Shown here: in pieces, positions 1 to 63,224 of the stretch
Position numbering within the stretch: the stretch's first letter is position 1
Layout of the letters: each line of letters begins with the position of its first letter
Assembly: GCA_017429325.1 (NCBI GenBank)
Contig: JAFRPC010000020.1
Span: forward strand, 1-63,224
DNA: 63,224 nucleotides
Source: Oscillospiraceae bacterium
Lineage (GTDB): Bacteria; Bacillota; Clostridia; Oscillospirales; Oscillospiraceae
Direction: 5' to 3'
Notes under the pieces: model-generated
Database searches by the model: none
The model's input: the letters and a program-made list of their open reading frames with translations, nothing else
Told to the model about the DNA's origin: nothing
Made by a program: the position numbers and the translations under genes

Positions 1-1
1 G

Positions 2-901
2 ATCCTGGTTATCGCCGCTTCCGATGGTCCTATGGCTCAGACCAAGGAGCATCTGCTGCTGGCCCGTCAGGTTAACGTTCCATCCGTCCTCGTCTTCCTG
101 AACAAGGTCGACCAGGTCGACGACGAAGAGCTCCACGAGCTCGTCGAGATGGAAGTCCGCGAGCTGCTCGACTTCTACGGCTTCCCTGGCGACGACACCC
201 CCATCATCCGCGGCTCCGCCCTGAACGCTCTGGTCTGCGAGTCCAACGATCCCAACGCCCCCGAGTACGCCTGCATCAAGGAGCTCATGGACGCTGTCGA
301 CAGCTGGATCCCCACTCCCGACCGTAAGGCTGACCTGCCCTTCCTGATGCCCGTTGAGGACGTCTTCACCATCTCCGGCCGCGGCACCGTGGCTACCGGT
401 CGTGTCGAGCGTGGTACCATCAAGAAGATGGAGCCTGTCGAGATCGTTGGCCTGTCCGACGAGAAGAAGACCACCGTCGTCACCGACATCGAAATGTTCC
501 ACAAGCTGCTTGACTTCGCTGAGGCCGGCGACAACATCGGCGCTCTGCTCCGCGGCGTTGACAAGAAGTCCATCGAGCGTGGCCAGGTCCTGGCGAAGCC
601 CGGTTCCATTCATCCCCACACCAAGTTCAAGGGCCAGGTTTACGTCCTGACCAAGGAAGAAGGCGGCCGTCACACCCCGTTCTTCAACAACTATCGGCCC
701 CAGTTCTATTTCCGTACCACCGACGTGACTGGCATCATCACCCTGCCCGAAGGCGTTGAGATGTGCATGCCCGGCGACAACGTCGATATGGACGTTGAGC
801 TGATCACCCCCATCGCCATCGAGAAAAACCTCCGCTTCGCCATCCGCGAGGGCGGCAGAACCGTCGGCTCCGGCGTTGTCATCGGCATCAACGAGGACTA
901 A
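2..901 (+). CDS. tuf: Elongation factor Tu, 3' part (5' end outside window)
   Basis: EF-Tu is the GTPase that delivers aminoacyl-tRNA to the ribosomal A site. The frame is open from base 2, so the gene starts before the window and about 299 C-terminal residues are present. Visible are the end of the G domain, with the NKVD guanine-specificity motif and the SALNAL motif, followed by the two beta-barrel domains. The barrel sequence [12 protein letters not shown] and the C-terminal stretch GRTVGSGVV are near-invariant in bacterial EF-Tu. The gene ends in TAA and is followed by an intrinsic terminator. It is not adjacent to the S10 operon, which begins about 31 kb downstream. Confidence 0.98.
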
Positions 902-931
902 TCTCCAACTGACAAATCCTGAACCATAACA

Positions 932-962
932 ACAGGCCCTCCCGCAGGAGGGCCTGTTTTTT
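932..962 (+). terminator. Intrinsic terminator of tuf
   Basis: Perfect 11-bp stem (ACAGGCCCTCC with its complement) around a CGCA loop, running directly into a T-tract at 957-962. It lies 30 bp after the tuf stop and just before the 3' end of the convergent gene at 975. Confidence 0.92.
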
Positions 963-974
963 GGGGCTTAGATA

Positions 975-3900
975 TTATGACTTTAGGTTTAGGACCTCCG
1001 AAGCGGGGGGCGTCAGGATGCCCTCCAGGGCGTCGGTGATCCCCTTCTTGGCAGCCGGGTCCTCGATTTTCAGGCTCAGGCTCTCGTCCTCCCCCTGGAA
1101 ATGCAGGCCGGCGCCTTTCAAGGGGGACGGAAGCTTCTCCGGATTCCCGTAGTACTGCCGGTCCCAGCACTGGAGCTCGTCGCAGAGCCGCAGCAGCCAG
1201 GCGACGGGCTCCGGTCCGCAGCCCGGTTCCAGCCCGGTCTCCAACGGGATGCGGAAGTCGCCCAGACGGACGCCCTCTATGGCAAGCTCTGTCATCCGCT
1301 CGCCGTTCCAGTCCTTTTTAATGTTGTGCAGGGCCACGGCGTAGGCCGCCCGCTCCGCGTAGTCCTCGTAGGCGGGGGCAGCGTCCCGCATGGCTTGCAG
1401 CTTTCCTTGCTGCACCGAGTTCAGCTCCTCCTTCGGAAACTCCTTGTAATACTTGCAAAGGGTCTGCTGCATAAACAGCAGCATCCCGGCGCTGACGATG
1501 CCGTGGTCGAAGTAGCTGCGGCCCGCATGCTTTCCCTGGGTCTGCTCAAAATAGCTCCGGATCGGGTTGTCGTCCTCACGGATCGTCAGCAGGACGCTTT
1601 TCCCCTTGCCTATGAAGCGATCCAGCGCGGTCTTGATCGGATACATCCGCTCAATGCGCTGCGTCTGTCGTCCCAGCCGGGCCAGGATGCCTTTTTCGGT
1701 GCCTTTTCCAAAGATGTTTTCCGTGAAAAGCTTTGTCAGCGGTTGGGAGAGGGCTTCGTTCATCCGCTGATACACGACGGCAGCCGCCGCGTCGTCGCCG
1801 CTGGTCCTGTCGTTCTCGATCACGTAGCCCGCGTCGTGGTACAGGGCCGCCAGGATCCAGACGGCCAGGAAGGCCTTGTCTTTCAGGCCGACGTCGTCCA
1901 TAGCCTTGCGGACCCTGCGCTGGTTCTCATAGAGATAGAGGCCCAGCAGGAAGACCTTGAACATGTGGGTCGTGTGGTCGCGGTATTTGGGATAGAACGC
2001 CTTGTCAAATTCCAGGTCGGTCAGGTGCTCGTAGTCCGGGGGCAGGCCCAGCTCCGGGTGATTATTCCAGATGGCCCGCATCAGCTCCAGGGAGCCGCGA
2101 TACCGGTCTCCCTCGTTGGGCCCCAGGGCTTTGAGCAGGTTTTCGCAGTCCGCATCGAAGTCCTTCACCGCCTCTTGGTACAGGGGGGAGTCCGCCGCCC
2201 AGAGCAGCAGGTCCCGGTTGACGCCGGGCTCCAATTTCGTTTCCAGCATAAGCTTCCTCCATTTCGGTTCCGGCGCCCGGGTCCCGTGCTCCCGCAGCCA
2301 TGCGGGGAAGTCGGGATTCCGCTGCCGCAGAAGGCCCAACAGGATGATGCGGTCCAGCCTGCCCGGTTCGCCATGCAGGAGCCGGGCTGCCTCCTGATTG
2401 GTATCGAGGAGCAGGGTCCTGTATTTCTCCGGAGAATCGCTTGTTTCTTTCTTCAAAGCCTCGACTGTCTCCGGGGTGGCATAGGGCAGCACGGCGGCGG
2501 TATCGTTCAGCGCCTCGCGCAGAGACGCGCTTCCACGCCCCGAAAGCATCTGCGCTGCCTTCAGAAGGGTCCGGCCAAAGAGGGGCTCCAGCAGCTCTGC
2601 CACCCGGAACTCCTTTTCCTCGCCCTCATTGTTGTCGATTGTCTTTTCCGGGTCTTTTTGATATTTTTTTATGAGGGGCTCAAGCGCATAGTCCGCCACT
2701 GCGCCGTCCCAATCCGCCCGGACCCGCTCCTGCTCCAGGACCAGGCGCATGTCGGCCACGGCCTCCAGCAGCAGGCGCTGGGCCTCCAGGAAAAGGCCGC
2801 AGGGCTCCCCACTCCCGTCCTCCGGGCGCCAGAGGGTCAGATGGAGCAGCCGCTCGTCCGGTTTTGCCTCCAGCAAGAGACTGTCCTTCCCCTCCCGGAG
2901 CCGGATGCCGTAACGCCAGATCGCCCCGTCACAGTGCTCGTAGAGGGCGAGCGTAACCCGGTGGAGCAGGTGGACCGGCAGATAGGTCAGCTGCCAGGTA
3001 CAGCGGATGGGGCGGCCCTCCGGCGCCAGCATGGGGGGCGGGCTGACCCCCATGAGCTCGGGAATAAAGATCCTATCGTCCTTGAGCACATAGGCCCGCC
3101 GGAACTTCCGCATGATTTCCAAAATATAATTTGGTCCGTCTCCGTCATAGCGATAGCTGATATCTACCGTCGGGAGGTTCCGGTTCGTCAGTAGCTCTTT
3201 GAATTCTGCCCTGGAGAGGATGCCGCCGCCGGAGCAGCCGACGCCGTTCCAGAGGACCCGGTAGACGCCGTTGGTCAGCCAATCGGGATTCAGCACCTTG
3301 CAGTCCATCAGGGCCGCCCCCTGGGGCAGGCCCTGATGATAACTGAAACAAACCCCCAAGTCATTGAACCAATCCAGCAGCCACATCCGGATGGAGGCGT
3401 TGACCTCGCTCTCCCCGCCCAGGCCGTGCCGGGCGCAGACATCCAGATAGTCCCCGAAGCTGATAAAGTCCACCTTTTTTTCCTGCATCTTCTGCATCTC
3501 GTCCCGGATGGCGGCCCAGGCGGGGGGAAGTTCCAACTTGACGCTGTCTAACTTTTCTACCTCGTCTATGATGGGCTTCGTCAGCATTTTGTTGAAATCC
3601 TCGGGACTGTCATCCACCGCCGAGTAATAGATGACTGCTTTCAAGGCGGGACAGAGCGCTCGCAGCTTTTGTTCATCCACCTCTTTTTCTACCTTTGCGG
3701 TAACAGTGTGCCATTGATTCACCACCAGCAGCACCGAGACGCCCCGGGAATAGCCCGCCACCGTGCGCAGCCATTTTTCCGCCTGGGGCATGACCTTGTC
3801 CTTGTCCTTACCGCTGACAACTATCACATAGCAGCTCCGCTCCGTCAGGAAGCAGTGGTGCATGGATTGAAGAATCTCCTGGCAGCCGAAGTCCCAGAAT

Positions 3901-4793
3901 TTGACGGCAGGCCTGCCGGGGGGCGAATAGGGGCGGATCTTGACGCCGGGGGTCGTGTCCTCCCGGAAGTCTATCATCGCGCCGCCCGCCTGAATGCGCT
4001 CGATGGTGTGGGTCTTGCCTACGCCGCTCTCTCCCAAAAAGATGACCTTGCCCTCGTTGACCTTCACCCGGTCCACGTCGTAGTAGGCGGCTAGGACCTC
4101 CTCCTTCGGCAGTTGGAAGAGCGCGGCGGGCTGCCGGGCGACGGTGGAATCGCCTAAAGAAAAATAGAAAATTTGCCGGAGGCAGAAGTCGGGCACCTCC
4201 TCCAGCCGCAGACCACGACAGAACAGGAGAGAAAGCTTTTTGCAGCTCTCCAACGGAGAGAGGTCCGAGACCTGGGTGTTGTTCAGCCAAAGTGATTGAA
4301 GCCGCGGCAGCCCCGCCAGGGGGCTGAGCTCCGAAACCTCGGTGTTGTCCAGGGAAAGCCTTTGAAGCTGCGACAGCCCCGCCAGGGGGCTGAGGTCCGA
4401 GACCTGGGTGTTATTCAGAGAAAGAATTTGAAGCTGCGGCAGCCCCGCCAGGGGACCGAGGTCCGAGATCTGGGTGTTGTCCAGGTAAAGCGTTTGAAGC
4501 TGCGGCAGCCCGGCAAGAGGAGAGAAGTCCGTCAAGTCCGTTTTACGGAGATCCAGCCAATTCAACTCGGGGCAGCTCTTCGGCAGCAGGGCCAGGAGCT
4601 CCGGCTCGACAGAAAACGCGCCGTCCCGCTGCGAAATATCATCGTCTGATTGACGGATCTCCCGCAGCGCCCGGAGCTGCCGACGGGCAGCCTCCGCCGC
4701 CGCGCCGCCCTCGCGCACGGTGCGGAGCAGAAGCAGGGCTTCTTTCAGTTTCATTTCTGTTTTGAGTTGGTCGTTCTCTCTGTTCTGATCCAT
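975..4793 (-). CDS. LRR-Roc-COR-HD multidomain protein (bacterial Roco family)
   Basis: A 1272-residue protein. Residues about 75-190 are five leucine-rich repeats of the LSxLSPLAGLPQLQ type. A Roc GTPase domain follows, with P-loop GESGVGKT at 254-261 and a G3-like WDFGCQE near 300-306; the usual second Gly is Cys, and the NKxD position reads NQW, so guanine specificity may be weak. About 440-690 looks like a COR domain (DLGVCF, LNPDWLTNGVYRVL). A helical linker leads to an HD-hydrolase-like C terminus: H939-H943, LYHD near 985, FDHG near 1095, ALHN near 1155 and LCDEL near 1205. The start at 4793 has GGAGG eight bases upstream; the longer upstream frame reads through intergenic repeats and is rejected. 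Roco proteins are nucleotide-regulated signalling dimers. The HD domain suggests a nucleotide or phosphate hydrolase output, which is inference. The gene stands alone, divergent from the phosphoesterase gene. Confidence 0.85.
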   Translation of the reverse strand: MDQNRENDQLKTEMKLKEALLLLRTVREGGAAAEAARRQLRALREIRQSDDDISQRDGAFSVEPELLALLPKSCPELNWLDLRKTDLTDFSPLAGLPQLQTLYLDNTQISDLGPLAGLPQLQILSLNNTQVSDLSPLAGLSQLQRLSLDNTEVSELSPLAGLPRLQSLWLNNTQVSDLSPLESCKKLSLLFCRGLRLEEVPDFCLRQIFYFSLGDSTVARQPAALFQLPKEEVLAAYYDVDRVKVNEGKVIFLGESGVGKTHTIERIQAGGAMIDFREDTTPGVKIRPYSPPGRPAVKFWDFGCQEILQSMHHCFLTERSCYVIVVSGKDKDKVMPQAEKWLRTVAGYSRGVSVLLVVNQWHTVTAKVEKEVDEQKLRALCPALKAVIYYSAVDDSPEDFNKMLTKPIIDEVEKLDSVKLELPPAWAAIRDEMQKMQEKKVDFISFGDYLDVCARHGLGGESEVNASIRMWLLDWFNDLGVCFSYHQGLPQGAALMDCKVLNPDWLTNGVYRVLWNGVGCSGGGILSRAEFKELLTNRNLPTVDISYRYDGDGPNYILEIMRKFRRAYVLKDDRIFIPELMGVSPPPMLAPEGRPIRCTWQLTYLPVHLLHRVTLALYEHCDGAIWRYGIRLREGKDSLLLEAKPDERLLHLTLWRPEDGSGEPCGLFLEAQRLLLEAVADMRLVLEQERVRADWDGAVADYALEPLIKKYQKDPEKTIDNNEGEEKEFRVAELLEPLFGRTLLKAAQMLSGRGSASLREALNDTAAVLPYATPETVEALKKETSDSPEKYRTLLLDTNQEAARLLHGEPGRLDRIILLGLLRQRNPDFPAWLREHGTRAPEPKWRKLMLETKLEPGVNRDLLLWAADSPLYQEAVKDFDADCENLLKALGPNEGDRYRGSLELMRAIWNNHPELGLPPDYEHLTDLEFDKAFYPKYRDHTTHMFKVFLLGLYLYENQRRVRKAMDDVGLKDKAFLAVWILAALYHDAGYVIENDRTSGDDAAAAVVYQRMNEALSQPLTKLFTENIFGKGTEKGILARLGRQTQRIERMYPIKTALDRFIGKGKSVLLTIREDDNPIRSYFEQTQGKHAGRSYFDHGIVSAGMLLFMQQTLCKYYKEFPKEELNSVQQGKLQAMRDAAPAYEDYAERAAYAVALHNIKKDWNGERMTELAIEGVRLGDFRIPLETGLEPGCGPEPVAWLLRLCDELQCWDRQYYGNPEKLPSPLKGAGLHFQGEDESLSLKIEDPAAKKGITDALEGILTPPASEVLNLKS

Positions 4794-5338
4794 TTCTGCG
4801 CCTCCTCCGGCAAAGCCGGTTTGAGTTTCTGTTGCTTGCTGCGTGCTGCGGCCTTCCTTTTCGCGTCTGTAGGGGCTGCTCTTACCCGCAGGGTGAGCAG
4901 CCCGGCATTCGGCACGAATGCAATTTGCCGCAGGCAAATCCGGGGCGGTCCCGAAACGGAAACGCGGCTGAATCGCCCTGCGGGCGATTGTTCGCCTGCG
5001 GCGAACCGGGCGGCTCATCCGCCCGGCGGCGGATAAGAGCCGCACCCTACGGGGCGACACGGGCGTTTAATAAGCGCCCCTACGGCATCGGACCGCCGTT
5101 TCCCGCCATAGGGGACGGTTCTCCCGTCCCGCCGTAGGGGCGGTCATTGACCGCCCGGCATTCGGAACGAATGCAATTTGCCGGAGGCAAATCGAGGACG
5201 GTCCCGAAACGGAAACGCGGCTGGATCGCCCTGCGGGCGATCGTTCGCCTGCGGCGAACCGGGCGGCTCATCCGCCTGGCGGCGGATAAGAGCCGCACCC
5301 TACGGGGCGATGCGGGCGCAAGTGGGCGGTTTTTCCAT

Positions 5339-5367
5339 ATTATACTATATTTCGACTTGCCTGTAAA
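5339..5367 (-). promoter_or_regulatory. Predicted promoter for the Roco gene
   Basis: On the minus strand, TTTACA (5367-5362), a 17-bp spacer, then TATAAT (5344-5339). It overlaps the plus-strand promoter for the phosphoesterase. Read by eye; spacing and -10 are canonical for the housekeeping sigma factor. Confidence 0.6.
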
Positions 5368-5386
5368 GAGCGGGGCGTGATATAAT
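5357..5386 (+). promoter_or_regulatory. Predicted promoter for the phosphoesterase gene
   Basis: TTGCCT at 5357-5362 and a perfect TATAAT at 5381-5386 with an 18-bp spacer, about 118 bp ahead of the start at 5504. Confidence 0.6.
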
Positions 5387-5503
5387 GGGCGCAAAGACGC
5401 AAGCGCGGAGCGGGCGGGCGGAGCGATGAGGGCATCGCTCCCTACGGAACGCGGCGCGGACCACGCGGGCGCGGGACGGCAAATTGGGGAGGGAGGCGCG
5501 GAC

Positions 5504-6247
5504 ATGGGCTTGTATGCCATTGGGGACCTGCATCTGCACTTTCAGTCGGAGTGCAGGGCGCCGATGCAGCGCACGGAGCGGGTGTGGCGGAACCACGAGG
5601 CGCTCTTTCGGCAGAACTGCCAGCGGCTGCTGACAGAGGAAGACACCCTGGTCTTAGTGGGAGACCACAGCTGGGGGAAGAACCTGGCCCAGTGCGAAAA
5701 GGACCTGGAATACATCGCGGCCCTGCCCGGCAGGAAGATCCTGCTGCGAGGGAACCACGATAGGTTCTGGGACGCCGGAAAGACGGAAAAGCTCAACGCC
5801 CTCTATGCCGGGCGGCTGAGCTTCCTCCAGGGGAACTACTTCACCTACCGGGATTACGCCCTGGTGGGGACCAAGGGCTACTGCTTTGAGGGGCCCTTCT
5901 ATTTGGACCGCCGGGGCAAGGTCATGGGCTGGGACGAGGAAGCGGAGGCGAAGGCGGAGAAGATCATCCGGCGGGAGCTCCTGCGGCTGCGGGACTCCTT
6001 CGAGGCGGCCCGCCGGGACGGGCACAACCGCTTTCTCATGTTCCTGCACTACCCGCCCACGTCGATTTTGGAGCGCCGGAGCGCCTTCACCGACCTGGCG
6101 GAGGAGTACGGGGCCCATCAGGTGATCTATGCCCACAGCCACGGGGAGACCCGCTTCCACAACAGCATCGAGGGGAACTTCCGCTCCATCGAATACACCC
6201 TGGTATCCGGGGACTGTCTGCGGTGGGTCCCCCACCGGGTAGTGTGA
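5504..6247 (+). CDS. Calcineurin-like metallophosphoesterase
   Basis: A 247-residue cytosolic protein with all five metallophosphoesterase motifs in order: GDLHLH (7-12), GDHSWG (53-58), GNHD (83-86), LHYPP (181-185) and AHSHG (210-214). These residues bind a dinuclear metal centre and hydrolyse phosphoester bonds. The tight spacing and lack of a signal peptide resemble the uncharacterised 'predicted phosphohydrolase' family of Firmicutes (COG1768-like, from memory). The substrate is unknown. The start at 5504 is chosen because GGGAGGGAGG precedes it and the first residues lead straight into the beta strand before motif I; an upstream in-frame ATG at 5426 lies in repeat sequence. The gene is monocistronic. 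Confidence 0.9.
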   Translation: MGLYAIGDLHLHFQSECRAPMQRTERVWRNHEALFRQNCQRLLTEEDTLVLVGDHSWGKNLAQCEKDLEYIAALPGRKILLRGNHDRFWDAGKTEKLNALYAGRLSFLQGNYFTYRDYALVGTKGYCFEGPFYLDRRGKVMGWDEEAEAKAEKIIRRELLRLRDSFEAARRDGHNRFLMFLHYPPTSILERRSAFTDLAEEYGAHQVIYAHSHGETRFHNSIEGNFRSIEYTLVSGDCLRWVPHRVV

Positions 6248-6264
6248 GGGATATAAAATCGGCT

Positions 6265-6386
6265 GTATCTATTCAGTCGCCCCCTTTTTCGTAGGGGCGG
6301 ATGCCCACATCCGCCCTCGTTTGCAGGCAGCAGTCGGGAGGTAGGGCCGATGTAGGCATCGGCCCCTACGGCGACTGAATAGATAC
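6265..6386 (+). mobile_element. 122-bp MITE, copy 1 (inside a terminator arm)
   Basis: The terminal inverted repeats are GTATCTATTCAGTCGCC at 6265-6281 and its exact complement at 6370-6386. The element is bounded by a perfect 8-bp direct repeat AATCGGCT at 6257-6264 and 6387-6394, which is a target-site duplication. The interior carries two TAGGG-type palindromes (about 6291-6317 and 6340-6368). By eye it is identical over all 122 bp to the copy at 51053-51174, which is inverted. It codes for nothing. An 8-bp duplication fits mobilisation by a transposase of an 8-bp-target family; which one is not known. Confidence 0.93.
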
Positions 6387-6387
6387 A

Positions 6388-6423
6388 ATCGGCTCTGTGT
6401 GTCGAGGGGCACACAGAGCCGAT
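6388..6423. terminator. Hairpin between the phosphoesterase and anti-sigma genes
   Basis: Perfect 14-bp stem, ATCGGCTCTGTGTG paired with its complement at 6410-6423 around an 8-nt loop, then CTTGTTTG. The T-tract is weak on either strand. The MITE target site AATCGGCT is the first part of this stem. The target duplication therefore regenerated the 5' arm and left the hairpin intact. Confidence 0.65.
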
Positions 6424-6440
6424 CTTGTTTGCGCGGAACG

Positions 6441-6507
6441 GCGGACGGCTGAGAGCCGTCCCTACAGACGCAGGGGTCCTGCGGACGGCTGAGAACCGTC
6501 TCTACAG
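6441..6507. repeat. Two tandem TAGGG-type palindromes
   Basis: Two near-identical 27-bp palindromes at 6441-6467 and 6481-6507, reading GGACGGCTGAGAGCCGTCC and GGACGGCTGAGAACCGTCT, each followed by CTACAG. They end one base before the stop codon of the minus-strand anti-sigma gene. The same stem recurs at about 29785 and 30025. Confidence 0.8.
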
Positions 6508-7959
6508 TTAAGGGGCGGGCTGTGCGGGGAGGGTGAATTCCTGGCCGTCTACGAGGACGGCGGCCAGATCGGCGGGGTCCAGGGGCTGGCTGAAGGTCAT
6601 GCTTGCGCGCACGGTACCGTCACGCTGACCGATGAGCCCCCAGTTATCCGCGAAGTGGTCTGTGGTCGGTTTCTCCTCCTGCTGCCAGTCGTACAGCACG
6701 GTCTCCCGGGTCCCGTCCCGGAAGATCAGGGTGATGACGGGACAGCCCAGGCCGTAGGCTTCTTCCCCTTTCACGCCCGTGACGCTCAGGTTGATGGGGT
6801 CCACGCTGACGGTCTGCCAGCTGATGTGGTCCGTCGGCTCGCCCTGAGGGTCCGAGAAGGTGACGGCGCCGGGGACCAGGGACTCCAACTCCACGTCGAA
6901 GAGGTAGTAGGGGTGTCCCATGGTGTCCCCTTCCTCATGGATCTCCAGCAGCTCAAAAGAGATCGAGTCTCCGACATGGTTGTGGGGCTGGCTGGAGGAG
7001 AATCCGATCAGATAGCGGCGCAGACCTTCCTCCGAGACGATCAGCTTGGGAGCGGTCAGATGGCCGCTGACCTGGCTTGTGCGGTTCGTAACGGCGAGCT
7101 CCGGAACGAAGTCCATGTGAGCCGCACCCCAGTCCGTCAGCGCCTTCACGTCCATGACGGCGTAGATCGCGCTGGGGCTGGCCGTCAGGGAGCGCAGGGA
7201 GAAGCGGAAATCCTTTGTCTGGGCCGCCGTGGCGTAGTGGGGTCCGACCCGGGCCGTCAGCTCTTCGCTATTTCGCTCCATAGCGTCCAGGGGGAAGGTC
7301 GCCAGCGCGGGCAGTTTGCCGGGACCGGTGAGACAGAAGACGATTTTTGCGTCCTCGGCCAGGGGTCCGTCCAAAGGCGCCGACAGCCAGAGGGTATCCA
7401 TCCAGGGTACCTCACTTTCGCTGCGTGCGGCTTCCGTCTCATATCCCAGGAAAGACAGGGTCAGGCCGCTGTCCCGGAAGGCGGGGACGCTCTCTTCCCT
7501 GGCGGTCAGTCTCACCCAGGCCCGGAGGGTCCCGTCCTTGGCGGAAAGCTCAAAAAGGTAAAGATTGTAGTCGCCCAGCTTTGCCTTGACCCAGTCCGCA
7601 TAGCCGAAGTCGGCGGGGATCGCCGCTTCGTCGTCCGGCGCGGGCTCGTAGCTCTGGGCGTGGCTGTCCAGGACCTCGCCCACGGGGCCGAATTCCTCCG
7701 CAAAGCGGAAGGCGCCCAGCCTCCAGGCGGCGAAGACGGAGCCGCCCAGCAGCAGGATCGCCGCCAGGGCAGCCGCCAGGATCGCAGCGGGCCGGAAGCG
7801 ACGACGGACCGGCTTGACAGCACGAGCCGGGCCCTCCTCCGCCCCGTGCAGCCGGGCCAGGGTCCGGGCCCGCACCCGGGCGGCACTGCCGCCCCGGGGC
7901 TTCAGGTCCTGCCCCGCGTCCTCGAGGCAGTCCAGCAGTTCTGTGATGTGATATTCCAT
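6508..7959 (-). CDS. Membrane-anchored anti-sigma factor-like protein
   Basis: A 483-residue protein. About 57 N-terminal residues are cytosolic and basic, one transmembrane helix spans about 58-78 (AAILAAALAAILLLGGSVFAA), and the remaining 400 residues are probably extracytoplasmic. The gene lies directly downstream of an ECF sigma gene on the same strand. This is the usual arrangement for anti-sigma factors of the DUF4179/RsgI-like type in Firmicutes: the short cytosolic part would bind the sigma factor and the exterior part would sense a signal. The start at 7959 is preferred over 7971 because the GGAGG overlaps the upstream ATG. The large beta-rich exterior has no motif I recognise. Confidence 0.7.
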   Translation of the reverse strand: MEYHITELLDCLEDAGQDLKPRGGSAARVRARTLARLHGAEEGPARAVKPVRRRFRPAAILAAALAAILLLGGSVFAAWRLGAFRFAEEFGPVGEVLDSHAQSYEPAPDDEAAIPADFGYADWVKAKLGDYNLYLFELSAKDGTLRAWVRLTAREESVPAFRDSGLTLSFLGYETEAARSESEVPWMDTLWLSAPLDGPLAEDAKIVFCLTGPGKLPALATFPLDAMERNSEELTARVGPHYATAAQTKDFRFSLRSLTASPSAIYAVMDVKALTDWGAAHMDFVPELAVTNRTSQVSGHLTAPKLIVSEEGLRRYLIGFSSSQPHNHVGDSISFELLEIHEEGDTMGHPYYLFDVELESLVPGAVTFSDPQGEPTDHISWQTVSVDPINLSVTGVKGEEAYGLGCPVITLIFRDGTRETVLYDWQQEEKPTTDHFADNWGLIGQRDGTVRASMTFSQPLDPADLAAVLVDGQEFTLPAQPAP

Positions 7960-8006
7960 AGATACCTCCAATTTGTTACACCTTTTCTTTTCGCTCCGTC
8001 GTCATT

Positions 8007-8034
8007 AGGGCCGATGTGGGCATCGGCCCCTACG
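8007..8034. repeat. TAGGG-type palindrome between sigma and anti-sigma genes
   Basis: AGGGCCGATGTGGGCATCGG followed by CCCCTACGG. It folds into a perfect hairpin in the 81-bp gap between the stop of the ECF sigma gene and the start of the anti-sigma gene. It could lower anti-sigma expression relative to sigma. Confidence 0.8.
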
Positions 8035-8040
8035 GCGTGG

Positions 8041-8574
8041 TTATACCTTGTCCTTCAGGGCGATGCGGAGCTTCTCGCGGCCCCGGCGGAGGCGGGATTT
8101 CACCGTGGATTCCGGCATGTCCAGCTCCCGGGCGATCACGGCGATGGGCTGGCAGTGGTAGTAGTACCGGAGAAAGATCTCCCGGTCCCCGGCCTCCATG
8201 TCCAGCACCGCGGCCCGGACCGTCCGGTCCCGCTCCTCCCGCTCTAAGGCCTGCTCCGGCCCCTCTTCGTCGATGACGAGCAGGTCGTCGTCCAGCGAGA
8301 GGGTCAGGCCCCGGTCCCGGAGCTTCTGACGAGCCTTGTTGCGGGCCACGCCGCCCAACCAGGGCCGCACCGTCTCCACGGTCAGCCGGTCCGCCCGCTC
8401 CCAGAGCACCAGGAACACGTCGGAGGCGACCTCCTCCACGTCGGCCTCGCTCATGGAGCCGCCGATGAGCCAGCGGATCACGGTGCAGACGTAGGGGGTG
8501 TATTTGTCAATGAACCAGGCAAGGGCGTCCTCCCTGCCGTGCTGCAGCCGCAGCAGCGCCGTGGCCTCTGTCAA
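8041..8574 (-). CDS. ECF-type RNA polymerase sigma factor
   Basis: A 177-residue protein with the two-domain ECF layout. Region 2 is at about 15-80 (WFIDKYTPYVCTVI, then DVEEVASDVFLVLWER, the core-binding and -10 recognition helices). Region 4 is at about 115-170 (LRYYYHCQPIAVIARELDMPESTVKSRLRRGREKL, a helix-turn-helix reading the -35 element). The predicted start is TTG at 8574; no in-frame ATG precedes it, and the ATG slightly upstream is in another frame. The anti-sigma gene follows after 81 bp. A GCAACC-type promoter element upstream suggests autoregulation. Confidence 0.9.
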   Translation of the reverse strand: MTEATALLRLQHGREDALAWFIDKYTPYVCTVIRWLIGGSMSEADVEEVASDVFLVLWERADRLTVETVRPWLGGVARNKARQKLRDRGLTLSLDDDLLVIDEEGPEQALEREERDRTVRAAVLDMEAGDREIFLRYYYHCQPIAVIARELDMPESTVKSRLRRGREKLRIALKDKV

Positions 8575-8630
8575 GCTTCTTCATCTCCCTGTCATAAGGT
8601 TTGCGTGGGTTTTGTTTGACGACCGTCACC

Positions 8631-8660
8631 CTATAATCGCAATTTTGGGGAAAAGGTTGC
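8631..8660 (-). promoter_or_regulatory. Possible ECF-type promoter for the sigma operon
   Basis: The minus strand reads GCAACCTTTT (from 8660), then GATTATAG about 16 bp on, about 60 bp before the TTG start. GCAAC/GAAAC -35 elements followed by a pyrimidine run are typical of promoters used by ECF sigma factors, so the sigma factor may drive its own operon. Confidence 0.35.
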
Positions 8661-8693
8661 ATCGGTATGGAAATTTTTTCAGAAATGCGGGCG

Positions 8694-8732
8694 AAAAGCC
8701 GGTCCCGCGTGTCATCCGGCACGCGGGACCGG
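8694..8732 (-). terminator. Intrinsic terminator of the SIMPL gene
   Basis: Perfect 13-bp stem, CCGGTCCCGCGTG with its complement, at 8699-8711 and 8720-8732 around an 8-nt loop. On the minus strand it is followed by CTTTT. It lies 27 bp after the SIMPL stop and upstream of the sigma promoter, insulating the two units. Confidence 0.8.
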
Positions 8733-8758
8733 CCTTTCGGCTGTCTTGTGAGCGTTTC

Positions 8759-9430
8759 TCAGAGCAGCTCCCAGACGAAGACGGCGGTGTCCTGGAGCTC
8801 GATGTCCTGGGGGCGGAAGGCGGCGCTGAGACTGCGCTTGGCCTGTAGGGCGCCGTTGGCCATAGCCTGGGGCATGGCCTCCATGTCCAGCATGGTCTCG
8901 GATTGGAAATTCAGGCGGTTCACGTCGTAGTCGATGCGCTGGAGCTCGCCCAGACGGCGGCCCGCCGCGGCGCAGAGGGTCTCCGCCCGCTCCCTGGCCC
9001 GGGCCGCGGCGGAGCGCAGCAGCGCAGCCTCTAACTTCTCGGGCTCCCGGACCGTGAAGCGGACCTGGAGCTCCGGCTCGGCCTTGCTCTCCGCCACGGC
9101 GGACAGGGCCTCGCCCAGCCGGGCCGGGTCAAAGTCGAAGCGCAGGAGCTGGTCGTAGCTGCAGTTGTAGCCCGCGAAGGCCGTGCGGTAGTCGTTGTTC
9201 TCGTCCCGGACGCTCTCGTACTCGGTGTTGACGTGGAAGCCCGCGGTCTGGAAGTCGGCGGCGGCAAAGCCCACGGCGCACAGAGCCTTTTCCAGGGCGG
9301 CCACCTTGCGGTCGGCCCCTTGCAGGGCCTCGTCGTAGTCCTTGTCCTTGGCCCAGAGGCGGAAGCTCAGCTCCACGGTGTCCACGGGCGCCGAGACCTT
9401 GCCGATGCCCTTGACGGTGACGGTTTTCAT
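8759..9430 (-). CDS. SIMPL domain (DUF541) protein
   Basis: A 223-residue protein. The N terminus TVTVKGIGKVSAPVDTVELSF and the later GFxxxDFQTAGFHVNTEY and TVREPEKLEAALLRSAAARARERAETLCAAAGRRLGEL segments are the hallmark of the SIMPL/DUF541 family, related to Kappa-B-like and YggE proteins. The molecular role of the family is poorly defined; YggE members affect oxidative stress. There is no signal peptide, so this member is probably cytosolic. The start at 9430 is supported by AGGAGG nine bases upstream; an in-frame extension to 9502 runs into the divergent rsmG promoter. Monocistronic, with its own terminator. Confidence 0.85.
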   Translation of the reverse strand: MKTVTVKGIGKVSAPVDTVELSFRLWAKDKDYDEALQGADRKVAALEKALCAVGFAAADFQTAGFHVNTEYESVRDENNDYRTAFAGYNCSYDQLLRFDFDPARLGEALSAVAESKAEPELQVRFTVREPEKLEAALLRSAAARARERAETLCAAAGRRLGELQRIDYDVNRLNFQSETMLDMEAMPQAMANGALQAKRSLSAAFRPQDIELQDTAVFVWELL

Positions 9431-9485
9431 ATCGGTTCCTCCTGTCTTTCGGAAAATAGGGCTTCCCTCCAAAGGGAAGACGTGG

Positions 9486-9491
9486 TATAAT
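9486..9491 (+). promoter_or_regulatory. -10 element of the rsmG promoter
   Basis: Perfect TATAAT 40 bp upstream of the rsmG start. The -35 region 17 bp upstream (CTTCCC) is poor, so only the -10 is called. Confidence 0.45.
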
Positions 9492-9531
9492 GTGGAAAAC
9501 AAATCAATGCACTTGGATGGAGATTGCTGTC

Positions 9532-10227
9532 ATGAGAGAAACATTGCAGGCCGGGCTGGCGCGGCTGGAGCTGGCGCTGCCCCCCGAGCGGGTGGAAGCG
9601 CTGGTCCGCTTCGGCGAGGCGGTTTTGGAACAGAACAAGGTCATGAACCTCACGGCTATCACGGAGCCGCGGCAGGCGGCGGAGCTGCATCTGCTGGACA
9701 GCCTGACCCTGCTGAAGGTCCTGCCCCTGGCGGGGAAGTCCCTGCTGGACGTGGGCACCGGCGCTGGCTTCCCCGGCGTGCCGCTGAAGCTGGCGGAGCC
9801 GGAGCTGCGGCTGAGCCTGCTGGACAGCCTGCAAAAGCGGATGCGCTGGCTGGAGACCGAGGCCCTGCCCGCCCTGGGGGTGGAGGCCTGCTTCCTGACC
9901 GGGCGGGCCGAGAGCTTTGCCGGGGAGTACCGGGAGCGCTTCGACGTGGTGGCCTCCCGGGCCGTGGCCCGGCTGAACCTGCTCTGCGAGCTCTGCCTGC
10001 CCTTCGTCCGGCCCGGCGGGTACTTCCTGGCGATGAAAGGCGCTCTGGCAGGGGAGGAGCTTCACGAGGCCGCCGGGGCCCTTCGGACCTTGGGGGGCAG
10101 CTATGAGCGTACCGCGGAGTTCGAGATCGGCGGCGCGGTCCACTCCGTTCTGGTCATTCACAAGACCGGGCGGACGCCGCCCCAATACCCCCGGAGCTGG
10201 GCCAGGATCAAGCAGAAACCCCTCTGA
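9532..10227 (+). CDS. rsmG: 16S rRNA (guanine-527-N7)-methyltransferase RsmG (GidB)
   Basis: RsmG methylates N7 of G527 in the 530 loop of 16S rRNA using S-adenosylmethionine; its loss gives low-level streptomycin resistance in many bacteria. The 231-residue product has the expected length. Family signatures are NKVMNLTAI (35-43), HLLDSL (52-57) and the SAM-binding LLDVGTGAGFPG (71-82); VASRAVA and GGYFLAMKG follow. The start at 9532 gives the normal RsmG N terminus. In many Firmicutes rsmG sits with mnmG near the origin, but here it stands alone, convergent with the YdcF-like gene across one terminator. Confidence 0.95.
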   Translation: MRETLQAGLARLELALPPERVEALVRFGEAVLEQNKVMNLTAITEPRQAAELHLLDSLTLLKVLPLAGKSLLDVGTGAGFPGVPLKLAEPELRLSLLDSLQKRMRWLETEALPALGVEACFLTGRAESFAGEYRERFDVVASRAVARLNLLCELCLPFVRPGGYFLAMKGALAGEELHEAAGALRTLGGSYERTAEFEIGGAVHSVLVIHKTGRTPPQYPRSWARIKQKPL

Positions 10228-10243
10228 TCGTGATATGGAACTG

Positions 10244-10276
10244 CGGCGGCGCACGGAAGGTGCGCCGCCGTTTTTT
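10244..10276 (+). terminator. Intrinsic terminator of rsmG
   Basis: 10-bp perfect GC stem, CGGCGGCGCA (10244-10253) with TGCGCCGCCG (10261-10270), then a T6 tract. It lies between the convergent rsmG and YdcF-like genes, whose stop codon starts at 10278. Confidence 0.92.
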
Positions 10277-10277
10277 C

Positions 10278-11081
10278 TCAGCCCGTCAGGGCGTATTTGA
10301 CCAGCGCCAGGGCCTCCCGGAGGATGTAGGTGGGACGGCTGTACCAGTTGGAGCGGGCCGCCAGCCCCTGGGCTTCCAGGCCCAGGTCCTCGGCCATGGT
10401 CAGCGCCCGGTAGAGGTGGAAGTCGTTGCTGATGAGCGCCACGGGGCCCTCCAGTCCCTCCCGCTCCATGAGCTCCATGGAAAAGCGCAGGTTCTCCAGG
10501 GTGACGCTGGAGGCGTCTTCCAGCCGGAGGCGGGCCGGGTCGATGCCACGAGCCGTGAGCCCTTGGTACATGCAGGCGGCCTCAGAGATGTCCTCGCCGG
10601 GGCCCTGGCCGCCGGAGAGAATGGCGACGGCCTCGGGGTGAGCTTCCAGATACTCCGCCGCGGCCTGGATGCGATAGCGCAGCAGCAGGGAGGGGGTCGT
10701 GCCCCGGACCTGACAGCCCAGCACAATGACCGTGGGGCAGGGCGTCTCCGGCTTGGTCCGGAGCTTCGAGATCACCAGGCCGCAGAGCACCAGCAGCACC
10801 GCCAGCAGAGCTGCCAGGCCCAGGCCAGAGACCAGCAGCAGGACCCGGGCACAGGGCCGTTTCCAGCACCGGCCCAGGAGCCGGAGGAAGCCCGGCCACC
10901 AGCGGAACATCGCCGCCAGCAGCAGGAAGCCCGCCATCGCAGCCAGATTCGCTAAGTTGAGGATGCCGCCGAAGACCGGGAAGAGAAAGATCAGAAAGCC
11001 GCCCAGGGCCAGGAGGGTCATAACCAGCCGCCAGCGGGGCAGGCCCGGGCGGGCGGACGGGGCAGGCTTCGCTCTGCTCAT
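10278..11081 (-). CDS. YdcF/SanA-like (DUF218) membrane protein
   Basis: A 267-residue protein. Two to three hydrophobic segments fill residues about 18-70 and another lies at about 80-105. A DUF218 domain follows: VIVLGCQVRG, then LLRYRIQAAAEYL, ILSGGQGPGEDISEA, and LEDASSVTLENLRFSMELM. DUF218 proteins such as YdcF and SanA have a Rossmann-like fold and act in envelope maintenance; YdcF binds S-adenosylmethionine. The start codon overlaps the stop of the preceding 1000-residue gene by ATGA, so the two are translationally coupled and may act together. Confidence 0.85.
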   Translation of the reverse strand: MSRAKPAPSARPGLPRWRLVMTLLALGGFLIFLFPVFGGILNLANLAAMAGFLLLAAMFRWWPGFLRLLGRCWKRPCARVLLLVSGLGLAALLAVLLVLCGLVISKLRTKPETPCPTVIVLGCQVRGTTPSLLLRYRIQAAAEYLEAHPEAVAILSGGQGPGEDISEAACMYQGLTARGIDPARLRLEDASSVTLENLRFSMELMEREGLEGPVALISNDFHLYRALTMAEDLGLEAQGLAARSNWYSRPTYILREALALVKYALTG

Positions 11082-14080
11082 TCCGCTTCCCCCGTGCTGC
11101 GCAGATAGGCGCCGAGTTGAATGGTCCGCACATAGTCCGCCAGCAGCGGGGCCATATCGCCGGAAATATCCAGCTTGCAGCTCTGATTGTGGATCGTCGT
11201 CACCGTCACCTGCTTGCTTCCGCTGCGGGTGATCTGCCAGATCTCGCCCAGATGCAGGATGCGGGTCGGCTGCTTGTTCTGCTTATAGTAGATGGCCTTG
11301 GGGCCGAAGGCGACCCCCTCCTTGACGCTCCCCAGCAGGGAGGCGGAGCAGAACCAGACAACAGGGGTGTTCTCGGGCAGCTCGAAGTTCAGCAGCAGGC
11401 GGCGGAGGCGCTGCTCCCAGCCCTCCTCCCCGGCGCGGATCAGGTTGCCCTCCCGGAGCTTTGCGCCGGTATAGCTGCTGCGGAAGATGTTCAGCGCCGT
11501 CTCGGCGTCCGGCAGCCGCGTCTGGGTGGGCTGGGTGAACTCCGAGAGTTCAAAGCGGCGGGTGCGGATGGGATTGACGGGGCGTGCGCCGTCCATGCCG
11601 GGCTCAAACCAACGGCGCAGGCACTCGTTGAGGAAGTCTAAGGTCCGCTCCGCGTTGCCGCGGCCAATGCGGGCCTCGGTCAGAAGATAGCTGTTGTCCT
11701 TGCGGACGATTTGCAGGTTGAGGGCCAGGCGCTGCCGCATGATTTGGAAGCGCTCGATCTCCTCCAGCGGGAGGAAGGCCAGGTCACGGCCCACCTTGTA
11801 ATAGAAGCGTTTGCCGGTAAAGGCGTAATCGCTGGCGTTGTCCAGCAGGAAGACGGGGAGGTCCCGGGGCTGCTCCAAGCCGCTGCCGCCCCAGAAGGCC
11901 TGCACCTGGTCGGCGAACTCCGTCGAAGCGCTGGCAATGGAGAAATCCCCCATTCGCAGCTTGCACTGGCCGATGAGCTGGCGGGTGAGCTGGGCGCGAG
12001 CCTCCGTTTGCTCCAAAATCAGAGCCTCCTCCCGCTCCAGCAGGCGGTGGAGATAGGTCTTTTTCGCCTGCTCGCAGACCTCCAGGCGGGAGACGCTGGC
12101 CCGAAGATTGTCCAGGTCCTCGAATCCCAACTGGTCAAAGTCGTTGTTCAGGGCCAGCAGACGCAGCATGTCCATTCGATAGAGCCGCTCGTCGATCTGG
12201 GTCAGCGGCGCGGCGGTGAAGCGCGGCGGAAGGGCCTTTTCCTGGATCTGCTCCCGCAGTTCCAGGACCTCCCGGCGCTCCATGTCGTTGAGGTCGGCCA
12301 ACTCCCTGCGGAGCTCCCGGACAACGGCAGCCTCCCGCAGGATCTCCACGCGCTGGCGATAGGCGGTGACGTATTTCGGGCTCCAGTTGTTGGCCTCCAG
12401 GGTGACGGCCAGCGCACGGAGCTCCGGTTCTGTCATGTTCTCGGCCCCGGCGGTGACGCGGTCCAAGGTCTCCCGGTCCAGCTGGTCCTGACGCTCGTCC
12501 ATGCGTCGGTAGGATTCGGTTTTCAGAACCTCGGCGCAGTCCATGGCGTCCACGGCGGCCCGGAGCTTCGCCAGGGTCAGGCCGTCGGCCTCTTCCACGC
12601 CGGCGCAGAGCTCGTTCAGGGCAGCGCTTTGCAGCTCGTCGATGCGGTGGGTCAGCAGCTCCGCATAGGGCGTCCGGGTCTGGACCGTATAGGGTCCCGC
12701 GTTGATGCGGTCGCGGAGCTCCATCAGAGCCGGAAGCTCCAGGCTGTCCGCCTCCAGGGTCAAGGATTGCAGTTCTGTCCGTTCCCGGGATTTGTAGGCC
12801 TCGTGCAGGGCGTTCAGGACCTGCTCCTTGTCCTCAGCGGGCAGTTTTTCCGCCTGGACCTCCATTGCCAGAGCCAGCAGCTTGGCGCAGTCGGCTCCGA
12901 CTGCCTGCTCGTGGAGGGTGCTCAGGAAGGCGCCGGACTCGTGCTGGGGCGTACCTTCGGGCTCCTCCAGGAGCCGATTCAGGGCTGCCTCCATATCCTC
13001 CAGCAGCAGGTCCTCCGGGGGAGCGGCCTCGGGAGCGGGCACGTCCACTGTCTGGGCGGCCTCTGCGGGGGGGGCTGCCTGCGTGTCTGTTGTCGGGACG
13101 GACCCCTCCACCGCCGCAGGGCGGCGGTCCCCCTCCCCTGCGAGCAGGGGAGGTTTTTCCGGGGCGGTTGTGTCATCGGGGGGAGGGCCGATGTGGGCAT
13201 CGGCCCCTACGGGGATGTCGGTTGTCGGGACGGACCCCTCCACCGCCGCAGGGCGGCGGTCCCCCTCCCCTGCGAGCAGGGGAGGTTTTTCCGGAGCGGT
13301 TGTGTCATCGGGGGGAGGGCCGATGTGGGCATCGGCCCCTACGGGGGTGTCGGTCGTCGGGACGGACCCCTCCACCGCCGCTTCGCGGCGGTCCCCCTCC
13401 CCTGCAAGCAGGGGAGGTTTTTCCGGGGCGGTTGTGTCATCCGGGGGAGGGCCGATGTGGGCATCGCCCCCTACGGTGGCAGCCTCGGGGGGAGCGGCGG
13501 GCTCCTTGGGGAGGGCCAGGGACCGCAGGCGGGTCTCCAGCGCCGTGACGCCGGTGTTGCCCACAGCGATGCAGAGCTGCTCCGACGTGACCTCCCGGCT
13601 GCCCAGCCGATAGGCCTTCGCGTCGGTGACGGCGAAGGCGGAGAGGTTATTCTCCCCGGGACCGTAGCGGAAGTAGTAATCGCCCAGCGCCTTGCGCTCC
13701 GCGTCGGTCAGCGGCAGCGCCTCCGTCGGGAGGCGGAACAGACGGGCGGCCTCGGCACAGGTGAGATAGAGCTCCGGGCGGGCGAAGCCGCGCTCTCGCA
13801 GCAGGGCCAGAGTCCGGGTGACAGTGGTTCGGGGACCTCCGATCAGGTCCGCTTTATTGAGGACGAAGAGGATCCTGTGGTCCTGCTCCTTCGCCAGCGT
13901 GTCCAGCAGCGCGATTTGGGCAGGGGAATCCATGCGGCTGGCGTCCAGGACGCAGAGCCGCAGGGAAGCGGGGAGCCGCAGGTTTGTCGGCAGAGCGGCC
14001 AGCAGGGTCCGGCGTCCGGCGCCGGGAATGCCAACGGTCAGTTCGTCCAGAGTCTTCGCGGTGGAGGGTGCGTCGAGCAT
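11078..14080 (-). CDS. 1000-residue P-loop-like protein of unknown function with translated intergenic repeats
   Basis: I do not recognise a named family. The N terminus has a degenerate P-loop GIPGAGRRT (17-25, Arg for the usual Lys) and a G4-like NKAD (75-78), suggesting a small GTPase-like domain with little room for switch regions. Residues about 200-333 are a proline/acid-rich linker of three 44-residue tandem units containing GADAHIGPPPDDTTAPEKPP and LLAGEGDRR. These are in-frame translations of dispersed palindromic DNA repeats. About 340-720 is helical and charged, probably coiled coil. About 720-1000 is beta-rich with two similar stretches (FYYKVGRDLAFLPLEEIERFQI and AIYYKQNKQPTRILHLGEIWQI) like PH/GRAM-type sheets. 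The start at 14080 has GGAGG eight bases upstream. It is coupled to the YdcF-like gene. Confidence 0.75.
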   Translation of the reverse strand: MLDAPSTAKTLDELTVGIPGAGRRTLLAALPTNLRLPASLRLCVLDASRMDSPAQIALLDTLAKEQDHRILFVLNKADLIGGPRTTVTRTLALLRERGFARPELYLTCAEAARLFRLPTEALPLTDAERKALGDYYFRYGPGENNLSAFAVTDAKAYRLGSREVTSEQLCIAVGNTGVTALETRLRSLALPKEPAAPPEAATVGGDAHIGPPPDDTTAPEKPPLLAGEGDRREAAVEGSVPTTDTPVGADAHIGPPPDDTTAPEKPPLLAGEGDRRPAAVEGSVPTTDIPVGADAHIGPPPDDTTAPEKPPLLAGEGDRRPAAVEGSVPTTDTQAAPPAEAAQTVDVPAPEAAPPEDLLLEDMEAALNRLLEEPEGTPQHESGAFLSTLHEQAVGADCAKLLALAMEVQAEKLPAEDKEQVLNALHEAYKSRERTELQSLTLEADSLELPALMELRDRINAGPYTVQTRTPYAELLTHRIDELQSAALNELCAGVEEADGLTLAKLRAAVDAMDCAEVLKTESYRRMDERQDQLDRETLDRVTAGAENMTEPELRALAVTLEANNWSPKYVTAYRQRVEILREAAVVRELRRELADLNDMERREVLELREQIQEKALPPRFTAAPLTQIDERLYRMDMLRLLALNNDFDQLGFEDLDNLRASVSRLEVCEQAKKTYLHRLLEREEALILEQTEARAQLTRQLIGQCKLRMGDFSIASASTEFADQVQAFWGGSGLEQPRDLPVFLLDNASDYAFTGKRFYYKVGRDLAFLPLEEIERFQIMRQRLALNLQIVRKDNSYLLTEARIGRGNAERTLDFLNECLRRWFEPGMDGARPVNPIRTRRFELSEFTQPTQTRLPDAETALNIFRSSYTGAKLREGNLIRAGEEGWEQRLRRLLLNFELPENTPVVWFCSASLLGSVKEGVAFGPKAIYYKQNKQPTRILHLGEIWQITRSGSKQVTVTTIHNQSCKLDISGDMAPLLADYVRTIQLGAYLRSTGEAE
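13083..13478. repeat. Three tandem 132-bp units inside a coding region
   Basis: The period is exactly 132 bp: the shared motif TGTCGGGACGGA starts at 13091, 13223 and 13355 (CGTCGGGACGGA in the third). Each unit joins a CCTCCCCTGC-type hairpin repeat to a TAGGG-type palindrome (13184-13211, 13316-13343, about 13448-13475). 132 is divisible by three, so copy number can change without a frameshift. The third unit has the most substitutions. Confidence 0.9.
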
Positions 14081-14131
14081 AGGGATAACCTCCTTATCGG
14101 TATTTATTTGTTCTACTGTTTCTGTCTCCGA

Positions 14132-14228
14132 GTTGAAATTTGAAAATGGATGTGCTTTATTTTTCATCGTTCAAATGGCAATTTGAACGATACCGAAACT
14201 TTCAACTTTCAATTTTCAACTTTCAACT
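14132..14228. repeat. Heptad-arm element, copy 1
   Basis: The left arm GTTGAAATTTGAAAAT (14132-14147) is complementary to the right arm of period-7 TTTCAAC/TTTCAAT units (14198-14228). The centre holds a perfect 9-bp hairpin, CGTTCAAAT with its complement (14169-14190). It lies between rqcH and the 1000-residue gene. It is homologous to 21524-21626: shared GAAAATG-ATG-G, TTCAAAT-GC-AT-TGAA and CCGA at matching places. Confidence 0.75.
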
Positions 14229-14245
14229 GCTTTCGGGCGGGGTAC

Positions 14246-14273
14246 GGCGGACAAGCAATGCTTGTCCCTACAG
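14246..14273. repeat. TAGGG-type palindrome forming the rqcH stop
   Basis: GGACAAGCAATGCTTGTCC followed by CTACAG. On the minus strand the repeat begins CTGTAGGGAC, and its TAG (14270-14268) is the in-frame stop codon of rqcH. Confidence 0.85.
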
Positions 14274-16001
14274 GCGTGGTTCCCGGGGGTCCACGTAAAC
14301 GGTGCGGTAGTTCTCATAGACCACCATGCCGGGCTTGGCGCCGCCGGGCTTTTTCACCTGGCGCACGGGGCAGAGGTCCACGGGGACGTTGTGCCCCTGG
14401 CGGGCCTGGGAGTACCAGGCGGCCAGCTCCGCCGCCTCGGTGATCGTGCGGTCCGGCACCTGGGCGCCGCCGCTGGCGATGATGACGTGGCTGCCGTGGG
14501 CCTTCTGGACGTGGAGCCAGATGTCGTTTTTGAAGGCCAGCTTGGTAGTGAGCAGGTCGTTCTGCCGGTTGTTGCGGCCTACTAAGATTTGGAAGCCGTC
14601 GGAGGAGCGGAACTCCATGGGCTTGGAGGGCGGGAGCTTCATCTGCTTTTTCCGGTCTGTCTGCTTCAGATAGCCGCCCTCGGTGAGCTCGGCCCGGATG
14701 TCGGTGATGTCCCGCTCGGTCTCCGCCCGACCCAGGGCCTCCAGCACGGAGGCCAGGTAGCTCTCCTCGGTCCGGCCCAGGGCGAGCTGCTCCGTCAGAA
14801 AGCGCTCCGCGTGCTTGGCCTTGTTGTAGTCCTTGTAGTATTTTGCGGCGTTCTGCTGGGGGGAGAGGGTCACGTTCAGGGGGATCTCGATCTCCCGCAT
14901 CTCGGGGTCGTAGAAGTCCACGGCGCTGAGCCGGGCCTGGCCCCGCTCCATCCGGTGGAGGTTGGCGGTGACGATGTCTCCCAGCTGGCGCAGCCGCTCC
15001 CGGTCCCGGGTGGCCTCCAGCTCCTTCTCCTGGTTCGCCAGCTTGCGGCGGACCCTTGCGAGCTGGTTCGTCAGGGTCTTGTGAAGGCTCTGGGTCCGGG
15101 CCTGCATCCGCTCGGCCAGGGCCTTCCCGGTGTAGAAGTCGTCCAGCAGCTCCGAAAAGCTCCCGAAGCTGTCCTGGCTCATATAGCTTTCGTACTGGCG
15201 GATGGGCCGGAAGGAGAAGTCCTTCCGCTCCCCGGCCAGCAGCAGGCGGGTGGGGACCCGGTCTTTGTCCAGCCCCCGGAGCTCCCGGACCAGGGCTGCC
15301 GCCAGGGCGGGCCGGTCCAGGACCGTCAAATCGGGGTCCGTTCGGCCGGTGGTCAGCCAGGCCAGCTCCCGGGCAATCAGCGGGGAGATGCCGGCATAGC
15401 GCTCCATGAGCCAGCGGTCCAGGGCGGTGGGATGGTCCACCGCGCCTAAGGCGTCAAAGAGGCGCTCCGCCGTCTCCATCCGGAGATCCAGCTTGCCCTG
15501 AGCGGGAGGCTCCCGGTAGAACAGGCCGGGCAGGACCTGGCGTTTTTCGGACATCTCCATGTCCACCCGGCGCAGACAGTCGATGATGCGTCCGTCGGGG
15601 CCGGTGAGGATCAGGTTGGAGTTGCGGCCCATGAGCTCCAGCAGCAGATGCTTCTCACTGAGTACCCCCAGCTCGTCAGTGCTCTCGACGCAGAGGTCCA
15701 CGGCCCGCTCCAGGGGGAACTGCCGCAGGGAGACGATACGCCCGCCCGCCAGGTACTTGCGCAGCAGCATACAGAACATGGGGGGCTGGGCCGGATTCTC
15801 ATACCGGGCCTCGGTGTAGTGGAGCCGGGGGTGGTTGGAGGAGGCCGAGAGCAGGAGCTTCCGGTTCCCGGCGCTGAGGCTCCGGAGCTGGAGCAGCACC
15901 GTGTCCCGCTCCGGCTGCTGGATCTTGTCGATCCGGGCGCCGGGCAGGGTCTCGTTGAGCTCCTCCGTCAGCGCGGAGAGAAAAATCGCGTCAAGCGGCA
16001 T
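14268..16001 (-). CDS. rqcH: RqcH/NFACT ribosome quality control protein (Rqc2 homologue)
   Basis: RqcH binds 50S subunits carrying stalled nascent chains and recruits tRNA-Ala to add C-terminal alanine tails that mark the chain for degradation. The older name is fibronectin-binding protein FbpA/YloA. The 577-residue protein shows NFACT-N at the start (MPLDAIFLSALTEEL, then ARIDKIQQPERDTVLLQLRS), a central coiled coil (about 290-420) and NFACT-R at the end (IWLHVQKAHGSHVII, then TITEAAELAAWYSQARQG and KPGGAKPGMV). The start at 16001 gives the family N terminus and has GGAAGGA upstream; the longer frame translates a palindrome. The stop codon is inside a dispersed repeat. Confidence 0.95.
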   Translation of the reverse strand: MPLDAIFLSALTEELNETLPGARIDKIQQPERDTVLLQLRSLSAGNRKLLLSASSNHPRLHYTEARYENPAQPPMFCMLLRKYLAGGRIVSLRQFPLERAVDLCVESTDELGVLSEKHLLLELMGRNSNLILTGPDGRIIDCLRRVDMEMSEKRQVLPGLFYREPPAQGKLDLRMETAERLFDALGAVDHPTALDRWLMERYAGISPLIARELAWLTTGRTDPDLTVLDRPALAAALVRELRGLDKDRVPTRLLLAGERKDFSFRPIRQYESYMSQDSFGSFSELLDDFYTGKALAERMQARTQSLHKTLTNQLARVRRKLANQEKELEATRDRERLRQLGDIVTANLHRMERGQARLSAVDFYDPEMREIEIPLNVTLSPQQNAAKYYKDYNKAKHAERFLTEQLALGRTEESYLASVLEALGRAETERDITDIRAELTEGGYLKQTDRKKQMKLPPSKPMEFRSSDGFQILVGRNNRQNDLLTTKLAFKNDIWLHVQKAHGSHVIIASGGAQVPDRTITEAAELAAWYSQARQGHNVPVDLCPVRQVKKPGGAKPGMVVYENYRTVYVDPREPRL

Positions 16002-16016
16002 AACGTATCGTTTCCT

Positions 16017-16090
16017 TCCGTAGGGGCCGATGCCCACATCGGCCCTAATCCTTATCGATATGAGGGCCGATGTGGGCATCGGCCCCTACA
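16017..16090. repeat. Inverted pair of TAGGG-type palindromes between mrnC and rqcH
   Basis: GTAGGGGCCGATGCCCACAT (from about 16018) and AGGGCCGATGTGGGCATCGG (from about 16063) are each palindromic and together form an inverted pair. The second supplies the TAG stop of mrnC (16088-16086 on the minus strand). The first lies just upstream of the rqcH ribosome binding site. Confidence 0.85.
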
Positions 16091-16487
16091 ATTCTCTTCC
16101 CAGCGCGTACAGTTCAGAGATCCGCGCCTTTTGCCCCGTCAGCCAGAGCCAGCCGAAGAGGGTCTCCAGGCCGGTGGCCCGGGCGTACTGGCCCGGGGTG
16201 GCGGATTTGGGGGCGGCGTGGGAGTGGGCGTTGCGGCCCCGCCGGTAGACGGCGGCCTCCTCCTCGGTCAGCCGGGGCAGCAGGGCCTCCACGAAGGCCG
16301 CCTGGGCGGGGGCCGTGACCCGGGCCACGGTCTGGGCGTGGAGCTCCTTCACCTTGGCGCTGCCGCCGGCGCAGAGCTCCGTGCGGACCAGCAGCTCAAA
16401 CACCGCGTCTCCCACGTGGGCCAGGGCCAGCTCGGAGACCACCGAAAGCTGCTCCGGGGTCAGCGTTATATTCAAATAATCGATCAT
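16086..16487 (-). CDS. mrnC: Mini-ribonuclease III (MrnC)
   Basis: A 133-residue protein: an RNase III catalytic domain without the double-stranded-RNA-binding domain. In Bacillus, Mini-III matures 23S rRNA by trimming both strands of the pre-23S stem. Visible signatures are LALAHVGDAVFELLVRTEL, with the catalytic Asp in HVGDA (24-28), and RRGRNAHSHAAPKSATPGQYARATGLETLFGWLWLTG near the C terminus. The stop codon is contributed by a palindromic repeat. The gene follows the DUF2812-like gene by four bases and precedes rqcH; in many Firmicutes mrnC follows cysS instead. Confidence 0.93.
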   Translation of the reverse strand: MIDYLNITLTPEQLSVVSELALAHVGDAVFELLVRTELCAGGSAKVKELHAQTVARVTAPAQAAFVEALLPRLTEEEAAVYRRGRNAHSHAAPKSATPGQYARATGLETLFGWLWLTGQKARISELYALGREL

Positions 16488-16491
16488 ATTC

Positions 16492-17007
16492 CTATGTCAT
16501 CTCTTCCATGAATTTGATGCGGTAGGTGACGAAGAGGGCGACGGCCAGGGGCAGGGCCGTGGCGTAGAGCACCGGCAGCAGGGACGAGACGTAGCCGCCG
16601 ATCAGCAGCCCGGAGGCCAGCACCAGCATCCAGCGGCGCAGGCCCTCCAGCCGGGCGATCCGCCGCGCAAAGAGGGCGCGGATCCGGTCCCGGCCCTCGG
16701 GCAGGGCCGCGTCGGGCTCCGTTTCTTCGGCGGGCCTGCAGTAGAGCAGCCAGCCGCCCCGCCGGGCAGCCAGGGTCCAGCCCGCCCGCTCCCTGGAAGC
16801 CAGGAAGCGGCGCTTGTCGGCGCTGCCGGGCCGGTCCGGGCAGTAGTCGAAGCGGTGGAGGAAGCAGCCCGCTCCCTGCTCGTAGACCTGGAGAAAGCGG
16901 CCCGGACGCAGGGCCTGCCAGCCGCCCCGGGACATGGCGTTCAAGGCGGCCTCCAGCCCGGTCAGGGCGCCGGGGCGGTAGTAATGAAGGGTCCTTCTGC
17001 GTTTCAT
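16492..17007 (-). CDS. DUF2812-like small membrane protein
   Basis: A 171-residue protein. The N-terminal half contains FLQVYEQGAGCFLHRFDYCP, which resembles the DUF2812 family (assignment from memory). The C-terminal part has two predicted transmembrane helices at about 123-143 and 147-165. DUF2812 genes usually sit next to PadR-type regulators and their role is unknown; no regulator is adjacent here. GGGAGGA lies upstream of the start at 17007. It is the first gene of the mrnC-rqcH unit and has a good promoter divergent from the citrate operon. Confidence 0.6.
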   Translation of the reverse strand: MKRRRTLHYYRPGALTGLEAALNAMSRGGWQALRPGRFLQVYEQGAGCFLHRFDYCPDRPGSADKRRFLASRERAGWTLAARRGGWLLYCRPAEETEPDAALPEGRDRIRALFARRIARLEGLRRWMLVLASGLLIGGYVSSLLPVLYATALPLAVALFVTYRIKFMEEMT

Positions 17008-17034
17008 GGGCGTCCTCCCAATCGTGATACATCT

Positions 17035-17062
17035 ATTATAGCAGAGATTCCGGAAATTTCAA
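17035..17062 (-). promoter_or_regulatory. Predicted promoter of the DUF2812-mrnC-rqcH unit
   Basis: On the minus strand, TTGAAA (17062-17057), a 16-bp spacer and a perfect TATAAT (17040-17035), about 30 bp before the gene start. Divergent from the citD promoter. Confidence 0.7.
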
Positions 17063-17092
17063 TCTATTTGGGAAAAATGGCAAAAATACCGC

Positions 17093-17121
17093 TTGCCAGA
17101 ACCGGTTTCCTGTGTTACAAT
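17093..17121 (+). promoter_or_regulatory. Predicted promoter of the citrate lyase operon
   Basis: TTGCCA at 17093-17098, a 17-bp spacer, then TACAAT at 17116-17121. The citD start follows at 17158 behind AAGGAGGAG. No CRP-, CcpA- or CitB-like operator stands out in this short region. Confidence 0.75.
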
Positions 17122-17157
17122 ACTTATATTGGAATTTGATATAAGGAGGAGTTTTCT

Positions 17158-17460
17158 ATGCAAATTCTGAAGCCCGCCACTGCGGGCACCCTGGAATCCA
17201 GCGATTTGATGGTCACGCTGGAGCCGGGCACCGACGGCATCGAGCTGTCCCTCACCAGCAGCGTGATGAACCAGTATGGCCGTCAAATCAAAAAGACCGT
17301 TCTGGAGACCCTGGAGCGGCTGGAGGTCAAGGACGCCAAGGTCACGGTCGTGGACAAGGGCGCTCTGGACTGCACCATTAAGGCCCGCGTGGAGTGCGCC
17401 GTGCTGCGCAGCTGCGACAAGGCCGACAAGAACATCGACTGGGGAGGTGTGATCAGATGA
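17158..17460 (+). CDS. citD: Citrate lyase acyl carrier protein (gamma subunit)
   Basis: CitD carries the 2'-(5''-triphosphoribosyl)-3'-dephospho-CoA prosthetic group on which citrate lyase forms its acetyl and citryl thioesters. The 100-residue product has the expected length. Ser14, in GTLESSDLMV, is the conserved attachment site, and EPGTDGIELSLTSSVMNQYG is the family signature. The start codon has a strong AAGGAGGAG. Its TGA overlaps the citE start (ATGA), so the subunits are translationally coupled. The attachment enzymes CitX and CitG are not in this window. Confidence 0.95.
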   Translation: MQILKPATAGTLESSDLMVTLEPGTDGIELSLTSSVMNQYGRQIKKTVLETLERLEVKDAKVTVVDKGALDCTIKARVECAVLRSCDKADKNIDWGGVIR

Positions 17461-18371
17461 TTCCTCGTCCGAAGCCTGAACGGTTCCGCCTGCGCCGGAC
17501 CATGATCTTTATGAGTGCGCAGAAGCCGGGCCTCATCAAGGACGCCTACATCTACGGAGTAGACTCCATCATGCTGGACTTGGAGGACGCCGTGGCGGAG
17601 AACCAGAAGGACGCCGCCCGCTTCTCTCTGTATCACGCCCTCAAGACCATTGACTACGGCGATACCGAGGTCATCGTCCGCATCAACGGTCTGGACACCC
17701 CCCACTGGCAGGAGGACATTCGCGTCTGTGTCGCCGGCGGCGCCGACGGCATCCGTATCGCCAAGTGCGAGAGCGCTCAGGATGTCCACACCGTGGAGGA
17801 GCACGTTCTGGCCGCCGAGCGCGAGTTCGGCGTGGAGGAAGGCCGCACTCTGCTCATGGCCGCGCTGGAGAGCCCCAAGGGCATCCTGAACGCCTATGAG
17901 ATCTGCGCCGCCTCCGACAGAATGTTCGGCGTCGCCATCTCCGGCGGCGACTACCGCAAGTGTATGCAGACCAAGCCCACCCCCGACGGCATCGACATGG
18001 TGGTTGGCCGCGGCATGATGCTGATCGCGGCCCGTGCCGCCGGCGTCCAGTGCTTTGACACTGTGTTCACCAACCTCAACGACGAGGAAGGCTACCGCGC
18101 CGAGGTCCTGCAGAATAAGGCCATGGGCTTTGACGGCAAGAGCCTCATCAACCCCAAGCAGATCCGCCTGGTCCACGAGATCTTCGCCCCCACCGAGAAG
18201 GAGATCGTTTACGCCGAGAAGATCGTGCGCGCCTACCGCGAGCAGAGCGCCGCCGGCGTGGGCGTCTTCACCGTGGACGGCAAGATGATCGACATCGCGT
18301 TCATTCCCGGCGCGGAGCGGACGCTGAAGCTGGCCCGTGCCTGCGGGCTCTATGAGGGGGATTTGGTATGA
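17457..18371 (+). CDS. citE: Citrate lyase beta subunit (citryl-CoA lyase)
   Basis: CitE cleaves citryl-ACP to acetyl-ACP and oxaloacetate. The 304-residue product belongs to the HpcH/HpaI aldolase superfamily. Characteristic are RRTMIFMSAQKPGLIKDA near the start, SIMLDLEDAVAENQKDAAR (metal and substrate region), VIVRINGLDT, and MAALESPKGILNAYEICAAS with the catalytic-site Glu. The start at 17457 forms ATGA with the citD stop and has GGGGAGG upstream. The 3' end again overlaps citF by ATGA. Confidence 0.96.
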   Translation: MIPRPKPERFRLRRTMIFMSAQKPGLIKDAYIYGVDSIMLDLEDAVAENQKDAARFSLYHALKTIDYGDTEVIVRINGLDTPHWQEDIRVCVAGGADGIRIAKCESAQDVHTVEEHVLAAEREFGVEEGRTLLMAALESPKGILNAYEICAASDRMFGVAISGGDYRKCMQTKPTPDGIDMVVGRGMMLIAARAAGVQCFDTVFTNLNDEEGYRAEVLQNKAMGFDGKSLINPKQIRLVHEIFAPTEKEIVYAEKIVRAYREQSAAGVGVFTVDGKMIDIAFIPGAERTLKLARACGLYEGDLV

Positions 18372-19933
18372 AAAACGCAGTAGGCAGAGAGATTCCCGAT
18401 TACCTCCTGGTAAACGGCAAGGAGGTCTATCAGGGCAAGAACTACATGGACGGCAAGTATCTCCAGAAGGCCGCCCCCAAGACCCGCCGTTTTGAGAAGC
18501 CCCAGGAGTCCAAGATCGTCGCCACCATCGCGGACGCCCTGCGGCAGTGCGGCTGCAAGGACGGCTGCACCTTCTCCTTCCATCATCACCTCCGCAACGG
18601 CGACTACGTTGCCAACATGGTCGTCAAGGCCGCTGTGGAAGAGCTGGGCGTCAAGGACATCGTCGTGGCCGCCACCTCCCTGGGCTCCGCCCATGACGTG
18701 ATCGCCGACTACATTGAGCAGGGCATCGTCGTCGGCGTGCAGACCTCCGGCATCCGCGGCCGCATCGGCGACGTGGTCTCCGCCGGCAAGCTGAAGACCC
18801 CCGCCATCATCCGCTCCCACGGCGGACGCCCCCGCGCCATCGAGGCCGGTGAGGTCCACATCGACATCGCCGTGGTGGCCGCCCCCACCTCCGACTGCGT
18901 GGGCAACTGCCGCGGCATCGGCGGCAAGCACAACTGCGGCTCCCTGGGCTACGCCATGACCGACGCCAAGTACGCCGACCACGTCATCGTCGTCACCGAC
19001 GACCTGGTGGACTTCCCCAACATGCCCGCCTCCGTGGAAGCCATCGACGTGGACGCCGTGGTGGTCGTGGACTGCATCGGCGACCCCAAGAAGATCGCCT
19101 CCGCCGCCGCCCGCATCAGCCAGAACCCCCGCGACCTGATGATGGCCGAGGACGTGGCCCGTGTCATCGCCGCCACCCCGTACTTCAAGGAGGGCTTCTC
19201 CTTCCAGACCGGCGTGGGCGGCCCCTCCCTGGCTGCCAACCTCTTCCTGGAGAAGTACATGGACGAGCGCGGCATCAAGATGGGCTGGGCCATCGGCGGC
19301 ATCTGCGGCCCCATGGTGGAGCTGCTGAAGAAGGGCAAGGTCGGCAAGGTCATCGACGTGCAGGACTTCGACCTGGAATCCGTCAACTCCATCAACCAGA
19401 CCCCCAACCACTTTGAGATGAGCGCCTCCCAGTACGCCAACCCGGCCAACAAGGGCGCCTTCGTCAACAAGCTGGACTTTGTGGTCCTGGCGGCCCTGGA
19501 GATCGACACCGGCTTCAACGTCAACGTGCTGACCGGCTCCGACGGCGTTCTCCGCGGCGCCCCCGGCGGCCACCCCGACACCGCAGCCGGCTCCAAGTGC
19601 TGCATCATCGTCACCCCGCTGACCCGCGGCAGAATGGCCACCGTCTGCGAGCACGTCGTCACCGTCACCACCCCCGGCGACTGCGTGGACGTTCTCGTCA
19701 CCGACTACGGCATCGCGGTCAACCCCCTGCGTCCCGACCTCATCGAGTGCCTGGACAACGCCGGCATCAAGCACGTCACCATCGAAGAGCTGAAGGAGAA
19801 GGCCTACTCCCTGGTGGGCCGTCCCGACGATCTGGAGTGGGAGGACAAGGTCGTGGCGGTCTTAGAGGCCCGCGACGGCACCATCCTGGACGTGGTCCGC
19901 AAGATCAAACCCTACACCGTAGACGAAGACTGA
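18368..19933 (+). CDS. citF: Citrate lyase alpha subunit (citrate CoA-transferase)
   Basis: CitF exchanges the acetyl group on CitD for citrate, producing citryl-ACP. The 521-residue length matches the family. Recognisable segments include CTFSFHHHLRNGDYVANMV, VVAAPTSDCVGNCRGIGGKHNCGSLGYAM, and GSDGVLRGAPGGHPDTAAGSKC near the C terminus, which holds the CoA-transferase active-site region. It is coupled to citE and followed by a strong intrinsic terminator or attenuator before the transporter gene. Confidence 0.96.
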   Translation: MKNAVGREIPDYLLVNGKEVYQGKNYMDGKYLQKAAPKTRRFEKPQESKIVATIADALRQCGCKDGCTFSFHHHLRNGDYVANMVVKAAVEELGVKDIVVAATSLGSAHDVIADYIEQGIVVGVQTSGIRGRIGDVVSAGKLKTPAIIRSHGGRPRAIEAGEVHIDIAVVAAPTSDCVGNCRGIGGKHNCGSLGYAMTDAKYADHVIVVTDDLVDFPNMPASVEAIDVDAVVVVDCIGDPKKIASAAARISQNPRDLMMAEDVARVIAATPYFKEGFSFQTGVGGPSLAANLFLEKYMDERGIKMGWAIGGICGPMVELLKKGKVGKVIDVQDFDLESVNSINQTPNHFEMSASQYANPANKGAFVNKLDFVVLAALEIDTGFNVNVLTGSDGVLRGAPGGHPDTAAGSKCCIIVTPLTRGRMATVCEHVVTVTTPGDCVDVLVTDYGIAVNPLRPDLIECLDNAGIKHVTIEELKEKAYSLVGRPDDLEWEDKVVAVLEARDGTILDVVRKIKPYTVDED

Positions 19934-19957
19934 TATTTCACGGTTCCCCGTTCACTG

Positions 19958-19999
19958 CGCGGGGGAGATCGAGGCGCACCCCCATCTCCCCCGCGTTTT
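19958..19999 (+). terminator. Terminator or attenuator between citF and the transporter gene
   Basis: Perfect 12-bp stem, CGCGGGGGAGAT (19958-19969) with its complement (19984-19995), then T4. It would lower read-through from the lyase genes into the transporter gene. Confidence 0.75.
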
Positions 20000-20056
20000 G
20001 ATATTTCCGGCGCAAGCTTTCCCAACTGAAGAGAAAAATAGAAAGGAGACTCCTGT

Positions 20057-21478
20057 ATGAGCAACTTAGTTGTAGGCATCCTTGGCTTAGTTACCATCAT
20101 TGCCATCGTTGTCACGCTCTTCAAGAGCAAAACCCAGCCCGCCATCGCTTTTATTGTCTTCCCCCTCATCCTTGGCATCGTGTTGTTTATCGGTGGTCGT
20201 TACAGTCTGGAAAATCTGGCGGCTATGATCAAGGCCGGCTTCAACTCCACCGGCCCCACCGCAGCCCTCTTCGTCTTCTCCGTCCTCTACTTCGGCATCA
20301 TGACCGACGCCGGCATGTTCGACGTGATCATCAACAAGCTGATGAAGCTGGTGGGTGACAGCGTTGTGGGCGTCTGCGTCATGACCGCTGTCATTGCCCT
20401 GGTGGGCCACCTGGATGGCGGCGGCGCCTCCACCTTCTGCATCGTCATTCCCGCCATGCTGCCCGTTTATAAGCGGATGCACATGCGCAAGACCACTCTG
20501 CTTCGGATTGCCGTTCTGGCTATGGGCGTTCTGAATCTGATGCCCTGGGCCGGCCCCACGATGCGGGCAGCAACGGTTCTTGGCATTGAAGCCAACAGCC
20601 TTTGGAAAGATAACCTCATCCTCATCCAGGCCTTCGGTGTCGCTTTGGCCCTTGCCCATGCGGTCCTGGCCGGTTTCCAGGAGAAGAAGCGCGGCGCCGG
20701 TCTCCACGGCAAGCTGGCCCTGGAAGAAGGCGACGTTGCCCTGGAGGAGGGCGAGCAGGTCGCCGCCAACAGCTCCGACCTGGCCCGTCCCAAACTGTTT
20801 TGGTTCAACATCCTGCTGACCGTTGCCGTTATCTTCCTCCTCATCTGGAGCGACGGATTTGACCTGCCTGCCTATGTTCCCTTTATGATCGGCACGGCCA
20901 TCGCCCTCTTTGTCAACTATGGCTTCACCGCCAAGATGCACAAGAAGATCATCAACCTGCACGCCGGTCCCGCCCTGATGATGTGCTCCACCCTGATGGG
21001 CGCCGCTATTCTCATGGGTATTCTGACCTCTAACCTCAATGACGCCGGCGCTGTCATGAAGGTCAAAGAGACCATGACTACCACCCCCGCCATCCCCTCC
21101 GTGGTCAACTGCCTGGGCGGAATCGTGGCAGACATTCTCCCCTCCTTCCTGGGTCAGAATCTGCCGCTGGTCATCGGCATTCTGTCTGTGCCGCTGGCCC
21201 TGGCCTTCGACACCGACTCCTACTTCTACGGAATGCTGCCCATCATGATCGCTATTGGCCGCTCCTTCGGCGTGGAGGCGATGCCCATCGCCATTGCCAT
21301 GGTGGTCTGCCGCAACTGCGCCACCTTCATCAGCCCCATGGTCCCGGCCACCCTGCTGGGCACCGGCCTGGCCGAGGTGGACATCAAAGACCACATCAAA
21401 TCCAGCTTCTTCTACGTCTGGATCTTCTCAATCCTCTGCCTGGTCTTTGCCATCATCATCGGGAAAATGCCCCTGTAA
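20057..21478 (+). CDS. CitMHS-family citrate transporter
   Basis: A 473-residue polytopic membrane protein with about 12 hydrophobic segments. Family features include the N-terminal LVTIIAIVVTLFKSKTQPAIAF, the loop IALVGHLDGGGASTFCIVIPAMLP (about 113-136), NLMPWAGPTMRAATVL, and near the C terminus DTDSYFYGMLPIM and NCATFISPMVPATLLG. CitMHS proteins move metal-citrate complexes with protons. Embedded between citF and citC, it most likely imports citrate for fermentation. The start is preceded by AAAGGAG. A charged cytosolic loop rich in EE lies at about residues 220-245. Confidence 0.93.
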   Translation: MSNLVVGILGLVTIIAIVVTLFKSKTQPAIAFIVFPLILGIVLFIGGRYSLENLAAMIKAGFNSTGPTAALFVFSVLYFGIMTDAGMFDVIINKLMKLVGDSVVGVCVMTAVIALVGHLDGGGASTFCIVIPAMLPVYKRMHMRKTTLLRIAVLAMGVLNLMPWAGPTMRAATVLGIEANSLWKDNLILIQAFGVALALAHAVLAGFQEKKRGAGLHGKLALEEGDVALEEGEQVAANSSDLARPKLFWFNILLTVAVIFLLIWSDGFDLPAYVPFMIGTAIALFVNYGFTAKMHKKIINLHAGPALMMCSTLMGAAILMGILTSNLNDAGAVMKVKETMTTTPAIPSVVNCLGGIVADILPSFLGQNLPLVIGILSVPLALAFDTDSYFYGMLPIMIAIGRSFGVEAMPIAIAMVVCRNCATFISPMVPATLLGTGLAEVDIKDHIKSSFFYVWIFSILCLVFAIIIGKMPL

Positions 21479-21488
21479 GCCAACCGTT

Positions 21489-21520
21489 CCCGGCGCCGGG
21501 ACCTTCCCGGCGCCGGGGTT
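21489..21520 (+). terminator. GC-rich hairpin after the citrate transporter gene
   Basis: CCCGGCGCCGGG at 21489-21500 and again at 21506-21517, each self-complementary and pairing with the other, then GTTT. Strong stem but weak T-tract, so it may act as an attenuator before citC. Confidence 0.55.
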
Positions 21521-21523
21521 TCC

Positions 21524-21626
21524 CAATTGAAAATTGAAAGTTGAAAGTTGAAAATGAATGCGTTTTTCAAATCGCGATCTGAAAAACTCCGACAATTTTC
21601 AATTTTCAATTTTCAACTTTCAACTT
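21524..21626. repeat. Heptad-arm element, copy 2 (in front of citC)
   Basis: The left arm of TTGAAAG/TTGAAAA units (21524-21553) and the right arm of TTTCAAT/TTTCAAC units (about 21594-21626) are complementary. The centre TTCAAATCGCGATCTGAA forms an imperfect hairpin. It is homologous to the element at 14132-14228 and ends six bases before the citC ribosome binding site. Confidence 0.75.
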
Positions 21627-21641
21627 CTTTCGGAGGTCCCC

Positions 21642-22679
21642 ATGAGCGTTTCACAAGTTTATACGTCCGATAAGCGGACAATGGAAAAAGTGAAAGCCCT
21701 GCTGGAGCGGGTGGACATCACCCTGGACGAGCACCTGGACTATACCTGCGCCGTTTTCGACGAGGCCGGGGTCCCCATTGCCACGGGCTCTGCCTTCGGC
21801 GCCACGCTGCGCTGCTTCGCCGTGGACCCCGCCCATCAGGGGGAGGGCCTGCTGAACGAGGTCATCACCCATCTGATGGAGAACCGCATGGAGCGGGGCT
21901 ATTTCCACCTCTTTGTCTACACGAAGCCCGGCAGCGCAAAATTTTTCAAGGACCTGGGCTTCTCCGTCATCGCGGAGGTCCCAGGGCTGCTGACCTTCCT
22001 GGAAAATCGGAAAAACGGCTTTTCCGGCTATCTGAAGAAGCTGGAGAAGAAAAAGCTGCCCGGTCAGGCCGCCGCCATCGTCATGAACGCCAACCCCTTC
22101 ACCCTGGGCCACCGCTGGTTGGTGGAGCTTGCCGCCCAGGAGAACGAGGTCGTCCACCTCTTCCTGCTGAGCGAGGACGCGGGCCCCATCCCGGCTTCCG
22201 TCCGGCACCGGCTGGTCCGGGAGGGCGTGGCGGACCTGCCCAACGTAGTCTGTCATGAGACCGAGGCGTATCTGATCTCCTCCGCCACCTTCCCCGGCTA
22301 CTTCCTGAAATCCGAGGAAAAGATCCTCCGGACCCAGGCCCGGCTGGACACGGCGCTCTTCGTGCAGATCGCCGCGGCCCTGGACGTCACGGTCCGCTAT
22401 GTGGGCAGTGAGCCCCGCTCCGTCGTGACCGGCATCTACAACGAGGTCCTGACCGAGGCTCTGCCTGCCCACGGCATCCAGTGCCGCGTCGTGCCCCGGC
22501 GGGAGCTCCCCGACGGCCGCATCATCTCCGCCTCCGCCGTCCGCCAGGCCATCCACGACGACGCTCTGGACTCCGTGGCCGATATGCTCCCCGAGACCAC
22601 CCTGGCCTTCTTCCGCTCAGCGGAAGCCGCCCCCATCATCGCCGCCCTCCGCACCGAACAGGACGTGGTACACTACTGA
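21642..22679 (+). CDS. citC: [Citrate (pro-3S)-lyase] ligase
   Basis: CitC acetylates the prosthetic group of CitD with acetate and ATP, switching citrate lyase on. The 345-residue product has the family's two parts. An N-terminal GNAT-like fold includes LRCFAVDPAHQGEGLLNEVITHL (about 66-88). A C-terminal nucleotidyltransferase domain has AAIVMNANPFTLGHRWLVE, with the H.GH-type motif (about 147-165), and IISASAVRQ near the end, the ISxTxxR-type motif. The start at 21642 has CGGAGG; the upstream frame reads through the heptad repeat. It is placed after the transporter rather than before citD, which is the common order in enterobacteria. Confidence 0.94.
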   Translation: MSVSQVYTSDKRTMEKVKALLERVDITLDEHLDYTCAVFDEAGVPIATGSAFGATLRCFAVDPAHQGEGLLNEVITHLMENRMERGYFHLFVYTKPGSAKFFKDLGFSVIAEVPGLLTFLENRKNGFSGYLKKLEKKKLPGQAAAIVMNANPFTLGHRWLVELAAQENEVVHLFLLSEDAGPIPASVRHRLVREGVADLPNVVCHETEAYLISSATFPGYFLKSEEKILRTQARLDTALFVQIAAALDVTVRYVGSEPRSVVTGIYNEVLTEALPAHGIQCRVVPRRELPDGRIISASAVRQAIHDDALDSVADMLPETTLAFFRSAEAAPIIAALRTEQDVVHY

Positions 22680-22680
22680 C

Positions 22681-22714
22681 GAAAGTAAAAAGTAAGAAGG
22701 AAGAAGTAAGAAGT
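22681..22714. repeat. Heptad array after citC, cut by the IS element
   Basis: AAGTAAAAAGTAAGAAGGAAGAAGTAAGAAG-type units begin two bases after the citC TGA. The same GTAAGAA heptads form both arms of the hairpin at 49071-49156. Here only one arm is present, and the IS3-family element starts 18 bp further on. Confidence 0.7.
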
Positions 22715-22893
22715 GTTCCAGCTGTGTAAACTGTACCCATGAAAATGGACACGGCGACATTAGGGGTGACCCCGGATTATGACGGGGAAAAAGTAGGAAA
22801 AGATCGAAAACCCAGTCACGTGGACACTTTCAAAGGGAAGACTTTTGTGGTAAAATGTATCCATCGAGCAAGGACGGGAAAGGTGGATACAAG

Positions 22894-23328
22894 ATGAAGA
22901 ACAAGTTGAGCGAGGCGCAGCTGCGGCAGCTGCGGGCGAATGTGAACGTGGAGAAAGCAACGGAATATTACGTTGTCTTCACAGAAGCCTTCAAGCAGCT
23001 GGCCTACGAGCAGAAGCAGACAGGGAAACACCTGCGCGAGATCTTCCGGGAGAACGGGATCGACCCGGAGTTGCTCGGAGCAAAACGGATCGAAAACTTC
23101 AACCAGATGCTCAATCAGCGCGGACGGGACGGGAGAGGCTTCCAGGATCGCCGGAAGGACAACCGCCGCCCGACAGACGAAGAACGCAAGGAAAGTCTGG
23201 AAGAGCAGGTCAGGCGCTTGCAGCATGAGCTCGCCTACACCCGTCAGGAGGTCGAGTTCTTAAAAAAACTGCAAATGGCAAATACGGAGGCCCGGAAAGA
23301 ATGGGAATCGAAGCACCGGCCGAAGTAA
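22894..23328 (+). CDS. IS3-family OrfA
   Basis: A 144-residue protein: N-terminal helical region with SEAQLRQLRANVNVEKATEYYVVFTEAFKQLAYEQ and a possible helix-turn-helix, ending in a leucine-zipper-like coiled coil (LEEQVRRLQHELAYTRQEVEFLKKLQ). OrfA of IS3 elements binds the terminal repeats and, when fused to OrfB by frameshifting, forms the active transposase. An A7 run at 23262-23268, in the register A-AAA-AAA, is a good slippery site for a -1 shift, and the -1 frame stays open from there into orfB. Confidence 0.85.
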   Translation: MKNKLSEAQLRQLRANVNVEKATEYYVVFTEAFKQLAYEQKQTGKHLREIFRENGIDPELLGAKRIENFNQMLNQRGRDGRGFQDRRKDNRRPTDEERKESLEEQVRRLQHELAYTRQEVEFLKKLQMANTEARKEWESKHRPK

Positions 23329-24287
23329 AGTACGGACTGATCCACGAGGCCGTGCGCCGCGATGACAACCTGCTGAACATTTCGTATCTGTGCCGACTGG
23401 CCGGGGTGTCCCGGTCCGGTTACTACGCCTGGCTGGACGCTGCGCCGACGCGGGAAGCCCGAGTGGATCAGGACAAGGCGGACTTTGGGAAGGTGCTGGA
23501 AGCGTTCCGCTACCGTTATCCCAAAGGCGCCAGAGGCATCTATATGCGGCTGCTGCACACAGGCGAACGGATGAATCTCAAGAAAATCCGGCGTCTCATG
23601 CGGAAATTTGGCTTGATTTGCCCTTTCCGCAAGCCAAACCCATACAAGCAGCTGGCCAGAGCGCTGCGGACGAACACCGTCGCGCCGAATGTGGTGAATC
23701 GGGATTTCAGCTCCCGCGGCGTGCGGAAGGTGCTGCTGACGGACATCACGTATCTGTATTACAAAGGCGGCGTCTGCTACCTGTCCACGATCCTCGACGC
23801 GGTAAGTCACGAGCTTCTGGCCTGGCAGCTGAGCAAATCTCTGCAGGTACAGTTCGTGCTGGATACCGTGGAAATGCTGCTGCGGCAGCATGGGGCCGAG
23901 TTGGACAACACAACCATCGTCCACAGCGACCAGGGCTGCCATTACACGAGCAAGGCGTTCATTGAAAAGCTCCGGGACGCGGCGTTCGTGCAGTCCATGT
24001 CCAGGAAGGGAAACTGCTGGGACAACGCGCCGCAGGAGAGCTTCTTCGGCCACATGAAGGATGAGATTGCATGGCTGATCGAGGAATACACGAGCTTCGA
24101 CCAGGTGCTGGAACGCCTGGAGGACTGGACGGATTACTACAATAATGACCGCTACCAGTGGAATCTTCTGAAGCTCTCGCCGGTGCAGTTCTACCGTTAC
24201 AAGGTGACGGGATGCTATCCGCTACCAAAGTACGAAGGTCAGCGGGCGACGAAGCTCCGGGGCTCTGCCCCGGTCCCCGAGGTTTAG
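23301..24287 (+). CDS. IS3-family transposase OrfB (DDE domain)
   Basis: A 328-residue protein with the IS3/retroviral-integrase catalytic triad: Asp in LLTDITYL (about 149), Asp in HSDQGCHYTS (about 211) and Glu in NAPQESFFGHMKDE (about 247). The N-terminal part contains the HTH_21-type YPKGARGIYMRLL region. GGAGG lies upstream of the internal ATG at 23301, so OrfB could also be made alone, but expression through a -1 frameshift from orfA is expected for the family. No disruption is seen. Confidence 0.93.
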   Translation: MGIEAPAEVKYGLIHEAVRRDDNLLNISYLCRLAGVSRSGYYAWLDAAPTREARVDQDKADFGKVLEAFRYRYPKGARGIYMRLLHTGERMNLKKIRRLMRKFGLICPFRKPNPYKQLARALRTNTVAPNVVNRDFSSRGVRKVLLTDITYLYYKGGVCYLSTILDAVSHELLAWQLSKSLQVQFVLDTVEMLLRQHGAELDNTTIVHSDQGCHYTSKAFIEKLRDAAFVQSMSRKGNCWDNAPQESFFGHMKDEIAWLIEEYTSFDQVLERLEDWTDYYNNDRYQWNLLKLSPVQFYRYKVTGCYPLPKYEGQRATKLRGSAPVPEV

Positions 24288-24500
24288 CGCATTAGTTTCC
24301 GGGAGGCAGCGCACAGCAGGACAACGGAAAAGGCAGTGAGCAAGCGCCGCACTGCCTCCCGCAAACCCACCCCGGCGCTCATGTCGCTCCTCAGCGTTGC
24401 ACTATCCTCCGGAATGGTAAAGCAGAATCCAGTTTAACACAGCTTCTCAAAAAATACTATCCCTACGAATTAAATTGTCCTTGACAAAGGGTACACCACA

Positions 24501-24568
24501 TAGGTGCTAGGTGCTGGGTGCTAGGGGCTAGGTGCTAGGGGCTAGGTGCTGGGGGCTGGGGGCTGGGG
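24501..24568. repeat. Heptad array GGTGCTA
   Basis: About nine units of GGTGCTA/GGGGCTA/GGGGCTG with a period of seven or eight, directly beside the right end of the IS element. Its sequence differs from the heptads on the left side of the IS. Confidence 0.75.
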
Positions 24569-24579
24569 ATCAAACCCGC

Positions 24580-24944
24580 CTGTAGGGGCGGTCATTGGCC
24601 GCCCGCTGCTCCCGCCTGTAGCGCGGGCAATCTGCCCGCAATACACCGTAGATTGGAAGCACATGGTCTCTCCAAATATTTATGTCAATGGCGGTAGTGG
24701 CCGCGCACCTGCGCGGCCATAATTCCGTGCAGAAAACGCTTCGCGCTATGGTTGCCGGGGTCAGAGGCCACTACGATGATACAAAATATAAGGTATAACA
24801 ACGTAGTTGGGGATAACTGCTACCAAGCATTTGTTTCCGAATTTACGGAAGGAACGAGAAAAGCCCCATTGTGATATTACAGATTAATTCAAAATCAGAG
24901 AACAAGGATTAATCTGTGGGTAATTTTTGGGAGGAATAAAGACT
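24580..24944. other. Gene-free region with palindromes and a folded segment
   Basis: A TAGGG-type palindrome lies at 24580-24605. At 24694-24775 an outer pair GTAGTGGCC/GGCCACTAC encloses a perfect 10-bp hairpin (TGGCCGCGCA with its complement at 24698-24719), which could be a small structured RNA. From about 24780 the composition becomes AT-rich, leading into the orphan membrane gene. No open frame of note. Confidence 0.5.
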
Positions 24945-26273
24945 ATGACAGTACCGGTACAATTCCTATCAAAAATACTCGGATTGAGAAAACGCTGCAT
25001 CAGATTATTATGCAGCAAAGGTCACCTTATAGACAAAGATAAACCGGCCTATGAAAAGGTGGAAAAAACAGGCTTCGGGAAATATGACGTTTCTTTCCGG
25101 GATACAGCAAAATTAGAAGAATTGATGCCCACAAGAGGAATGCTCTTTAAGGTGGGGTATGAGCCGCCAGAGAATTGCGACACATTCTTTTCATATTTAC
25201 GCAGATTTTTTAGAAATTATTATAAAAGATTGTGGCTGATTTTTTTCGCTGTGTTGATTTGTCTGGGCTCGCTGAGCATTGACTTTATCAACAACGATTA
25301 TTCGACGAATGGTTATCTTCCAATATATTTATTCATGGTCAATACGCTGTTTTCAGCAACGATAGTTATTTATTTATCAGTAGTTGATACATATAGTTAT
25401 CGAATAGATGAAATGAATCTGGCATTCGATGAACAAAATTATCAAATACATTGCTACAGGTATTATAAATGGGTCAGTGTGCCGTTTCGGTTTCATAAAG
25501 GGGTGGATTCAAGGACTGAGACAGAGGAGCAGACTGGAGATGGGCGGAAACTTGCTGTTGCTATATGGACCTTGTTCCTGCTTATTTGGATCAGCATAAC
25601 GATTCTGAGTACTCTGTTTATTTGCAAAAGAACGAGGATATTGAACGGGGGCATTTCCGGAATCATTACGATCATTCTTTATTTCGTGTCAATGTTATTG
25701 CAATCTCAGAGCTATTACAGTTGTTTGTTGTCAATTTGTTTTTTTCAGAAACTGACTGGATTTACAAACAGAGATGAAGTCAGGCGATATTCTCATAATG
25801 AGGAGCACCCTTCCCAGACATCTGGCTTGATTCAATTACTTAATTACGTAAATGTTTCCTCCACGATATTTCTAACCATGTCTTCCTTGTACTTGATCGC
25901 GTATGCAATCATCATTCACCTGAGACAACCTTTGCCGCGGGAACCGATAGTTTTTGCAACAGATGGATTTATGTTCGCAATGTTTTTAGCGCTCCTTGTT
26001 TTTTCGGTTGTCAGTACGGTTGTAGTTTATTTTGGGCCGAAGCTCATGCTAAAAAGGATGCTGGGAATATGGCTGGAAGAACAACGGAACAAGCTGGAGA
26101 AACAGTATTTACAAGAACATGATGAACAGAAGAGAATCGAAATCAGCAACAGAATCAATCAGTTGAAGTACGAGAAAAACAATTACGACGGAAATTTGGT
26201 AAAAGTGATTGTTGCAATTCTCGAAATACTATCGCCCATTCTTACATATATCGCAACAAGGTGGCTACAGTAA
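24945..26273 (+). CDS. AT-rich orphan polytopic membrane protein
   Basis: I do not recognise this 442-residue protein. It has about seven hydrophobic segments: residues about 96-116, 127-148, 197-219, 228-250, 297-320, 338-365 and a shorter one at the extreme C terminus. Between the sixth and last lies a charged helical stretch (EEQRNKLEKQYLQEHDEQKRIEISNRINQLKYEKN) likely to form a coiled coil. The first 85 residues are basic and cytosolic. GGGAGGA lies upstream of the ATG at 24945. The base composition is much lower in GC than the flanks, and the gene sits between an IS3 element and dtd, so recent acquisition is likely. Confidence 0.7.
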   Translation: MTVPVQFLSKILGLRKRCIRLLCSKGHLIDKDKPAYEKVEKTGFGKYDVSFRDTAKLEELMPTRGMLFKVGYEPPENCDTFFSYLRRFFRNYYKRLWLIFFAVLICLGSLSIDFINNDYSTNGYLPIYLFMVNTLFSATIVIYLSVVDTYSYRIDEMNLAFDEQNYQIHCYRYYKWVSVPFRFHKGVDSRTETEEQTGDGRKLAVAIWTLFLLIWISITILSTLFICKRTRILNGGISGIITIILYFVSMLLQSQSYYSCLLSICFFQKLTGFTNRDEVRRYSHNEEHPSQTSGLIQLLNYVNVSSTIFLTMSSLYLIAYAIIIHLRQPLPREPIVFATDGFMFAMFLALLVFSVVSTVVVYFGPKLMLKRMLGIWLEEQRNKLEKQYLQEHDEQKRIEISNRINQLKYEKNNYDGNLVKVIVAILEILSPILTYIATRWLQ

Positions 26274-26344
26274 GCAAAGTCACCCATGCGGCAGCGGACA
26301 GCCTCCGCGATATCTGAAATGCTTTGCATCAAAGGAGAAGAAAA

Positions 26345-26794
26345 ATGCGTGCAGTATTAACGCGGGTTGCTTCCGCGTCTGTTATAATCGACGGCAAGGT
26401 CAACGGGAAGATCGGGCGCGGGTTTCTGATCCTTTTGGGCGTCGGGCCGGAGGACACGAAGGCCGACGCCACGAAGCTGGCGGAGAAGCTTCTGAGCCTG
26501 CGTATCTTCTGCGACGAGGCCGGGAAGATGAACCTGGGCCTGGAGGCCGTGGGGGGCCGGGTGCTGGTGGTGAGCCAGTTCACCCTCTACGGCTCGGTCC
26601 GCAAGGGCCGCCGTCCCAGCTTCACCGGGGCTGCGGACCCCTCCCGCGCCATTCCCCTGTACGAATTCTTCCTCTCCGAGTGCGCCCGCCTGGGCTATCC
26701 GCCCCAGCATGGCGAGTTCGGCGCGGATATGCAGGTGGAGAGCGTCAACGACGGGCCTGTCACCCTCGTCGTGGATTCCGCTGAGCTGGCGTGA
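26345..26794 (+). CDS. dtd: D-aminoacyl-tRNA deacylase
   Basis: Dtd hydrolyses the ester between D-amino acids (and glycine on tRNA-Ala) and tRNA, preventing mischarged D-residues from entering proteins. The 149-residue product is full length. It opens MRAVLTRVASASVIIDG, has the catalytic-site loop VVSQFTLYGSVRKGRRPSF (SQFTL near 77-81), and ends with NDGPVTLVVDS, which contains the cross-subunit GPVT-type motif. AAAGGAG lies seven bases before the ATG at 26345. Confidence 0.96.
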   Translation: MRAVLTRVASASVIIDGKVNGKIGRGFLILLGVGPEDTKADATKLAEKLLSLRIFCDEAGKMNLGLEAVGGRVLVVSQFTLYGSVRKGRRPSFTGAADPSRAIPLYEFFLSECARLGYPPQHGEFGADMQVESVNDGPVTLVVDSAELA

Positions 26795-26902
26795 TCCGAA
26801 GCCGCAAGGAGCTACAGAATGAGATCGACTTGGCTGCAAAGAAAAATCCGGCGTTTTTTCGGGCCGAAGGTCCGGTTTACCACGCTGATGAGGAGCGATA
26901 TA

Positions 26903-27505
26903 ATGACCATTACTTCCCTGACCGGTGGGTCCATCGGGACCAACTGCTACATCCTCTATCAGGAGGACAGCAAGGCCGCTGTGGTCATCGACCCCGGCGA
27001 CGACGCGGCCCTGGTGAAGGTCCGCATCGAGGCCCTGGGGCTGCGGGTGCTGGCGATTTTGCTGACCCACGCCCACTTTGACCACGGCGGCGACGCGAAA
27101 AAGCTCAGCGCCGCTGTCGGTGCGCCTATCTATGCCCACCCGGCGGAGCGGGAGCTGCCCTCCTGGCTGACCCACGGCCTGAGCTGGGACAAGGACCTGG
27201 CCGACGGGGAGACCCTGGACTTCGAGGGCATCCGCCTGAGCGTCCTCCACACGCCGGGCCACACCCCCGGCGGCGTCTGTTTCCTCTGCGGGGACGCCCT
27301 CTTTGCGGGGGACACCCTCTTTGCCGGGTCCTGCGGCCGCACGGACCTCCCCTGCGGAAGCTGGGCGCAGATGCGGGATTCCCTGCGCCGCCTGGCGGCC
27401 CTGCCGGGAGATTATCAGGTCTTCCCCGGCCACATGGAGGCCACCACCCTGGAGACAGAGCGGAAGAGCAACCAGTACATGCAAATGGCCCTGAAAAATG
27501 CGTGA
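26903..27505 (+). CDS. MBL-fold metallo-hydrolase, glyoxalase II-like
   Basis: A 200-residue protein with the zinc-binding metallo-beta-lactamase motifs LLTHAHFDHGGD (HxHxDH, about 53-64), LHTPGHTPGGVCF (about 117-129), GDTLFAGSCGRTDL (bridging Asp) and FPGHM near the C terminus. Its length and the GxCGRxD motif resemble the glyoxalase II-like family often annotated YcbL. The substrate is unproven. The start at 26903 follows GAGGAG and gives the usual TITSLTGGSIGTNCYIL N terminus. It lies in a run of plus-strand genes starting at dtd, and its TGA is eleven bases before the apbE-like start. Confidence 0.9.
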   Translation: MTITSLTGGSIGTNCYILYQEDSKAAVVIDPGDDAALVKVRIEALGLRVLAILLTHAHFDHGGDAKKLSAAVGAPIYAHPAERELPSWLTHGLSWDKDLADGETLDFEGIRLSVLHTPGHTPGGVCFLCGDALFAGDTLFAGSCGRTDLPCGSWAQMRDSLRRLAALPGDYQVFPGHMEATTLETERKSNQYMQMALKNA

Positions 27506-27515
27506 GGTGAGGCGC

Positions 27516-28526
27516 ATGAAGAAGCTGCTGCCGGTCCTTCTGGCGCTTGTTCTGATTTTTTCCGCCTGCGAGCTGCTGCCCGATTCGGGGGCGAAGCCGC
27601 AGGCGGCCTCTGACGCCTCCATCTGGGCAATGGACACCGTGATGGACCTGCGGCTCTACGGGGACGCGGACGGGTCCGTGATGGCGGAGCTGACGGCCCT
27701 GCTGAACGAGCTGGACCGGGAGCTCTCCGCGGTCTCGGAGGACAGCGCCCTGACGGCGCTGAACGAGAGCGGCAGGACCGACAACGCCCGCATCCGTCTG
27801 CTGGCCGCCGAGGCCCAGCGGGTCTCCGGCTTTACTGGCGGGGCTCTGGACATCACCCTGCTCCCGGTCTCCCGGGCCTGGGGCTTCTCCACCGGCAGCT
27901 ACCGGGTGCCGGACACCGCCGAGCTGGAGGCCCTGCGGGGCCTGGTGGGCATGGACAAGCTCACCCTCACGGACGAGGGGGTCTCCCTGAGCGATGGCGC
28001 AATGCTGGACCTGGGGGCCCTGGCGAAGGGCTATGCTGCCGAGCTCTGCCGGGAGCGGATGGAGCAAGCGGGCGTCGCCGGACGCCTCTCCTTAGGCGGC
28101 AACATCCAGACCGTGGGGACCAAGCCCGACGGCTCTGACTGGCTCATCGGCGTTCAGGACCCGGAGGACGAGAACCGCTACCTCCTGACCCTGCGGCTCA
28201 GCGGCGCGAAGGCCCTTGTCACCTCGGGAGACTACCAGCGCTATTTCATGCAGGACGGCCTGCGCTACTGCCACATCCTGGACCCCGAGACCCTGGCCCC
28301 GGTGCGGGGGACCCTCCGGGCCGTCACGGTGGTGACGGACAGCGGCCTCTACGCCGACGCCCTCTCCACGGCCCTCTTCGTCTTAGGCCGGGAGGCGGGC
28401 GAGGTCCTCTGGCGGGAGCGGGGCGACTTTGAGGCCATTTGGGCCGAGGCCGATGGCACGGTCTGGGTCACGGCAGGCCTGGCGGACAAGGTGGCCGAGG
28501 GCGAATTTGAGGTGGTGGGACCGTGA
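27516..28526 (+). CDS. apbE: FAD:protein FMN transferase (ApbE family lipoprotein)
   Basis: ApbE proteins attach FMN covalently to a Thr/Ser of extracytoplasmic flavoprotein subunits such as RnfG/RnfD and NqrB/NqrC. The 336-residue product begins with a lipoprotein signal (MKKLLPVLLALVLIFSAC, Cys18), so it is anchored outside the membrane. Family motifs are IWAMDTVMDLRLYG, LDITLLPVSRAWGF, MLDLGALAKGYAAEL, RLSLGGNIQTVG and SGLYADALSTALFVLG. The stop overlaps the next start. No Rnf genes are in the window, so its flavoprotein partner is elsewhere. Confidence 0.94.
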   Translation: MKKLLPVLLALVLIFSACELLPDSGAKPQAASDASIWAMDTVMDLRLYGDADGSVMAELTALLNELDRELSAVSEDSALTALNESGRTDNARIRLLAAEAQRVSGFTGGALDITLLPVSRAWGFSTGSYRVPDTAELEALRGLVGMDKLTLTDEGVSLSDGAMLDLGALAKGYAAELCRERMEQAGVAGRLSLGGNIQTVGTKPDGSDWLIGVQDPEDENRYLLTLRLSGAKALVTSGDYQRYFMQDGLRYCHILDPETLAPVRGTLRAVTVVTDSGLYADALSTALFVLGREAGEVLWRERGDFEAIWAEADGTVWVTAGLADKVAEGEFEVVGP

Positions 28527-28879
28527 AGACCAGGACCTGGATCCTCCTGCTGGCCGCCGTCTTTCTGGTCCTGGCCGGGATCGTCGCCTGGCAGTACCTG
28601 GGGGCGAAGCCCGCGCAGACCGCCGAGGTCTGGGCGGACGGGAAGCTCCTGCGGACCATCGAGCTCTCCCAGGACGGGGACTACCGCGTCGAGACCGGCC
28701 TGGGCTGGAACGAGTTGAGGGTCCGGGACGGAAAGCTGGCCGTCACCGCCGCCTCCTGCCCCGACGGAGACTGCCTCCGCTGCGGCCCCCGGAACGCGGA
28801 CCCGCCCATCGTCTGCCTGCCCAACCGGCTCAGCATCCGCTTCTCCGAGGCCGGAACGCTGGACGGGGTGGTCAAATAA
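28523..28879 (+). CDS. NusG domain II-containing membrane-anchored protein
   Basis: A 118-residue protein with a single N-terminal hydrophobic helix (ILLLAAVFLVLAGIVAWQY, about 7-25) and a beta-rich exterior domain ending CPDGDCLRCGPRNADPPIVCLPNRLSIRF. This matches the small NusG_II (domain 2) proteins that accompany apbE in Clostridia. The four cysteines could bind a metal or form disulfides. The start is GTG, overlapping the apbE stop (GTGA), so both are made together. The function is unknown, and the pairing suggests a role in extracytoplasmic flavin transfer. Confidence 0.85.
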   Translation: MKTRTWILLLAAVFLVLAGIVAWQYLGAKPAQTAEVWADGKLLRTIELSQDGDYRVETGLGWNELRVRDGKLAVTAASCPDGDCLRCGPRNADPPIVCLPNRLSIRFSEAGTLDGVVK

Positions 28880-28890
28880 ACAATTAACCA

Positions 28891-28960
28891 TGTAGGGACA
28901 AGCATTGCTTGTCCGCGAGATGTCTGAGGGACGGCGGACGAGTGATGCTCGTCCCTACAG
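28891..28960. repeat. Inverted pair of TAGGG-type palindromes
   Basis: TGTAGGGACAAGCATTGCTT-GTCC (28891-28914) and GGACGAGTGATGCTCGTCC-CTACAG (about 28936-28960), facing each other in the gap between the NusG-II gene and the thioesterase gene. The stems differ (AAGCATTGCTT versus CGAGTGATGCTCG) while the outer bases are kept. Confidence 0.8.
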
Positions 28961-28992
28961 AATGATATGTACTTGTAAAGGAGATAACCGAT

Positions 28993-29718
28993 ATGGAAGC
29001 GCAACTCTCGCGAGAGTTTATGGTCCTCCCCTCCGTCTGCGACGCGCAGCTCAAGCTCTCGATCCCCGACCTCTTTGCCTGGTTCATGGACATTGCGACG
29101 CTCCACGCCGAGGAGCTGGGCGTCGGGGCAAACGCCCTGGTCAGCCGGGGCATCAGCTGGATCACCGTGAAGACCAAGGTCCGCATCCTCCGGCGGCCCC
29201 GGCTGCTGGAGGCCGTCACCCTCTCCACCCGCCCCCTGGTCCCGGAGAAGGTCCGGGCCATCCGGGAGTACCGGCTGGAACAGGACGGCGAGCTGCTGGC
29301 CGAGGGCAAGACCGAGTGGGCGGTCATCGACCTCTCCACCGGGCGGCTCCGTCAGATGGAGGGCGTATTCTCGTCGGAGCTGGAGCTGGCGAAGGAAGCG
29401 GCCTATCCCGAACCCTTTTCCCGCATCCAACCGGACTTCTCCGGGGCGGAGCCTCTGGGGGAGTACCGGGTCCGCTCCACGGACATCGACTTTTTGGGCC
29501 ACATGAACAACATCGCCTACCTGCGGGCCCTTCTGGGCCAGCTCTCCGGCGCGGAGAGGAAGACCATGCCCCAAGCCGGAGCGGAGATCATCTTCCGGGC
29601 CCCCTGCTATGAGGGCGAGCTGCTCACGGTCCGCCGCCGCGAGACCGAGACCGGCTGGGAGCTGGCTGCCCTGAAGGCGGACGGCACGCCCGCCGTCTTC
29701 CTGAAGCTGGACCGCTGA
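28993..29718 (+). CDS. Acyl-ACP thioesterase
   Basis: A 241-residue double hot-dog protein of the FatA/bacterial acyl-ACP thioesterase family, which releases fatty acids from acyl carrier protein. It is recognised by CDAQLKLSIPDLFAWFMDIATLHAEELG, GISWITVKTKVRILRRP, and the second hot-dog start YRVRSTDIDFLGHMNNIAYLR, where the Asp/His/Asn of the family catalytic region lie. AAAGGAG lies ten bases before the ATG. Bacterial members of this family often act in lipid turnover or membrane homeostasis. Confidence 0.92.
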   Translation: MEAQLSREFMVLPSVCDAQLKLSIPDLFAWFMDIATLHAEELGVGANALVSRGISWITVKTKVRILRRPRLLEAVTLSTRPLVPEKVRAIREYRLEQDGELLAEGKTEWAVIDLSTGRLRQMEGVFSSELELAKEAAYPEPFSRIQPDFSGAEPLGEYRVRSTDIDFLGHMNNIAYLRALLGQLSGAERKTMPQAGAEIIFRAPCYEGELLTVRRRETETGWELAALKADGTPAVFLKLDR

Positions 29719-30224
29719 CGATTCAGCAGCCTGGCAGGTTTCATAAAAGGCAACAGGCAACAGGCAACAGGCAACAGACCCGCCCGTAGGGACGGCTCTC
29801 AGCCGTCCGCGGTGCCCCGCACGGGCAAGTGACCAGTCACCAGTCACCAGTCACCAGTCACCAGGGGACGGGGGATGCGGATTGCCGCGCCAGTGTGCGC
29901 ACTGGCTCGCAATGACAAAACCGGGGAGCTTCCCCGCCGTAGGGGCCGGCCCCTGGACGGCCCGTTCCCGTTTCGATACGCTCCACGGGGCGTCGTGGGC
30001 GCCGCCCCCTACGATTTTTTCCAACGTAGGGACGGCTCTCAGCCGTCCGCGGTTCCCCACACAGACCAGTGACCGGACCAAGGAGCGAGAGACACCGGGT
30101 AGCGGCGCACAGTGTGCGCCACGGGACGCCCGCAGGGGCGGACCTCGAAGAGCCACAAAGTATACCTGATCCATAGAGCCCCGAAACAGAAACGAAAACC
30201 AAAAGGGAAAGATACAATGTACCG
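29719..30224. repeat. Repeat-packed intergenic region
   Basis: No gene. In order: heptads GGCAACA (29749-29777); a TAGGG-type palindrome (29785-29811); heptads CAGTCAC (29828-29865); the palindrome ATTGCCGCGCCAGTGTG-CGCACTGGCTCGCAAT (about 29880-29914); further TAGGG palindromes (about 29938-29966 and 30025-30051). The sequence looks like successive insertion of different small repeats after the thioesterase gene. Confidence 0.75.
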
Positions 30225-30265
30225 TTAAAAAACCGCCTCAAACGCCTGTGATTCGGCGTTTGAGG
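30225..30265 (-). terminator. Intrinsic terminator of the minus-strand AT-rich operon
   Basis: Perfect 11-bp stem, CCTCAAACGCC with its complement (30236-30246 and 30255-30265). On the minus strand it runs into CGGTTTTTT. It lies downstream of the two small minus-strand genes at 30449-31045. Confidence 0.75.
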
Positions 30266-30277
30266 CAAAAATATACT

Positions 30278-30357
30278 CTGCGCTACCTGAGCGGGCGGAA
30301 TAGGCGGAGAAGATGAGTAGAATGCAACCTGAAAATGTGTTATGATTCTGTCAACTA
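30278..30357. repeat. 80-bp direct repeat, left copy, flanking an AT-rich cassette
   Basis: About 70% identical, without gaps, to 31554-31633 (56 of 80 positions by eye), including ACCTGA-CGGGCGGAAT, GAATGCAACCTG and a TATGATT -10-like box. The right copy is the promoter region of the XRE-TM gene at 31679. The left copy has no such gene after it. Confidence 0.65.
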
Positions 30358-30448
30358 TACGGGAGAAGTAAGACCGTATATTCATCAATCTTATGTGCTA
30401 AAAAATAATTTTGTGACTACAAGCCAATTTACAGGCTTGCATGTTATT

Positions 30449-30631
30449 TTATTTTTTTTCGATGCTATTGTTTTTGCTTCGGTCAAATAACCGTATCTCA
30501 AAACATTTTCCATCTGTGGTTATAAGGGTTAAATAATTTTCCCTGTCGTGACAGACTAAATCCTGAATGTCAAATTGGTCACATTCATTAATCAAATCAA
30601 ACAAGATGTCTTTGAAGAATGTATAATCCAT
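30449..30631 (-). CDS. Small AT-rich hypothetical protein
   Basis: A 60-residue, acidic-then-basic soluble protein (MDYTFFKDILFDLINECDQF) ending in a lysine-rich tail. It follows the small membrane gene by 33 bp on the same strand and shares its low GC content, so it may be the second gene of that unit. The ribosome binding site is weak. It could be spurious. Confidence 0.35.
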   Translation of the reverse strand: MDYTFFKDILFDLINECDQFDIQDLVCHDRENYLTLITTDGKCFEIRLFDRSKNNSIEKK

Positions 30632-30664
30632 TGTCTTAAAGTTATCCCCAAATTATTTATTAAC

Positions 30665-31045
30665 TCACTGTTTGGATTCGCGAATTGCGTCTTTGACCGC
30701 AGCTTTTGTCAATTCATATTCACAATAGGTATCCAAGAATGCTTCAGCAACACCATAATGGTTATCCTCGGATCGTTTTGTATTTCCCGAACTGGAGGAG
30801 ATTTCATTATTTTCTCCTCTCGTGGATAACAACCCGAGAACAAGGCCAGTAACAAACAAACTAAAACAGATACTTTTTAGCCAAGCCAGGGCACGGATAA
30901 AGATAAAGACCCCTATAATTGCAACAACAACGCCCCAAATTTTTTTGCCTAAACTCGAATCAATAAACAACATGAACCAGCAAATAACTCCGACTGCAAT
31001 ACAGAAAATTGCAATTACCCAAAAAAGAATGTCTAACAAACCCAC
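30665..31045 (-). CDS. Small AT-rich membrane protein
   Basis: A 126-residue protein with three hydrophobic segments in the first 75 residues (LLDILFWVIAIFCIAVGVICWFMLFI, IWGVVVAIIGVFIFIRALAWL and ICFSLFVTGLVLGLL) and a polar C-terminal tail rich in Glu, Ser and Asn. I recognise no family. The GTG at 31045 is preferred because AAAAGGAG lies nine bases upstream. The promoter at 31106-31134 is followed by a perfect 17-bp palindrome. Divergent from the small XRE gene, which may regulate it. Confidence 0.6.
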   Translation of the reverse strand: MGLLDILFWVIAIFCIAVGVICWFMLFIDSSLGKKIWGVVVAIIGVFIFIRALAWLKSICFSLFVTGLVLGLLSTRGENNEISSSSGNTKRSEDNHYGVAEAFLDTYCEYELTKAAVKDAIRESKQ

Positions 31046-31077
31046 GAATAACAACTCCTTTTGAAAAATTTGTAGTT

Positions 31078-31094
31078 GACATTCAGTGAATGTC
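31078..31094. promoter_or_regulatory. Perfect palindromic operator
   Basis: GACATTCAGTGAATGTC, an 8-bp inverted repeat with a 1-bp centre. It is located just downstream of the minus-strand -10 box, between two divergent genes, one of which encodes an XRE repressor. This position suits autoregulated repression. Confidence 0.6.
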
Positions 31095-31105
31095 GGCCAC
31101 AATAA

Positions 31106-31134
31106 ATATTAGCATATAATTCTCCCATTGACAA
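31106..31134 (-). promoter_or_regulatory. Predicted promoter of the AT-rich small membrane gene
   Basis: On the minus strand, TTGTCA (31134-31129), a 17-bp spacer, then TAATAT (31111-31106). A TATAAT on the plus strand at 31115-31120 could serve the divergent XRE gene. Confidence 0.55.
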
Positions 31135-31162
31135 GAACTAAATGTCAGTCAGGGGGAGCAAT

Positions 31163-31417
31163 ATGTTCATTAACAAATCATCGAATGGAAAGAACAATCT
31201 ATGCGGGGAGACAGTTATGCTTCTTCGTAAGAAAATGGGATTGTCGCAGCGTGGGCTTGCCGAGAGACTGCAATTAGTTGGAATGGACTTTGACAAAAAC
31301 GCCATTCAACGTATTGAGTGCGGAAAACGTTTTGTGACGGACATAGAGTTATTGGCGCTTTCCAAGGTTCTGTCCGTATCACTGGCAGAGCTCCTGAAGG
31401 ATTCCACCATTGAATAA
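31163..31417 (+). CDS. XRE-family transcriptional regulator (short)
   Basis: An 84-residue protein consisting of one Cro/CI-type helix-turn-helix: VMLLRKKMGLSQRGLAERLQLVGMDFDKNAIQRIECGKRFVTDIELLALSKVLSVSLAELL. The recognition helix corresponds to DKNAIQRIE. The start at 31163 has GGGGGAG four bases upstream. Low GC and small size suggest a mobile-element-type repressor. It is divergent from the small membrane gene across the 17-bp palindrome, which is its likely binding site (inference). Confidence 0.8.
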   Translation: MFINKSSNGKNNLCGETVMLLRKKMGLSQRGLAERLQLVGMDFDKNAIQRIECGKRFVTDIELLALSKVLSVSLAELLKDSTIE

Positions 31418-31553
31418 TAGGATGTACGCAGTGCACAAGCTTGTCATTTGTAATGGCGACAGAATTGAGAAAACATACCCCTTGCAATAGGGGAAAAAGG
31501 CGCTTCGAGGTAACGAGCGTAAGGTTTCCCGAAATAATATCATGTTTTGCTGC

Positions 31554-31633
31554 CCGCGCAACCTGAACGGGCGGAATTGGTGGGGCAAATTGGTGGAATG
31601 CAACCTGCGGTTCTGCTATGATTTCGCCAGTCG
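31554..31633. repeat. 80-bp direct repeat, right copy (promoter of the XRE-TM gene)
   Basis: Partner of 30278-30357. It contains GAATGCAACCTG and TATGAT (31617-31622), which probably is the -10 box for the gene starting at 31679. Confidence 0.6.
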
Positions 31634-31678
31634 ATGCGGAAAACCGCGGACAAATCCATCAAAAATGAGGTGTTTCCC

Positions 31679-32374
31679 ATGTTATTCAACGAAAAACTGA
31701 TCCAGCGCCGCAAGGAAAAGGGCATGACCCAGGAGGAGCTGGCCGAGCGCCTGTCGGTGAGCCGCCAGACCGTCAGCAAGTGGGAGAACGGCGACTGTAT
31801 GCCGGACGCGGACAAGTTCATCCGCCTCTCCGATATTTTAGAGATCAGCCTGGACGAGCTGGCCGGGCGGGAGGTGGAGGTGGAGCCCATTGTCCTCCCC
31901 GCCCCGGAGGTCCCGCAGCCGAAGAAGAAGCTCCGCTGCCTGCTGGCCGCTGCCGCGGCCTGCCTGGTGATTGGCGCCGCCTGTTTCTGTCTGGGCCGGT
32001 ACGCGTTCCCCGCCGCGGCCCCCGCGGGGACGGCAGCGCCGCAGGCGACCGTGCAAAAGCTCGAGCTGCCCGGGACGCTGACGGTGAGCGGTCTGAGCTA
32101 CACCCTCGGGCTGAAGGGCGACGGGATGGCCTTCGGCTTTGTGAGCAATGCTGCGGTAGACGGGACCGTGTTCTTTTATTCCACGGACGGATACGGTCCC
32201 TACCGGTTCGAGGCGAAATATGCAAACGGAGCCTATACTACGGAGAGCATTCCGCAGGGACGCTACAGCAAGGCGGTTTTCGTCGTACGCGACGGCGACT
32301 GGGAGCGGAGCGCTCTGCTGGCTACGGATATTCTCATCGATTCCGACGGCGCGAGCTGGACCAATGTCGATTGA
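31679..32374 (+). CDS. XRE-type regulator fused to a membrane anchor and exterior domain
   Basis: A 231-residue protein. Residues 1-60 are a classic XRE helix-turn-helix (LIQRRKEKGMTQEELAERLSVSRQTVSKWENGDCMPDADKFIRLSDILEISLDELAG). A basic linker and one transmembrane helix (about 88-107) follow. The last 110 residues form a beta-rich domain (LTVSGLSYTLGLKGDGMAFGF and on) predicted outside the cell. This layout, with DNA binding inside and a sensor outside, suits a one-component membrane regulator. Its target is unknown. The start at 31679 gives the usual MLFNEKLIQRR N terminus. The GC content is like the chromosome, unlike the cassette just upstream. Confidence 0.82.
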   Translation: MLFNEKLIQRRKEKGMTQEELAERLSVSRQTVSKWENGDCMPDADKFIRLSDILEISLDELAGREVEVEPIVLPAPEVPQPKKKLRCLLAAAAACLVIGAACFCLGRYAFPAAAPAGTAAPQATVQKLELPGTLTVSGLSYTLGLKGDGMAFGFVSNAAVDGTVFFYSTDGYGPYRFEAKYANGAYTTESIPQGRYSKAVFVVRDGDWERSALLATDILIDSDGASWTNVD

Positions 32375-32399
32375 TGGAAACCGACGCAGGTTTGTGATG

Positions 32400-32425
32400 C
32401 GGGCGGTCGATGACCGCCCCTACAA
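32400..32425. repeat. TAGGG-type palindrome
   Basis: GCGGGCGGTCGATGACCGCC followed by CCTACAA. It lies after the XRE-TM gene. The rest of 32426-32520 shows nothing I can name. Confidence 0.75.
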
Positions 32426-32527
32426 TCCCAATTTGTGGGAGGAAGCGCAGGAGGCCACTACATCTTGTGCCCTGTAATACTGTACAAAAATTTCTGAAAA
32501 ATTTTATAAAAAACGCCAAAAAAGTTC

Positions 32528-32556
32528 TTGACATTCAGCCGTGTGTGTAGTATAGT
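32528..32556 (+). promoter_or_regulatory. Promoter of the S10 ribosomal operon
   Basis: Perfect TTGACA (32528-32533), a 17-bp spacer, TATAGT (32551-32556). The preceding AAAAAAGTTC resembles an UP-like element and is nearly the same as the sequence upstream of the second rrn promoter at 62988, suggesting shared growth-rate control. Confidence 0.88.
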
Positions 32557-32834
32557 ATGGAAGCTTGCGAACGGGGTAACTGTGCGCAGGTACTGCGATG
32601 AAGCGGGAGATTGCGTGAAAACGGGAACTTCCGCAGAGTATGTCCGGTCATCGGGCGGCTGAGAAGGGACTGAACGCGGCGTATATCGCCTCGTAAGGCA
32701 ACTTGGCCGACAAACGTCGGCCAATTTTCATGTGCGGGGAATGATACGCACGGCAAAGCGGACAGAAACTTCCCGACCGTACCCAGCGAGACAAACGAAA
32801 AAACTGAGTACGATTTTTTAGGAGGAAATCAACC
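32557..32834 (+). promoter_or_regulatory. S10 operon 5' leader with an internal terminator
   Basis: About 270 nt of leader. At 32703-32728 a perfect 9-bp stem, TTGGCCGAC with GTCGGCCAA around AAAC, is followed by T4. This is an intrinsic terminator upstream of all the ribosomal genes, so it can only serve as an attenuator. The segment before it (32560-32700) is rich in short complementary pieces and could form the competing antiterminator. The ligand, perhaps a ribosomal protein of the operon, is not known from sequence. Confidence 0.6.
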
Positions 32835-33146
32835 ATGGCAAACCAGGAAATGATCAGAATTCGCCTCAAGGCCTATGATCATCAGCTCATCGACTCCAGC
32901 GCGGAGAAGATCGTCGAGACCGCCAAGCGGAACGGCGCTTCCGTCTCCGGACCCATCCCCCTGCCCACCAAGAAGGAGGTCGTCACCATTCTTCGTGCGG
33001 TCCACAAGTACAAGGACTCCCGTGAGCAGTTCGAGCGCAGAACCCACAAGCGTCTGATCGATATTCTCAACCCCAACCAGAAGACCGTCGAGGCCCTTAT
33101 GGCCCTGGACCTTCCCGCAGGTGTTGAGATTGAGATAAAGCTGTAA
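32835..33146 (+). CDS. rpsJ: 30S ribosomal protein S10
   Basis: A 103-residue, full-length S10 ([26 protein letters not shown], with the [11 protein letters not shown] loop). It sits in the head of the 30S subunit and also, as NusE, joins the transcription antitermination complex. It is the first gene of the operon, behind GGAGG. It is separated from rplC by 159 bp containing a hairpin, which is wider than elsewhere in the operon. Confidence 0.98.
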
Positions 33147-33305
33147 TACATTATAATATGGATTCGGAGCGCCGTATCGCCCGGTTCCGAAAAAGTGAAT
33201 TGCAGCACCCGCTGTCCGTCGCAAGGACGGACAGGTCAAGTTGGCAGACCAACGGGACCCAATGCCGCGTATGTCAACCAATAACCTAAAAAAGGAGAAA
33301 CCAAC
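33147..33305 (+). other. Structured gap between rpsJ and rplC
   Basis: CTGTCCGTC and GGACGGACAG (about 33213-33235) form a strong hairpin around GCAA with no T-tract. The small inverted pair GTTGGCAGACCAAC follows. This may be an RNA processing site or a translational leader for rplC. Confidence 0.4.
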
Positions 33306-34028
33306 ATGCAGAAAGCAATCATCGGCAAGAAAGTGGGCATGACCCAGATCTTCGATGAGACCGGCCACGTGATCCCCGTCACCGTTATCGAGGCGGGCCC
33401 CTGCGTCGTGACTCAGAAGAAGACCAAAGAAAAAGACGGCTACGCCGCCGTGCAGCTCGGCTACGAGGACATCAAAGAGAAGAAGCTGTCCAAGCCCGAG
33501 AGAGGCCATCTGGCCAAGGCCGGCGTCGCCTACAAGAAGCATCTGAAGGAATTCAAGCTGGAGAAGGCCGCCGAGATGAACGTCGGCGACGAGGTCAAGG
33601 CTGACGTGTTCGCCAAGGGCGACCACATCGACGTGACCGGCATTTCCAAGGGCCACGGCTACCAGGGCGCCATCAAGCGCTGCGGCGCACAGCGTACCCC
33701 CACCTCCCACGGCGGCGGTCCCGTGCATCGTCACGCCGGCTCCATGGGCTCCACCTCCACCCCCGCCCGCATCTTCAAGGGCCACATCGGCGCCGGTCAG
33801 ATGGGCAATGAGCAGACTACGGTCCAGAACCTCATTGTCGTCAAGGTCGAGCCCGAGATGAACATGATCGTGGTCCGCGGCGCGATCCCCGGCCCTAAGG
33901 GCGGCATCGTGTACCTGAAGAACACCGTCAAGACCATCCACATTGCCAAGGCCGGCGCCGGCATCAGCGTCAACCCGCAGAAGGCCTCCGCCCGCGTCAA
34001 CCCCCAGAAGGCTTCCGCCAGAGGCTAA
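33306..34028 (+). CDS. rplC: 50S ribosomal protein L3
   Basis: A 240-residue L3, which helps nucleate 50S assembly near the peptidyl transferase centre. It has the canonical [16 protein letters not shown] start and [33 protein letters not shown] loop. It is about 30 residues longer than typical. The last residues are a tandem duplication, VNPQKASAR twice, encoded by two 27-bp copies (33969-33995 and 33996-34022). AAAGGAG precedes the start. Confidence 0.98.
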
Positions 34029-34047
34029 GAAAGGAGAGTAACACACC

Positions 34048-34668
34048 ATGACGAACAAAGTTTATGACATGAACGGCAAGCACGTCGGTGAGGTGGAGCT
34101 CTCTGAGGCCGTATTCGGCATCGAGCCCAACGTCTCCGTCATGCACGACGTGGTCAAGAACCACCTGGCCAACTGCCGTCAGGGCACGCAGTCTGCGCTG
34201 ACCCGCGGCGAGGTCTCCGGGGGCGGCAGAAAGCCCTGGAGACAGAAGGGCACCGGCCGCGCCCGTCAGGGCAGCACCCGCGCCCCCCAGTGGACCCACG
34301 GCGGCATCGTCTTTGCTCCCAAGCCCCGCGACTACAGCTACCGCCTGAACAAGAAGGTCCGCCGTCTGGCCCTCAAGTCCGCCCTGAGCGCCAAGGCCCA
34401 GGCCGGTGAGATCATCGTCATCGACGAGATCAAGATGGACGAGATCAAGACCAAGACCTTCCAGAAGTTCCTGAACGCCGTCAACGTCGAGCGCAAGGCG
34501 CTGGTTATCACTGCCGAGGTCAACGAGACCGTTATCAAGTCCGCCCGCAACATCGAGGGCGTGCAGACCACCTTCGCCAACCTCATCAACGTCTACGACA
34601 TTCTCAATGCCAACCAGCTGGTCCTGGACAAGGCCGCGCTGGCTAAGATCGAGGAGGTGTTCGCATAA
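34048..34668 (+). CDS. rplD: 50S ribosomal protein L4
   Basis: A 206-residue L4, lining the peptide exit tunnel; in enterobacteria it also represses its own operon. The extended loop is clear: RGEVSGGGRKPWRQKGTGRARQGSTRAPQWTHGGIVFAPKPRDYSYRLNKK. GGAGAG lies upstream. The TAA shares a base with the rplW ATG. Confidence 0.98.
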   Translation: MTNKVYDMNGKHVGEVELSEAVFGIEPNVSVMHDVVKNHLANCRQGTQSALTRGEVSGGGRKPWRQKGTGRARQGSTRAPQWTHGGIVFAPKPRDYSYRLNKKVRRLALKSALSAKAQAGEIIVIDEIKMDEIKTKTFQKFLNAVNVERKALVITAEVNETVIKSARNIEGVQTTFANLINVYDILNANQLVLDKAALAKIEEVFA

Positions 34669-34964
34669 TGAAGAGCGTATACGACATCATTCTGAGGCCC
34701 GTCATCACCGAACAGTCCATGGAGGCCGTGGACGACAAGCGGTACGTGTTCTACGTTCTGCCCACCGCCACCAAGACCGAGATCAAGGCTGCCATCGAGG
34801 AGATCTTCGGCGTTAAGGTCGCCAAGGTCAACACCCTCCGCATGGACGGCAAAGAGAAGCGCCAGGGCGCTTACCCCGCCGGACGCACCGCCTCCTACAA
34901 GAAGGCGATGATCAAGCTCACCGAGGACTCCAAGACCATCGAGTTCTTCGAGGGCATGGTCTAA
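34668..34964 (+). CDS. rplW: 50S ribosomal protein L23
   Basis: A 98-residue L23, at the tunnel exit where signal recognition particle and trigger factor dock. Signatures are YDIILRPVITEQSM and VNTLRMDGKEKRQG. Its start overlaps the rplD stop by one base, indicating translational coupling. Confidence 0.98.
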   Translation: MKSVYDIILRPVITEQSMEAVDDKRYVFYVLPTATKTEIKAAIEEIFGVKVAKVNTLRMDGKEKRQGAYPAGRTASYKKAMIKLTEDSKTIEFFEGMV

Positions 34965-34994
34965 TTCAAATCTCAAAAAGGAGCGTAACGCAAA

Positions 34995-35831
34995 ATGGCA
35001 TTGAAATCTTTTAAGCCTTATACCCCTGCGAGACGGACCATGACTGTGTCCGCGTTCGAGGGCGTTGACAAGAAGGCGAAGCCCGAGCGCGGCCTGGTTG
35101 AGACTTTGAAGAAGCACTCCGGCCGCAACAACTACGGTCATATCACCGTCCGCCACCACGGCGGCGGCAACAAGCGCAAGTACCGCGTGGTGGACTTCCG
35201 CCGCGACAAGCTGGATATGCCCGCCACCGTGCTCCGTCTGGAGTACGACCCCAACCGGACCGCCTACATCGCCCTGGTGGAATACACCGACGGCGAGCGC
35301 CGCTACATTCTGGCCCCCGTCGGCCTGAAGGTCGGCGACCAGGTCCTGTCCTCCGCCGCTGCCGACATCAAGCCCGGCAACACCTTGCCCATTGCCAACA
35401 TCCCCGTTGGCACCGTCATCCACAACCTGGAGCTCGCCCCGGGCCGCGGCGGACAGCTTGTTCGCTCCGCCGGCGCCGCCGCCCAGCTCATGGCGAAGGA
35501 AGGCGACCTGGCCCAGGTGCGTATGCCCTCCGGCGAGTTCCGCTATGTGCGGATGAACTGCATGGCCTCCATCGGCCAGGTCGGCAACCTGGAGAACGCC
35601 AACATCCACATCGGCAAGGCCGGCCGTACCCGTCACATGGGGATCCGTCCCACCGTCCGCGGCTCCGTCATGAACCCCAATGACCACCCCCACGGCGGCG
35701 GCGAGGGCCGTGCGCCCGTTGGCCGTCCCGGCCCTGTGACCCCCTGGGGCAAGCCCGCTATGGGTTACAAGACCCGGAAGACCAAGAACCGGACCAATAA
35801 GTTCATCATCAAGCGCAGAAACAGCAAGTAA
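34995..35831 (+). CDS. rplB: 50S ribosomal protein L2
   Basis: A 278-residue L2, required for subunit joining and close to the peptidyl transferase centre. Canonical features: [49 protein letters not shown], and the C-terminal [36 protein letters not shown], which contains the essential histidine. AAAGGAG lies upstream. Confidence 0.98.
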
Positions 35832-35846
35832 GGAGGAAATGAAACA

Positions 35847-36125
35847 ATGAGCAGAAGCATTAAAAAAGGCCCGTTTGTTGCTCCCGAGCTGTTTAAGCGC
35901 GTCGAAGAGCTCAACAAAGCAGGCGAAAAGAAAGTTCTGAAGACCTGGTCCAGAGCTTCCACCATTTTCCCCTCCTTCGTAGGTCACACCATTGCGGTGC
36001 ACGACGGCCGGAAGCACGTTCCCGTCTATGTCACCGAGGATATGGTCGGGCACAAGCTGGGCGAGTTCGTCCCCACCCGGACGTTCCGCGGCCACAGCGG
36101 GTCCAAGACCAGCAATAACAAGTAA
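35847..36125 (+). CDS. rpsS: 30S ribosomal protein S19
   Basis: A 92-residue S19, in the 30S head contacting the A-site region. It reads [21 protein letters not shown] and ends [28 protein letters not shown] upstream; 15 bp after rplB. Confidence 0.98.
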
Positions 36126-36138
36126 GGAGGAGAGAACC

Positions 36139-36474
36139 ATGGAAGCAAGAGCCTATCTGAAATTTGTGCGGATCTCTCCCCGCAAGGTGAAGATCGTCTG
36201 TGACCTCATCCGGGGTCAGGACGCCAACACCGCCATTGCTTATCTGAGCAACACCCCCAAGGCTGCCACGGAGCCCATGCTCAAGCTCCTCAAGAGCGCC
36301 ATCGCCAATGCCGAGACCAACCACGGCATGGACCGCGAGAAGCTCTACGTCTCCACCGCGCTGGCCGACCCCGGCCCCACCCTGAAGCGCGGCATGGCCA
36401 GAGCCAAGGGCAGCTACAACCGCATTCTCAAGAGAACCACCCACCTCACCATCGGCGTGAGCGAGCGGGAATAA
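36139..36474 (+). CDS. rplV: 50S ribosomal protein L22
   Basis: A 111-residue L22, whose beta-hairpin lines the exit tunnel and is a site of macrolide resistance. It starts ARAYLKFVRISPRKVKIVCDLIRG, with the hairpin ADPGPTLKRGMARAKGSYNRILKRTTHLTI. The start at 36139 follows GGAGGAG; the longer frame is a shadow of rpsS. Confidence 0.98.
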   Translation: MEARAYLKFVRISPRKVKIVCDLIRGQDANTAIAYLSNTPKAATEPMLKLLKSAIANAETNHGMDREKLYVSTALADPGPTLKRGMARAKGSYNRILKRTTHLTIGVSERE

Positions 36475-36489
36475 GGCAGGAGGTACAAT

Positions 36490-37332
36490 ATGGGACAGAA
36501 AGTTAACCCCCACGGACTGCGCGTTGGCGTGATTAAGGACTGGGATTCCCGCTGGTATGCCCGTCCTGAGAAGGTCGGCGACCTGCTGGTCGAGGACTAC
36601 AACATCAGAAAGTTCCTGAAGACCACCCTCTATGCCGCCGGTATCGCCAAGATCGAGATCGAGCGCGACAATGCCAAGGTCAAGATCAACCTCCATTGCT
36701 CCCGCCCCGGCGTCGTCATCGGCAAGGGCGGCCAGGAAATCGAAAAGCTCCGTCTGCAAGTCGCTGAGAAGATCAAGAAGAACGTCGTTCTGAACATCAT
36801 TGAGATCCGCTCCCCCGACCTGAACGCGCAGCTTGTGGCCGAGAACATCGCCGCGCAGCTGGAGAAGCGTATCTCCTTCCGCCGCGCTATGAAGCAGGCC
36901 ATGCAGAGAGCCACACGTCTGGGCGCCAAGGGCATCAAGTGCATGTGCGCCGGTCGTCTGGGCGGCGCTGAGATCGCCCGCTCCGAGACCTACCACGAGG
37001 GCACCATCCCCCTGCAGACCCTCCGCGCCGACATCGAGTACGGCTTTGCCGAGGCCAACACCACCTACGGCAAGGTCGGCTGCAAGGTGTGGATCTACAA
37101 GGGCGAGGTCCTCAACTCCACCCTGCGCGCCGCTGCCGTGGAGCAGCCTGCCCGCCGCGAGCGCCGTGACGGCGACCGCCGCGACCGCAGAGGCGACCGC
37201 AGACCCTTCAACGGTGAGCGCCGCGACAACAACGGCGAGCGCCGTGACCGCAGACCCTTCAACGGCGAGCGCCGCGACAACAACAACGGCGAGCGTCGTC
37301 CCTACAACCGTCCGGAAGGAGGCAACCGCTAA
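36490..37332 (+). CDS. rpsC: 30S ribosomal protein S3 with a long Arg/Asp/Asn-rich tail
   Basis: A 280-residue S3, part of the mRNA entry channel helicase. The first 218 residues are standard: [24 protein letters not shown], the KH-domain [14 protein letters not shown], and [12 protein letters not shown]. Beyond them lies an extra tail of about 60 residues of [17 protein letters not shown] repeats, so the protein is longer than the usual 207-233. The tail DNA contains near-perfect repeats (37198-37300). The last base of the stop is shared with the rplP ATG. Confidence 0.98.
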
Positions 37333-37766
37333 TGTTGATGCCCAAGAGAACCAAGTTCCGCAGAGTTCAGCGCGGCCGCATGAAGGGCGCTGCCTCCCGC
37401 GGCAACAAGGTCGCCTACGGTGAGTACGGCATCCAGGCTCTCGAGCCCGGCTGGATCACCGGCAACCAGATCGAGGCCGCCCGTGTCGCCATGACCCGCT
37501 ACACCAAGCGCGGCGGCAAGGTTTGGATCAAGATTTTCCCCGACAAGCCCGTCTCCAAGAAGGCGCTCGGCGTTCGTATGGGTTCCGGTAAAGGCGCCCC
37601 CGAATTCTGGGTCGCCGTCGTCAAGGCCCAGAAGGTCATGTTCGAGATCGGCGGAGTCACCGAGGACGTAGCCCGCGAGGCGCTTCGTCTTGCCCAGCAC
37701 AAGCTTCCCATCCGCACCCGGATCGTCAAGCGGGAAGAGGCAGAATCTGAGATTGGTGGTGAATAA
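37332..37766 (+). CDS. rplP: 50S ribosomal protein L16
   Basis: A 144-residue L16, contacting the A-site tRNA elbow. Signatures are [19 protein letters not shown] and [28 protein letters not shown]. Either the ATG at 37332 (overlapping the rpsC stop) or the one at 37338 could be used; both lie at a usable distance from GGAGG. Confidence 0.98.
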
Positions 37767-37768
37767 CG

Positions 37769-37963
37769 ATGAAGGCAAAAGAATTAAGAGAAATGACCAC
37801 CGCTGAGCTGGAGACCAAGCTCTCCGAGCTGAAGAAGGACCTGTTCTTCCTGCGGATGCAGCATGCGACCAACCAGCTTGACAACCCCCTGAAGATCAAC
37901 CTGGTGAAGAAGGATATTGCCCGCATCAAGACTGTTATTCGCGAGAAAGAGACCACGATCTGA
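37769..37963 (+). CDS. rpmC: 50S ribosomal protein L29
   Basis: A 64-residue helical hairpin protein at the tunnel exit beside L23. [40 protein letters not shown] is typical. It begins two bases after the rplP stop, suggesting coupled translation. Confidence 0.97.
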
Positions 37964-37977
37964 GGAGGAAATGCAAA

Positions 37978-38241
37978 ATGAGTGAAAATACAAGAGCTTT
38001 CCGCAAGACCAGAGTTGGTAAGGTCCTTTCCGATAAGATGGACAAGACCATCGTAGTCGCTGTGGAAGACAGCGTGGCACATCCGCTGTATAAAAAGATT
38101 GTCAAGAGAACCTACAAGCTGAAGGCCCACGACGAGAACAATGAGTGCGGCATCGGCGACATCGTAAAGGTGATGGAGTGCCGTCCCCTGTCCAAGGACA
38201 AGAGATGGAGACTCGTTGAGATCATCGAAAAGGCGAAGTAA
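37978..38241 (+). CDS. rpsQ: 30S ribosomal protein S17
   Basis: An 87-residue OB-fold protein and primary 16S rRNA binder. [22 protein letters not shown] and [33 protein letters not shown] are canonical. GGAGG upstream. Confidence 0.98.
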
Positions 38242-38255
38242 GGAGGTCGTCAACT

Positions 38256-38624
38256 GTGATTCAGGCTGAAACTTATCTGAAGGTTGCCGACAACACCGGC
38301 GCCAAGGAAATCAAGTGCATCCGCGTGCTGGGCGGCTCCCGCCGCAAGTACGGCAACATCGGCGACGTCATCGTGGCTTCCGTCCGCAAGGCCGCTCCCG
38401 GCGGCACTGCCAAGAAGGGCGAAGTCGTCCGCGCCGTGATCGTCCGTACCGCCAAGGGCACCCGCCGCGCCGACGGCACCTACGTCCGCTTCGATGAGAA
38501 CGCCGCCGTTCTCATCAAGGACGACAAGAGCCCCAAGGGCACCCGTATTTTTGGGCCCGTGGCAAGAGAGCTTCGTGACAAGGGCTTCATGAAGATCTGC
38601 TCCCTCGCACCCGAAACTGTTTAA
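38256..38624 (+). CDS. rplN: 50S ribosomal protein L14
   Basis: A 122-residue L14, forming part of the intersubunit bridge region. [27 protein letters not shown] and [24 protein letters not shown] identify it. The start is GTG at 38256, preceded by AAGGAGG, which gives the exact family N terminus. Confidence 0.98.
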
Positions 38625-38636
38625 GGGGGACGCACC

Positions 38637-38942
38637 ATGAACATTAAGAAAAACGATACCGTTATCGTCCTGTCCGGCAAGGACAAGGGCGTGAAGGGCA
38701 AGGTCCTGATGGCCATGCCCAGCGAGAACAAGCTGATCGTCGAGGGCGTCAATGTGGCGACCGTCCATCAGAAGGCTCGCAAGCAGGGCGAGGAAGGCGG
38801 CATCCTCCGCAAGGAGACCCCCATCCGCGCCGACAAGGTAGCCCTCTACTGCCCCAAGTGCAACAAGGGCGTCCGCATCGGCTTCAAGGTCGAGGGCGAC
38901 AAGAAGCTCCGCATCGGTCGGCCCTGCGGCCATGAGATTTAA
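38637..38942 (+). CDS. rplX: 50S ribosomal protein L24
   Basis: A 101-residue KOW-domain protein that initiates 50S assembly. [27 protein letters not shown] is the KOW motif. The C-terminal [12 protein letters not shown] holds a CxxC pair. GGGGG upstream, 12 bp after rplN. Confidence 0.98.
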
Positions 38943-38959
38943 GAAGGAGGATTTCAGAA

Positions 38960-39499
38960 ATGGCAAGACTGAAGGTTAAGTACACCGAAGAAATCGCTCC
39001 CGCTCTCATGAAGAAGTTCCAGTACAAGAGCGTCATGCAGATCCCCAACCTGAGCAAGGTCATCGTGAACGTCGGCTGCGGCGATTCCAAGAACAACGCC
39101 AAGGAGATCGAGGCCATCTGCAAGGACATCGCCGCCATCACCGGCCAGAAGCCCGTCGTCACCAAGGCCCGCAAGTCCGTTGCGAACTTCAAGGTCCGTG
39201 AAGGCGAGAACATCGGCGTCATGGTAACGCTCCGCGGCGACAAGATGTGGGAATTCCTGGACCGCCTGTTCTGCGTGGCCCTGCCCCGTGTCCGCGACTT
39301 CCGCGGCATCAACCCCAACTCCTTCGACGGTCGCGGCAACTATGCCATGGGCCTGAAGGAACAGCTCATCTTCCCCGAAATCGAGTACGACAAGGTGGAC
39401 AAGATCCGCGGTATGAACATCGTCATCTGCACCACCGCCAAAACCGACGAAGAAGCGAAAGAGCTGCTGACCCAGATCGGCGCTCCCTTCTACGCTTAA
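38960..39499 (+). CDS. rplE: 50S ribosomal protein L5
   Basis: A 179-residue 5S rRNA-binding protein of the central protuberance. [46 protein letters not shown] and [28 protein letters not shown] are diagnostic. AAGGAGG upstream. Confidence 0.98.
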
Positions 39500-39516
39500 T
39501 CAGGGAGGAAGACACA

Positions 39517-39702
39517 ATGGCAAAGAAAGCTATGATTCTCAAGCAGCAGCGGGAAGCCAAGTTCTCCACCCGCCGCTACAACCGCTGCAAGATCTGCGGT
39601 CGTCCCCACGCCTACCTGCGGGACTACGGCATCTGCCGTATCTGCTTCCGCGAGCGGGCCTACAAGGGCGAGATCCCCGGCGTGCGCAAGGCTTCCTGGT
39701 AA
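39517..39702 (+). CDS. rpsN: 30S ribosomal protein S14, zinc-binding type
   Basis: A 61-residue S14 of the short, zinc-containing form (also called rpsZ). CKIC and CRIC, 15 residues apart, supply four zinc ligands. It reads [42 protein letters not shown]. The start at 39517 follows GGAGG; the longer frame is a shadow of rplE. A repeat-rich 212-bp gap follows before rpsH. Confidence 0.97.
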
Positions 39703-39914
39703 GCTGCGCTTAGTCACCAGTCACCAGTGACTAGTGACTAGTGACTGGTGACTGGTGACTGGTGACTGATCACTGGTCACTCATATCTGATTTTAATGTA
39801 ACTGGGTATCAGAAGTCATTGGGATAATGCGCGGCGGAAGCCGATGCATTCCCAATGATACCCTGATACTGAAATCGGCTCAAGGCCGGTAACTTCAACA
39901 AGGAGGAGTATCAC
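39703..39914. repeat. Heptad hairpin and nested inverted repeats within the ribosomal operon
   Basis: Heptads CAGTCAC/TGACTAG/TGACTGG fill 39712-39782 and contain both orientations, so they fold back on themselves. At 39804-39863 two overlapping inverted repeats compete: GGGTATCA can pair with TGATACCC, and TCATTGGGA with TCCCAATGA, but they share the bases TGA. This is the widest gap of the spc section and no promoter is evident in it. Confidence 0.75.
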
Positions 39915-40313
39915 ATGCAAATCACCGATCCCGTTGCGGATATGCTGACCCGCATCCGCAATGCCAACAACGCGAAGCACAACACTGTGGACGTTCCCGC
40001 TTCCAACCTGAAGAAGTCCATCGCGCAGATCCTGCTCGACGAGGGCTATATCAAGTCCTTCACCGTGGAGGACGACGGGACCCAGGGCATGATCCACATC
40101 ACGCTGAAGTATCTCGGCAAGGGCGAGAAGGTCATCTCCGGCCTCCGCCGCGTCTCCAAGCCCGGCCTGCGTGTCTACGCCGGTGCTGACGAGCTGCCCA
40201 AGGTCCTGAAGGGCCTCGGCATTGCCATCATTTCCACCTCCAAGGGCGTCATGACCGACAAGGCTGCGCGTGCGGCCCACATCGGCGGCGAAGTCCTTGC
40301 GTTTGTCTGGTAA
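39915..40313 (+). CDS. rpsH: 30S ribosomal protein S8
   Basis: A 132-residue primary 16S rRNA binder; in enterobacteria it represses the spc operon. [40 protein letters not shown] and [31 protein letters not shown] are canonical. AAGGAGG upstream. Confidence 0.98.
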
Positions 40314-40325
40314 GGAGGTAACATT

Positions 40326-40871
40326 ATGTCCAGAATCGGCAAAATGGCTATCACCGTGCCCGCCAACGTGGACGTGGAGATTGCTGAGAACAACGTGGTC
40401 ACGGTCAAGGGCGCCAAGGGCACTCTGACCCAGACCTTCAACCCCAAGATGATCATCGAGAAGGACGGCGGCAAGATCACCGTTTCCCGCCCCGATGACA
40501 GCCATGAGTGCAAGAGCCTTCACGGCCTCACCCGCACCCTGCTGAACAACATGATCGTCGGCCTGGACAAGGGCTTCACCAAGGAGCTCGAGGTCAACGG
40601 CGTCGGCTATCGTGCCCAGATGGAAGGGAAGAAGCTGGTCATGAACCTGGGCTATTCCCACCCCGTCACCATGGACGCTCCCGAGGGCGTGGAGATCGAG
40701 GTCCCCGCTCCCAACAAGATCGTCATCAAGGGGTATAACAAGCAGGTCGTCGGCCAGTTTGCGGCCGAGGTCCGCGGCAAGAGACCTCCCGAGCCCTACA
40801 AGGGCAAGGGCATCAAGTACGCCAGCGAAGTCGTCCGCATCAAGGAAGGCAAGACTGGCGCCAAGAAGTAA
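40326..40871 (+). CDS. rplF: 50S ribosomal protein L6
   Basis: A 181-residue L6 near the factor-binding site. [18 protein letters not shown] at the start and [30 protein letters not shown] at the end are conserved. AAGGAGG upstream; 12 bp after rpsH. Confidence 0.98.
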
Positions 40872-40887
40872 TCGGAGGTGTGCTTAA

Positions 40888-41247
40888 ATGGTTAAGAAAT
40901 TCGACAGAAATGCACAGCGCATGAAGCGTCACGTGCGGGTTCGTGCGAAGATTTCCGGCACCCCCGAGCGTCCCCGCCTGAACGTATTCAGAAGCAACGC
41001 CAATATCTATGCGCAGATCATTGACGACATCAACGGAGCAACCCTGGTTTCCGCTTCCACCCTGGACAAGAGCTTTGAGGGCTTTGGCGGCAATGTCGAG
41101 GCGGCCAAGAAGGTCGGCCTGATGATCGCCGAGCGTGCCAAGGAAAAGGGCATCACCGAGGTCGTGTTTGACCGCGGCGGCTACATTTTCCACGGTCGCG
41201 TCGCTGCTCTGGCCGAGGGCGCCCGCGAAGGCGGACTCGAGTTTTAA
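40888..41247 (+). CDS. rplR: 50S ribosomal protein L18
   Basis: A 119-residue 5S rRNA binder. [37 protein letters not shown] and [28 protein letters not shown] are canonical. GGAGG upstream. Confidence 0.98.
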
Positions 41248-41262
41248 GAGGAGGAAGTAGAA

Positions 41263-41781
41263 ATGGCTTATAGAAGAGACAACAGAGATCAGGTCCAGGA
41301 AGGACCCGAGATGATCGAAAAGGTCGTGTACCTGAACCGCGTCTCCAAGACCGTCAAGGGCGGCCGCGTGATGAAGTTCTCCGCTCTGGTCGTCGTGGGC
41401 GACGGCAAGGGCACCGTGGGCTACGGCCTGGGCAAGGCGGCTGAGGTTTCCGAGGCCATCCTGAAGGGCATTGCCAACGCCAAGAAGAACATGGTCACGA
41501 TCAGCCTCTCCGGCACCACCATCCCCCATGAGGTCATCGGCGTCTACGGCGCCGGCCGCGTGCTGATGAAGCCCGCTGCCGTCGGTACCGGCGTTATCGC
41601 CGGCGGCGCTGTCCGTGCGGTGATGGAAGCCGTAGGCATCTCCAACATTCGTACCAAGTGCCTGCGTTCCAACAATCCGCAGAATGTTGTGAAGGCGGCC
41701 ATGCAGGGCCTCATGTCCCTCCGCAGCCCCGAGCAGGTGGCTGCCATCCGGGGCAAGAGCGTCGAAGAAGTCACAGGCTAA
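41263..41781 (+). CDS. rpsE: 30S ribosomal protein S5
   Basis: A 172-residue S5, involved in decoding accuracy and mRNA unwinding. [41 protein letters not shown] is the core motif. The N-terminal extension ahead of it is short. GAGGAGG upstream. Confidence 0.98.
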
Positions 41782-41794
41782 GGAGGAGTTTGAA

Positions 41795-41977
41795 ATGGCA
41801 CAGTTAAAGATCAAGCTCGTCAAGAGCCTCAACGGTCGGCTGAAGAAGCAGATCGCCACTGCCGAGTCCCTTGGCCTGCGCAAGCCCGGCCAGACGACCG
41901 TGCAGCCCGACAATGAAATGACCCGCGGCAAGATCGCCAAGATCGGCTTCATGCTCGAGGTCACTGAAGTGGAATAA
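41795..41977 (+). CDS. rpmD: 50S ribosomal protein L30
   Basis: A 60-residue L30: LKIKLVKSLNGRLKKQIATAESLGLRKPGQTTVQPDN. Full length. AAGGAGGAG upstream; 13 bp after rpsE. Confidence 0.97.
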   Translation: MAQLKIKLVKSLNGRLKKQIATAESLGLRKPGQTTVQPDNEMTRGKIAKIGFMLEVTEVE

Positions 41978-41990
41978 GGAGGAGACAAGA

Positions 41991-42431
41991 ATGGAACTTC
42001 ATGAACTTGCTCCCGTCCTGGGCTCTACCCAGGTTGCCAAGCGCAAGGGCCGCGGCTGCGGCTCCGGCAACGGCAAAACTGCCGGTCGTGGACACAAGGG
42101 CCAGAAGGCTCGTTCCGGCGGCAAGATCCGCGTCGGATTTGAAGGCGGCCAGATGCCCCTGTCCCGCCGGGTCCCCAAGCGCGGCTTCAACAACATTCAT
42201 GCCAAGCCCCTGACCGCTGTGAACGTGGTTGTGTTCAACGCCTTTGACGACGGCGCTGTGGTGGACGCTGCTGCCCTGATGGAAAAGGGCATTATCGGAA
42301 GCTGCCCCTACGGCCTGAAGGTCATTGCCAACGGCAAGCTGACCAAGGCGATCACCGTGAAGGCTGCAGCCTTCTCCGAATCTGCCAAGGCAAAGATCGA
42401 AGCGGCAGGTGGAAAGGCTGAGGTGGTGTAA
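41991..42431 (+). CDS. rplO: 50S ribosomal protein L15
   Basis: A 146-residue L15. LAPVLGSTQVAKRKGRGCGSGNGKTAGRGHKGQKARSGG and FEGGQMPLSRRVPKRGFNN are canonical. AAGGAGGAG upstream. The stop is one base before the secY start, giving coupled translation. Confidence 0.98.
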   Translation: MELHELAPVLGSTQVAKRKGRGCGSGNGKTAGRGHKGQKARSGGKIRVGFEGGQMPLSRRVPKRGFNNIHAKPLTAVNVVVFNAFDDGAVVDAAALMEKGIIGSCPYGLKVIANGKLTKAITVKAAAFSESAKAKIEAAGGKAEVV

Positions 42432-42432
42432 G

Positions 42433-43740
42433 GTGCTTCAGACCATCCGCAACGCGTGGAAAATTGCCGATCTGCGGAAGAAGCTCCTGTTCACCTTTGC
42501 GATCCTTCTGCTCTACAGACTCGGCAACGTCATCCCCGTTCCCTTTGTCAACACGGTGACTATGTCCGCCATGTTCCAGAGTTCTGAGATCCAGAACTCC
42601 ATCCTCGGTCTGTTCAACATGATGTCCGGCTCGGCTTTCTCCAGAGCGACCCTGTTCGCCCTGTCCATCCAGCCCTACATCAACGCATCCATCATCATCC
42701 AGCTGCTCACCATCGCCATCCCCGCCCTGGAGAGACTCTCCAAGGAGGGCGGCGAGGAGGGCCGCAAGAAGATCGAGCGCATCACCCGCTACACCACCGT
42801 GGGTCTGGGCCTGCTCATGGGCTGGGCATACTGGATGATGCTGAAGAACTACGATACCCAGTGGGAGAGCCAGCTCCTGGTTGAGCGCGGCTTCGTTCCC
42901 GCCATTACCGTCATCCTGTCCTTCACCGCGGGCTCCGCCCTGGTGATGTGGCTGGGCGAGCAGATCTCCGAGTTCGGCATCGGCAACGGCATCTCCATGA
43001 TCCTGTTTGCCAACATCGTCTCCCGTCTGCCCCAGATGGTCATGACCCTGGGCAATGGCCTCGTCAGCGACTTCTCCGGTTACTGGTATGTGGCGCTGGT
43101 GGCCATTGTCGGCATCATCGCGCTCATCATGTTCATCGTGTTCATCACGAACGCGGAACGCCGCATCCCCGTCAGCTACGCCAAGCGCGTCGTGGGCCGC
43201 AAGGTCTATGGCGGACAGAACACCTTCCTGCCCATCAAGGTCAACATGAGCGGCGTTCTGCCCATCATCTTTGCCCAGTCCGTCGCCACGCTGCCTGCTA
43301 CGGTCGCGATGTTCCTCAACAAGGCGAACGACGATAATCCCTGGTACAAGTACGTCTGGTCCAACACCTCTGTGGTGTACCTGGTGTTCTACCTCCTGCT
43401 GATTATCGGCTTCTCCTACTTCTACTCAACGATCCAGTACAATCCCGTTGAGATCTCCAACAACCTTCGGAAGAACGGCGGCTTCATCCCCGGCTACCGG
43501 CCCGGTCGTCCCACCTCCGATTTCATCAAGCGGGTCATCAACAAGATCACCCTCTTCGGCGCCATCTTCCTGGGCATTGTCGCCATCCTGCCCATCCTGA
43601 CGGGTATGATCAACGACAAGTTCTCCGCAATGGCCATCGGCGGAACCTCCGTCATCATCGTCGTGGGCGTCGCCCTCGAGACGGTGCAGGCCATCGAGGC
43701 TCAGATGCTGATGCGTCACTACAAGGGCTTCCTGGAATAA
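42433..43740 (+). CDS. secY: Protein translocase subunit SecY
   Basis: SecY is the channel subunit of the SecYEG translocon. The 435-residue product has ten predicted helices and the expected motifs: RKKLLFTFAILLLYRLGNVIPVP (TM1), the plug region near SILGLFNMMSG, NAERRIPVSYAKRVVG (cytosolic loop), and ISNNLRKNGGFIPGYRPGRPT (ribosome/SecA-binding loop). The start is taken as GTG at 42433, just after the rplO stop and behind GAGG inside rplO. The earlier in-frame ATG would add eight atypical residues. Confidence 0.97.
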   Translation: MLQTIRNAWKIADLRKKLLFTFAILLLYRLGNVIPVPFVNTVTMSAMFQSSEIQNSILGLFNMMSGSAFSRATLFALSIQPYINASIIIQLLTIAIPALERLSKEGGEEGRKKIERITRYTTVGLGLLMGWAYWMMLKNYDTQWESQLLVERGFVPAITVILSFTAGSALVMWLGEQISEFGIGNGISMILFANIVSRLPQMVMTLGNGLVSDFSGYWYVALVAIVGIIALIMFIVFITNAERRIPVSYAKRVVGRKVYGGQNTFLPIKVNMSGVLPIIFAQSVATLPATVAMFLNKANDDNPWYKYVWSNTSVVYLVFYLLLIIGFSYFYSTIQYNPVEISNNLRKNGGFIPGYRPGRPTSDFIKRVINKITLFGAIFLGIVAILPILTGMINDKFSAMAIGGTSVIIVVGVALETVQAIEAQMLMRHYKGFLE

Positions 43741-43753
43741 GGAGGCAATCGGC

Positions 43754-44392
43754 ATGAAGCTGATCCTCTTAGGCGCCCCCGGCGCCGGCAAGGGAACGCA
43801 GGCGGAGACCCTCTCCCGCGAGCTGGGCATCCCCACGATCTCCACCGGCAATATGCTGCGGGAAGCGATCCAGAACCAAACCCCCATTGGCCTGGAGGCC
43901 AAGCGCTTTATGGACAACGGTCAGCTCGTTCCCGACGATGTCATCATCGGCATCGTCGAGGAGCGGGTGGCCCGGGACGACTGCAGGAACGGCTACATTC
44001 TTGACGGCGTCCCCCGCACCATCGCCCAGGCGGAAGCCCTGGAGCGCTTCGGTGTGGCCATCGACAACGTGGTGTCCATTGAGATTGAAGACGCCGTGAT
44101 CGAAGCGCGGATGTCCGGACGCCGGGTATGTCCCCGGTGCGGCGCCACCTATCACATCATGGCAAACCCGCCGAAAACTGACGGCGTATGCGACAGCTGC
44201 GGCAGCGAGCTGATCATCCGCAAGGACGACCGGCCCGAGACCGTCCACGACCGCTTGGCAGTGTTCCACATGCTGACGGAGCCCCTCAAGGACTTCTACG
44301 CAAAGCAGGGCAAGCTGCGGATCGTGCAGGGCGATCAGCCCATCCATGCCGTGTACCGTGAGATTTTGACGGCGTTAGGTAAGAGCGTATGA
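43754..44392 (+). CDS. adk: Adenylate kinase
   Basis: Interconverts ATP + AMP and 2 ADP. A 212-residue enzyme with P-loop LLGAPGAGKGTQ (5-16), STGNMLREAI (AMP site) and DGVPRTIAQAEAL. The LID domain (about 126-163) carries CPRCG and CDSCG, the four-cysteine zinc form common in Gram-positive bacteria. It follows secY by 13 bp as in most Firmicutes. Its TGA overlaps the map ATG. Confidence 0.98.
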   Translation: MKLILLGAPGAGKGTQAETLSRELGIPTISTGNMLREAIQNQTPIGLEAKRFMDNGQLVPDDVIIGIVEERVARDDCRNGYILDGVPRTIAQAEALERFGVAIDNVVSIEIEDAVIEARMSGRRVCPRCGATYHIMANPPKTDGVCDSCGSELIIRKDDRPETVHDRLAVFHMLTEPLKDFYAKQGKLRIVQGDQPIHAVYREILTALGKSV

Positions 44393-45144
44393 TCTCGATC
44401 AAAACAGAACGAGAGCTGGAAATCATGCGAAAGGCCTGTAAAATTACCGCGGCAGCCCGTGCTTTGGCAGGGGAAATGGTAAGGCCCGGCGTGACGACCG
44501 GTGAAATCGACAAAGCCGTTCACGACTTTATCGTCTCTCAGGGTGCAAAACCCTCCTTCCTGAACTATCAGGGCTACCCCGGCAGCGCCTGCATCTCGGT
44601 GAATGAAGTGGTCATCCACGGCATTCCCGGGAAGCGGGAGCTGAAAGAAGGAGACATCGTCTCCGTGGACGTGGGCGCCTGCTATCAGGGATTTCATGGG
44701 GATTGCGCTGCAACCTTCGCCTGCGGGAACATCTCCCCAGAGGCACAGCGGCTCATCAATGTCACGAAGCAGAGCTTCTTCGAGGGCATTCGATTTGCCC
44801 GTCAGGGATACCGAGTCTCTGACATCTCCCATGCGGTCCAAGCGTATGTGGAGGCCAATGGGTTCTCAGTGGTGCGAGCCTTCGTGGGTCACGGCGTAGG
44901 CGAGCATCTGCACGAGGAACCCTCCGTACCCAACTACGGAGCGCCCGGCAAGGGCCCCCGGCTTGTGAAAAACATGACCCTCGCCGTGGAACCCATGGTC
45001 AACATGGGGACCTACGAGGTCCGCGTCCTGCGGGACGGCTGGACCACGGTGACGGCTGACGGCAAGCTGGCCGCCCACTACGAAAATTCCATCCTCATTA
45101 CCGACGGCGAGGCCGAGATCCTCACCGTCCCCGAGGGACTGTAA
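44389..45144 (+). CDS. map: Methionine aminopeptidase, type I
   Basis: Removes the initiator methionine from nascent proteins. The 251-residue product has the metal ligands in place: VDVGACYQGFHGDCAATF (two Asp), FVGHGVGEHLHEEPSVPNYG (His), AVEPMVNMG (Glu) and the C-terminal YENSILIT (second Glu). Coupled to adk by ATGA. Confidence 0.97.
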   Translation: MISIKTERELEIMRKACKITAAARALAGEMVRPGVTTGEIDKAVHDFIVSQGAKPSFLNYQGYPGSACISVNEVVIHGIPGKRELKEGDIVSVDVGACYQGFHGDCAATFACGNISPEAQRLINVTKQSFFEGIRFARQGYRVSDISHAVQAYVEANGFSVVRAFVGHGVGEHLHEEPSVPNYGAPGKGPRLVKNMTLAVEPMVNMGTYEVRVLRDGWTTVTADGKLAAHYENSILITDGEAEILTVPEGL

Positions 45145-45145
45145 T

Positions 45146-45460
45146 ATGGACGACATTGCCATATCGGACATTATTGTCTCCACCGCCGGCAGGGACCAGG
45201 GGAAACTGTTCTATGTGATCGGAACAGATGGCGTGTACACCCTGATCGCCAACGGCAAAGACAGAAAGCTCGAACACCCGAAACGTAAAAAGCAGAAGCA
45301 TGTTCGGTTCGTCACTCGGACAGAGTCCCGGGTCGCGGTCAAGCTGCGGACGGGAGAAAAGGTACTCAACAGCGAATTGCGCAGAGATTTGGCCGCAATC
45401 AGCCAGGCTTTGGCACAGAACCAGGAGGAGGTTAAGGAATTTTGGGAAAAGCCGATGTAA
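45146..45460 (+). CDS. KOW domain RNA-binding protein (L14e-like)
   Basis: A 104-residue protein starting one base after map. The N-terminal [50 protein letters not shown] is a KOW-like fold related to archaeal/eukaryotic L14e; such proteins are common between map and infA in Clostridia. The C-terminal half is helical and acidic. A ribosome-associated role is likely from context but unproven. Its 3' end overlaps the infA start by 19 bp. Confidence 0.85.
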
Positions 45461-45660
45461 TTGAACTTGAAGGCATTGTTACAGACGCCCTGCCGAATGC
45501 CACGTTCTCCGTCGATATCGGCGGCGGACACACCATTCTGGCACACATCTCCGGCAAGCTCAGAATGAACTACATCAAGATCTTGCCCGGCGACAAGGTG
45601 ACAGTCCAGCTGTCGCCCTATGACCTGACGTTGGGTCGCATCACGTGGAGAAGTAAATAG
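45442..45660 (+). CDS. infA: Translation initiation factor IF-1
   Basis: A 72-residue OB-fold protein that binds the 30S A site during initiation. [52 protein letters not shown] is canonical. The start is TTG at 45442, with GGAGG upstream inside the KOW gene; there is no suitable ATG. Confidence 0.97.
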
Positions 45661-45697
45661 ACACACACGACACACGTTGTATTATGGAGGTACGATT

Positions 45698-45811
45698 ATG
45701 AAAGTTAGACCGTCCGTGAAGCCCATGTGCGAAAAGTGCAAAGTCATCAAACGCCATGGCCGCGTAATGGTTATTTGCGAAAACCCCAAGCACAAGCAAA
45801 GACAAGGCTAA
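45698..45811 (+). CDS. rpmJ: 50S ribosomal protein L36
   Basis: A 37-residue protein, [20 protein letters not shown] with the tail [17 protein letters not shown]. The CxxC, third Cys and His form the zinc site of the C+ type. TATGGAGG precedes the ATG. It lies between infA and rpsM, its standard position. Confidence 0.98.
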
Positions 45812-45831
45812 TAGGAGGTGCTCAATAAGAA

Positions 45832-46200
45832 ATGGCACGTATTGCTGGTATTGACCTGCCCCGTGAGAAGCGAATCGAAATCGGTTTGACCTATATCTAC
45901 GGCATCGGCAGAAAGAGCGCGAACGACATCCTGAAGGCCGCCAATGTCAACCCTGACACCCGCGTCAAGGACCTGACCGAGGCCGAGGAAGCCGCTCTGC
46001 GTGACGTAATTGACAAGAACTACACCATTGAGGGCGACCTCCGCCGGGAAGTCGCTATGAACATCAAGCGGCTGACCGAGATCGGCTGCTACCGTGGCGT
46101 CCGCCACAGAAGAGGTCTTCCCGTCCGCGGGCAGCGCACCAAGACCAATGCCCGTACCCGCAAGGGTCCCAAGAAGACCATCGCCAACAAGAAGAAGTAA
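45832..46200 (+). CDS. rpsM: 30S ribosomal protein S13
   Basis: A 122-residue S13, bridging the subunits from the 30S head. [26 protein letters not shown] and [36 protein letters not shown] are canonical. AGGAGG upstream. Confidence 0.98.
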
Positions 46201-46215
46201 GGAGGGGAAACAGAT

Positions 46216-46617
46216 ATGGCAAAAGCTGCTGCTAAGAAAGTTGTCAAGCGCCGTCGCGAGCGCAAGAACATTGAAAAAGGTGCCGCTCATATCCGCTCCT
46301 CTTTCAACAACACCATGGTCACGATCACCGACCTGAACGGCAACGCGCTGTCCTGGGCCTCCTCCGGCGGCCTTGGCTTCCGCGGAAGCCGGAAGTCCAC
46401 CCCCTACGCCGCCCAGATGTGTGCGGAGACTGCCGCTAAGGCCGCCATCGAGAACTGCGGTCTGAAGACGGTCGCCGTCTACGTCAAGGGCCCCGGCCAG
46501 GGCCGTGAGGCTGCCATCCGTGCGCTCCAGGCTGCCGGCCTGGAGGTCGTCTCCATCAAGGACGTTACCCCCATTCCTCACAATGGCTGCCGTCCTCCCA
46601 AGAGACGCCGTGTCTGA
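46216..46617 (+). CDS. rpsK: 30S ribosomal protein S11
   Basis: A 133-residue S11, near the E-site m[47 protein letters not shown] and [15 protein letters not shown] are canonical. AAGGAGG upstream. Confidence 0.98.
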
Positions 46618-46635
46618 TGAAGGAGGAAATGATCA

Positions 46636-47232
46636 ATGGCTAAGAATACACAACCTGTCCTCAAGCGCTGCCGCACCCTGGGCGTTTCTCCCGCGGTCAT
46701 GGGCTATGCCAAGACCTCCAAGAAGAACCCCGGCGGTCAGAGAAGAGCCAAGAAGTCCGAGTATGCCATGCAGCTGACCGAGAAGCAGAAGGTCAAGTTC
46801 GTCTACGGCATCCTGGAGAAGCAGTTCCGCGCCTACTACGAGAAGGCCGCCCGCGCCGGAGGCAACACCGGTGAGGTCCTGCTGAGCCTCATCGAGCGCC
46901 GCCTCGACAACGTGGTCTATCGCCTGGGCTTTGCCAACACCCGCCGTCAGGCCCGCCAGCTTGTCAACCACGGTCACTTCACCGTCAACGGCAAGCGCGT
47001 CAACATCCCCTCCTACATGGTTCGGGTGGGTGACGTGGTGGCTGTCTGCGAGAAGAGCGCACAGAACGCTTTCTACAAGAAGCTGAAGGAGGACGATGCC
47101 TTTATCGCCGCCCCCAAGTGGCTGGACCGGGACAAGAACACCTTACAGGGCAAGGTCCTGGCGCTGCCTGCGAGAGACGATATCGACTTCGAGATCGCTG
47201 AACACCTCATCGTCGAGTTGTACTCCAAGTAA
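46636..47232 (+). CDS. rpsD: 30S ribosomal protein S4
   Basis: A 198-residue S4, an assembly initiator and part of the mRNA entry channel. The N terminus ([18 protein letters not shown]) has a single Cys rather than the zinc cluster, so it is the C-minus form. The S4 RNA-binding domain reads [44 protein letters not shown] upstream. Confidence 0.98.
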
Positions 47233-47316
47233 TCCATTGCCCTCGAAAAAGGTAAGCTGAAACAACTGACCGAATCGCGTTTTTACCGCAAAATTTAATA
47301 GGAGGGTAACAGTTTA

Positions 47317-48276
47317 ATGGTAGAAATCGAAAAGCCGCGTATTGAGTGTATCGACTCTCCTGAGGACGGCTCCTACGGCAAGTACACCGTAGAGCCTCTG
47401 GAAAGAGGCTACGGCATCACCCTGGGCAACAGTCTGAGACGGATCCTTCTGTCCAGCCTGCCCGGCTGCGCCGCTACCTCCATTAAAATTGCCGGCGTCC
47501 AGCACGAGTTCTCCACGATCCCCGGCGTCAAGGAAGACGTGACCGAGATCGTCCTGAACATCAAGCGCCTGCTGGCAAAGCTGCACTGCGAAGGCGCCAA
47601 GACCGTCTACATCGACGCTGTCGGACCCTGCGAGGTGACTGCCGGCAGCATCAAGGCGGACGCAGAGGTGGAGCTCCTGAATCCCGAGCTGCACATTGCG
47701 ACCCTGGGCCCCGACGCCACGCTGAACATGGAGATCACCCTGAATCACGGCCGCGGCTATGTGCGGGCCGACCACAACAAGACCCCCAACATGCCCATTG
47801 GCGTGATTCCCGTGGACTCCATCTACACCCCGGTGACAAAGGTCAACTACACGGTGGAAAACACCCGTGTCGGCAACATGACCGACTATGACAAGCTGAC
47901 CCTGGAGGTCTGGACCAACCGCATCATCTCCGCCCGGGACGCCGTTTCCCTGGGCGCCAAGATCCTGACGGACCACCTGGCCCTGTTCACCGACCTCAGC
48001 GAGGCGGTAGCCAGCAAGTCTACCGTCGTGGAGCATGTGGGCGATACCCACAACAAGATGCTGGAGCTGACCATTGAGGAGCTGGACCTCTCGGTCCGGA
48101 GCTTCAACTGCCTGAAACGCGCCAATATCAACACCGTCGCGGACCTCATCGCCAAGACGGAGGAGGATATGATGAAGGTGCGGAACATGGGCAGAAAGAG
48201 CCTCGAGGAAGTCCAGAACAAGCTGGCCATGATGGACCTGTCCCTGGCCACCGAGGACTCCAGCAGCAACAATTAA
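47317..48276 (+). CDS. rpoA: RNA polymerase alpha subunit
   Basis: A 319-residue protein. The N-terminal dimerisation domain includes [19 protein letters not shown], the interface that starts core assembly. The C-terminal domain, [44 protein letters not shown], binds UP-element DNA and activators. AGGAGGG lies upstream, 84 bp after rpsD. Confidence 0.98.
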
Positions 48277-48352
48277 CGCGGACGGGAGCCGCGGAACGGC
48301 TCCCCGCATTCCTGAAGATAACTCGACACTCTGAAGAAGGAGGATAACCTGA

Positions 48353-48694
48353 ATGTTCGGAACCCGGAAACTCGGCAAGACCAGCGCACAGCGCAAGGCC
48401 CTGCTTCGTCAGCAGGTGACTGACCTGCTGGAGTACGGCAAGCTGGAGACGACCTTCACCCGTGCGAAGGAAGTACAGCCTGTTGTTGAGAAGATGATCA
48501 CCCTGGGCAAGAAGGGCGGCCTGGCGAATTACCGCAGAGCCCTTTCCTACATCACCAAGGAAGACGTGGCGAACAAGCTGTTCAAGGAAGTGGCCCCCGG
48601 CTACGCCCAGCGCAACGGCGGTTACACCCGCGTCACCCGTACCGGCCCCCGCCGCGGCGACGCCGCCGAGATGGCCGTCATCGAGTTGGTGTGA
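48353..48694 (+). CDS. rplQ: 50S ribosomal protein L17
   Basis: A 113-residue L17: [50 protein letters not shown]. It is the last gene of the operon. AAGGAGG upstream; the gap after rpoA (48277-48352) holds a GGGAGCC/GGCTCCC hairpin. Confidence 0.98.
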
Positions 48695-48699
48695 TTTGT

Positions 48700-48742
48700 A
48701 TAGAAAAACGCTCTCTGCATGACGCAGAGAGCGTTTTTCTAT
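48700..48742 (+). terminator. Terminator of the S10-spc-alpha operon
   Basis: Perfect 19-bp stem, ATAGAAAAACGCTCTCTGC with its complement around ATGAC, whose 3' arm contains T5. It is symmetrical, so it can also stop transcription from the minus strand. It lies 6 bp after the rplQ stop. Confidence 0.95.
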
Positions 48743-48776
48743 GGAATGCGCAGGGGTTTCCCCCTGCGCAGGCTGG

Positions 48777-48965
48777 TCAGCAGCCGCAGCCGCAGTTGTT
48801 GCTGCAGCCGCAGCCGTCGTTGCAGCCACAGTTGTTGTTGCAGCCACAGCCGTTGTTGCAGCCACAGCCGTTGTTGCAGCCGCAGCCGTTGAAGCCGCCG
48901 CAGCCCAGGAGCAGGACGATCACGATGATGATCCACCAGCCGCCGTTGAAACCGTTATTGCACAT
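48777..48965 (-). CDS. Cysteine-rich mini-protein with a membrane helix
   Basis: A 62-residue protein. An N-terminal MCNNGFNGGWW leads into one hydrophobic helix (IIIVIVLLLGC). The last 35 residues are CGCNNG/CGCNDG/CGCSNN repeats with 14 cysteines in the whole protein. It resembles small Gly/Cys-rich spore or envelope proteins of Clostridia, but I cannot name a family. GGAGG lies seven bases before the ATG at 48965. The repeats are encoded by near-identical 18-bp units, so copy number is likely to vary. Confidence 0.7.
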   Translation of the reverse strand: MCNNGFNGGWWIIIVIVLLLGCGGFNGCGCNNGCGCNNGCGCNNNCGCNDGCGCSNNCGCGC

Positions 48966-49070
48966 ATTGCTACCTCCTGCAAAAGATGGCACGCAGACCG
49001 CCGCGCAGGATGCCCGGCAGGTTCTGCTCAGTCCATTGTATGCGGGAACCGGTCAGATGTGAAAAGCGGA

Positions 49071-49156
49071 AAAAGTAAGAGGTAAGAAGTAAGAGGTAAA
49101 AGGTAAGAAGTACCGGCACATTTACTTCTTACCTCTTACTTCTTACTTTTTACTTA
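49071..49156. repeat. Heptad inverted pair forming the pdaA 3' hairpin
   Basis: GTAAGAA/GTAAGAG heptads (49071-49112) are followed, after about 9 nt, by their complements (about 49121-49156). The pdaA stop (TAA at 49156-49154) is the first triplet of the array on the minus strand. The two arms could fold into a stem of about 35 bp with mismatches. Confidence 0.85.
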
Positions 49157-49939
49157 CGGAAACAGCTCATCCAGGGTTCCGAAGCGGTAGCCCATCGCCT
49201 CCCATTTGCACAGCAGCTCGTCTAAAATCTCCGCGTTGGTGGCTGAGGTGGAGTGCAGCAGCACCACAGCGCCGTTGTGGACCCGGCCCAGGAGCTTTGC
49301 AAAGGCCTCCTCCCGGCTGGGCTGCTCGTCCTGCTTCCAGTCTACATAGGCCAGGGACCAGAAGACCGTCCGATAGCCCAGGTCCTTCGCCATTTCCAGA
49401 TTCCGCTCCGAGTAGATGCCCCGGGGCGGGCGGTAGTATTTGGGCATTGGCGCCCCCACCGCGGCCTCGTAGGCAGCCGCCGTGTCCGCCAGCTCCTGCT
49501 CGAAGGTGGCCCGGTCCCCGATGCGGTCCATGTCCCAGTGGTGCCAGGTGTGGTTGCCCACGATGTGGCCCTCCGCCGCCATCCGCCGCACCAGCTCCGG
49601 GTTCTGCTGGATGTAGGTCCCCACCACGAAAAAGGCTGCCGGAGCCTTGTGCTTCTTCAGCACGTCTAAAATCGCAGCCGTGTGGCCGTTCTCATAGCCC
49701 GCGTCGAAGGTCAGATAGAGGGTCGGCGTCTGCTTGTCGCCGACGAACACCGCATCATAAGCGCACAGCTCCTCCTCCGTGGCGTTCCCCACGGGGCTCT
49801 CCCCTGCCTGGGGGAAGCTGAGCCCCCAGGAGGCCGCCTCCACCGCCTCGTCCCGCCCGGCGACCCAGGTCCCCACCGCCAGCACCAGCAGCAGAAGGAC
49901 CCCGACCCCCGCCAGCCGCACCCGATATGTGTTTTCCAT
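49154..49939 (-). CDS. pdaA: Polysaccharide deacetylase, PdaA-like (spore cortex)
   Basis: A 261-residue protein with an N-terminal anchor helix (about 8-28) and a NodB-type deacetylase domain: TFDAGYENG (77-85), HTWHH (130-134) and RPPRG (170-174), with LLHSTSATN near the end. TFDAGYENG in place of TFDDGP is typical of PdaA, which removes acetyl groups from N-acetylmuramic acid on the way to muramic delta-lactam in the spore cortex. AGGAGG upstream. This supports a spore-forming ancestry. Confidence 0.88.
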   Translation of the reverse strand: MENTYRVRLAGVGVLLLLVLAVGTWVAGRDEAVEAASWGLSFPQAGESPVGNATEEELCAYDAVFVGDKQTPTLYLTFDAGYENGHTAAILDVLKKHKAPAAFFVVGTYIQQNPELVRRMAAEGHIVGNHTWHHWDMDRIGDRATFEQELADTAAAYEAAVGAPMPKYYRPPRGIYSERNLEMAKDLGYRTVFWSLAYVDWKQDEQPSREEAFAKLLGRVHNGAVVLLHSTSATNAEILDELLCKWEAMGYRFGTLDELFP

Positions 49940-50265
49940 TTTAATGCCTCCTATAAGGTTTCTAAAACAGACTATGATTCAGCACAAGAAAATAGACGAT
50001 GCTTCAAAAAAGGAGAAAACTCGGTTGACATATCACTGTTATGTTGTTGTAATAAATCAGGTTTGTCTGAGAAAACACAAAGATTTGAAAACAAAAAGAA
50101 TAGCAAGACGCCTATATACAAATTGGTAATACATAAGCGTCTTGCTATAATTATTATATAGATTTCAAAATTTATGAATAGGATATATTTCCGTTTACGT
50201 CACAGGTTAAAGTCATGGTAAACTGTTTAACAAGTGGTCGTAAAATTCTCATTTTTTTCTCCTCT
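49940..50265. other. AT-rich intergenic region
   Basis: No gene is seen. It contains the terminator at 50100-50148 and the upstream region of pdaA. Base composition drops sharply here and stays low to about 52000. Confidence 0.6.
50100..50148 (-). terminator. Terminator of the PadR/membrane protein pair
   Basis: Perfect 12-bp stem, ATAGCAAGACGC with its complement, around a 25-nt loop. On the minus strand it is followed by TCTTTTT. It lies 118 bp after the stop of the membrane gene. Confidence 0.7.
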
Positions 50266-50658
50266 TTATGTGGTAGTGGGAACTATTTCGATAGCTTCGG
50301 TACTTTCTTCGATAATAACAGAATCAACAACTCTAAATGGTGTTTCTGAAACGACTCTTGCACAAATAATACAGAATAATACGCTGAACAACAAGACTGA
50401 TATTATTATGATTTTATGCACCGCCCTGCCTCTTCTATAATGTTCTTGCTCCTCTATCTTAACCCTTTGTAAGAGAGAGTATGCCATATCTGATGGAGTG
50501 CCAAGAGATGAAATGAGGTCCGCTCTAGAGCACTCGGCATTGTCATGTCGTATTAGTAAAAGAATACCGTCCAACTCGGCAAGAAGATTGGTTCTGATTT
50601 TGGGAGAACAGAAAAGCAAACGCTTAACCTCGCGCCTATAACGAGTAATTTCATTCAT
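50266..50658 (-). CDS. HAAS-like membrane protein paired with PadR
   Basis: A 130-residue protein. Residues about 1-70 are helical (RYRREVKRLLFCSPKIRTNLLAELDGILLLI, then ISSLGTPSDMAYSLL), resembling the HAAS/DUF1700 domain found next to PadR regulators. One transmembrane helix (about 82-101) and a short exterior tail follow. The start overlaps the padR stop by one base. In such pairs the membrane protein is thought to modulate the regulator or the envelope; this is inference. Confidence 0.7.
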   Translation of the reverse strand: MNEITRYRREVKRLLFCSPKIRTNLLAELDGILLLIRHDNAECSRADLISSLGTPSDMAYSLLQRVKIEEQEHYRRGRAVHKIIIISVLLFSVLFCIICARVVSETPFRVVDSVIIEESTEAIEIVPTTT

Positions 50659-51044
50659 TAATCGTTTAACTCCTTTTTGTCCAGTATCGCAGAAATACCA
50701 CTAATCATCCGGTGATATAGTTGCTCTAATTCATTAAGATATTTGCGACCGAAATCTGTAATTTGATAGTATTGCCTACGCCTTCCATCTGGAGCAAGCC
50801 GTTTTCTGACTTCGGTCAAATAGCCATTATCCAGCAGTCTGTAGATAGCAGCGTATGGAAATACTATGGTTATAACTCCGCCGCTCCGTCGCGCTATTTC
50901 TTCTGAGATTTCCCCAATATAACATTCCCGCTCAGATAGAATCTTGAGAACCAAAAACTCAGTTACAGCCTTTTTTAGGTTTTCCTCCAAAGGGATGCAT
51001 GAGCTATCAAATGATGAGTAATTCACTGATATTACCACTTTCAA
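50658..51044 (-). CDS. PadR-family transcriptional regulator
   Basis: A 128-residue protein. The winged helix-turn-helix runs LKKAVTEFLVLKILSERECYIGEISEEIARRSGGVITIVFPYAAIYRLLDNGYLTEVRKRLAPDGRRRQYYQITDFGRKYL, a standard PadR N-terminal domain; the C-terminal part is short. The first 22 residues before it are unusual. The called start is TTG at 51044, and a GTG a few codons in is an alternative. A MITE lies nine bases upstream and may have displaced the original leader. The gene is AT-rich. Confidence 0.8.
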   Translation of the reverse strand: MKVVISVNYSSFDSSCIPLEENLKKAVTEFLVLKILSERECYIGEISEEIARRSGGVITIVFPYAAIYRLLDNGYLTEVRKRLAPDGRRRQYYQITDFGRKYLNELEQLYHRMISGISAILDKKELND

Positions 51045-51052
51045 TTTTAGTC

Positions 51053-51174
51053 GTATCTATTCAGTCGCCGTAGGGGCCGATGCCTACATCGGCCCTACCT
51101 CCCGACTGCTGCCTGCAAACGAGGGCGGATGTGGGCATCCGCCCCTACGAAAAAGGGGGCGACTGAATAGATAC
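51053..51174 (-). mobile_element. 122-bp MITE, copy 2 (in the padR 5' leader)
   Basis: By eye identical over 122 bp, in reverse orientation, to 6265-6386. The 17-bp terminal inverted repeats are GTATCTATTCAGTCGCC and its complement. It is bounded by an 8-bp target duplication TTTTAGTC at 51045-51052 and 51175-51182. It sits between the predicted padR promoter and the padR start. Confidence 0.93.
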
Positions 51175-51188
51175 TTTTAGTCAAATAT

Positions 51189-51216
51189 ATTATACAACAA
51201 AATTATCATTCGTCAA
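51189..51216 (-). promoter_or_regulatory. Predicted padR promoter, upstream of the MITE
   Basis: On the minus strand, TTGACG (51216-51211), a 16-bp spacer and TATAAT (51194-51189). Transcription would start at about the MITE's outer edge and cross the whole element before padR. Confidence 0.6.
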
Positions 51217-51262
51217 TAAAAACTTTATCAAAAAAATATTACATATAAAATAAAATTTTGTA

Positions 51263-51291
51263 TTGACAAATAAAAGAATACGGTATATATT
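51263..51291 (+). promoter_or_regulatory. Predicted promoter of the SLH protein gene
   Basis: TTGACA at 51263-51268, a 17-bp spacer, TATATT at 51286-51291, and GGAGG before the start at 51343. Confidence 0.75.
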
Positions 51292-51342
51292 GGTTTTGCA
51301 AATATTTTGTATTTCACTAATGTTATTTGGAGGATTGACGGT

Positions 51343-51978
51343 ATGAAAAAAATTATTGTTGGTATCATAAGCTTACTATTGCTTATACCCGTCTGCACTG
51401 TGGCAAAGGCTACCGAATATGTTTATGAAGATGTGCCGACTGAAAGCTGGTATGCACAGAGTGTATACTATTGTGCTGAGCAAGGTCTCATGGTAGGCGA
51501 AACGGAACAATTATTTTCCCCACAAGGCAAAATGACAAGAGCAATGTTTATTGTTGTTCTTTACAGAATCGCAGGTGAGCCTTATGTAGAGTTAATTGAG
51601 GATCCATTTACGGATGTTAGAGCGGGAAGCTATTATGAGAATGCTGTAAAATGGGGAATTCAGATTGGAATTGTTTCTGGAATTACACCTACACAATATG
51701 GGCCTAGAGAGCCTATCACCCGGCAAGACGCAGCATGCCTTTTGGAGCGATTTTTAACAGCAACAGAGTGTCATGCTTTTGACGGCAAGCCTGAAGCGGA
51801 ACTTGCGTATTTAGATGCAGAATACATCTCAGATTATGCTTACGAATCGGTTATGAGTATCACACATAAGTCTCTAATGCGAGGCTTTCCGGACTGCACC
51901 TTCCGACCAAAGAGTAATTTGACTCGCGCAGAGGCAGCGGTTTTGTTCTGTAAGCTGTTTCGTGCAATCTCCGAATGA
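51343..51978 (+). CDS. Secreted SLH-domain protein
   Basis: A 211-residue protein with a signal peptide (MKKIIVGIISLLLLIPVCTVAKA, cut near 23) followed by three S-layer homology repeats and nothing else. The repeats start at VYEDVPTESWYAQSVYYCAEQGLM, FTDVRAGSYYENAVKWGIQIGIV and AEYISDYAYESVMSITHKSLM, and each ends in a TRAE/TRQD-type motif. SLH domains bind pyruvylated secondary wall polymer. With no other domain, it may be a wall cap or a fragment of a larger ancestral protein. It is AT-rich, unlike the SLH gene at 59856. Confidence 0.88.
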   Translation: MKKIIVGIISLLLLIPVCTVAKATEYVYEDVPTESWYAQSVYYCAEQGLMVGETEQLFSPQGKMTRAMFIVVLYRIAGEPYVELIEDPFTDVRAGSYYENAVKWGIQIGIVSGITPTQYGPREPITRQDAACLLERFLTATECHAFDGKPEAELAYLDAEYISDYAYESVMSITHKSLMRGFPDCTFRPKSNLTRAEAAVLFCKLFRAISE

Positions 51979-51992
51979 TTCAAGTATATTTT

Positions 51993-52040
51993 CCCGGCAG
52001 TCACAATTTCCGTTGTGGAAAGACTGCCGGGATAATTTTT
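51993..52040 (+). terminator. Intrinsic terminator of the SLH gene
   Basis: Outer 10-bp stem CCCGGCAGTC with GACTGCCGGG (51993-52002 and 52022-52031), inner CACAA/TTGTG, then ATAATTTTTTG. Confidence 0.88.
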
Positions 52041-52131
52041 TGTCAACCCGGAATGTTGCACGAAATTTTCGGTGGAAAACTATGTGGATTATGGGGAAAA
52101 ATGCTTTTTTGCCCAAAGACGAAAAAAGCCC

Positions 52132-52185
52132 TTGCGCTTTTGCCCGTTCCGTGTTATTATGTAGCAAGCTAAACGTAGCAAGCTA
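52132..52185 (+). promoter_or_regulatory. marR-ABC promoter with direct-repeat operator
   Basis: TTGCGC (52132-52137), a 17-bp spacer, TATTAT (52155-52160). Directly after it are two copies of TAGCAAGCTA at 52162-52171 and 52176-52185, spaced 14 bp apart. TAGC...GCTA is itself a near-palindrome. The position over the transcription start fits repression by the MarR protein encoded next. Confidence 0.7.
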
Positions 52186-52213
52186 AATAAACGAATCGAA
52201 AGGGGGAAGCGGA

Positions 52214-52678
52214 ATGAACCCCGAACAGGCCCTCGGGCCTCGTATCAAGCGCATCAGCACGGCCATTGACCGCAAGCGGACCCGGGATTTGGAGGACCTG
52301 GACCTGACCTCCTCCCAGGGCATGGTGCTGGGCTACCTGGTCCGCAGCCGGGAGCGGCGCATTTCGCCCGGGGACATTGGCCGCCACTTCGGCCTGAGCC
52401 ACCCCACCGTGACGGGCATCCTCCAGCGGCTGGAGGCCAAGGGCTTCGTGGCCTACGCCGACGACCCGGCGGACCGCCGCCGGAAGAACGTGGCGGTGAC
52501 GGAGCGGGCTCTGGACTGTCACGCCCGCATCCGGGAGCGCTTCGCCGAGACCGAGGCGCGGCTGACCGAGGGGCTCAGCGAGGCCCAGCGGGAGCAGCTT
52601 TTGGCCCTGCTGGACCGGGTTTTGCAAAACATGGACGCGGGCTGCGCGTCCCGTCCAAAGGAGGAAACGACCCCATGA
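52214..52678 (+). CDS. MarR-family transcriptional regulator
   Basis: A 154-residue winged-helix protein. LTSSQGMVLGYLVRSRERRISPGDIGRHFGLSHPTVTGILQRLEAKGFVAYADDPADRRRKNVAVTERA is the DNA-binding domain with its wing (DPADRRRKN); the flanking helices form the dimer. Its stop overlaps the first ABC gene (ATGA), so it probably represses this exporter operon and is relieved by a transported compound. AAAGGGGG upstream. Confidence 0.92.
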   Translation: MNPEQALGPRIKRISTAIDRKRTRDLEDLDLTSSQGMVLGYLVRSRERRISPGDIGRHFGLSHPTVTGILQRLEAKGFVAYADDPADRRRKNVAVTERALDCHARIRERFAETEARLTEGLSEAQREQLLALLDRVLQNMDAGCASRPKEETTP

Positions 52679-54468
52679 TCAAGAAAATGATCTCCTGCAT
52701 CCGGGAGAACCGTCTGCACACCATCCTGACGCCCCTGTTCATGGTGGGCGAGGTGGGCTTAGAGTGCACCCTGCCCATGATCACAGCCAAGCTCATCAAC
52801 GCCCTCGAGGACGGGGCCGATATGTCCCTGATCCTCCAATATGGCGGCATTCTGATCCTGATGGCGATGTGCTCCATGAGCTGCGGCATCCTGTCGGGCT
52901 GGTTCGCGGCCTCCGCCGCGGCGGGCTTCTCCAAGAACCTGCGCCACGACCTCTTTGCCAAGGTGCAGAGCTTCTCCTTCGCCAACATCGACAAATTCTC
53001 CACCGCTTCCCTGGTGACGCGCCTGACCACCGACGTGACCAACGTGCAGATGGCCTTTATGATGATCATCCGCACGGCGGTCCGCTCGCCGCTGATGCTG
53101 ATCTTCGCGGTGATCATGTCCGTCAACATGGGCGGCTCCATCGCCCTGGTCTTCTTCGTGGTCATCCCCATCCTGGGCTTCGGCCTGATCTATATCGCCA
53201 GGCGGGCCATGCCCCTGTTCAAGGCCGTCTTCAAGAAGTACGACAAGCTGAACAACTCCGTCCAGGAGAACGTCAAAGGGATGCGGGTCGTCAAGAGCTT
53301 CGTCCGGGAGGAATATGAGAAGCAGAAGTTCGGCGCCGCCTCCGAGGACGTGCGCAACGACTTCACCCGGGTCGAAAAGCTGCTGGCTATCAACAACCCC
53401 CTGATGCTGCTGTCTATGTACATCTGCATGATCCTGATCCCCCTGCTCTCCGCCAAGCTCATCATCTCCTCCGGCGGCACCCAGATGCAGGTGGGCGACC
53501 TGGCCTCCCTGATCACCTACGCCATGCAGATCCTCATGAGCCTGATGATGCTCTCCATGATCTTCGTCATGATCACCATCTCCGGCGAGGGCGCCCGGCG
53601 TATCGCGGAGGTCCTGGACACCGAGACCAGCCTCCAGAACCCGGAGCCCGGCGTGCGGAAGCTGAAGGACGCCGCGGGCAGGCCCGTGGAGCTGAGGGTC
53701 CCCGTCACGGAGGTGGCGGACGGCTCTATCGACTTTGAGAACGTGAGCTTCAAGTACAACCAAGAGGCCAAGGCCTACGCCCTGGCGGACGTGAACCTCC
53801 ACATCAAGCCAGGTCAGACCGTGGGCATCTTAGGCGGCACCGGCTCTTCCAAGACCACCCTGATCCAGCTCATCTCCCGGCTCTACGACGTGACCGAGGG
53901 CAGCGTCCGGGTGGGCAAGATCGACACGCGGCTCTACGACATGGAGGTCCTGCGCAGCCAGGTGGCCGTGGTCCTGCAAAAGAACGTCCTCTTCTCCGGC
54001 ACCATTGCCGAGAATCTGCGTTGGGGCGACCCCGACGCCAGCGACGAGGAGCTGGTCCGGGCCTGCAAGCAGGCCCAGGCCCACGAGTTCATCATGGCGA
54101 ATCCCGAGGGCTATGACCGTTACATCGAGCAGGGCGGCGCCAACGTCTCCGGCGGCCAGAAGCAGCGGCTCTGCATCGCCCGGGCCCTGCTGAAGAAGCC
54201 GAAGATTTTGATCCTGGACGACTCCACCTCCGCGGTGGACACCCAGACCGACGCCCTGATCCGCAAGGCCTTCCGGGAGGAGCTGCCGGACATCACCAAG
54301 CTCATCATCGCCCAGCGCGTGGCTTCCGTCCAGGACGCCGACTTGATCCTGGTCATGGACAACGGCCGCGTCGTGGCCCAGGGCACCCACGAAGAGCTCC
54401 TGGCGACCAACGAGATCTACCAGGAGGTCTACTACTCGCAGACGAAGGGAGGGGACGACAATGGCTAA
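52675..54468 (+). CDS. ABC exporter half-transporter A (degenerate ATP site)
   Basis: A 597-residue protein with six transmembrane helices (about 15-320) and one nucleotide-binding domain. Walker A is GGTGSSKTT (about 387-395), the signature NVSGGQKQR is near 490 and Walker B ILILDDSTS is near 513. The catalytic Glu position is Asp, and the H-loop reads IIAQRV with Gln for His. These changes mark the subunit contributing the non-hydrolysing site in heterodimeric exporters such as BmrCD and TM287/288. The 3' end overlaps the partner gene by 8 bp. Substrate unknown; multidrug export is plausible. Confidence 0.92.
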   Translation: MIKKMISCIRENRLHTILTPLFMVGEVGLECTLPMITAKLINALEDGADMSLILQYGGILILMAMCSMSCGILSGWFAASAAAGFSKNLRHDLFAKVQSFSFANIDKFSTASLVTRLTTDVTNVQMAFMMIIRTAVRSPLMLIFAVIMSVNMGGSIALVFFVVIPILGFGLIYIARRAMPLFKAVFKKYDKLNNSVQENVKGMRVVKSFVREEYEKQKFGAASEDVRNDFTRVEKLLAINNPLMLLSMYICMILIPLLSAKLIISSGGTQMQVGDLASLITYAMQILMSLMMLSMIFVMITISGEGARRIAEVLDTETSLQNPEPGVRKLKDAAGRPVELRVPVTEVADGSIDFENVSFKYNQEAKAYALADVNLHIKPGQTVGILGGTGSSKTTLIQLISRLYDVTEGSVRVGKIDTRLYDMEVLRSQVAVVLQKNVLFSGTIAENLRWGDPDASDEELVRACKQAQAHEFIMANPEGYDRYIEQGGANVSGGQKQRLCIARALLKKPKILILDDSTSAVDTQTDALIRKAFREELPDITKLIIAQRVASVQDADLILVMDNGRVVAQGTHEELLATNEIYQEVYYSQTKGGDDNG

Positions 54469-56428
54469 GCCCATGCCGATGCGCGGACCGGGCCGGGGCA
54501 TGGCCCCCGGCGGCGACATGCCCAAGGCCCGCAAGGGCACCCTCCCCCGGGTCGTGAAGCTGCTGATGGAGGACTATAAATGGCTCTTCCTGCTGGCAAT
54601 GCTGCTGATGACCCTCTACTCCCTGGGCAACATCACGCCTTCCATTTTCATCAAGAAGATCTCCGACATCATCCTCGGCTTCACCAAGGGCGCCTCCTGG
54701 GAGGAGGCCAGACCGGAGATCCTCTCCGTCTTAGTGGTGATGGTGGTCCTGCTGGTTTCCACCATCGTCTGCAACTTCTTCTATGCCCGCATTATGGCCG
54801 TCGTCACCCAGGGCTTCCTGGACAAGATGCGCAAGCGCATGTTCAACAAGATGCAGGCCCTGCCCATCAAGTACTTCGACGCCCACGGCCACGGCGATAT
54901 CATGTCCCACTACACCAACGACATCGATACTCTGCGCCAGCTGGTCAGCCAGAGCATCCCCCGGCTGCTCCAGTCCGGCGTCATGCTGGTGGGGATGCTG
55001 GGCATCATGCTCTGGTATTCCATGAACCTGATGCTGGTGGTGCTGGTGGCGGTCTTCGGCATGAGCTTTGCCGTCAAGCACATCGGCGGCAAGTCCGCCT
55101 CCAATTTCATCCGCCAGCAGAAGGCCATCGGCAAGTTAGAGGGCTTCGTGGAGGAGCTGATGAACGGTCAGAAGGTGGTCAAGGTCTTCTGTCACGAGGA
55201 AGCCAGCCAGGCGGACTTCGACAAGGTCAACGCCGAGCTCTGCGAGGCTGCCACCAAGGCCACCCGCTTCGCCAACATCTTAGGCCCCGTCATGGGCAAC
55301 ATCGGCAATATGCTCTATGTGCTGATCGCCATCGTGGGCTCCGCCTTCATCACCCTGAAGACCCCCAACGCCTCCCTGTCGGGCCTCTTTTACGGGACCT
55401 TCGGCACGGTGCTGGAGCTCTCCGTCGTCATCTCCTTCCTGAACATCGCCAAGCAGTTCACCGGCCAGGTCAACGGCATCGCCCAGCAGTTCAACTCCAT
55501 CGTCATGGCCCTGGCAGGCGCGGACCGCATCTTCCGCCTTATGGACGAGGAGCCTGAGGCCGACGAGGGCTATGTCACCCTGGTCAACGCCGAGGAGCTG
55601 CCCGACGGCAGCCTCCGGGAGGCCGACCACCGCACCGGCGTCTGGGCCTGGCGGCACCCCCACAAGGCCGACGGCACCGTGACCTTCGAGCGGCTCCGGG
55701 GCGACGTGCGGATGTTCGATGTGGACTTCTCCTACGTGGAGGGCAAGAAGGTCTTGGAGGACATCACCCTCTGGGCCGAGCCCGGCCAGAAGATCGCCTT
55801 TGTGGGCGCCACCGGCGCGGGCAAGACCACCATCACGAATCTGATCAACCGCTTCTACGACATCGAGGACGGCAAGATTCGCTACGACGGCATCAACATC
55901 ACCAAGATCAGGAAGCCGGACCTGCGGCGCTCCTTAGGCGTGGTGCTCCAGGACGTGAACCTCTTCACCGGCACCGTCATGGACAACATCCGCTACGGCA
56001 AGTTAGACGCCACCGACGAGGAGTGCATCCGGGCCGCCAAGCTGGCCAATGCCCACGACTTCATCTCCCGTTTGCCCCAGGGCTACGAGACCATGCTGAC
56101 CTCCAACGGCGCCAACCTCTCCCAGGGCCAGCGGCAGCTCCTGTCCATTGCCCGGGCCGCCGTGGCGGACCCCCCGGTCATGATCCTGGACGAGGCCACC
56201 TCCTCCATCGACACCCGCACCGAGGCCCTGGTCCAGCAGGGCATGGACGCCCTGATGCACGGAAGGACGGTCTTCGTCATCGCCCACCGGCTCTCCACGG
56301 TCCGCAACGCCGACGCCATCATGGTCCTGGACCACGGCAAGATCATCGAGCGGGGCTCCCACGCGGACCTCATCGCCCAGAAGGGCACCTACTACAAGCT
56401 CTACACCGGCGCCTTCGAGCTGGAATAA
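54461..56428 (+). CDS. ABC exporter half-transporter B (canonical ATP site)
   Basis: A 655-residue partner of the preceding protein. The N-terminal extension is rich in Gly, Pro and Met (MAKPMPMRGPGRGMAPGG), then six transmembrane helices. The nucleotide-binding domain has Walker A GATGAGKTT (about 450-458), Walker B VMILDEATS with the catalytic Glu, and H-loop VIAHRL. The signature is NLSQGQRQL, with Gln for the usual first Gly. An unusual insert at about 365-415 (EGYVTLVNAEELPDGSLREADHRTGVWAWRH) precedes the domain, as in many clostridial members. Confidence 0.92.
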   Translation: MAKPMPMRGPGRGMAPGGDMPKARKGTLPRVVKLLMEDYKWLFLLAMLLMTLYSLGNITPSIFIKKISDIILGFTKGASWEEARPEILSVLVVMVVLLVSTIVCNFFYARIMAVVTQGFLDKMRKRMFNKMQALPIKYFDAHGHGDIMSHYTNDIDTLRQLVSQSIPRLLQSGVMLVGMLGIMLWYSMNLMLVVLVAVFGMSFAVKHIGGKSASNFIRQQKAIGKLEGFVEELMNGQKVVKVFCHEEASQADFDKVNAELCEAATKATRFANILGPVMGNIGNMLYVLIAIVGSAFITLKTPNASLSGLFYGTFGTVLELSVVISFLNIAKQFTGQVNGIAQQFNSIVMALAGADRIFRLMDEEPEADEGYVTLVNAEELPDGSLREADHRTGVWAWRHPHKADGTVTFERLRGDVRMFDVDFSYVEGKKVLEDITLWAEPGQKIAFVGATGAGKTTITNLINRFYDIEDGKIRYDGINITKIRKPDLRRSLGVVLQDVNLFTGTVMDNIRYGKLDATDEECIRAAKLANAHDFISRLPQGYETMLTSNGANLSQGQRQLLSIARAAVADPPVMILDEATSSIDTRTEALVQQGMDALMHGRTVFVIAHRLSTVRNADAIMVLDHGKIIERGSHADLIAQKGTYYKLYTGAFELE

Positions 56429-56435
56429 TGCAGAA

Positions 56436-56464
56436 CCCCTCCCCGGCAGCCGCCGGGGAGGGGA
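56436..56464. repeat. GC-rich hairpin repeat after the ABC genes
   Basis: CCCCTCCCCGGC and its complement around AGCC, followed by AAAACGCCTC. It resembles the CCTCCCCTGC-type hairpin found three times inside the gene at 11078. Confidence 0.6.
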
Positions 56465-56491
56465 AAACGCCTCGTCCCATGCAAGTTATGC

Positions 56492-56531
56492 GCCCCTCCG
56501 CTGCAAGCTGTGCGGAGGGGCTTGCTTTTTT
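56492..56531 (+). terminator. Intrinsic terminator of the MarR-ABC operon
   Basis: 10-bp perfect stem, GCCCCTCCGC with GCGGAGGGGC (56492-56501 and 56512-56521), then TTGCT7. Confidence 0.88.
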
Positions 56532-56549
56532 TCTGCGTCTCTGTATAAT
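56522..56549 (+). promoter_or_regulatory. Predicted promoter of the LytTR gene
   Basis: TTGCTT (56522-56527), a 16-bp spacer, TATAAT (56544-56549). It overlaps the T-tract of the preceding terminator. Confidence 0.6.
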
Positions 56550-56573
56550 GAAGGCAAGGAAGGAGGGATGCGT

Positions 56574-57023
56574 ATGAAGCTGCGATTGGCTGTCAGCGAG
56601 GAGCGCTATGAGGCCCTGGCCCAGGCGCTGACCCGCGCCGGCTTCGAGCTGGACGACGACGCGGAGCTGGTGCTGCTGGAAAACGACCGCTTTCCCCAAT
56701 ACCTGCCCGTCCGGGACAGGGACGGCGGGCGGCTGCACCTGGCAGTGGAGGAGATCGTCTACATCGAATCCCTGGGCCATACGGTGACGGTCCACACTGC
56801 CGACGGAGCCTACCAGACCGCGGACCGGCTCTATCAGCTCTGTCTGCTGCTGGACCCCAAGCAGTTCCTGCGCATCAGCAACTCCGTCATCATTCAGCGG
56901 AGCAAGGTCAAAAAGATCCTGCCGTCCCTGTCCATGAAATTTGTGCTGGTGCTGGCGGACGGCGCACGGGTGGACGTGACCCGGACCTATTATAACAGCT
57001 TCAAGGAATTTTTCGGTATTTAA
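56574..57023 (+). CDS. LytTR DNA-binding protein
   Basis: A 149-residue protein. The N-terminal half is a small unassigned domain (KLRLAVSEERYEALAQALTRAGFELDDDAELVLLE). Residues about 55-148 are a LytTR domain: LHLAVEEIVYIESLGHTVTVHTADGAYQTADRLYQLCLLLDPKQFLRISNSVIIQRSKVKKI, then RTYYNSFKEFFGI. There is no receiver domain, so it is a stand-alone regulator; such proteins usually pair with a membrane partner, and the next gene, 13 bp on, encodes one. The start at 56574 is preferred over 56568 because GGAGGG overlaps the latter. Confidence 0.88.
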   Translation: MKLRLAVSEERYEALAQALTRAGFELDDDAELVLLENDRFPQYLPVRDRDGGRLHLAVEEIVYIESLGHTVTVHTADGAYQTADRLYQLCLLLDPKQFLRISNSVIIQRSKVKKILPSLSMKFVLVLADGARVDVTRTYYNSFKEFFGI

Positions 57024-57036
57024 GGAGGTGTGCAGT

Positions 57037-58098
57037 ATGGGCAGCATGGAAGAGAGCGGCGTCTTCTTCAATTTCTCTGGGATCGTTGTGGTGTTCGCGG
57101 CGCTGCTGGCCTTGGCCGGGGTCGCCTACCTGCTCTATTATTTCTTCTATCTCAAGCGCGTCAACCGCGCCCTGAAAAAGGCCGGGCACAACTGGCCCAT
57201 CGCGGAGCCCCGGCTGGCCGCCAAGGTCATCCTGGGCATCGGCGCCGCCGCCTGTGTGCTGGGGCTCCTGTTCTGGACCTGGCGCCTGCAGGACCGTCTT
57301 GATGATATGGTCGAGAGCGAAGAAAGCCTGCGCTATGAGGTGGCGAATCTGCGAACGGAGGCCGAGCGCCGGCATCAGGAGCTCTTAGAGGAGATCCGGG
57401 CGGGAAACAGCCAGTTTTCCAATTGCAGCTATCACGTTCAGAAGGCGGACATCCCCGGAAAGGAGCTGACGGTCCGGCTGACGGCAGTGCCGAAGGAGCT
57501 GAGCGAGACCGCCGAGGCGTCCCTGTCCGTGGGAGGTCAAACGGTGCCCCTGGATTGGAACGGCGGAGGCTTCTTTGAGGGGAGCTTCCCGCTGGACCCC
57601 TTTGGGCCGCTGGAGCAGGAGGCCGTGCTCTCTGTGACGGACGGCGGCGTCACCCGGAGCGAAGCTGTCCGCATCGACCTGAGCGACTGGCGCGGCAGCT
57701 ATTTCCCGGAGGTATGGACGTACTGGGAAAACTATGAGCTTACGACGCTGGACAACGATCAAATCGCGTTGGATTGCGTCGCCAGTGTGCACGTCAGTTA
57801 TGAAAGAGCTTCGTCCCTGCGGAGCATGAAGTTCGTGGTGCGGCAGGACGGCAGCGTCCTGCGGGAGGAGTCCTGTTTCAGCCAGTTGATGCAGGGCTAT
57901 GAGGCCTCGGTGGACTGCGGCGGGCAATTCGAGCGCGGGAAGGATACGCTGCTCCTGCTTCAATTTGAGGACGGCCACGGCTACATCCACGAGCGCTGTC
58001 TTCTGAACATCCTGCCGGACGGGACCGTATCAGAGGGTTTCCAGGGCGAATGGCTCTATGACGAGGCATATAATTTCCTGGGGATCCTCTCGGATTAA
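57037..58098 (+). CDS. Membrane protein with coiled coil and exterior beta domain
   Basis: I do not recognise this 353-residue protein. Two transmembrane helices (about 11-37 and 64-85) are followed by a short coiled coil (LQDRLDDMVESEESLRYEVANLRTEAERRHQELLEEI, about 87-125) and a beta-rich C-terminal region of about 225 residues that should be outside the cell. GGAGG lies seven bases before the ATG at 57037. Its position directly after the LytTR gene suggests it acts with that regulator, perhaps as a sensor or inhibitor. It lacks the four-helix DUF3021 layout common in LytTR partners. Confidence 0.7.
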   Translation: MGSMEESGVFFNFSGIVVVFAALLALAGVAYLLYYFFYLKRVNRALKKAGHNWPIAEPRLAAKVILGIGAAACVLGLLFWTWRLQDRLDDMVESEESLRYEVANLRTEAERRHQELLEEIRAGNSQFSNCSYHVQKADIPGKELTVRLTAVPKELSETAEASLSVGGQTVPLDWNGGGFFEGSFPLDPFGPLEQEAVLSVTDGGVTRSEAVRIDLSDWRGSYFPEVWTYWENYELTTLDNDQIALDCVASVHVSYERASSLRSMKFVVRQDGSVLREESCFSQLMQGYEASVDCGGQFERGKDTLLLLQFEDGHGYIHERCLLNILPDGTVSEGFQGEWLYDEAYNFLGILSD

Positions 58099-58192
58099 TG
58101 AAAAGTTTATCCTCCGGACCGGAACTTTTTCGGAAAAGCATCGTCTAATCAAACGAAGCGAACCAAAAAAGCAATTGAAGGAGGAACGAATT

Positions 58193-59797
58193 ATGAAGAA
58201 GAAGCTTTTCAGAACCCTGGCCTGCGCCCTGGCGCTGCTGCTCCTGGTTGGCTGCGCCGCCACGGAGGCCGTCAAGGACGGGGCGCAGTATCCCGCCGAA
58301 ACCGCCGCGGCCGGTATGAACTACTACAGAACCGACGCGCTGGCGGAGGCTCCAGAGGCCATGTACTATGCCGGCGGGATGCCGGAGGGAGAACCCGAAC
58401 CCGACTGGAACACCGAGGAATACGACTACATGAAGGAGAACGGCTTTGTGGCCGTCTCAGCCCAGCCCTTTGCCACCTTCGCCGCCGACGTGGACACCGC
58501 GGCCTACGCCAACCTGCGCCGTCAGCTCAACAACGGCGAGACCGTGCGGCCCGACTCCGTGCGGGTGGAGGAAATGATCAACTACTTCCGCTACGACTAC
58601 CCCCAGCCCCAGGCGGGCGAGCCCTTCTCCGTCACCACGGAGATCGCGCCCTGTCCCTGGAACGAGCAGACGAAGCTGCTCTCCGTGGGCCTTCAGGCCA
58701 AGGACCTGGACCGAGCCGAGATGCCCCGCTCCAACCTGGTCTTCCTGATCGACGTGTCCGGCTCCATGGACTATGAGAACAAGCTGCCCCTGGTGCAGCG
58801 CTCCTTCCTGACCCTTGTAGAGAACTTAGGCGAGGGGGACGTGGTCTCCATCGTCACCTACTCCGCCGGGGAGCGGGTGGTGCTGGACGGGACCCCCGCC
58901 GAGAACCGGCAGGAGATCATGGGGGCCATCGAGAGCCTGCAAGCCAGCGGCAGCACCAACGGCGAGAAGGCCATCCAGATCGCCTACGACCTGGCCCAGA
59001 AGCACTACATCGAGGGCGGCGTCAACCGCGTCATTATGGCGACGGACGGCGACTTCAACGTGGGCGCCTCCAGCGAGAGCGAGCTGACCCGCCTGGTCCA
59101 GAGCAAGGCGGCCAACGGCCTCTTCCTCTCGGTGCTGGGCTACGGCATGGGCAACTACAAGGACAACCGGCTGGAGTCCATGGCGGACAACGGCAACGGC
59201 AACTACGCCTACATCGACAGCATCGACGAGGCCCGGAAGGTCCTGGTCTCCGAGGCCGGCGGCACCCTCTTCACCGTGGCGAAGGACGTGAAGCTCCAGG
59301 TGGAGTTCAATCCCGCCGCCGTCAAGGGCTACCGTCTCATCGGCTATGAGAACCGGGTCATGTCCGCCTCCGACTTTGCCGACGACACCAAGGACGGCGG
59401 CGAGATCGGCGCGGGCCACCAGGTCACGGCCCTCTTCGAGATTGTCCCCGTGGATTCGGACTTCGAGGTCCCCGCGCCGGAGTCCCGCTACGGCAGCGAC
59501 AAGGACGCCGACGGGGCGGAATTCGCCGGGGAGTTCTGTGTCGTGAACATCCGCTGCAAGGAGCCGGAGGGCACCGAGAGCCGCCTGCTGAGCTATCCCG
59601 TGGACACGGCCTCTCTCCGGGACAGCATGAGCGAAAATCTGACCTGGGCCGCAGGCCTGGCGGAGACGGCCATGCTGCTCAAGAACTCTGAGTACAAGGG
59701 GACCTCCTCCTACGAGGGCGTCCGGGAAATGTTGGAGGACATTGCCAACGACGACTTCCGGCAGGAGTTCCTGCGCCTGCTGGACAAAATGGATTGA
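58193..59797 (+). CDS. VWA-domain lipoprotein, YfbK-like
   Basis: A 534-residue protein with a lipoprotein signal (LLLLVGC, Cys21). A vWF_A N-terminal domain follows (FATFAADVDTAAYANLRRQLNNGETVRPDSVRVEEMINYFRYDYP), then a VWA domain at about 180-350 with an intact metal-binding MIDAS motif DVSGSM (187-192) and SGSTNG and ATDGDFN. The C-terminal DUF3520-type region ends TWAAGLAETAMLLKNSEYKG. This is the YfbK family, whose role is unknown; the MIDAS site suggests protein-protein interaction at the cell surface. AAGGAGG upstream of 58193. Confidence 0.92.
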   Translation: MKKKLFRTLACALALLLLVGCAATEAVKDGAQYPAETAAAGMNYYRTDALAEAPEAMYYAGGMPEGEPEPDWNTEEYDYMKENGFVAVSAQPFATFAADVDTAAYANLRRQLNNGETVRPDSVRVEEMINYFRYDYPQPQAGEPFSVTTEIAPCPWNEQTKLLSVGLQAKDLDRAEMPRSNLVFLIDVSGSMDYENKLPLVQRSFLTLVENLGEGDVVSIVTYSAGERVVLDGTPAENRQEIMGAIESLQASGSTNGEKAIQIAYDLAQKHYIEGGVNRVIMATDGDFNVGASSESELTRLVQSKAANGLFLSVLGYGMGNYKDNRLESMADNGNGNYAYIDSIDEARKVLVSEAGGTLFTVAKDVKLQVEFNPAAVKGYRLIGYENRVMSASDFADDTKDGGEIGAGHQVTALFEIVPVDSDFEVPAPESRYGSDKDADGAEFAGEFCVVNIRCKEPEGTESRLLSYPVDTASLRDSMSENLTWAAGLAETAMLLKNSEYKGTSSYEGVREMLEDIANDDFRQEFLRLLDKMD

Positions 59798-59803
59798 TTC
59801 CAA

Positions 59804-59841
59804 AATAGAAATCCGCCCCCCCGTGGGGGCGGATTTCTATT
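59804..59841. terminator. Bidirectional terminator
   Basis: Perfect 17-bp stem, AATAGAAATCCGCCCCC with its complement around CCGT. Both outer arms are A/T-rich. It lies between the convergent VWA and SLH genes. Confidence 0.9.
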
Positions 59842-59855
59842 CTCTCTGAGGGGCC

Positions 59856-61148
59856 TCAGTGGGGCAGCAGGGCCTGGCCGGTCACGGTGCGGTACAGGAA
59901 GAGGACGATGTTGACCCGGGGGCAGTCCGCCTTCGGGGAGAAGGTGGTGGCGGAGGTGCCGTTGTCGATGCCGTTTTGCAGGGCCCAGAGCATCGCCTTG
60001 TAATAGTAGGCGTCGGATTTCACATCGGTGAAGGGGACGGTCTGGCTGCTGACCGCAGGAGAGCCCACGGCGCGGTAGAGGAAGGTCAGGATGTCAGCCC
60101 GGGAGCAGAGCTGCTTGGGGCTGAAGTGGGTGTCGTCGGTGCCGTAGGTGATGCCGTTCTCCACGGCCCAGAGAATGGGCTTGTAGTAGTAGGCGTCGGC
60201 CCGCACGTCCACAAAGGGGTTGGTGGTGGTCGTCGGCTCCGGACAGCCCTTGGCCCGCCAGAGGAAGGTGACGGCCATTGCCCGGTCCAGGGTCTCCCGG
60301 GGCTTCAGATGGGTCTCATCCACACCGTAGAGGACCTGGGGGCTGGCGGTGCAGGCCCAGGCCACGGCGTAGTATTCGTCGTAGCTCAGAGAGCCTAAGT
60401 CGATGAAGCCGGTGACAGGGTCCGGGTCGCCGTCGGGGGAGAGATGCATCTTGTTGACAATGTGGTTGTATGAGCGAATCCGGCTTTGTTCGGTGCTTGT
60501 TCCGCAGCCGAGAACGGCATCGTGCAGCTCATTGAGGGAATCAAAGGTGTCGCCATCCGAGAAACCCTTGTAATTCCGAACCTTCCGAATGAAAATCGCG
60601 GCGCTGCCGCTGCCGAAGGTGTTGTCAATGCCGCAGTAGTAGAGCAGAGCGGCTTCGCTTCGGATGCCCAGTTCCCAGCCGTTCACGAGCTGATCGTAAA
60701 TCCACTCCCAGGCATACTCTTCCTGACACTGTTTGCCGACCTCGGAGCCGATCAAGGTTTTAACGCGGGCGGCTTCGCTACTAGACAGTGTGCGGGACTT
60801 CCAACCGGTCTTATCATTATAGACGACCTGCTTCGTAAGTACTTCGTTGTAGAGGGCGTCTCCCAGGGTCGCACGGGAGAAGGCCGGAGCGGCGGTGCAG
60901 ATCATCTTCAGCAGCTTCAGCGCGTTCATCCCGTGCCACTGCACGAAACCTATACTCAGGGCGCCGCCATCGTTTGAAACCACGGCGTCGTATGGACCCT
61001 CCAGAACCATGTACATACTTCTGCAATCCTGGTAGAACTGGGCGTAATCAATGAACTCCTCCATTGGCCGGGCTTCCGCGGAAACCGTGGGAAGCAGGCA
61101 GGCGAAGAGGCAGAGGACCAGGAGAACGGCGATGATTCGTTGTTTCAT
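59856..61148 (-). CDS. Secreted protein with lysozyme-like N-terminal region and three SLH repeats
   Basis: A 430-residue protein. A signal peptide (MKQRIIAVLLVLCLFACLLPTVSA) is followed by about 190 residues containing YDAVVSNDGGALSIGFVQWHGMNALKLLKMI, reminiscent of lysozyme-superfamily folds (GALSIG-QWHG), so a wall-degrading activity is possible but not certain. The C terminus has three S-layer homology repeats (from GSLSYDEYYAVAWACTASPQVLYG, NPFVDVRADAYYYKPILWAVENGITYG and VPFTDVKSDAYYYKAMLWALQNGIDNG). The start at 61148 has GAGGT. Controlled by a strong promoter with a 26-bp palindrome. Confidence 0.85.
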   Translation of the reverse strand: MKQRIIAVLLVLCLFACLLPTVSAEARPMEEFIDYAQFYQDCRSMYMVLEGPYDAVVSNDGGALSIGFVQWHGMNALKLLKMICTAAPAFSRATLGDALYNEVLTKQVVYNDKTGWKSRTLSSSEAARVKTLIGSEVGKQCQEEYAWEWIYDQLVNGWELGIRSEAALLYYCGIDNTFGSGSAAIFIRKVRNYKGFSDGDTFDSLNELHDAVLGCGTSTEQSRIRSYNHIVNKMHLSPDGDPDPVTGFIDLGSLSYDEYYAVAWACTASPQVLYGVDETHLKPRETLDRAMAVTFLWRAKGCPEPTTTTNPFVDVRADAYYYKPILWAVENGITYGTDDTHFSPKQLCSRADILTFLYRAVGSPAVSSQTVPFTDVKSDAYYYKAMLWALQNGIDNGTSATTFSPKADCPRVNIVLFLYRTVTGQALLPH

Positions 61149-61188
61149 AAGTACCTCACTTTCAGTTGGACGGCGGCTTGACCCGCCG

Positions 61189-61214
61189 GAATTGATACCA
61201 TTTGGTATCAATTC
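61189..61214. promoter_or_regulatory. 26-bp perfect palindromic operator
   Basis: GAATTGATACCA, TT, then TGGTATCAATTC: a 12-bp inverted repeat with a 2-bp centre. It lies directly downstream of the -10 box of the minus-strand SLH promoter, a classic repressor position. The repressor is not identified. Confidence 0.8.
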
Positions 61215-61220
61215 GTAACC

Positions 61221-61249
61221 ATTTTATCATATACATTGAAAATATGCAA
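61221..61249 (-). promoter_or_regulatory. Predicted promoter of the SLH/lysozyme-like gene
   Basis: On the minus strand, TTGCAT (61249-61244), a 17-bp spacer, TAAAAT (61226-61221). Confidence 0.7.
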
Positions 61250-61487
61250 GAAAAATTTTTCAAAAACACAGAAAAAACACGAAAAAACTTAGGAAAAATA
61301 AGGTTTTCTGCTGATTTTTTGGGGAAAAGCAACAATTACAAAGCGGTAACAAATCGTAAGAATTGCATAAACGCCACAAGATATAGTAGCAGGAGCGCCA
61401 GCGGCGGGGCAGATATGCGGCGCCGCGGGCTTTTCCGGGGAAAGCGGCGGCTGTCCCCGGAAACCGGGGCCGCGGTGGAAAAAATCA

Positions 61488-61518
61488 GAATATTTTTTGA
61501 AAATTCGTTCATCCTATA
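61488..61518 (+). promoter_or_regulatory. Possible forespore (sigma-G-like) promoter
   Basis: GAATA (61488-61492), a 17-bp spacer, CATCCTATA (61510-61518), close to the sigma-G pattern GHATR-N17/18-CATNNTA. A housekeeping reading (TTGAAA 61497-61502, 18 bp, TATCAT 61521-61526) is also possible. The downstream genes look germination-related, which favours the first. Confidence 0.4.
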
Positions 61519-61550
61519 GGTATCATAGCAGAAAGAGGGGGCAAAATCCC

Positions 61551-62042
61551 GTGAAAAAGCTCGTTTGGCTGCTGCTGGCAGTGTTGATTTTGGGGGCGCT
61601 GGACCTGCTGCCCTTTGAGAGCAGGGAGGTCTCTGCCCTCCTGCCCGTGAAGACCATCCTCGTCATGCGCTCCGGTGAGGAATACACCGTGGACGTGGGG
61701 GCCGGGGTCCGGGCCGTGGGGCAAAGCCTGAAGGAGGCCCTGCGGCGGCTCTGTGAGGAGAGCCCAGGGGAGGTCTTTCTGCCCACGGCGGAGCAGGTGG
61801 TGCTGACAGAGCCCGACGACGAGGCGATAGAGGCCGTGGCAGAGGAGACGGCCTTCCGCCCCGCTGCCGGGATCTGCGTGACGCCGGACGCGGACCCGGA
61901 CGTGGAGGCCCTGGGGCGGTATCTGGAGGCGCACCCCCTGGACTATACGGTGCTGGACCTGCGGGCGGCTCTGTTGGAGGGGCGGAAGCCGGAGCTGCCG
62001 GTGGTCCGGGCCGTGGACGGAGGCTGGCGCGTTGAGAAATGA
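61551..62042 (+). CDS. GerC-like N-terminal-domain protein (short)
   Basis: A 163-residue protein with an N-terminal anchor helix (KKLVWLLLAVLILGALDLL). The pattern after it (SREVSALLPVKTILVMRSGEEYTVDVGAG, then SLKEALRRLCEESPGEVFLPTAEQVVLTE) resembles the first domain of Ger(x)C germinant-receptor lipoproteins, but there is no lipobox and the protein is less than half the usual length. The start is GTG at 61551 with AGAGGGGG upstream. It overlaps the next gene by 11 bp. The assignment is tentative. Confidence 0.45.
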   Translation: MKKLVWLLLAVLILGALDLLPFESREVSALLPVKTILVMRSGEEYTVDVGAGVRAVGQSLKEALRRLCEESPGEVFLPTAEQVVLTEPDDEAIEAVAEETAFRPAAGICVTPDADPDVEALGRYLEAHPLDYTVLDLRAALLEGRKPELPVVRAVDGGWRVEK

Positions 62043-62865
62043 GCCTGGGCGGCTCTCCCCCCGCCAGCTGGGGGCCCTGGCCCTGACGGCGTCGGAGCTC
62101 CCGATCTTCCGGGTCTGCGTCCGGCTGAGCTGGCCCTGGGTCCTCCTGGGGGGCGGGGCGGCAGCAGGCCTGCTCTCCCTGCTGACGGCCCGCAGGAACC
62201 GGCGCAGGGCTCCTCGGGGGAACGACCGCCGCGCCGGGACCGGGCGGCGGTGGCCGGTGCTGCTCCTGCCCCTGGTCCCCCTGGCAGCCCGGGAGGCGAT
62301 CTATTCCTTCCCGGAGACCGCCGACAGCCTGCTGGCCGCGCTCCTGGTGCTGGCCCTGGCCTTTGCGGCGGCCTGGCAGGGGGCGGAGGCCGCGGGCCGC
62401 TGCGCGGGCATCCTGCTCCCGGTGACGGCGGCCCTCTGCGGCGGGGTCCTGGTGTTCAGCCTGCCGGGGCTCCGCTGGGAGTGGCTGCGTCCCGCAGGCA
62501 GCCCGGCCCAGGCGACGGCGGCCTTTGCAGTCCTGCTGCTGCCGGGGGCGGCCCTGGCGCTGGAGCCCGCCCTGGAGCCCGGCGCCCGGCTGCCCCACTG
62601 GCCCTGGTGGTCCGGGGCGGCGGCTGCCGCGGCGGCCTCCGCCGTGACGGCGGGGATCCTCTCGCCGGAGCTGGCAGCGCAGCCCGAGGCCTTCCGCACC
62701 CTGGCTCGGGGCGTGTCGGTGCTGGGGGTGATGCGCCGCTTTGAGGCCCTGGTGAACGGGGCCATGCTGATGGCCGGCTTCTGCCTCTGCACCCTGCTTC
62801 TGCGGGCGGTTTTCACGGAGCTGCAAGGGAAAGCGGCAGAAAAATCGGGCGGAAAAAAATTTTGA
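62032..62865 (+). CDS. Polytopic membrane protein, GerAB-like (tentative)
   Basis: A 277-residue protein with about seven to eight hydrophobic segments and very high Ala, Leu and Gly content. The opening LSPRQLGALALTASELPIFRVCVRLSWPWVLLGG recalls the start of GerAB/Spo-type amino-acid-permease-like germination proteins. It overlaps the preceding gene, and the predicted start is TTG at 62032; no in-frame ATG with a ribosome binding site is seen. Together the two could form a reduced germination receptor, which is inference from pairing and weak similarity. Confidence 0.45.
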   Translation: MRNEPGRLSPRQLGALALTASELPIFRVCVRLSWPWVLLGGGAAAGLLSLLTARRNRRRAPRGNDRRAGTGRRWPVLLLPLVPLAAREAIYSFPETADSLLAALLVLALAFAAAWQGAEAAGRCAGILLPVTAALCGGVLVFSLPGLRWEWLRPAGSPAQATAAFAVLLLPGAALALEPALEPGARLPHWPWWSGAAAAAAASAVTAGILSPELAAQPEAFRTLARGVSVLGVMRRFEALVNGAMLMAGFCLCTLLLRAVFTELQGKAAEKSGGKKF

Positions 62866-62883
62866 AAAAAAGCAAAAAAAGGC

Positions 62884-62912
62884 TTGACAAATGGGGAACT
62901 TGGTGCTAATAT
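62884..62912 (+). promoter_or_regulatory. rrn promoter P1
   Basis: Perfect TTGACA (62884-62889), a 17-bp spacer, TAATAT (62907-62912). Confidence 0.88.
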
Positions 62913-62987
62913 ATGCGAGCGCACTGCGGAAGGGGCCCTGCTCCGCCGGGTGAAAAGAAAAAAGTTTCGAGAAATCGAAAAAAGTTC

Positions 62988-63016
62988 TTGACAAACGGAA
63001 CGCAACGTGCTATCAT
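62988..63016 (+). promoter_or_regulatory. rrn promoter P2
   Basis: Perfect TTGACA (62988-62993), a 17-bp spacer, TATCAT (63011-63016), preceded by AAAAAAGTTC as at the S10 promoter. Tandem promoters about 104 bp apart are typical of Firmicutes rrn operons. Confidence 0.9.
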
Positions 63017-63224
63017 ATAACAGTCGCTGCGGTTGAGGGAAACCGATGAAACCACAGAGATTTTATATAGGCTGCAAGGCCGATGTACCTTGAAAATTAA
63101 ACAACGAAAACATGAACAAACACCATGTCAAACAAAAAAGTGAGCGATGATGAATCGCGCACAAACGTTGCAAAAGTCAACGAAATTTCTTGAGTAGCTT
63201 AGGCAAATTCAAGATAAGATGATG
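63017..63224 (+). other. Pre-16S rRNA leader (rRNA gene lies outside)
   Basis: After P2 come ACCTTGAAAATTAAACAACG (from about 63086) and an A-rich leader, typical of the region ahead of 16S rRNA. The mature 16S start (AGAGTTTGATC) is not reached by the end of the window, so no rRNA gene is called. Confidence 0.75.

Follow-up and report, generated by a model that had tools for sequence, protein, structure and literature searches.

Prokaryotic proteins that combine leucine-rich repeats (LRRs), an AP-GTPase (Roc) domain and a COR domain have been described as predicted counter-invader systems bearing at least 24 C-terminal domains, according to the part of Kaur et al. 2021 drawn on here (eLife, PMC8195603). 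A structurally characterized protein of this type, Chlorobium tepidum Roco (PDB 6hlu, 8r4b), is reported to become monomeric when GTP binds (PMC5714945, PMC11052575). Bacterial LRR-GTPase receptors are relatives of human LRRK2, and very little is said to be known of their physiological role (PMC6337361).

Here, we compare these systems with a gene from an Oscillospiraceae bacterium, located in a window of 63,224 nucleotides (the whole stretch of DNA analyzed). We estimate a probability of about 0.6 that it encodes a single-gene NLR-like conflict protein, in which LRRs would sense, a Roc–COR unit would switch, and an exchangeable HD domain would act as the effector. Because such proteins are described by Kaur et al. 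2021, the novelty is lower than the first-pass annotation implied; that paper already predicted variable effectors on LRR-Roc-COR proteins, so the window protein would represent HD as a further effector on a scaffold of a known, predicted type (PMC8195603).

Domain architecture and nucleotide-binding motifs

The open reading frame at 975–4793 on the minus strand is real, running from an ATG at 4793, with the Shine-Dalgarno sequence GGAGGAGG 7 bases upstream, to a stop at 975. In order along the chain come LRRs, Roc and COR, followed by a C-terminal domain that bears an H..HD..H..H..D residue set. The features are as follows.

975..4793, minus strand: whole gene, LRR-Roc-COR-HD, 1272 amino acids (ORF, start codon, Shine-Dalgarno)
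4221..4577, minus strand: leucine-rich repeats, approximately residues 73–191, 22-residue (66-nt) units (Pfam LRR, direct repeats)
3714..4049, minus strand: Roc GTPase domain, residues 249–360, with GESGVGKT, WDFGCQ and NQWH (Pfam Roc)
3051..3527, minus strand: COR-A domain, residues 423–581 (Pfam COR-A)
2724..3008, minus strand: COR-B-like region, approximately residues 596–690 (sub-cut-off Pfam COR-B; C. tepidum Roco match to residue 634)
2394..2543, minus strand: junction of the exchangeable module, approximately residues 751–800 (identity profile, ends of Roc–COR matches)
987..2225, minus strand: putative HD effector module, residues 857–1269, the part common to the window protein and the P-loop protein L044 (blastp)
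1158..1982, minus strand: putative HD core, residues 938–1212, with RDH..H, HD.GY, DHG..S, LHN and CDELQCWDR
4796..5079, no strand: intergenic stretch upstream of the gene, belonging to a repeat interspersed in the same genome

In a Pfam scan of the full protein, LRR_4 (E 2.8e-22), Roc (E 1.9e-14), and COR-A (E 3.6e-21) score above cut-off, and COR-B (E 0.25, residues 596–653) scores below it. Roc is followed directly by COR, the arrangement of Roco proteins, and phmmer matches the protein to PDB entries 6hlu, 4wnr, and 3dpu; its LRR-Roc-COR part aligns with C. tepidum Roco (6hlu) over residues 99–634 against 335–863, with an E-value of 1.4e-71. The repeats are also visible in the DNA as 132-nt direct repeats with 66-nt spacing at 4260–4589, which are 62–83% identical to the reference copy. 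Together with the HD residues described below, these matches bear out the first-pass annotation of an LRR-Roc-COR protein with an HD-type C-terminus.

The G1 (GESGVGKT) and G3 (WDFGCQ) motifs are as first described. G1 is intact, G3 reads GCQ, and G4 reads NQWH, without the usual lysine and aspartate. Altered nucleotide use, as originally proposed, is unsupported by the G3 cysteine because this residue is private to the window gene: 14 of the 16 Roc proteins compared have GG and one has AG. The proposal stands as a valid question through G4, where the change is common to all three Roc-HD proteins among these 16 (NQWH, NQWH, and NQWA). G4 is NCWD or NCWE in the six HNH-type proteins compared and in a truncated protein (L022), and NKAD, NKCD, NKID, NKWK, NRWD, or NEKD in the remaining six.

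An HD-type C-terminal domain

Judged by its motifs, the C-terminal domain is probably an HD metal-dependent phosphohydrolase or phosphodiesterase. The relevant residues are R938-D939-H940-x-x-H943, H986-D987, D1096-H1097, H1156-N1157, and D1205-E1206; the H..HD..H..D pattern reported in the first-pass annotation is thus present, with the residue numbers given there off by one or two. Pfam HD scores 14.3 bits (E 0.05) in the full protein and 16.8 bits (E 0.0088) in the C-terminal 582 residues alone, both under the 22-bit cut-off. Within the module family, HD is the most common Pfam match (19 of 42 members, with four for the next family).

Conservation provides further evidence. All 89 aligned HD-module sequences have H943, H986, D987, H1097, H1156, and D1205 without exception, in an alignment whose median top-residue frequency is 0.49, and four of these residues (H943, H986, D987, and D1205) correspond to the H...HD...D metal ligands of the HD superfamily. 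The RDH..H and CDE.Q.W motifs served as search or selection patterns for these sequences, which accounts for part of the invariance of these motifs; H986/D987, H1097, and H1156 lie outside those patterns, with one of the 89 rows (L131) coming from a scan that used the HD.GY motif. Conservation of the ligands exceeds chance. Profile comparison by hhalign is weak, with a best probability of 20.5% and one of the two best alignments spanning only 12 columns, and gives an E-value of 0.001 for HD versus 0.06–0.44 for controls. A search of the PDB with the HD part returned no sequence relative, only three kinase matches with E-values above 1.

The sub-cut-off scores of single proteins and the weak hhalign result would also fit a domain that is no HD hydrolase, or a catalytically dead one, serving as an adaptor or oligomerization part. 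Against it stand the expected metal ligands, present in 89 of 89 sequences, and HD as the one recurrent family, and we consider this explanation quite improbable. A metal-dependent HD enzyme remains the preferred reading.

Exchange of the C-terminal module

The whole architecture is kept in a paralogue in the same genome (46% identity over residues 89–1268; 43% by blastp) and in a homologue from a rumen genome (L043; 41%). Both retain the C-terminal residues, contrary to the pattern of loss that the first-pass annotation named as grounds for rejecting its reading. The three Roc-HD proteins form a clade with 100/100 support in a Roc–COR tree of 16 rows, and the fusion is rare, having been seen in two genomes. 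Twelve COR-A matches occur across 23 genomes of the genus (two HD, seven HNH, one TIR, and two unassigned), patchily distributed over six genomes including the one studied here.

Similarity to congeneric Roc–COR proteins fades after residue ~750 in the identity profile, and Roc–COR matches end at residues 622–755. Given this fading and the other C-termini in congeners, the C-terminus represents a swapped module: HD, HNH, and TIR occupy the same place behind an LRR-Roc-COR core within one genus, with a recognizable swap point, as in the proteins of Kaur et al.

The module also occurs outside this scaffold. Residues 857–1269 match the HD module of L044 at 36% identity (blastp, E 8.9e-71), an otherwise unrelated P-loop protein with no LRR, Roc, or COR match, whose gene adjoins a serine recombinase gene. 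Its putative P-loop and Walker B motifs were read by eye, and a search for the protein class of its N-terminus found none. A contig scan with the whole protein as query returned no relative, and a profile scan of contigs returned 388, of which the best 80 were examined. These comparisons suggest that the HD part is a module also carried by other kinds of protein, and an exchangeable weapon of a bacterial self-defense system.

Stand-alone relatives and neighboring TIR genes

The wider HD-module family consists of stand-alone HD-RyR proteins (frames of 565–799 residues), whose HD part is 18–25% identical to the window protein. Those scanned have no LRR, Roc, or COR match, and eight of the nine scanned have a Pfam match to a C-terminal RyR domain, three of them above cut-off. 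A TIR gene lies within four ORFs at 31 of 78 HD-RyR loci, under half, but the TIR model behind this count and its Fisher test was seeded from near neighbors, so this first measure of enrichment is circular. The enrichment of TIR genes next to stand-alone HD-RyR genes held when it was measured again in two ways. A split-half model identified TIR in 32 of the 273 ORFs at most two positions away versus 3 of the 273 that lie five or more positions away (p 9e-8). Applying the same TIR pattern to all ORFs gave 22 of 273 near, then 2 of 244, and 1 of 273 far. The ORFs were longest-first, non-overlapping frames, so that a gene lying under an antisense frame may be missed, and four of 80 loci were left out (L043 and L044, not HD-RyR; L087 and L121, where no HD frame was found).

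Phage RyR proteins bind or cut TIR-made cADPR signals, and one degrades 2'cADPR and 3'cADPR, according to the portion of a preprint used here (PMC13232231). This precedent and the TIR enrichment raise the alternative that the HD module breaks down a nucleotide signal of immunity, as an off-switch or counter-signal and without killing, in which case HD-RyR proteins would clear TIR-made signals. However, the stretches examined around Roc-HD genes showed no TIR gene, the window protein has no Pfam RyR match, and an off-switch would be odd in a slot otherwise filled by HNH and TIR effectors. We regard this alternative as improbable.

Under the preferred effector reading, one HD module could be a portable immune effector coupled to different switches: covalently to an LRR-Roc-COR GTPase, covalently to L044 with its unclassified P-loop part, and, among more distant relatives, to a TIR-made diffusible nucleotide through a fused RyR domain. 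We offer this broader scheme tentatively, as possible rather than probable. The TIR/RyR-triggered branch would be an unnamed Thoeris-like system of Clostridia, Coriobacteria, Chloroflexi, and some archaea.

Genomic setting

Pfam was run on 73 of the 115 window frames, and the 25 of 68 families listed are housekeeping ones, among them ribosomal proteins, EF-Tu, SecY, and citrate lyase; a defense island in the window is unsupported on these families. PADLOC, on the same 73 frames, some of them antisense, reported 20 families, with mad3 and mad8 in two ORFs each and RmrA models, CARF3, capH, PglW, and others in one ORF each. No PADLOC-DB defense-protein model matched the window protein or its C-terminal part alone (0 families each). 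The neighborhood survey proposed in the first-pass annotation thus had a mixed outcome, negative for the window and the Roc-HD genes and positive for the stand-alone relatives.

The intergenic region upstream of the gene has 50 matches in its own genome, itself included, with a second copy at 5153–5318 (94%). Congener DNA similarity to window positions 1–9000 stops at the tuf stop (902–905) and resumes at 5495–5504, at the metallophosphatase gene, which places the gene in a variable location. The two congener flanks lie on separate contigs, so no empty site is demonstrable, and the comparison yielded no clean insertion site. The HD module had no match in 50,697 phage records. The whole protein matched 43 plasmid records, none covering 80% of it, and the 15 listed fall within residues 51–719 (LRR and Roc–COR). 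Viral contigs yielded one stand-alone HD frame, on a contig matched again in a second search.

Second messengers are common substrates of HD superfamily enzymes. Given such substrates and a housekeeping neighborhood, the protein might instead be a GTP-controlled phosphodiesterase of ordinary signaling, such as a second-messenger hydrolase, with no immune role. It also counts in favor of this that bacterial Roco proteins have served as structural models with a largely unknown physiological role (PMC6337361, in the part consulted). Ordinary signaling nevertheless appears unlikely: sister genes carry HNH nuclease and TIR, effector domains of conflict systems, in the HD position, the distribution within the genus is patchy, and TIR genes are enriched beside HD relatives.

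Proposed mechanism and comparison with known systems

From the observed comparative anatomy and module exchange, we infer a route through sensing, GTP control, catalysis, and immunity. The LRRs would sense a trigger, and the Roc–COR GTPase would act as a switch, probably via a dimer–monomer change like that shown in C. tepidum Roco. Switching would unleash the putative C-terminal HD enzyme, which may attack nucleotides or nucleic acid and thereby stop the infected or stressed cell. The HD part would be one exchangeable effector among several, with HNH nuclease or TIR taking its place in congeners, and the same module would serve the P-loop protein, with a more distant family serving RyR proteins, many of them beside TIR genes.

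If true, bacterial LRR-GTPase receptors would gain an HD hydrolase as a further weapon, and it would become testable whether a bacterial Roco protein controls a killing enzyme through its GTP turnover. Proteins from one genus that bear HD, HNH, or TIR on a shared Roc–COR scaffold would allow a clean comparison, and what the HD module cuts could be approached in parallel through the HD-RyR proteins encoded next to TIR genes.

Like the proteins of Kaur et al. 2021, the window protein combines fast-evolving N-terminal LRRs, a Roc–COR core, and a variable C-terminal effector, and occurs in a genus with several copies per genome bearing different effectors; unlike them, it carries HD, a domain unnamed in the part of that text used here, which lists GT4, TIR, DRHyd, caspase, trypsin, FGS, and EADs among at least 24 (PMC8195603). 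C. tepidum Roco shares the LRR-Roc-COR order and ends in ~150 residues of unknown structure, and is thus without an HD module as described there (PMC11052575). The window protein also differs from it in G4, where NQWH lacks the usual lysine and aspartate. HD-RyR proteins, in turn, have the same invariant HD residues, whereas they stand alone and end in RyR. The bNACHT and Avs proteins are built on a STAND ATPase core, where the window protein has a Roc–COR GTPase. Like bNACHT (PMC12169576) and Avs, which are NLR-like antiphage proteins, it would unite a sensor, a nucleotide switch, and an effector in a single polypeptide. The kinship of logic with LRR/NTPase immune receptors proposed at the outset is supported.

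Domain architecture of the window gene

The gene and the repeat beside it lie as follows.

975-4793, minus strand: window gene, 1272 residues in one open frame, ATG start with GGAGGAGG ahead of it
4796-5079 and 5153-5318: interspersed intergenic repeat directly upstream of the gene

An alternative, longer frame reaches position 5060, and its extension lies inside an interspersed repeat for which the genome has 50 matches, counting the copy itself. The first-pass annotation had described an LRR-Roc-COR protein with a C-terminal HD domain. In a Pfam profile search, the LRR, Roc and COR-A parts were borne out above the cut-offs, whereas COR-B and HD fell below them. The LRR-Roc-COR part matches the sequence of the C. 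tepidum Roco protein (6hlu, E 1.4e-71). The LRR stretch contains direct repeats 132 nt long that recur every 66 nt and share 62-83% identity with the reference copy. This suggests a recent expansion of the LRR repeats.

The C-terminal part as a swapped module

Three proteins share the Roc-HD architecture: the window protein, a paralogue in its own genome (46% identity, 43% by blastp), and a homologue, L043 (41%), on a contig from an uncultured Oscillospiraceae member of the rumen. They form one 100/100 clade on Roc-COR in a 16-row tree. Pattern-guided searches, one of them covering the best 80 of 388 relatives, found the fusion in two genomes.

Non-HD Roc-COR proteins align with the window protein only as far as residues 622-755. 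In a windowed identity profile of six of the eleven partner rows, identity is mostly 14-32% across residues 501-750, with two rows dipping to 6-10% at 651-700; it is 4-16% at 751-800 and 0-6% beyond, except that the three HNH rows have 10-14% at 1101-1150. Paralogue identity climbs to 54-70% at 851-1000 and then stays at 24-40%.

COR-A is present in 7 of 250 genomes of the family. Within the genus, 12 matches occur in 6 of 23 genomes (own included), over the cut-off in five of the six. The C-termini of these 12 proteins are HD in two, HNH in seven, TIR in one and unassigned in two, one short and one partial. All seven HNH C-termini have an HNH-type Pfam match, with PF01844 over the cut-off in four, and the TIR C-terminus is also over the cut-off. 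In a single genus, the same slot therefore holds a nuclease, a TIR domain or an HD domain. On sequence grounds, the C-terminal HD part is a swapped module.

The congeneric genome G004 has four (L024, L026, L029 and L150), three with HNH C-termini and one with TIR. The third Roc-COR gene of the window's own genome (L022:1604-4552, genome G000) ends shortly beyond COR, no effector being recognisable there, and its Roc-COR falls in the HNH clade (100/99). A 3382-residue frame at L153:2026-12171 has a COR-A match and, on visual inspection, parts that resemble NACHT and WD40.

Assignment of the C-terminal domain

The C-terminal domain carries the following motifs.

R938-D939-H940-x-x-H943
H986-D987-x-G-Y
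D1096-H1097-G-x-x-S
L-H1156-N
C-D1205-E-L-Q-C-W-D-R

H940, H943, H986, D987, H1097, H1156 and D1205 are invariant in 89 aligned sequences (median top-residue frequency 0.49), with the invariance of the CDE and DH motifs partly built in because both served as patterns: the scan for relatives used LCDE[LA]Q[CE]W and the DH..H motif, and later selection required the CDE or DH motif. Pfam HD matches 19 of 42 members scanned singly (best E 1.8e-4), against four for the runner-up family; it scores L043 on its own at 20.0 bits, where the cut-off is 22. Profile-profile comparison returned E 0.0011 against a 4-row HD-GYP-like set over 54 aligned columns, E 0.0011 against a 19-row RNase Y-like set over only 12 aligned columns, both labels being our own, and E 0.012 against a third set of two rows. 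The controls gave 0.44 for Roc, 0.056 for COR and 0.21 for TIR, and all probabilities were low (best 20.5%). Sequence search found no solved-structure relative of the HD part. In our judgement, the C-terminal domain is probably HD (probability about 0.85).

GTPase motifs

The G3 cysteine, read earlier as a sign of altered nucleotide use, occurs in the window gene alone among 16 Roc proteins compared; because it is private to this gene, it is no evidence for a new mechanism. In the three Roc-HD proteins the G4 motif is NQWH (twice) or NQWA; the HNH group and L022 have NCW[DE] there, and the other proteins compared are variable. Having lost the canonical Lys and Asp of G4, the three Roc-HD proteins may be less specific for guanine.

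HD modules outside the Roc-COR scaffold

A C-terminal 582-residue query matched in 5 of 198 related genomes; of the 391 genomes searched in the class, a profile matched 7, own included. Among the best 80 of 388 relatives examined from a profile scan of genome contigs, all but L043 and L044 are stand-alone, the remaining 78 loci having frames of 565-799 residues. RyR matches were found in eight of nine stand-alone HD proteins scanned, three over the cut-off; those scanned gave no LRR, Roc or COR match. Four of the nine came from the 198-genome search, and two of these four lie on contigs equal in length to those of two of the best 80.

The locus L044 (5271-9161) shares HD module residues 857-1269 (36% identity, E 8.9e-71) and gave no LRR, Roc or COR match. 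Its N-terminal part differs; by our reading it carries GRGSGKS as a P-loop and a stretch resembling Walker B, and it found a single weak match, with stop codons, across 341 genomes of the class. A serine recombinase gene adjoins L044.

Genomic neighbours

A role in phage defence had been suggested for the window gene. The Pfam families shown for the window are housekeeping and count against this; TIR genes are enriched beside the stand-alone HD relatives. In a split-half model of 76 loci, TIR genes account for 32 of the 273 ORFs at most two positions from HD-RyR genes, for 7 of the 244 that are three or four positions away, and for 3 of the 273 at a distance of five or more. A TIR gene lies within four ORFs in only 31 of the 78 HD-RyR loci (L045-L122). 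Some lie a few bases from the HD-RyR gene on the same strand (L091:7737-10412, L107:7527-11831, L086, L114, L119). Of four TIR neighbours scanned, three have TIR_2 over the Pfam cut-off, and one ThsB_TIR match is barely above it. TIR plus HD-RyR is a candidate TIR-signalled HD effector system, for which no name was found. A second family of neighbours occurs once in each of 17 loci, and in 15 of these it lies no more than two ORFs from the HD-RyR gene; in two members scanned, a DUF4231 match was under the cut-off, as was a SLOG family match in one.

L064:9538-11163, L048:9581-11245 and 15 other loci: second neighbour family

Phage RyR proteins are reported in a preprint to bind or cut TIR-made cADPR signals (PMC13232231). 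Together with the TIR neighbours, this link places the HD family in signalling-immunity company, independent of the Roc-HD fusion. In the stretches of sequence around the Roc-HD genes and L044, TIR genes were not detected; for L043 the stretch is a contig of 6.3 kb, and genes can be missed in the ORF set. PADLOC gave no match for the window protein or its C-terminal part, nor did phage records for the HD module. These negatives, like the fusion's presence in two genomes in the pattern-guided searches, weigh against a conflict role.

Proposed mechanism and comparison with known systems

C. tepidum Roco is reported to be mainly a dimer without nucleotide and mainly a monomer once GTP is bound, and its LRRs are described as moving a long way in the change (PMC5714945, PMC11052575). 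In the best model for the window protein, LRRs binding a trigger would alter the Roc-COR cycle, which would in turn free or align the HD active site; the sensing, its control by GTP and what the HD domain acts on are all inferred.

No paper on a Roc-COR-HD or HD-RyR immune protein was among the matches listed (titles and abstract starts, with subscription literature mostly outside coverage). AP-GTPases with COR are mentioned in ternary systems (Kaur et al. 2020, PMC7159879), and proteins combining LRR, AP-GTPase and COR with one of at least 24 C-terminal domains have been proposed as counter-invader systems (Kaur et al. 2021, PMC8195603). The sentence of the 2021 paper that names C-terminal domains omits HD. 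Going by the text of that paper, the Roc-COR-HD architecture is real and interesting, and adds a putative new effector to an already predicted kind of LRR-Roc-COR protein.
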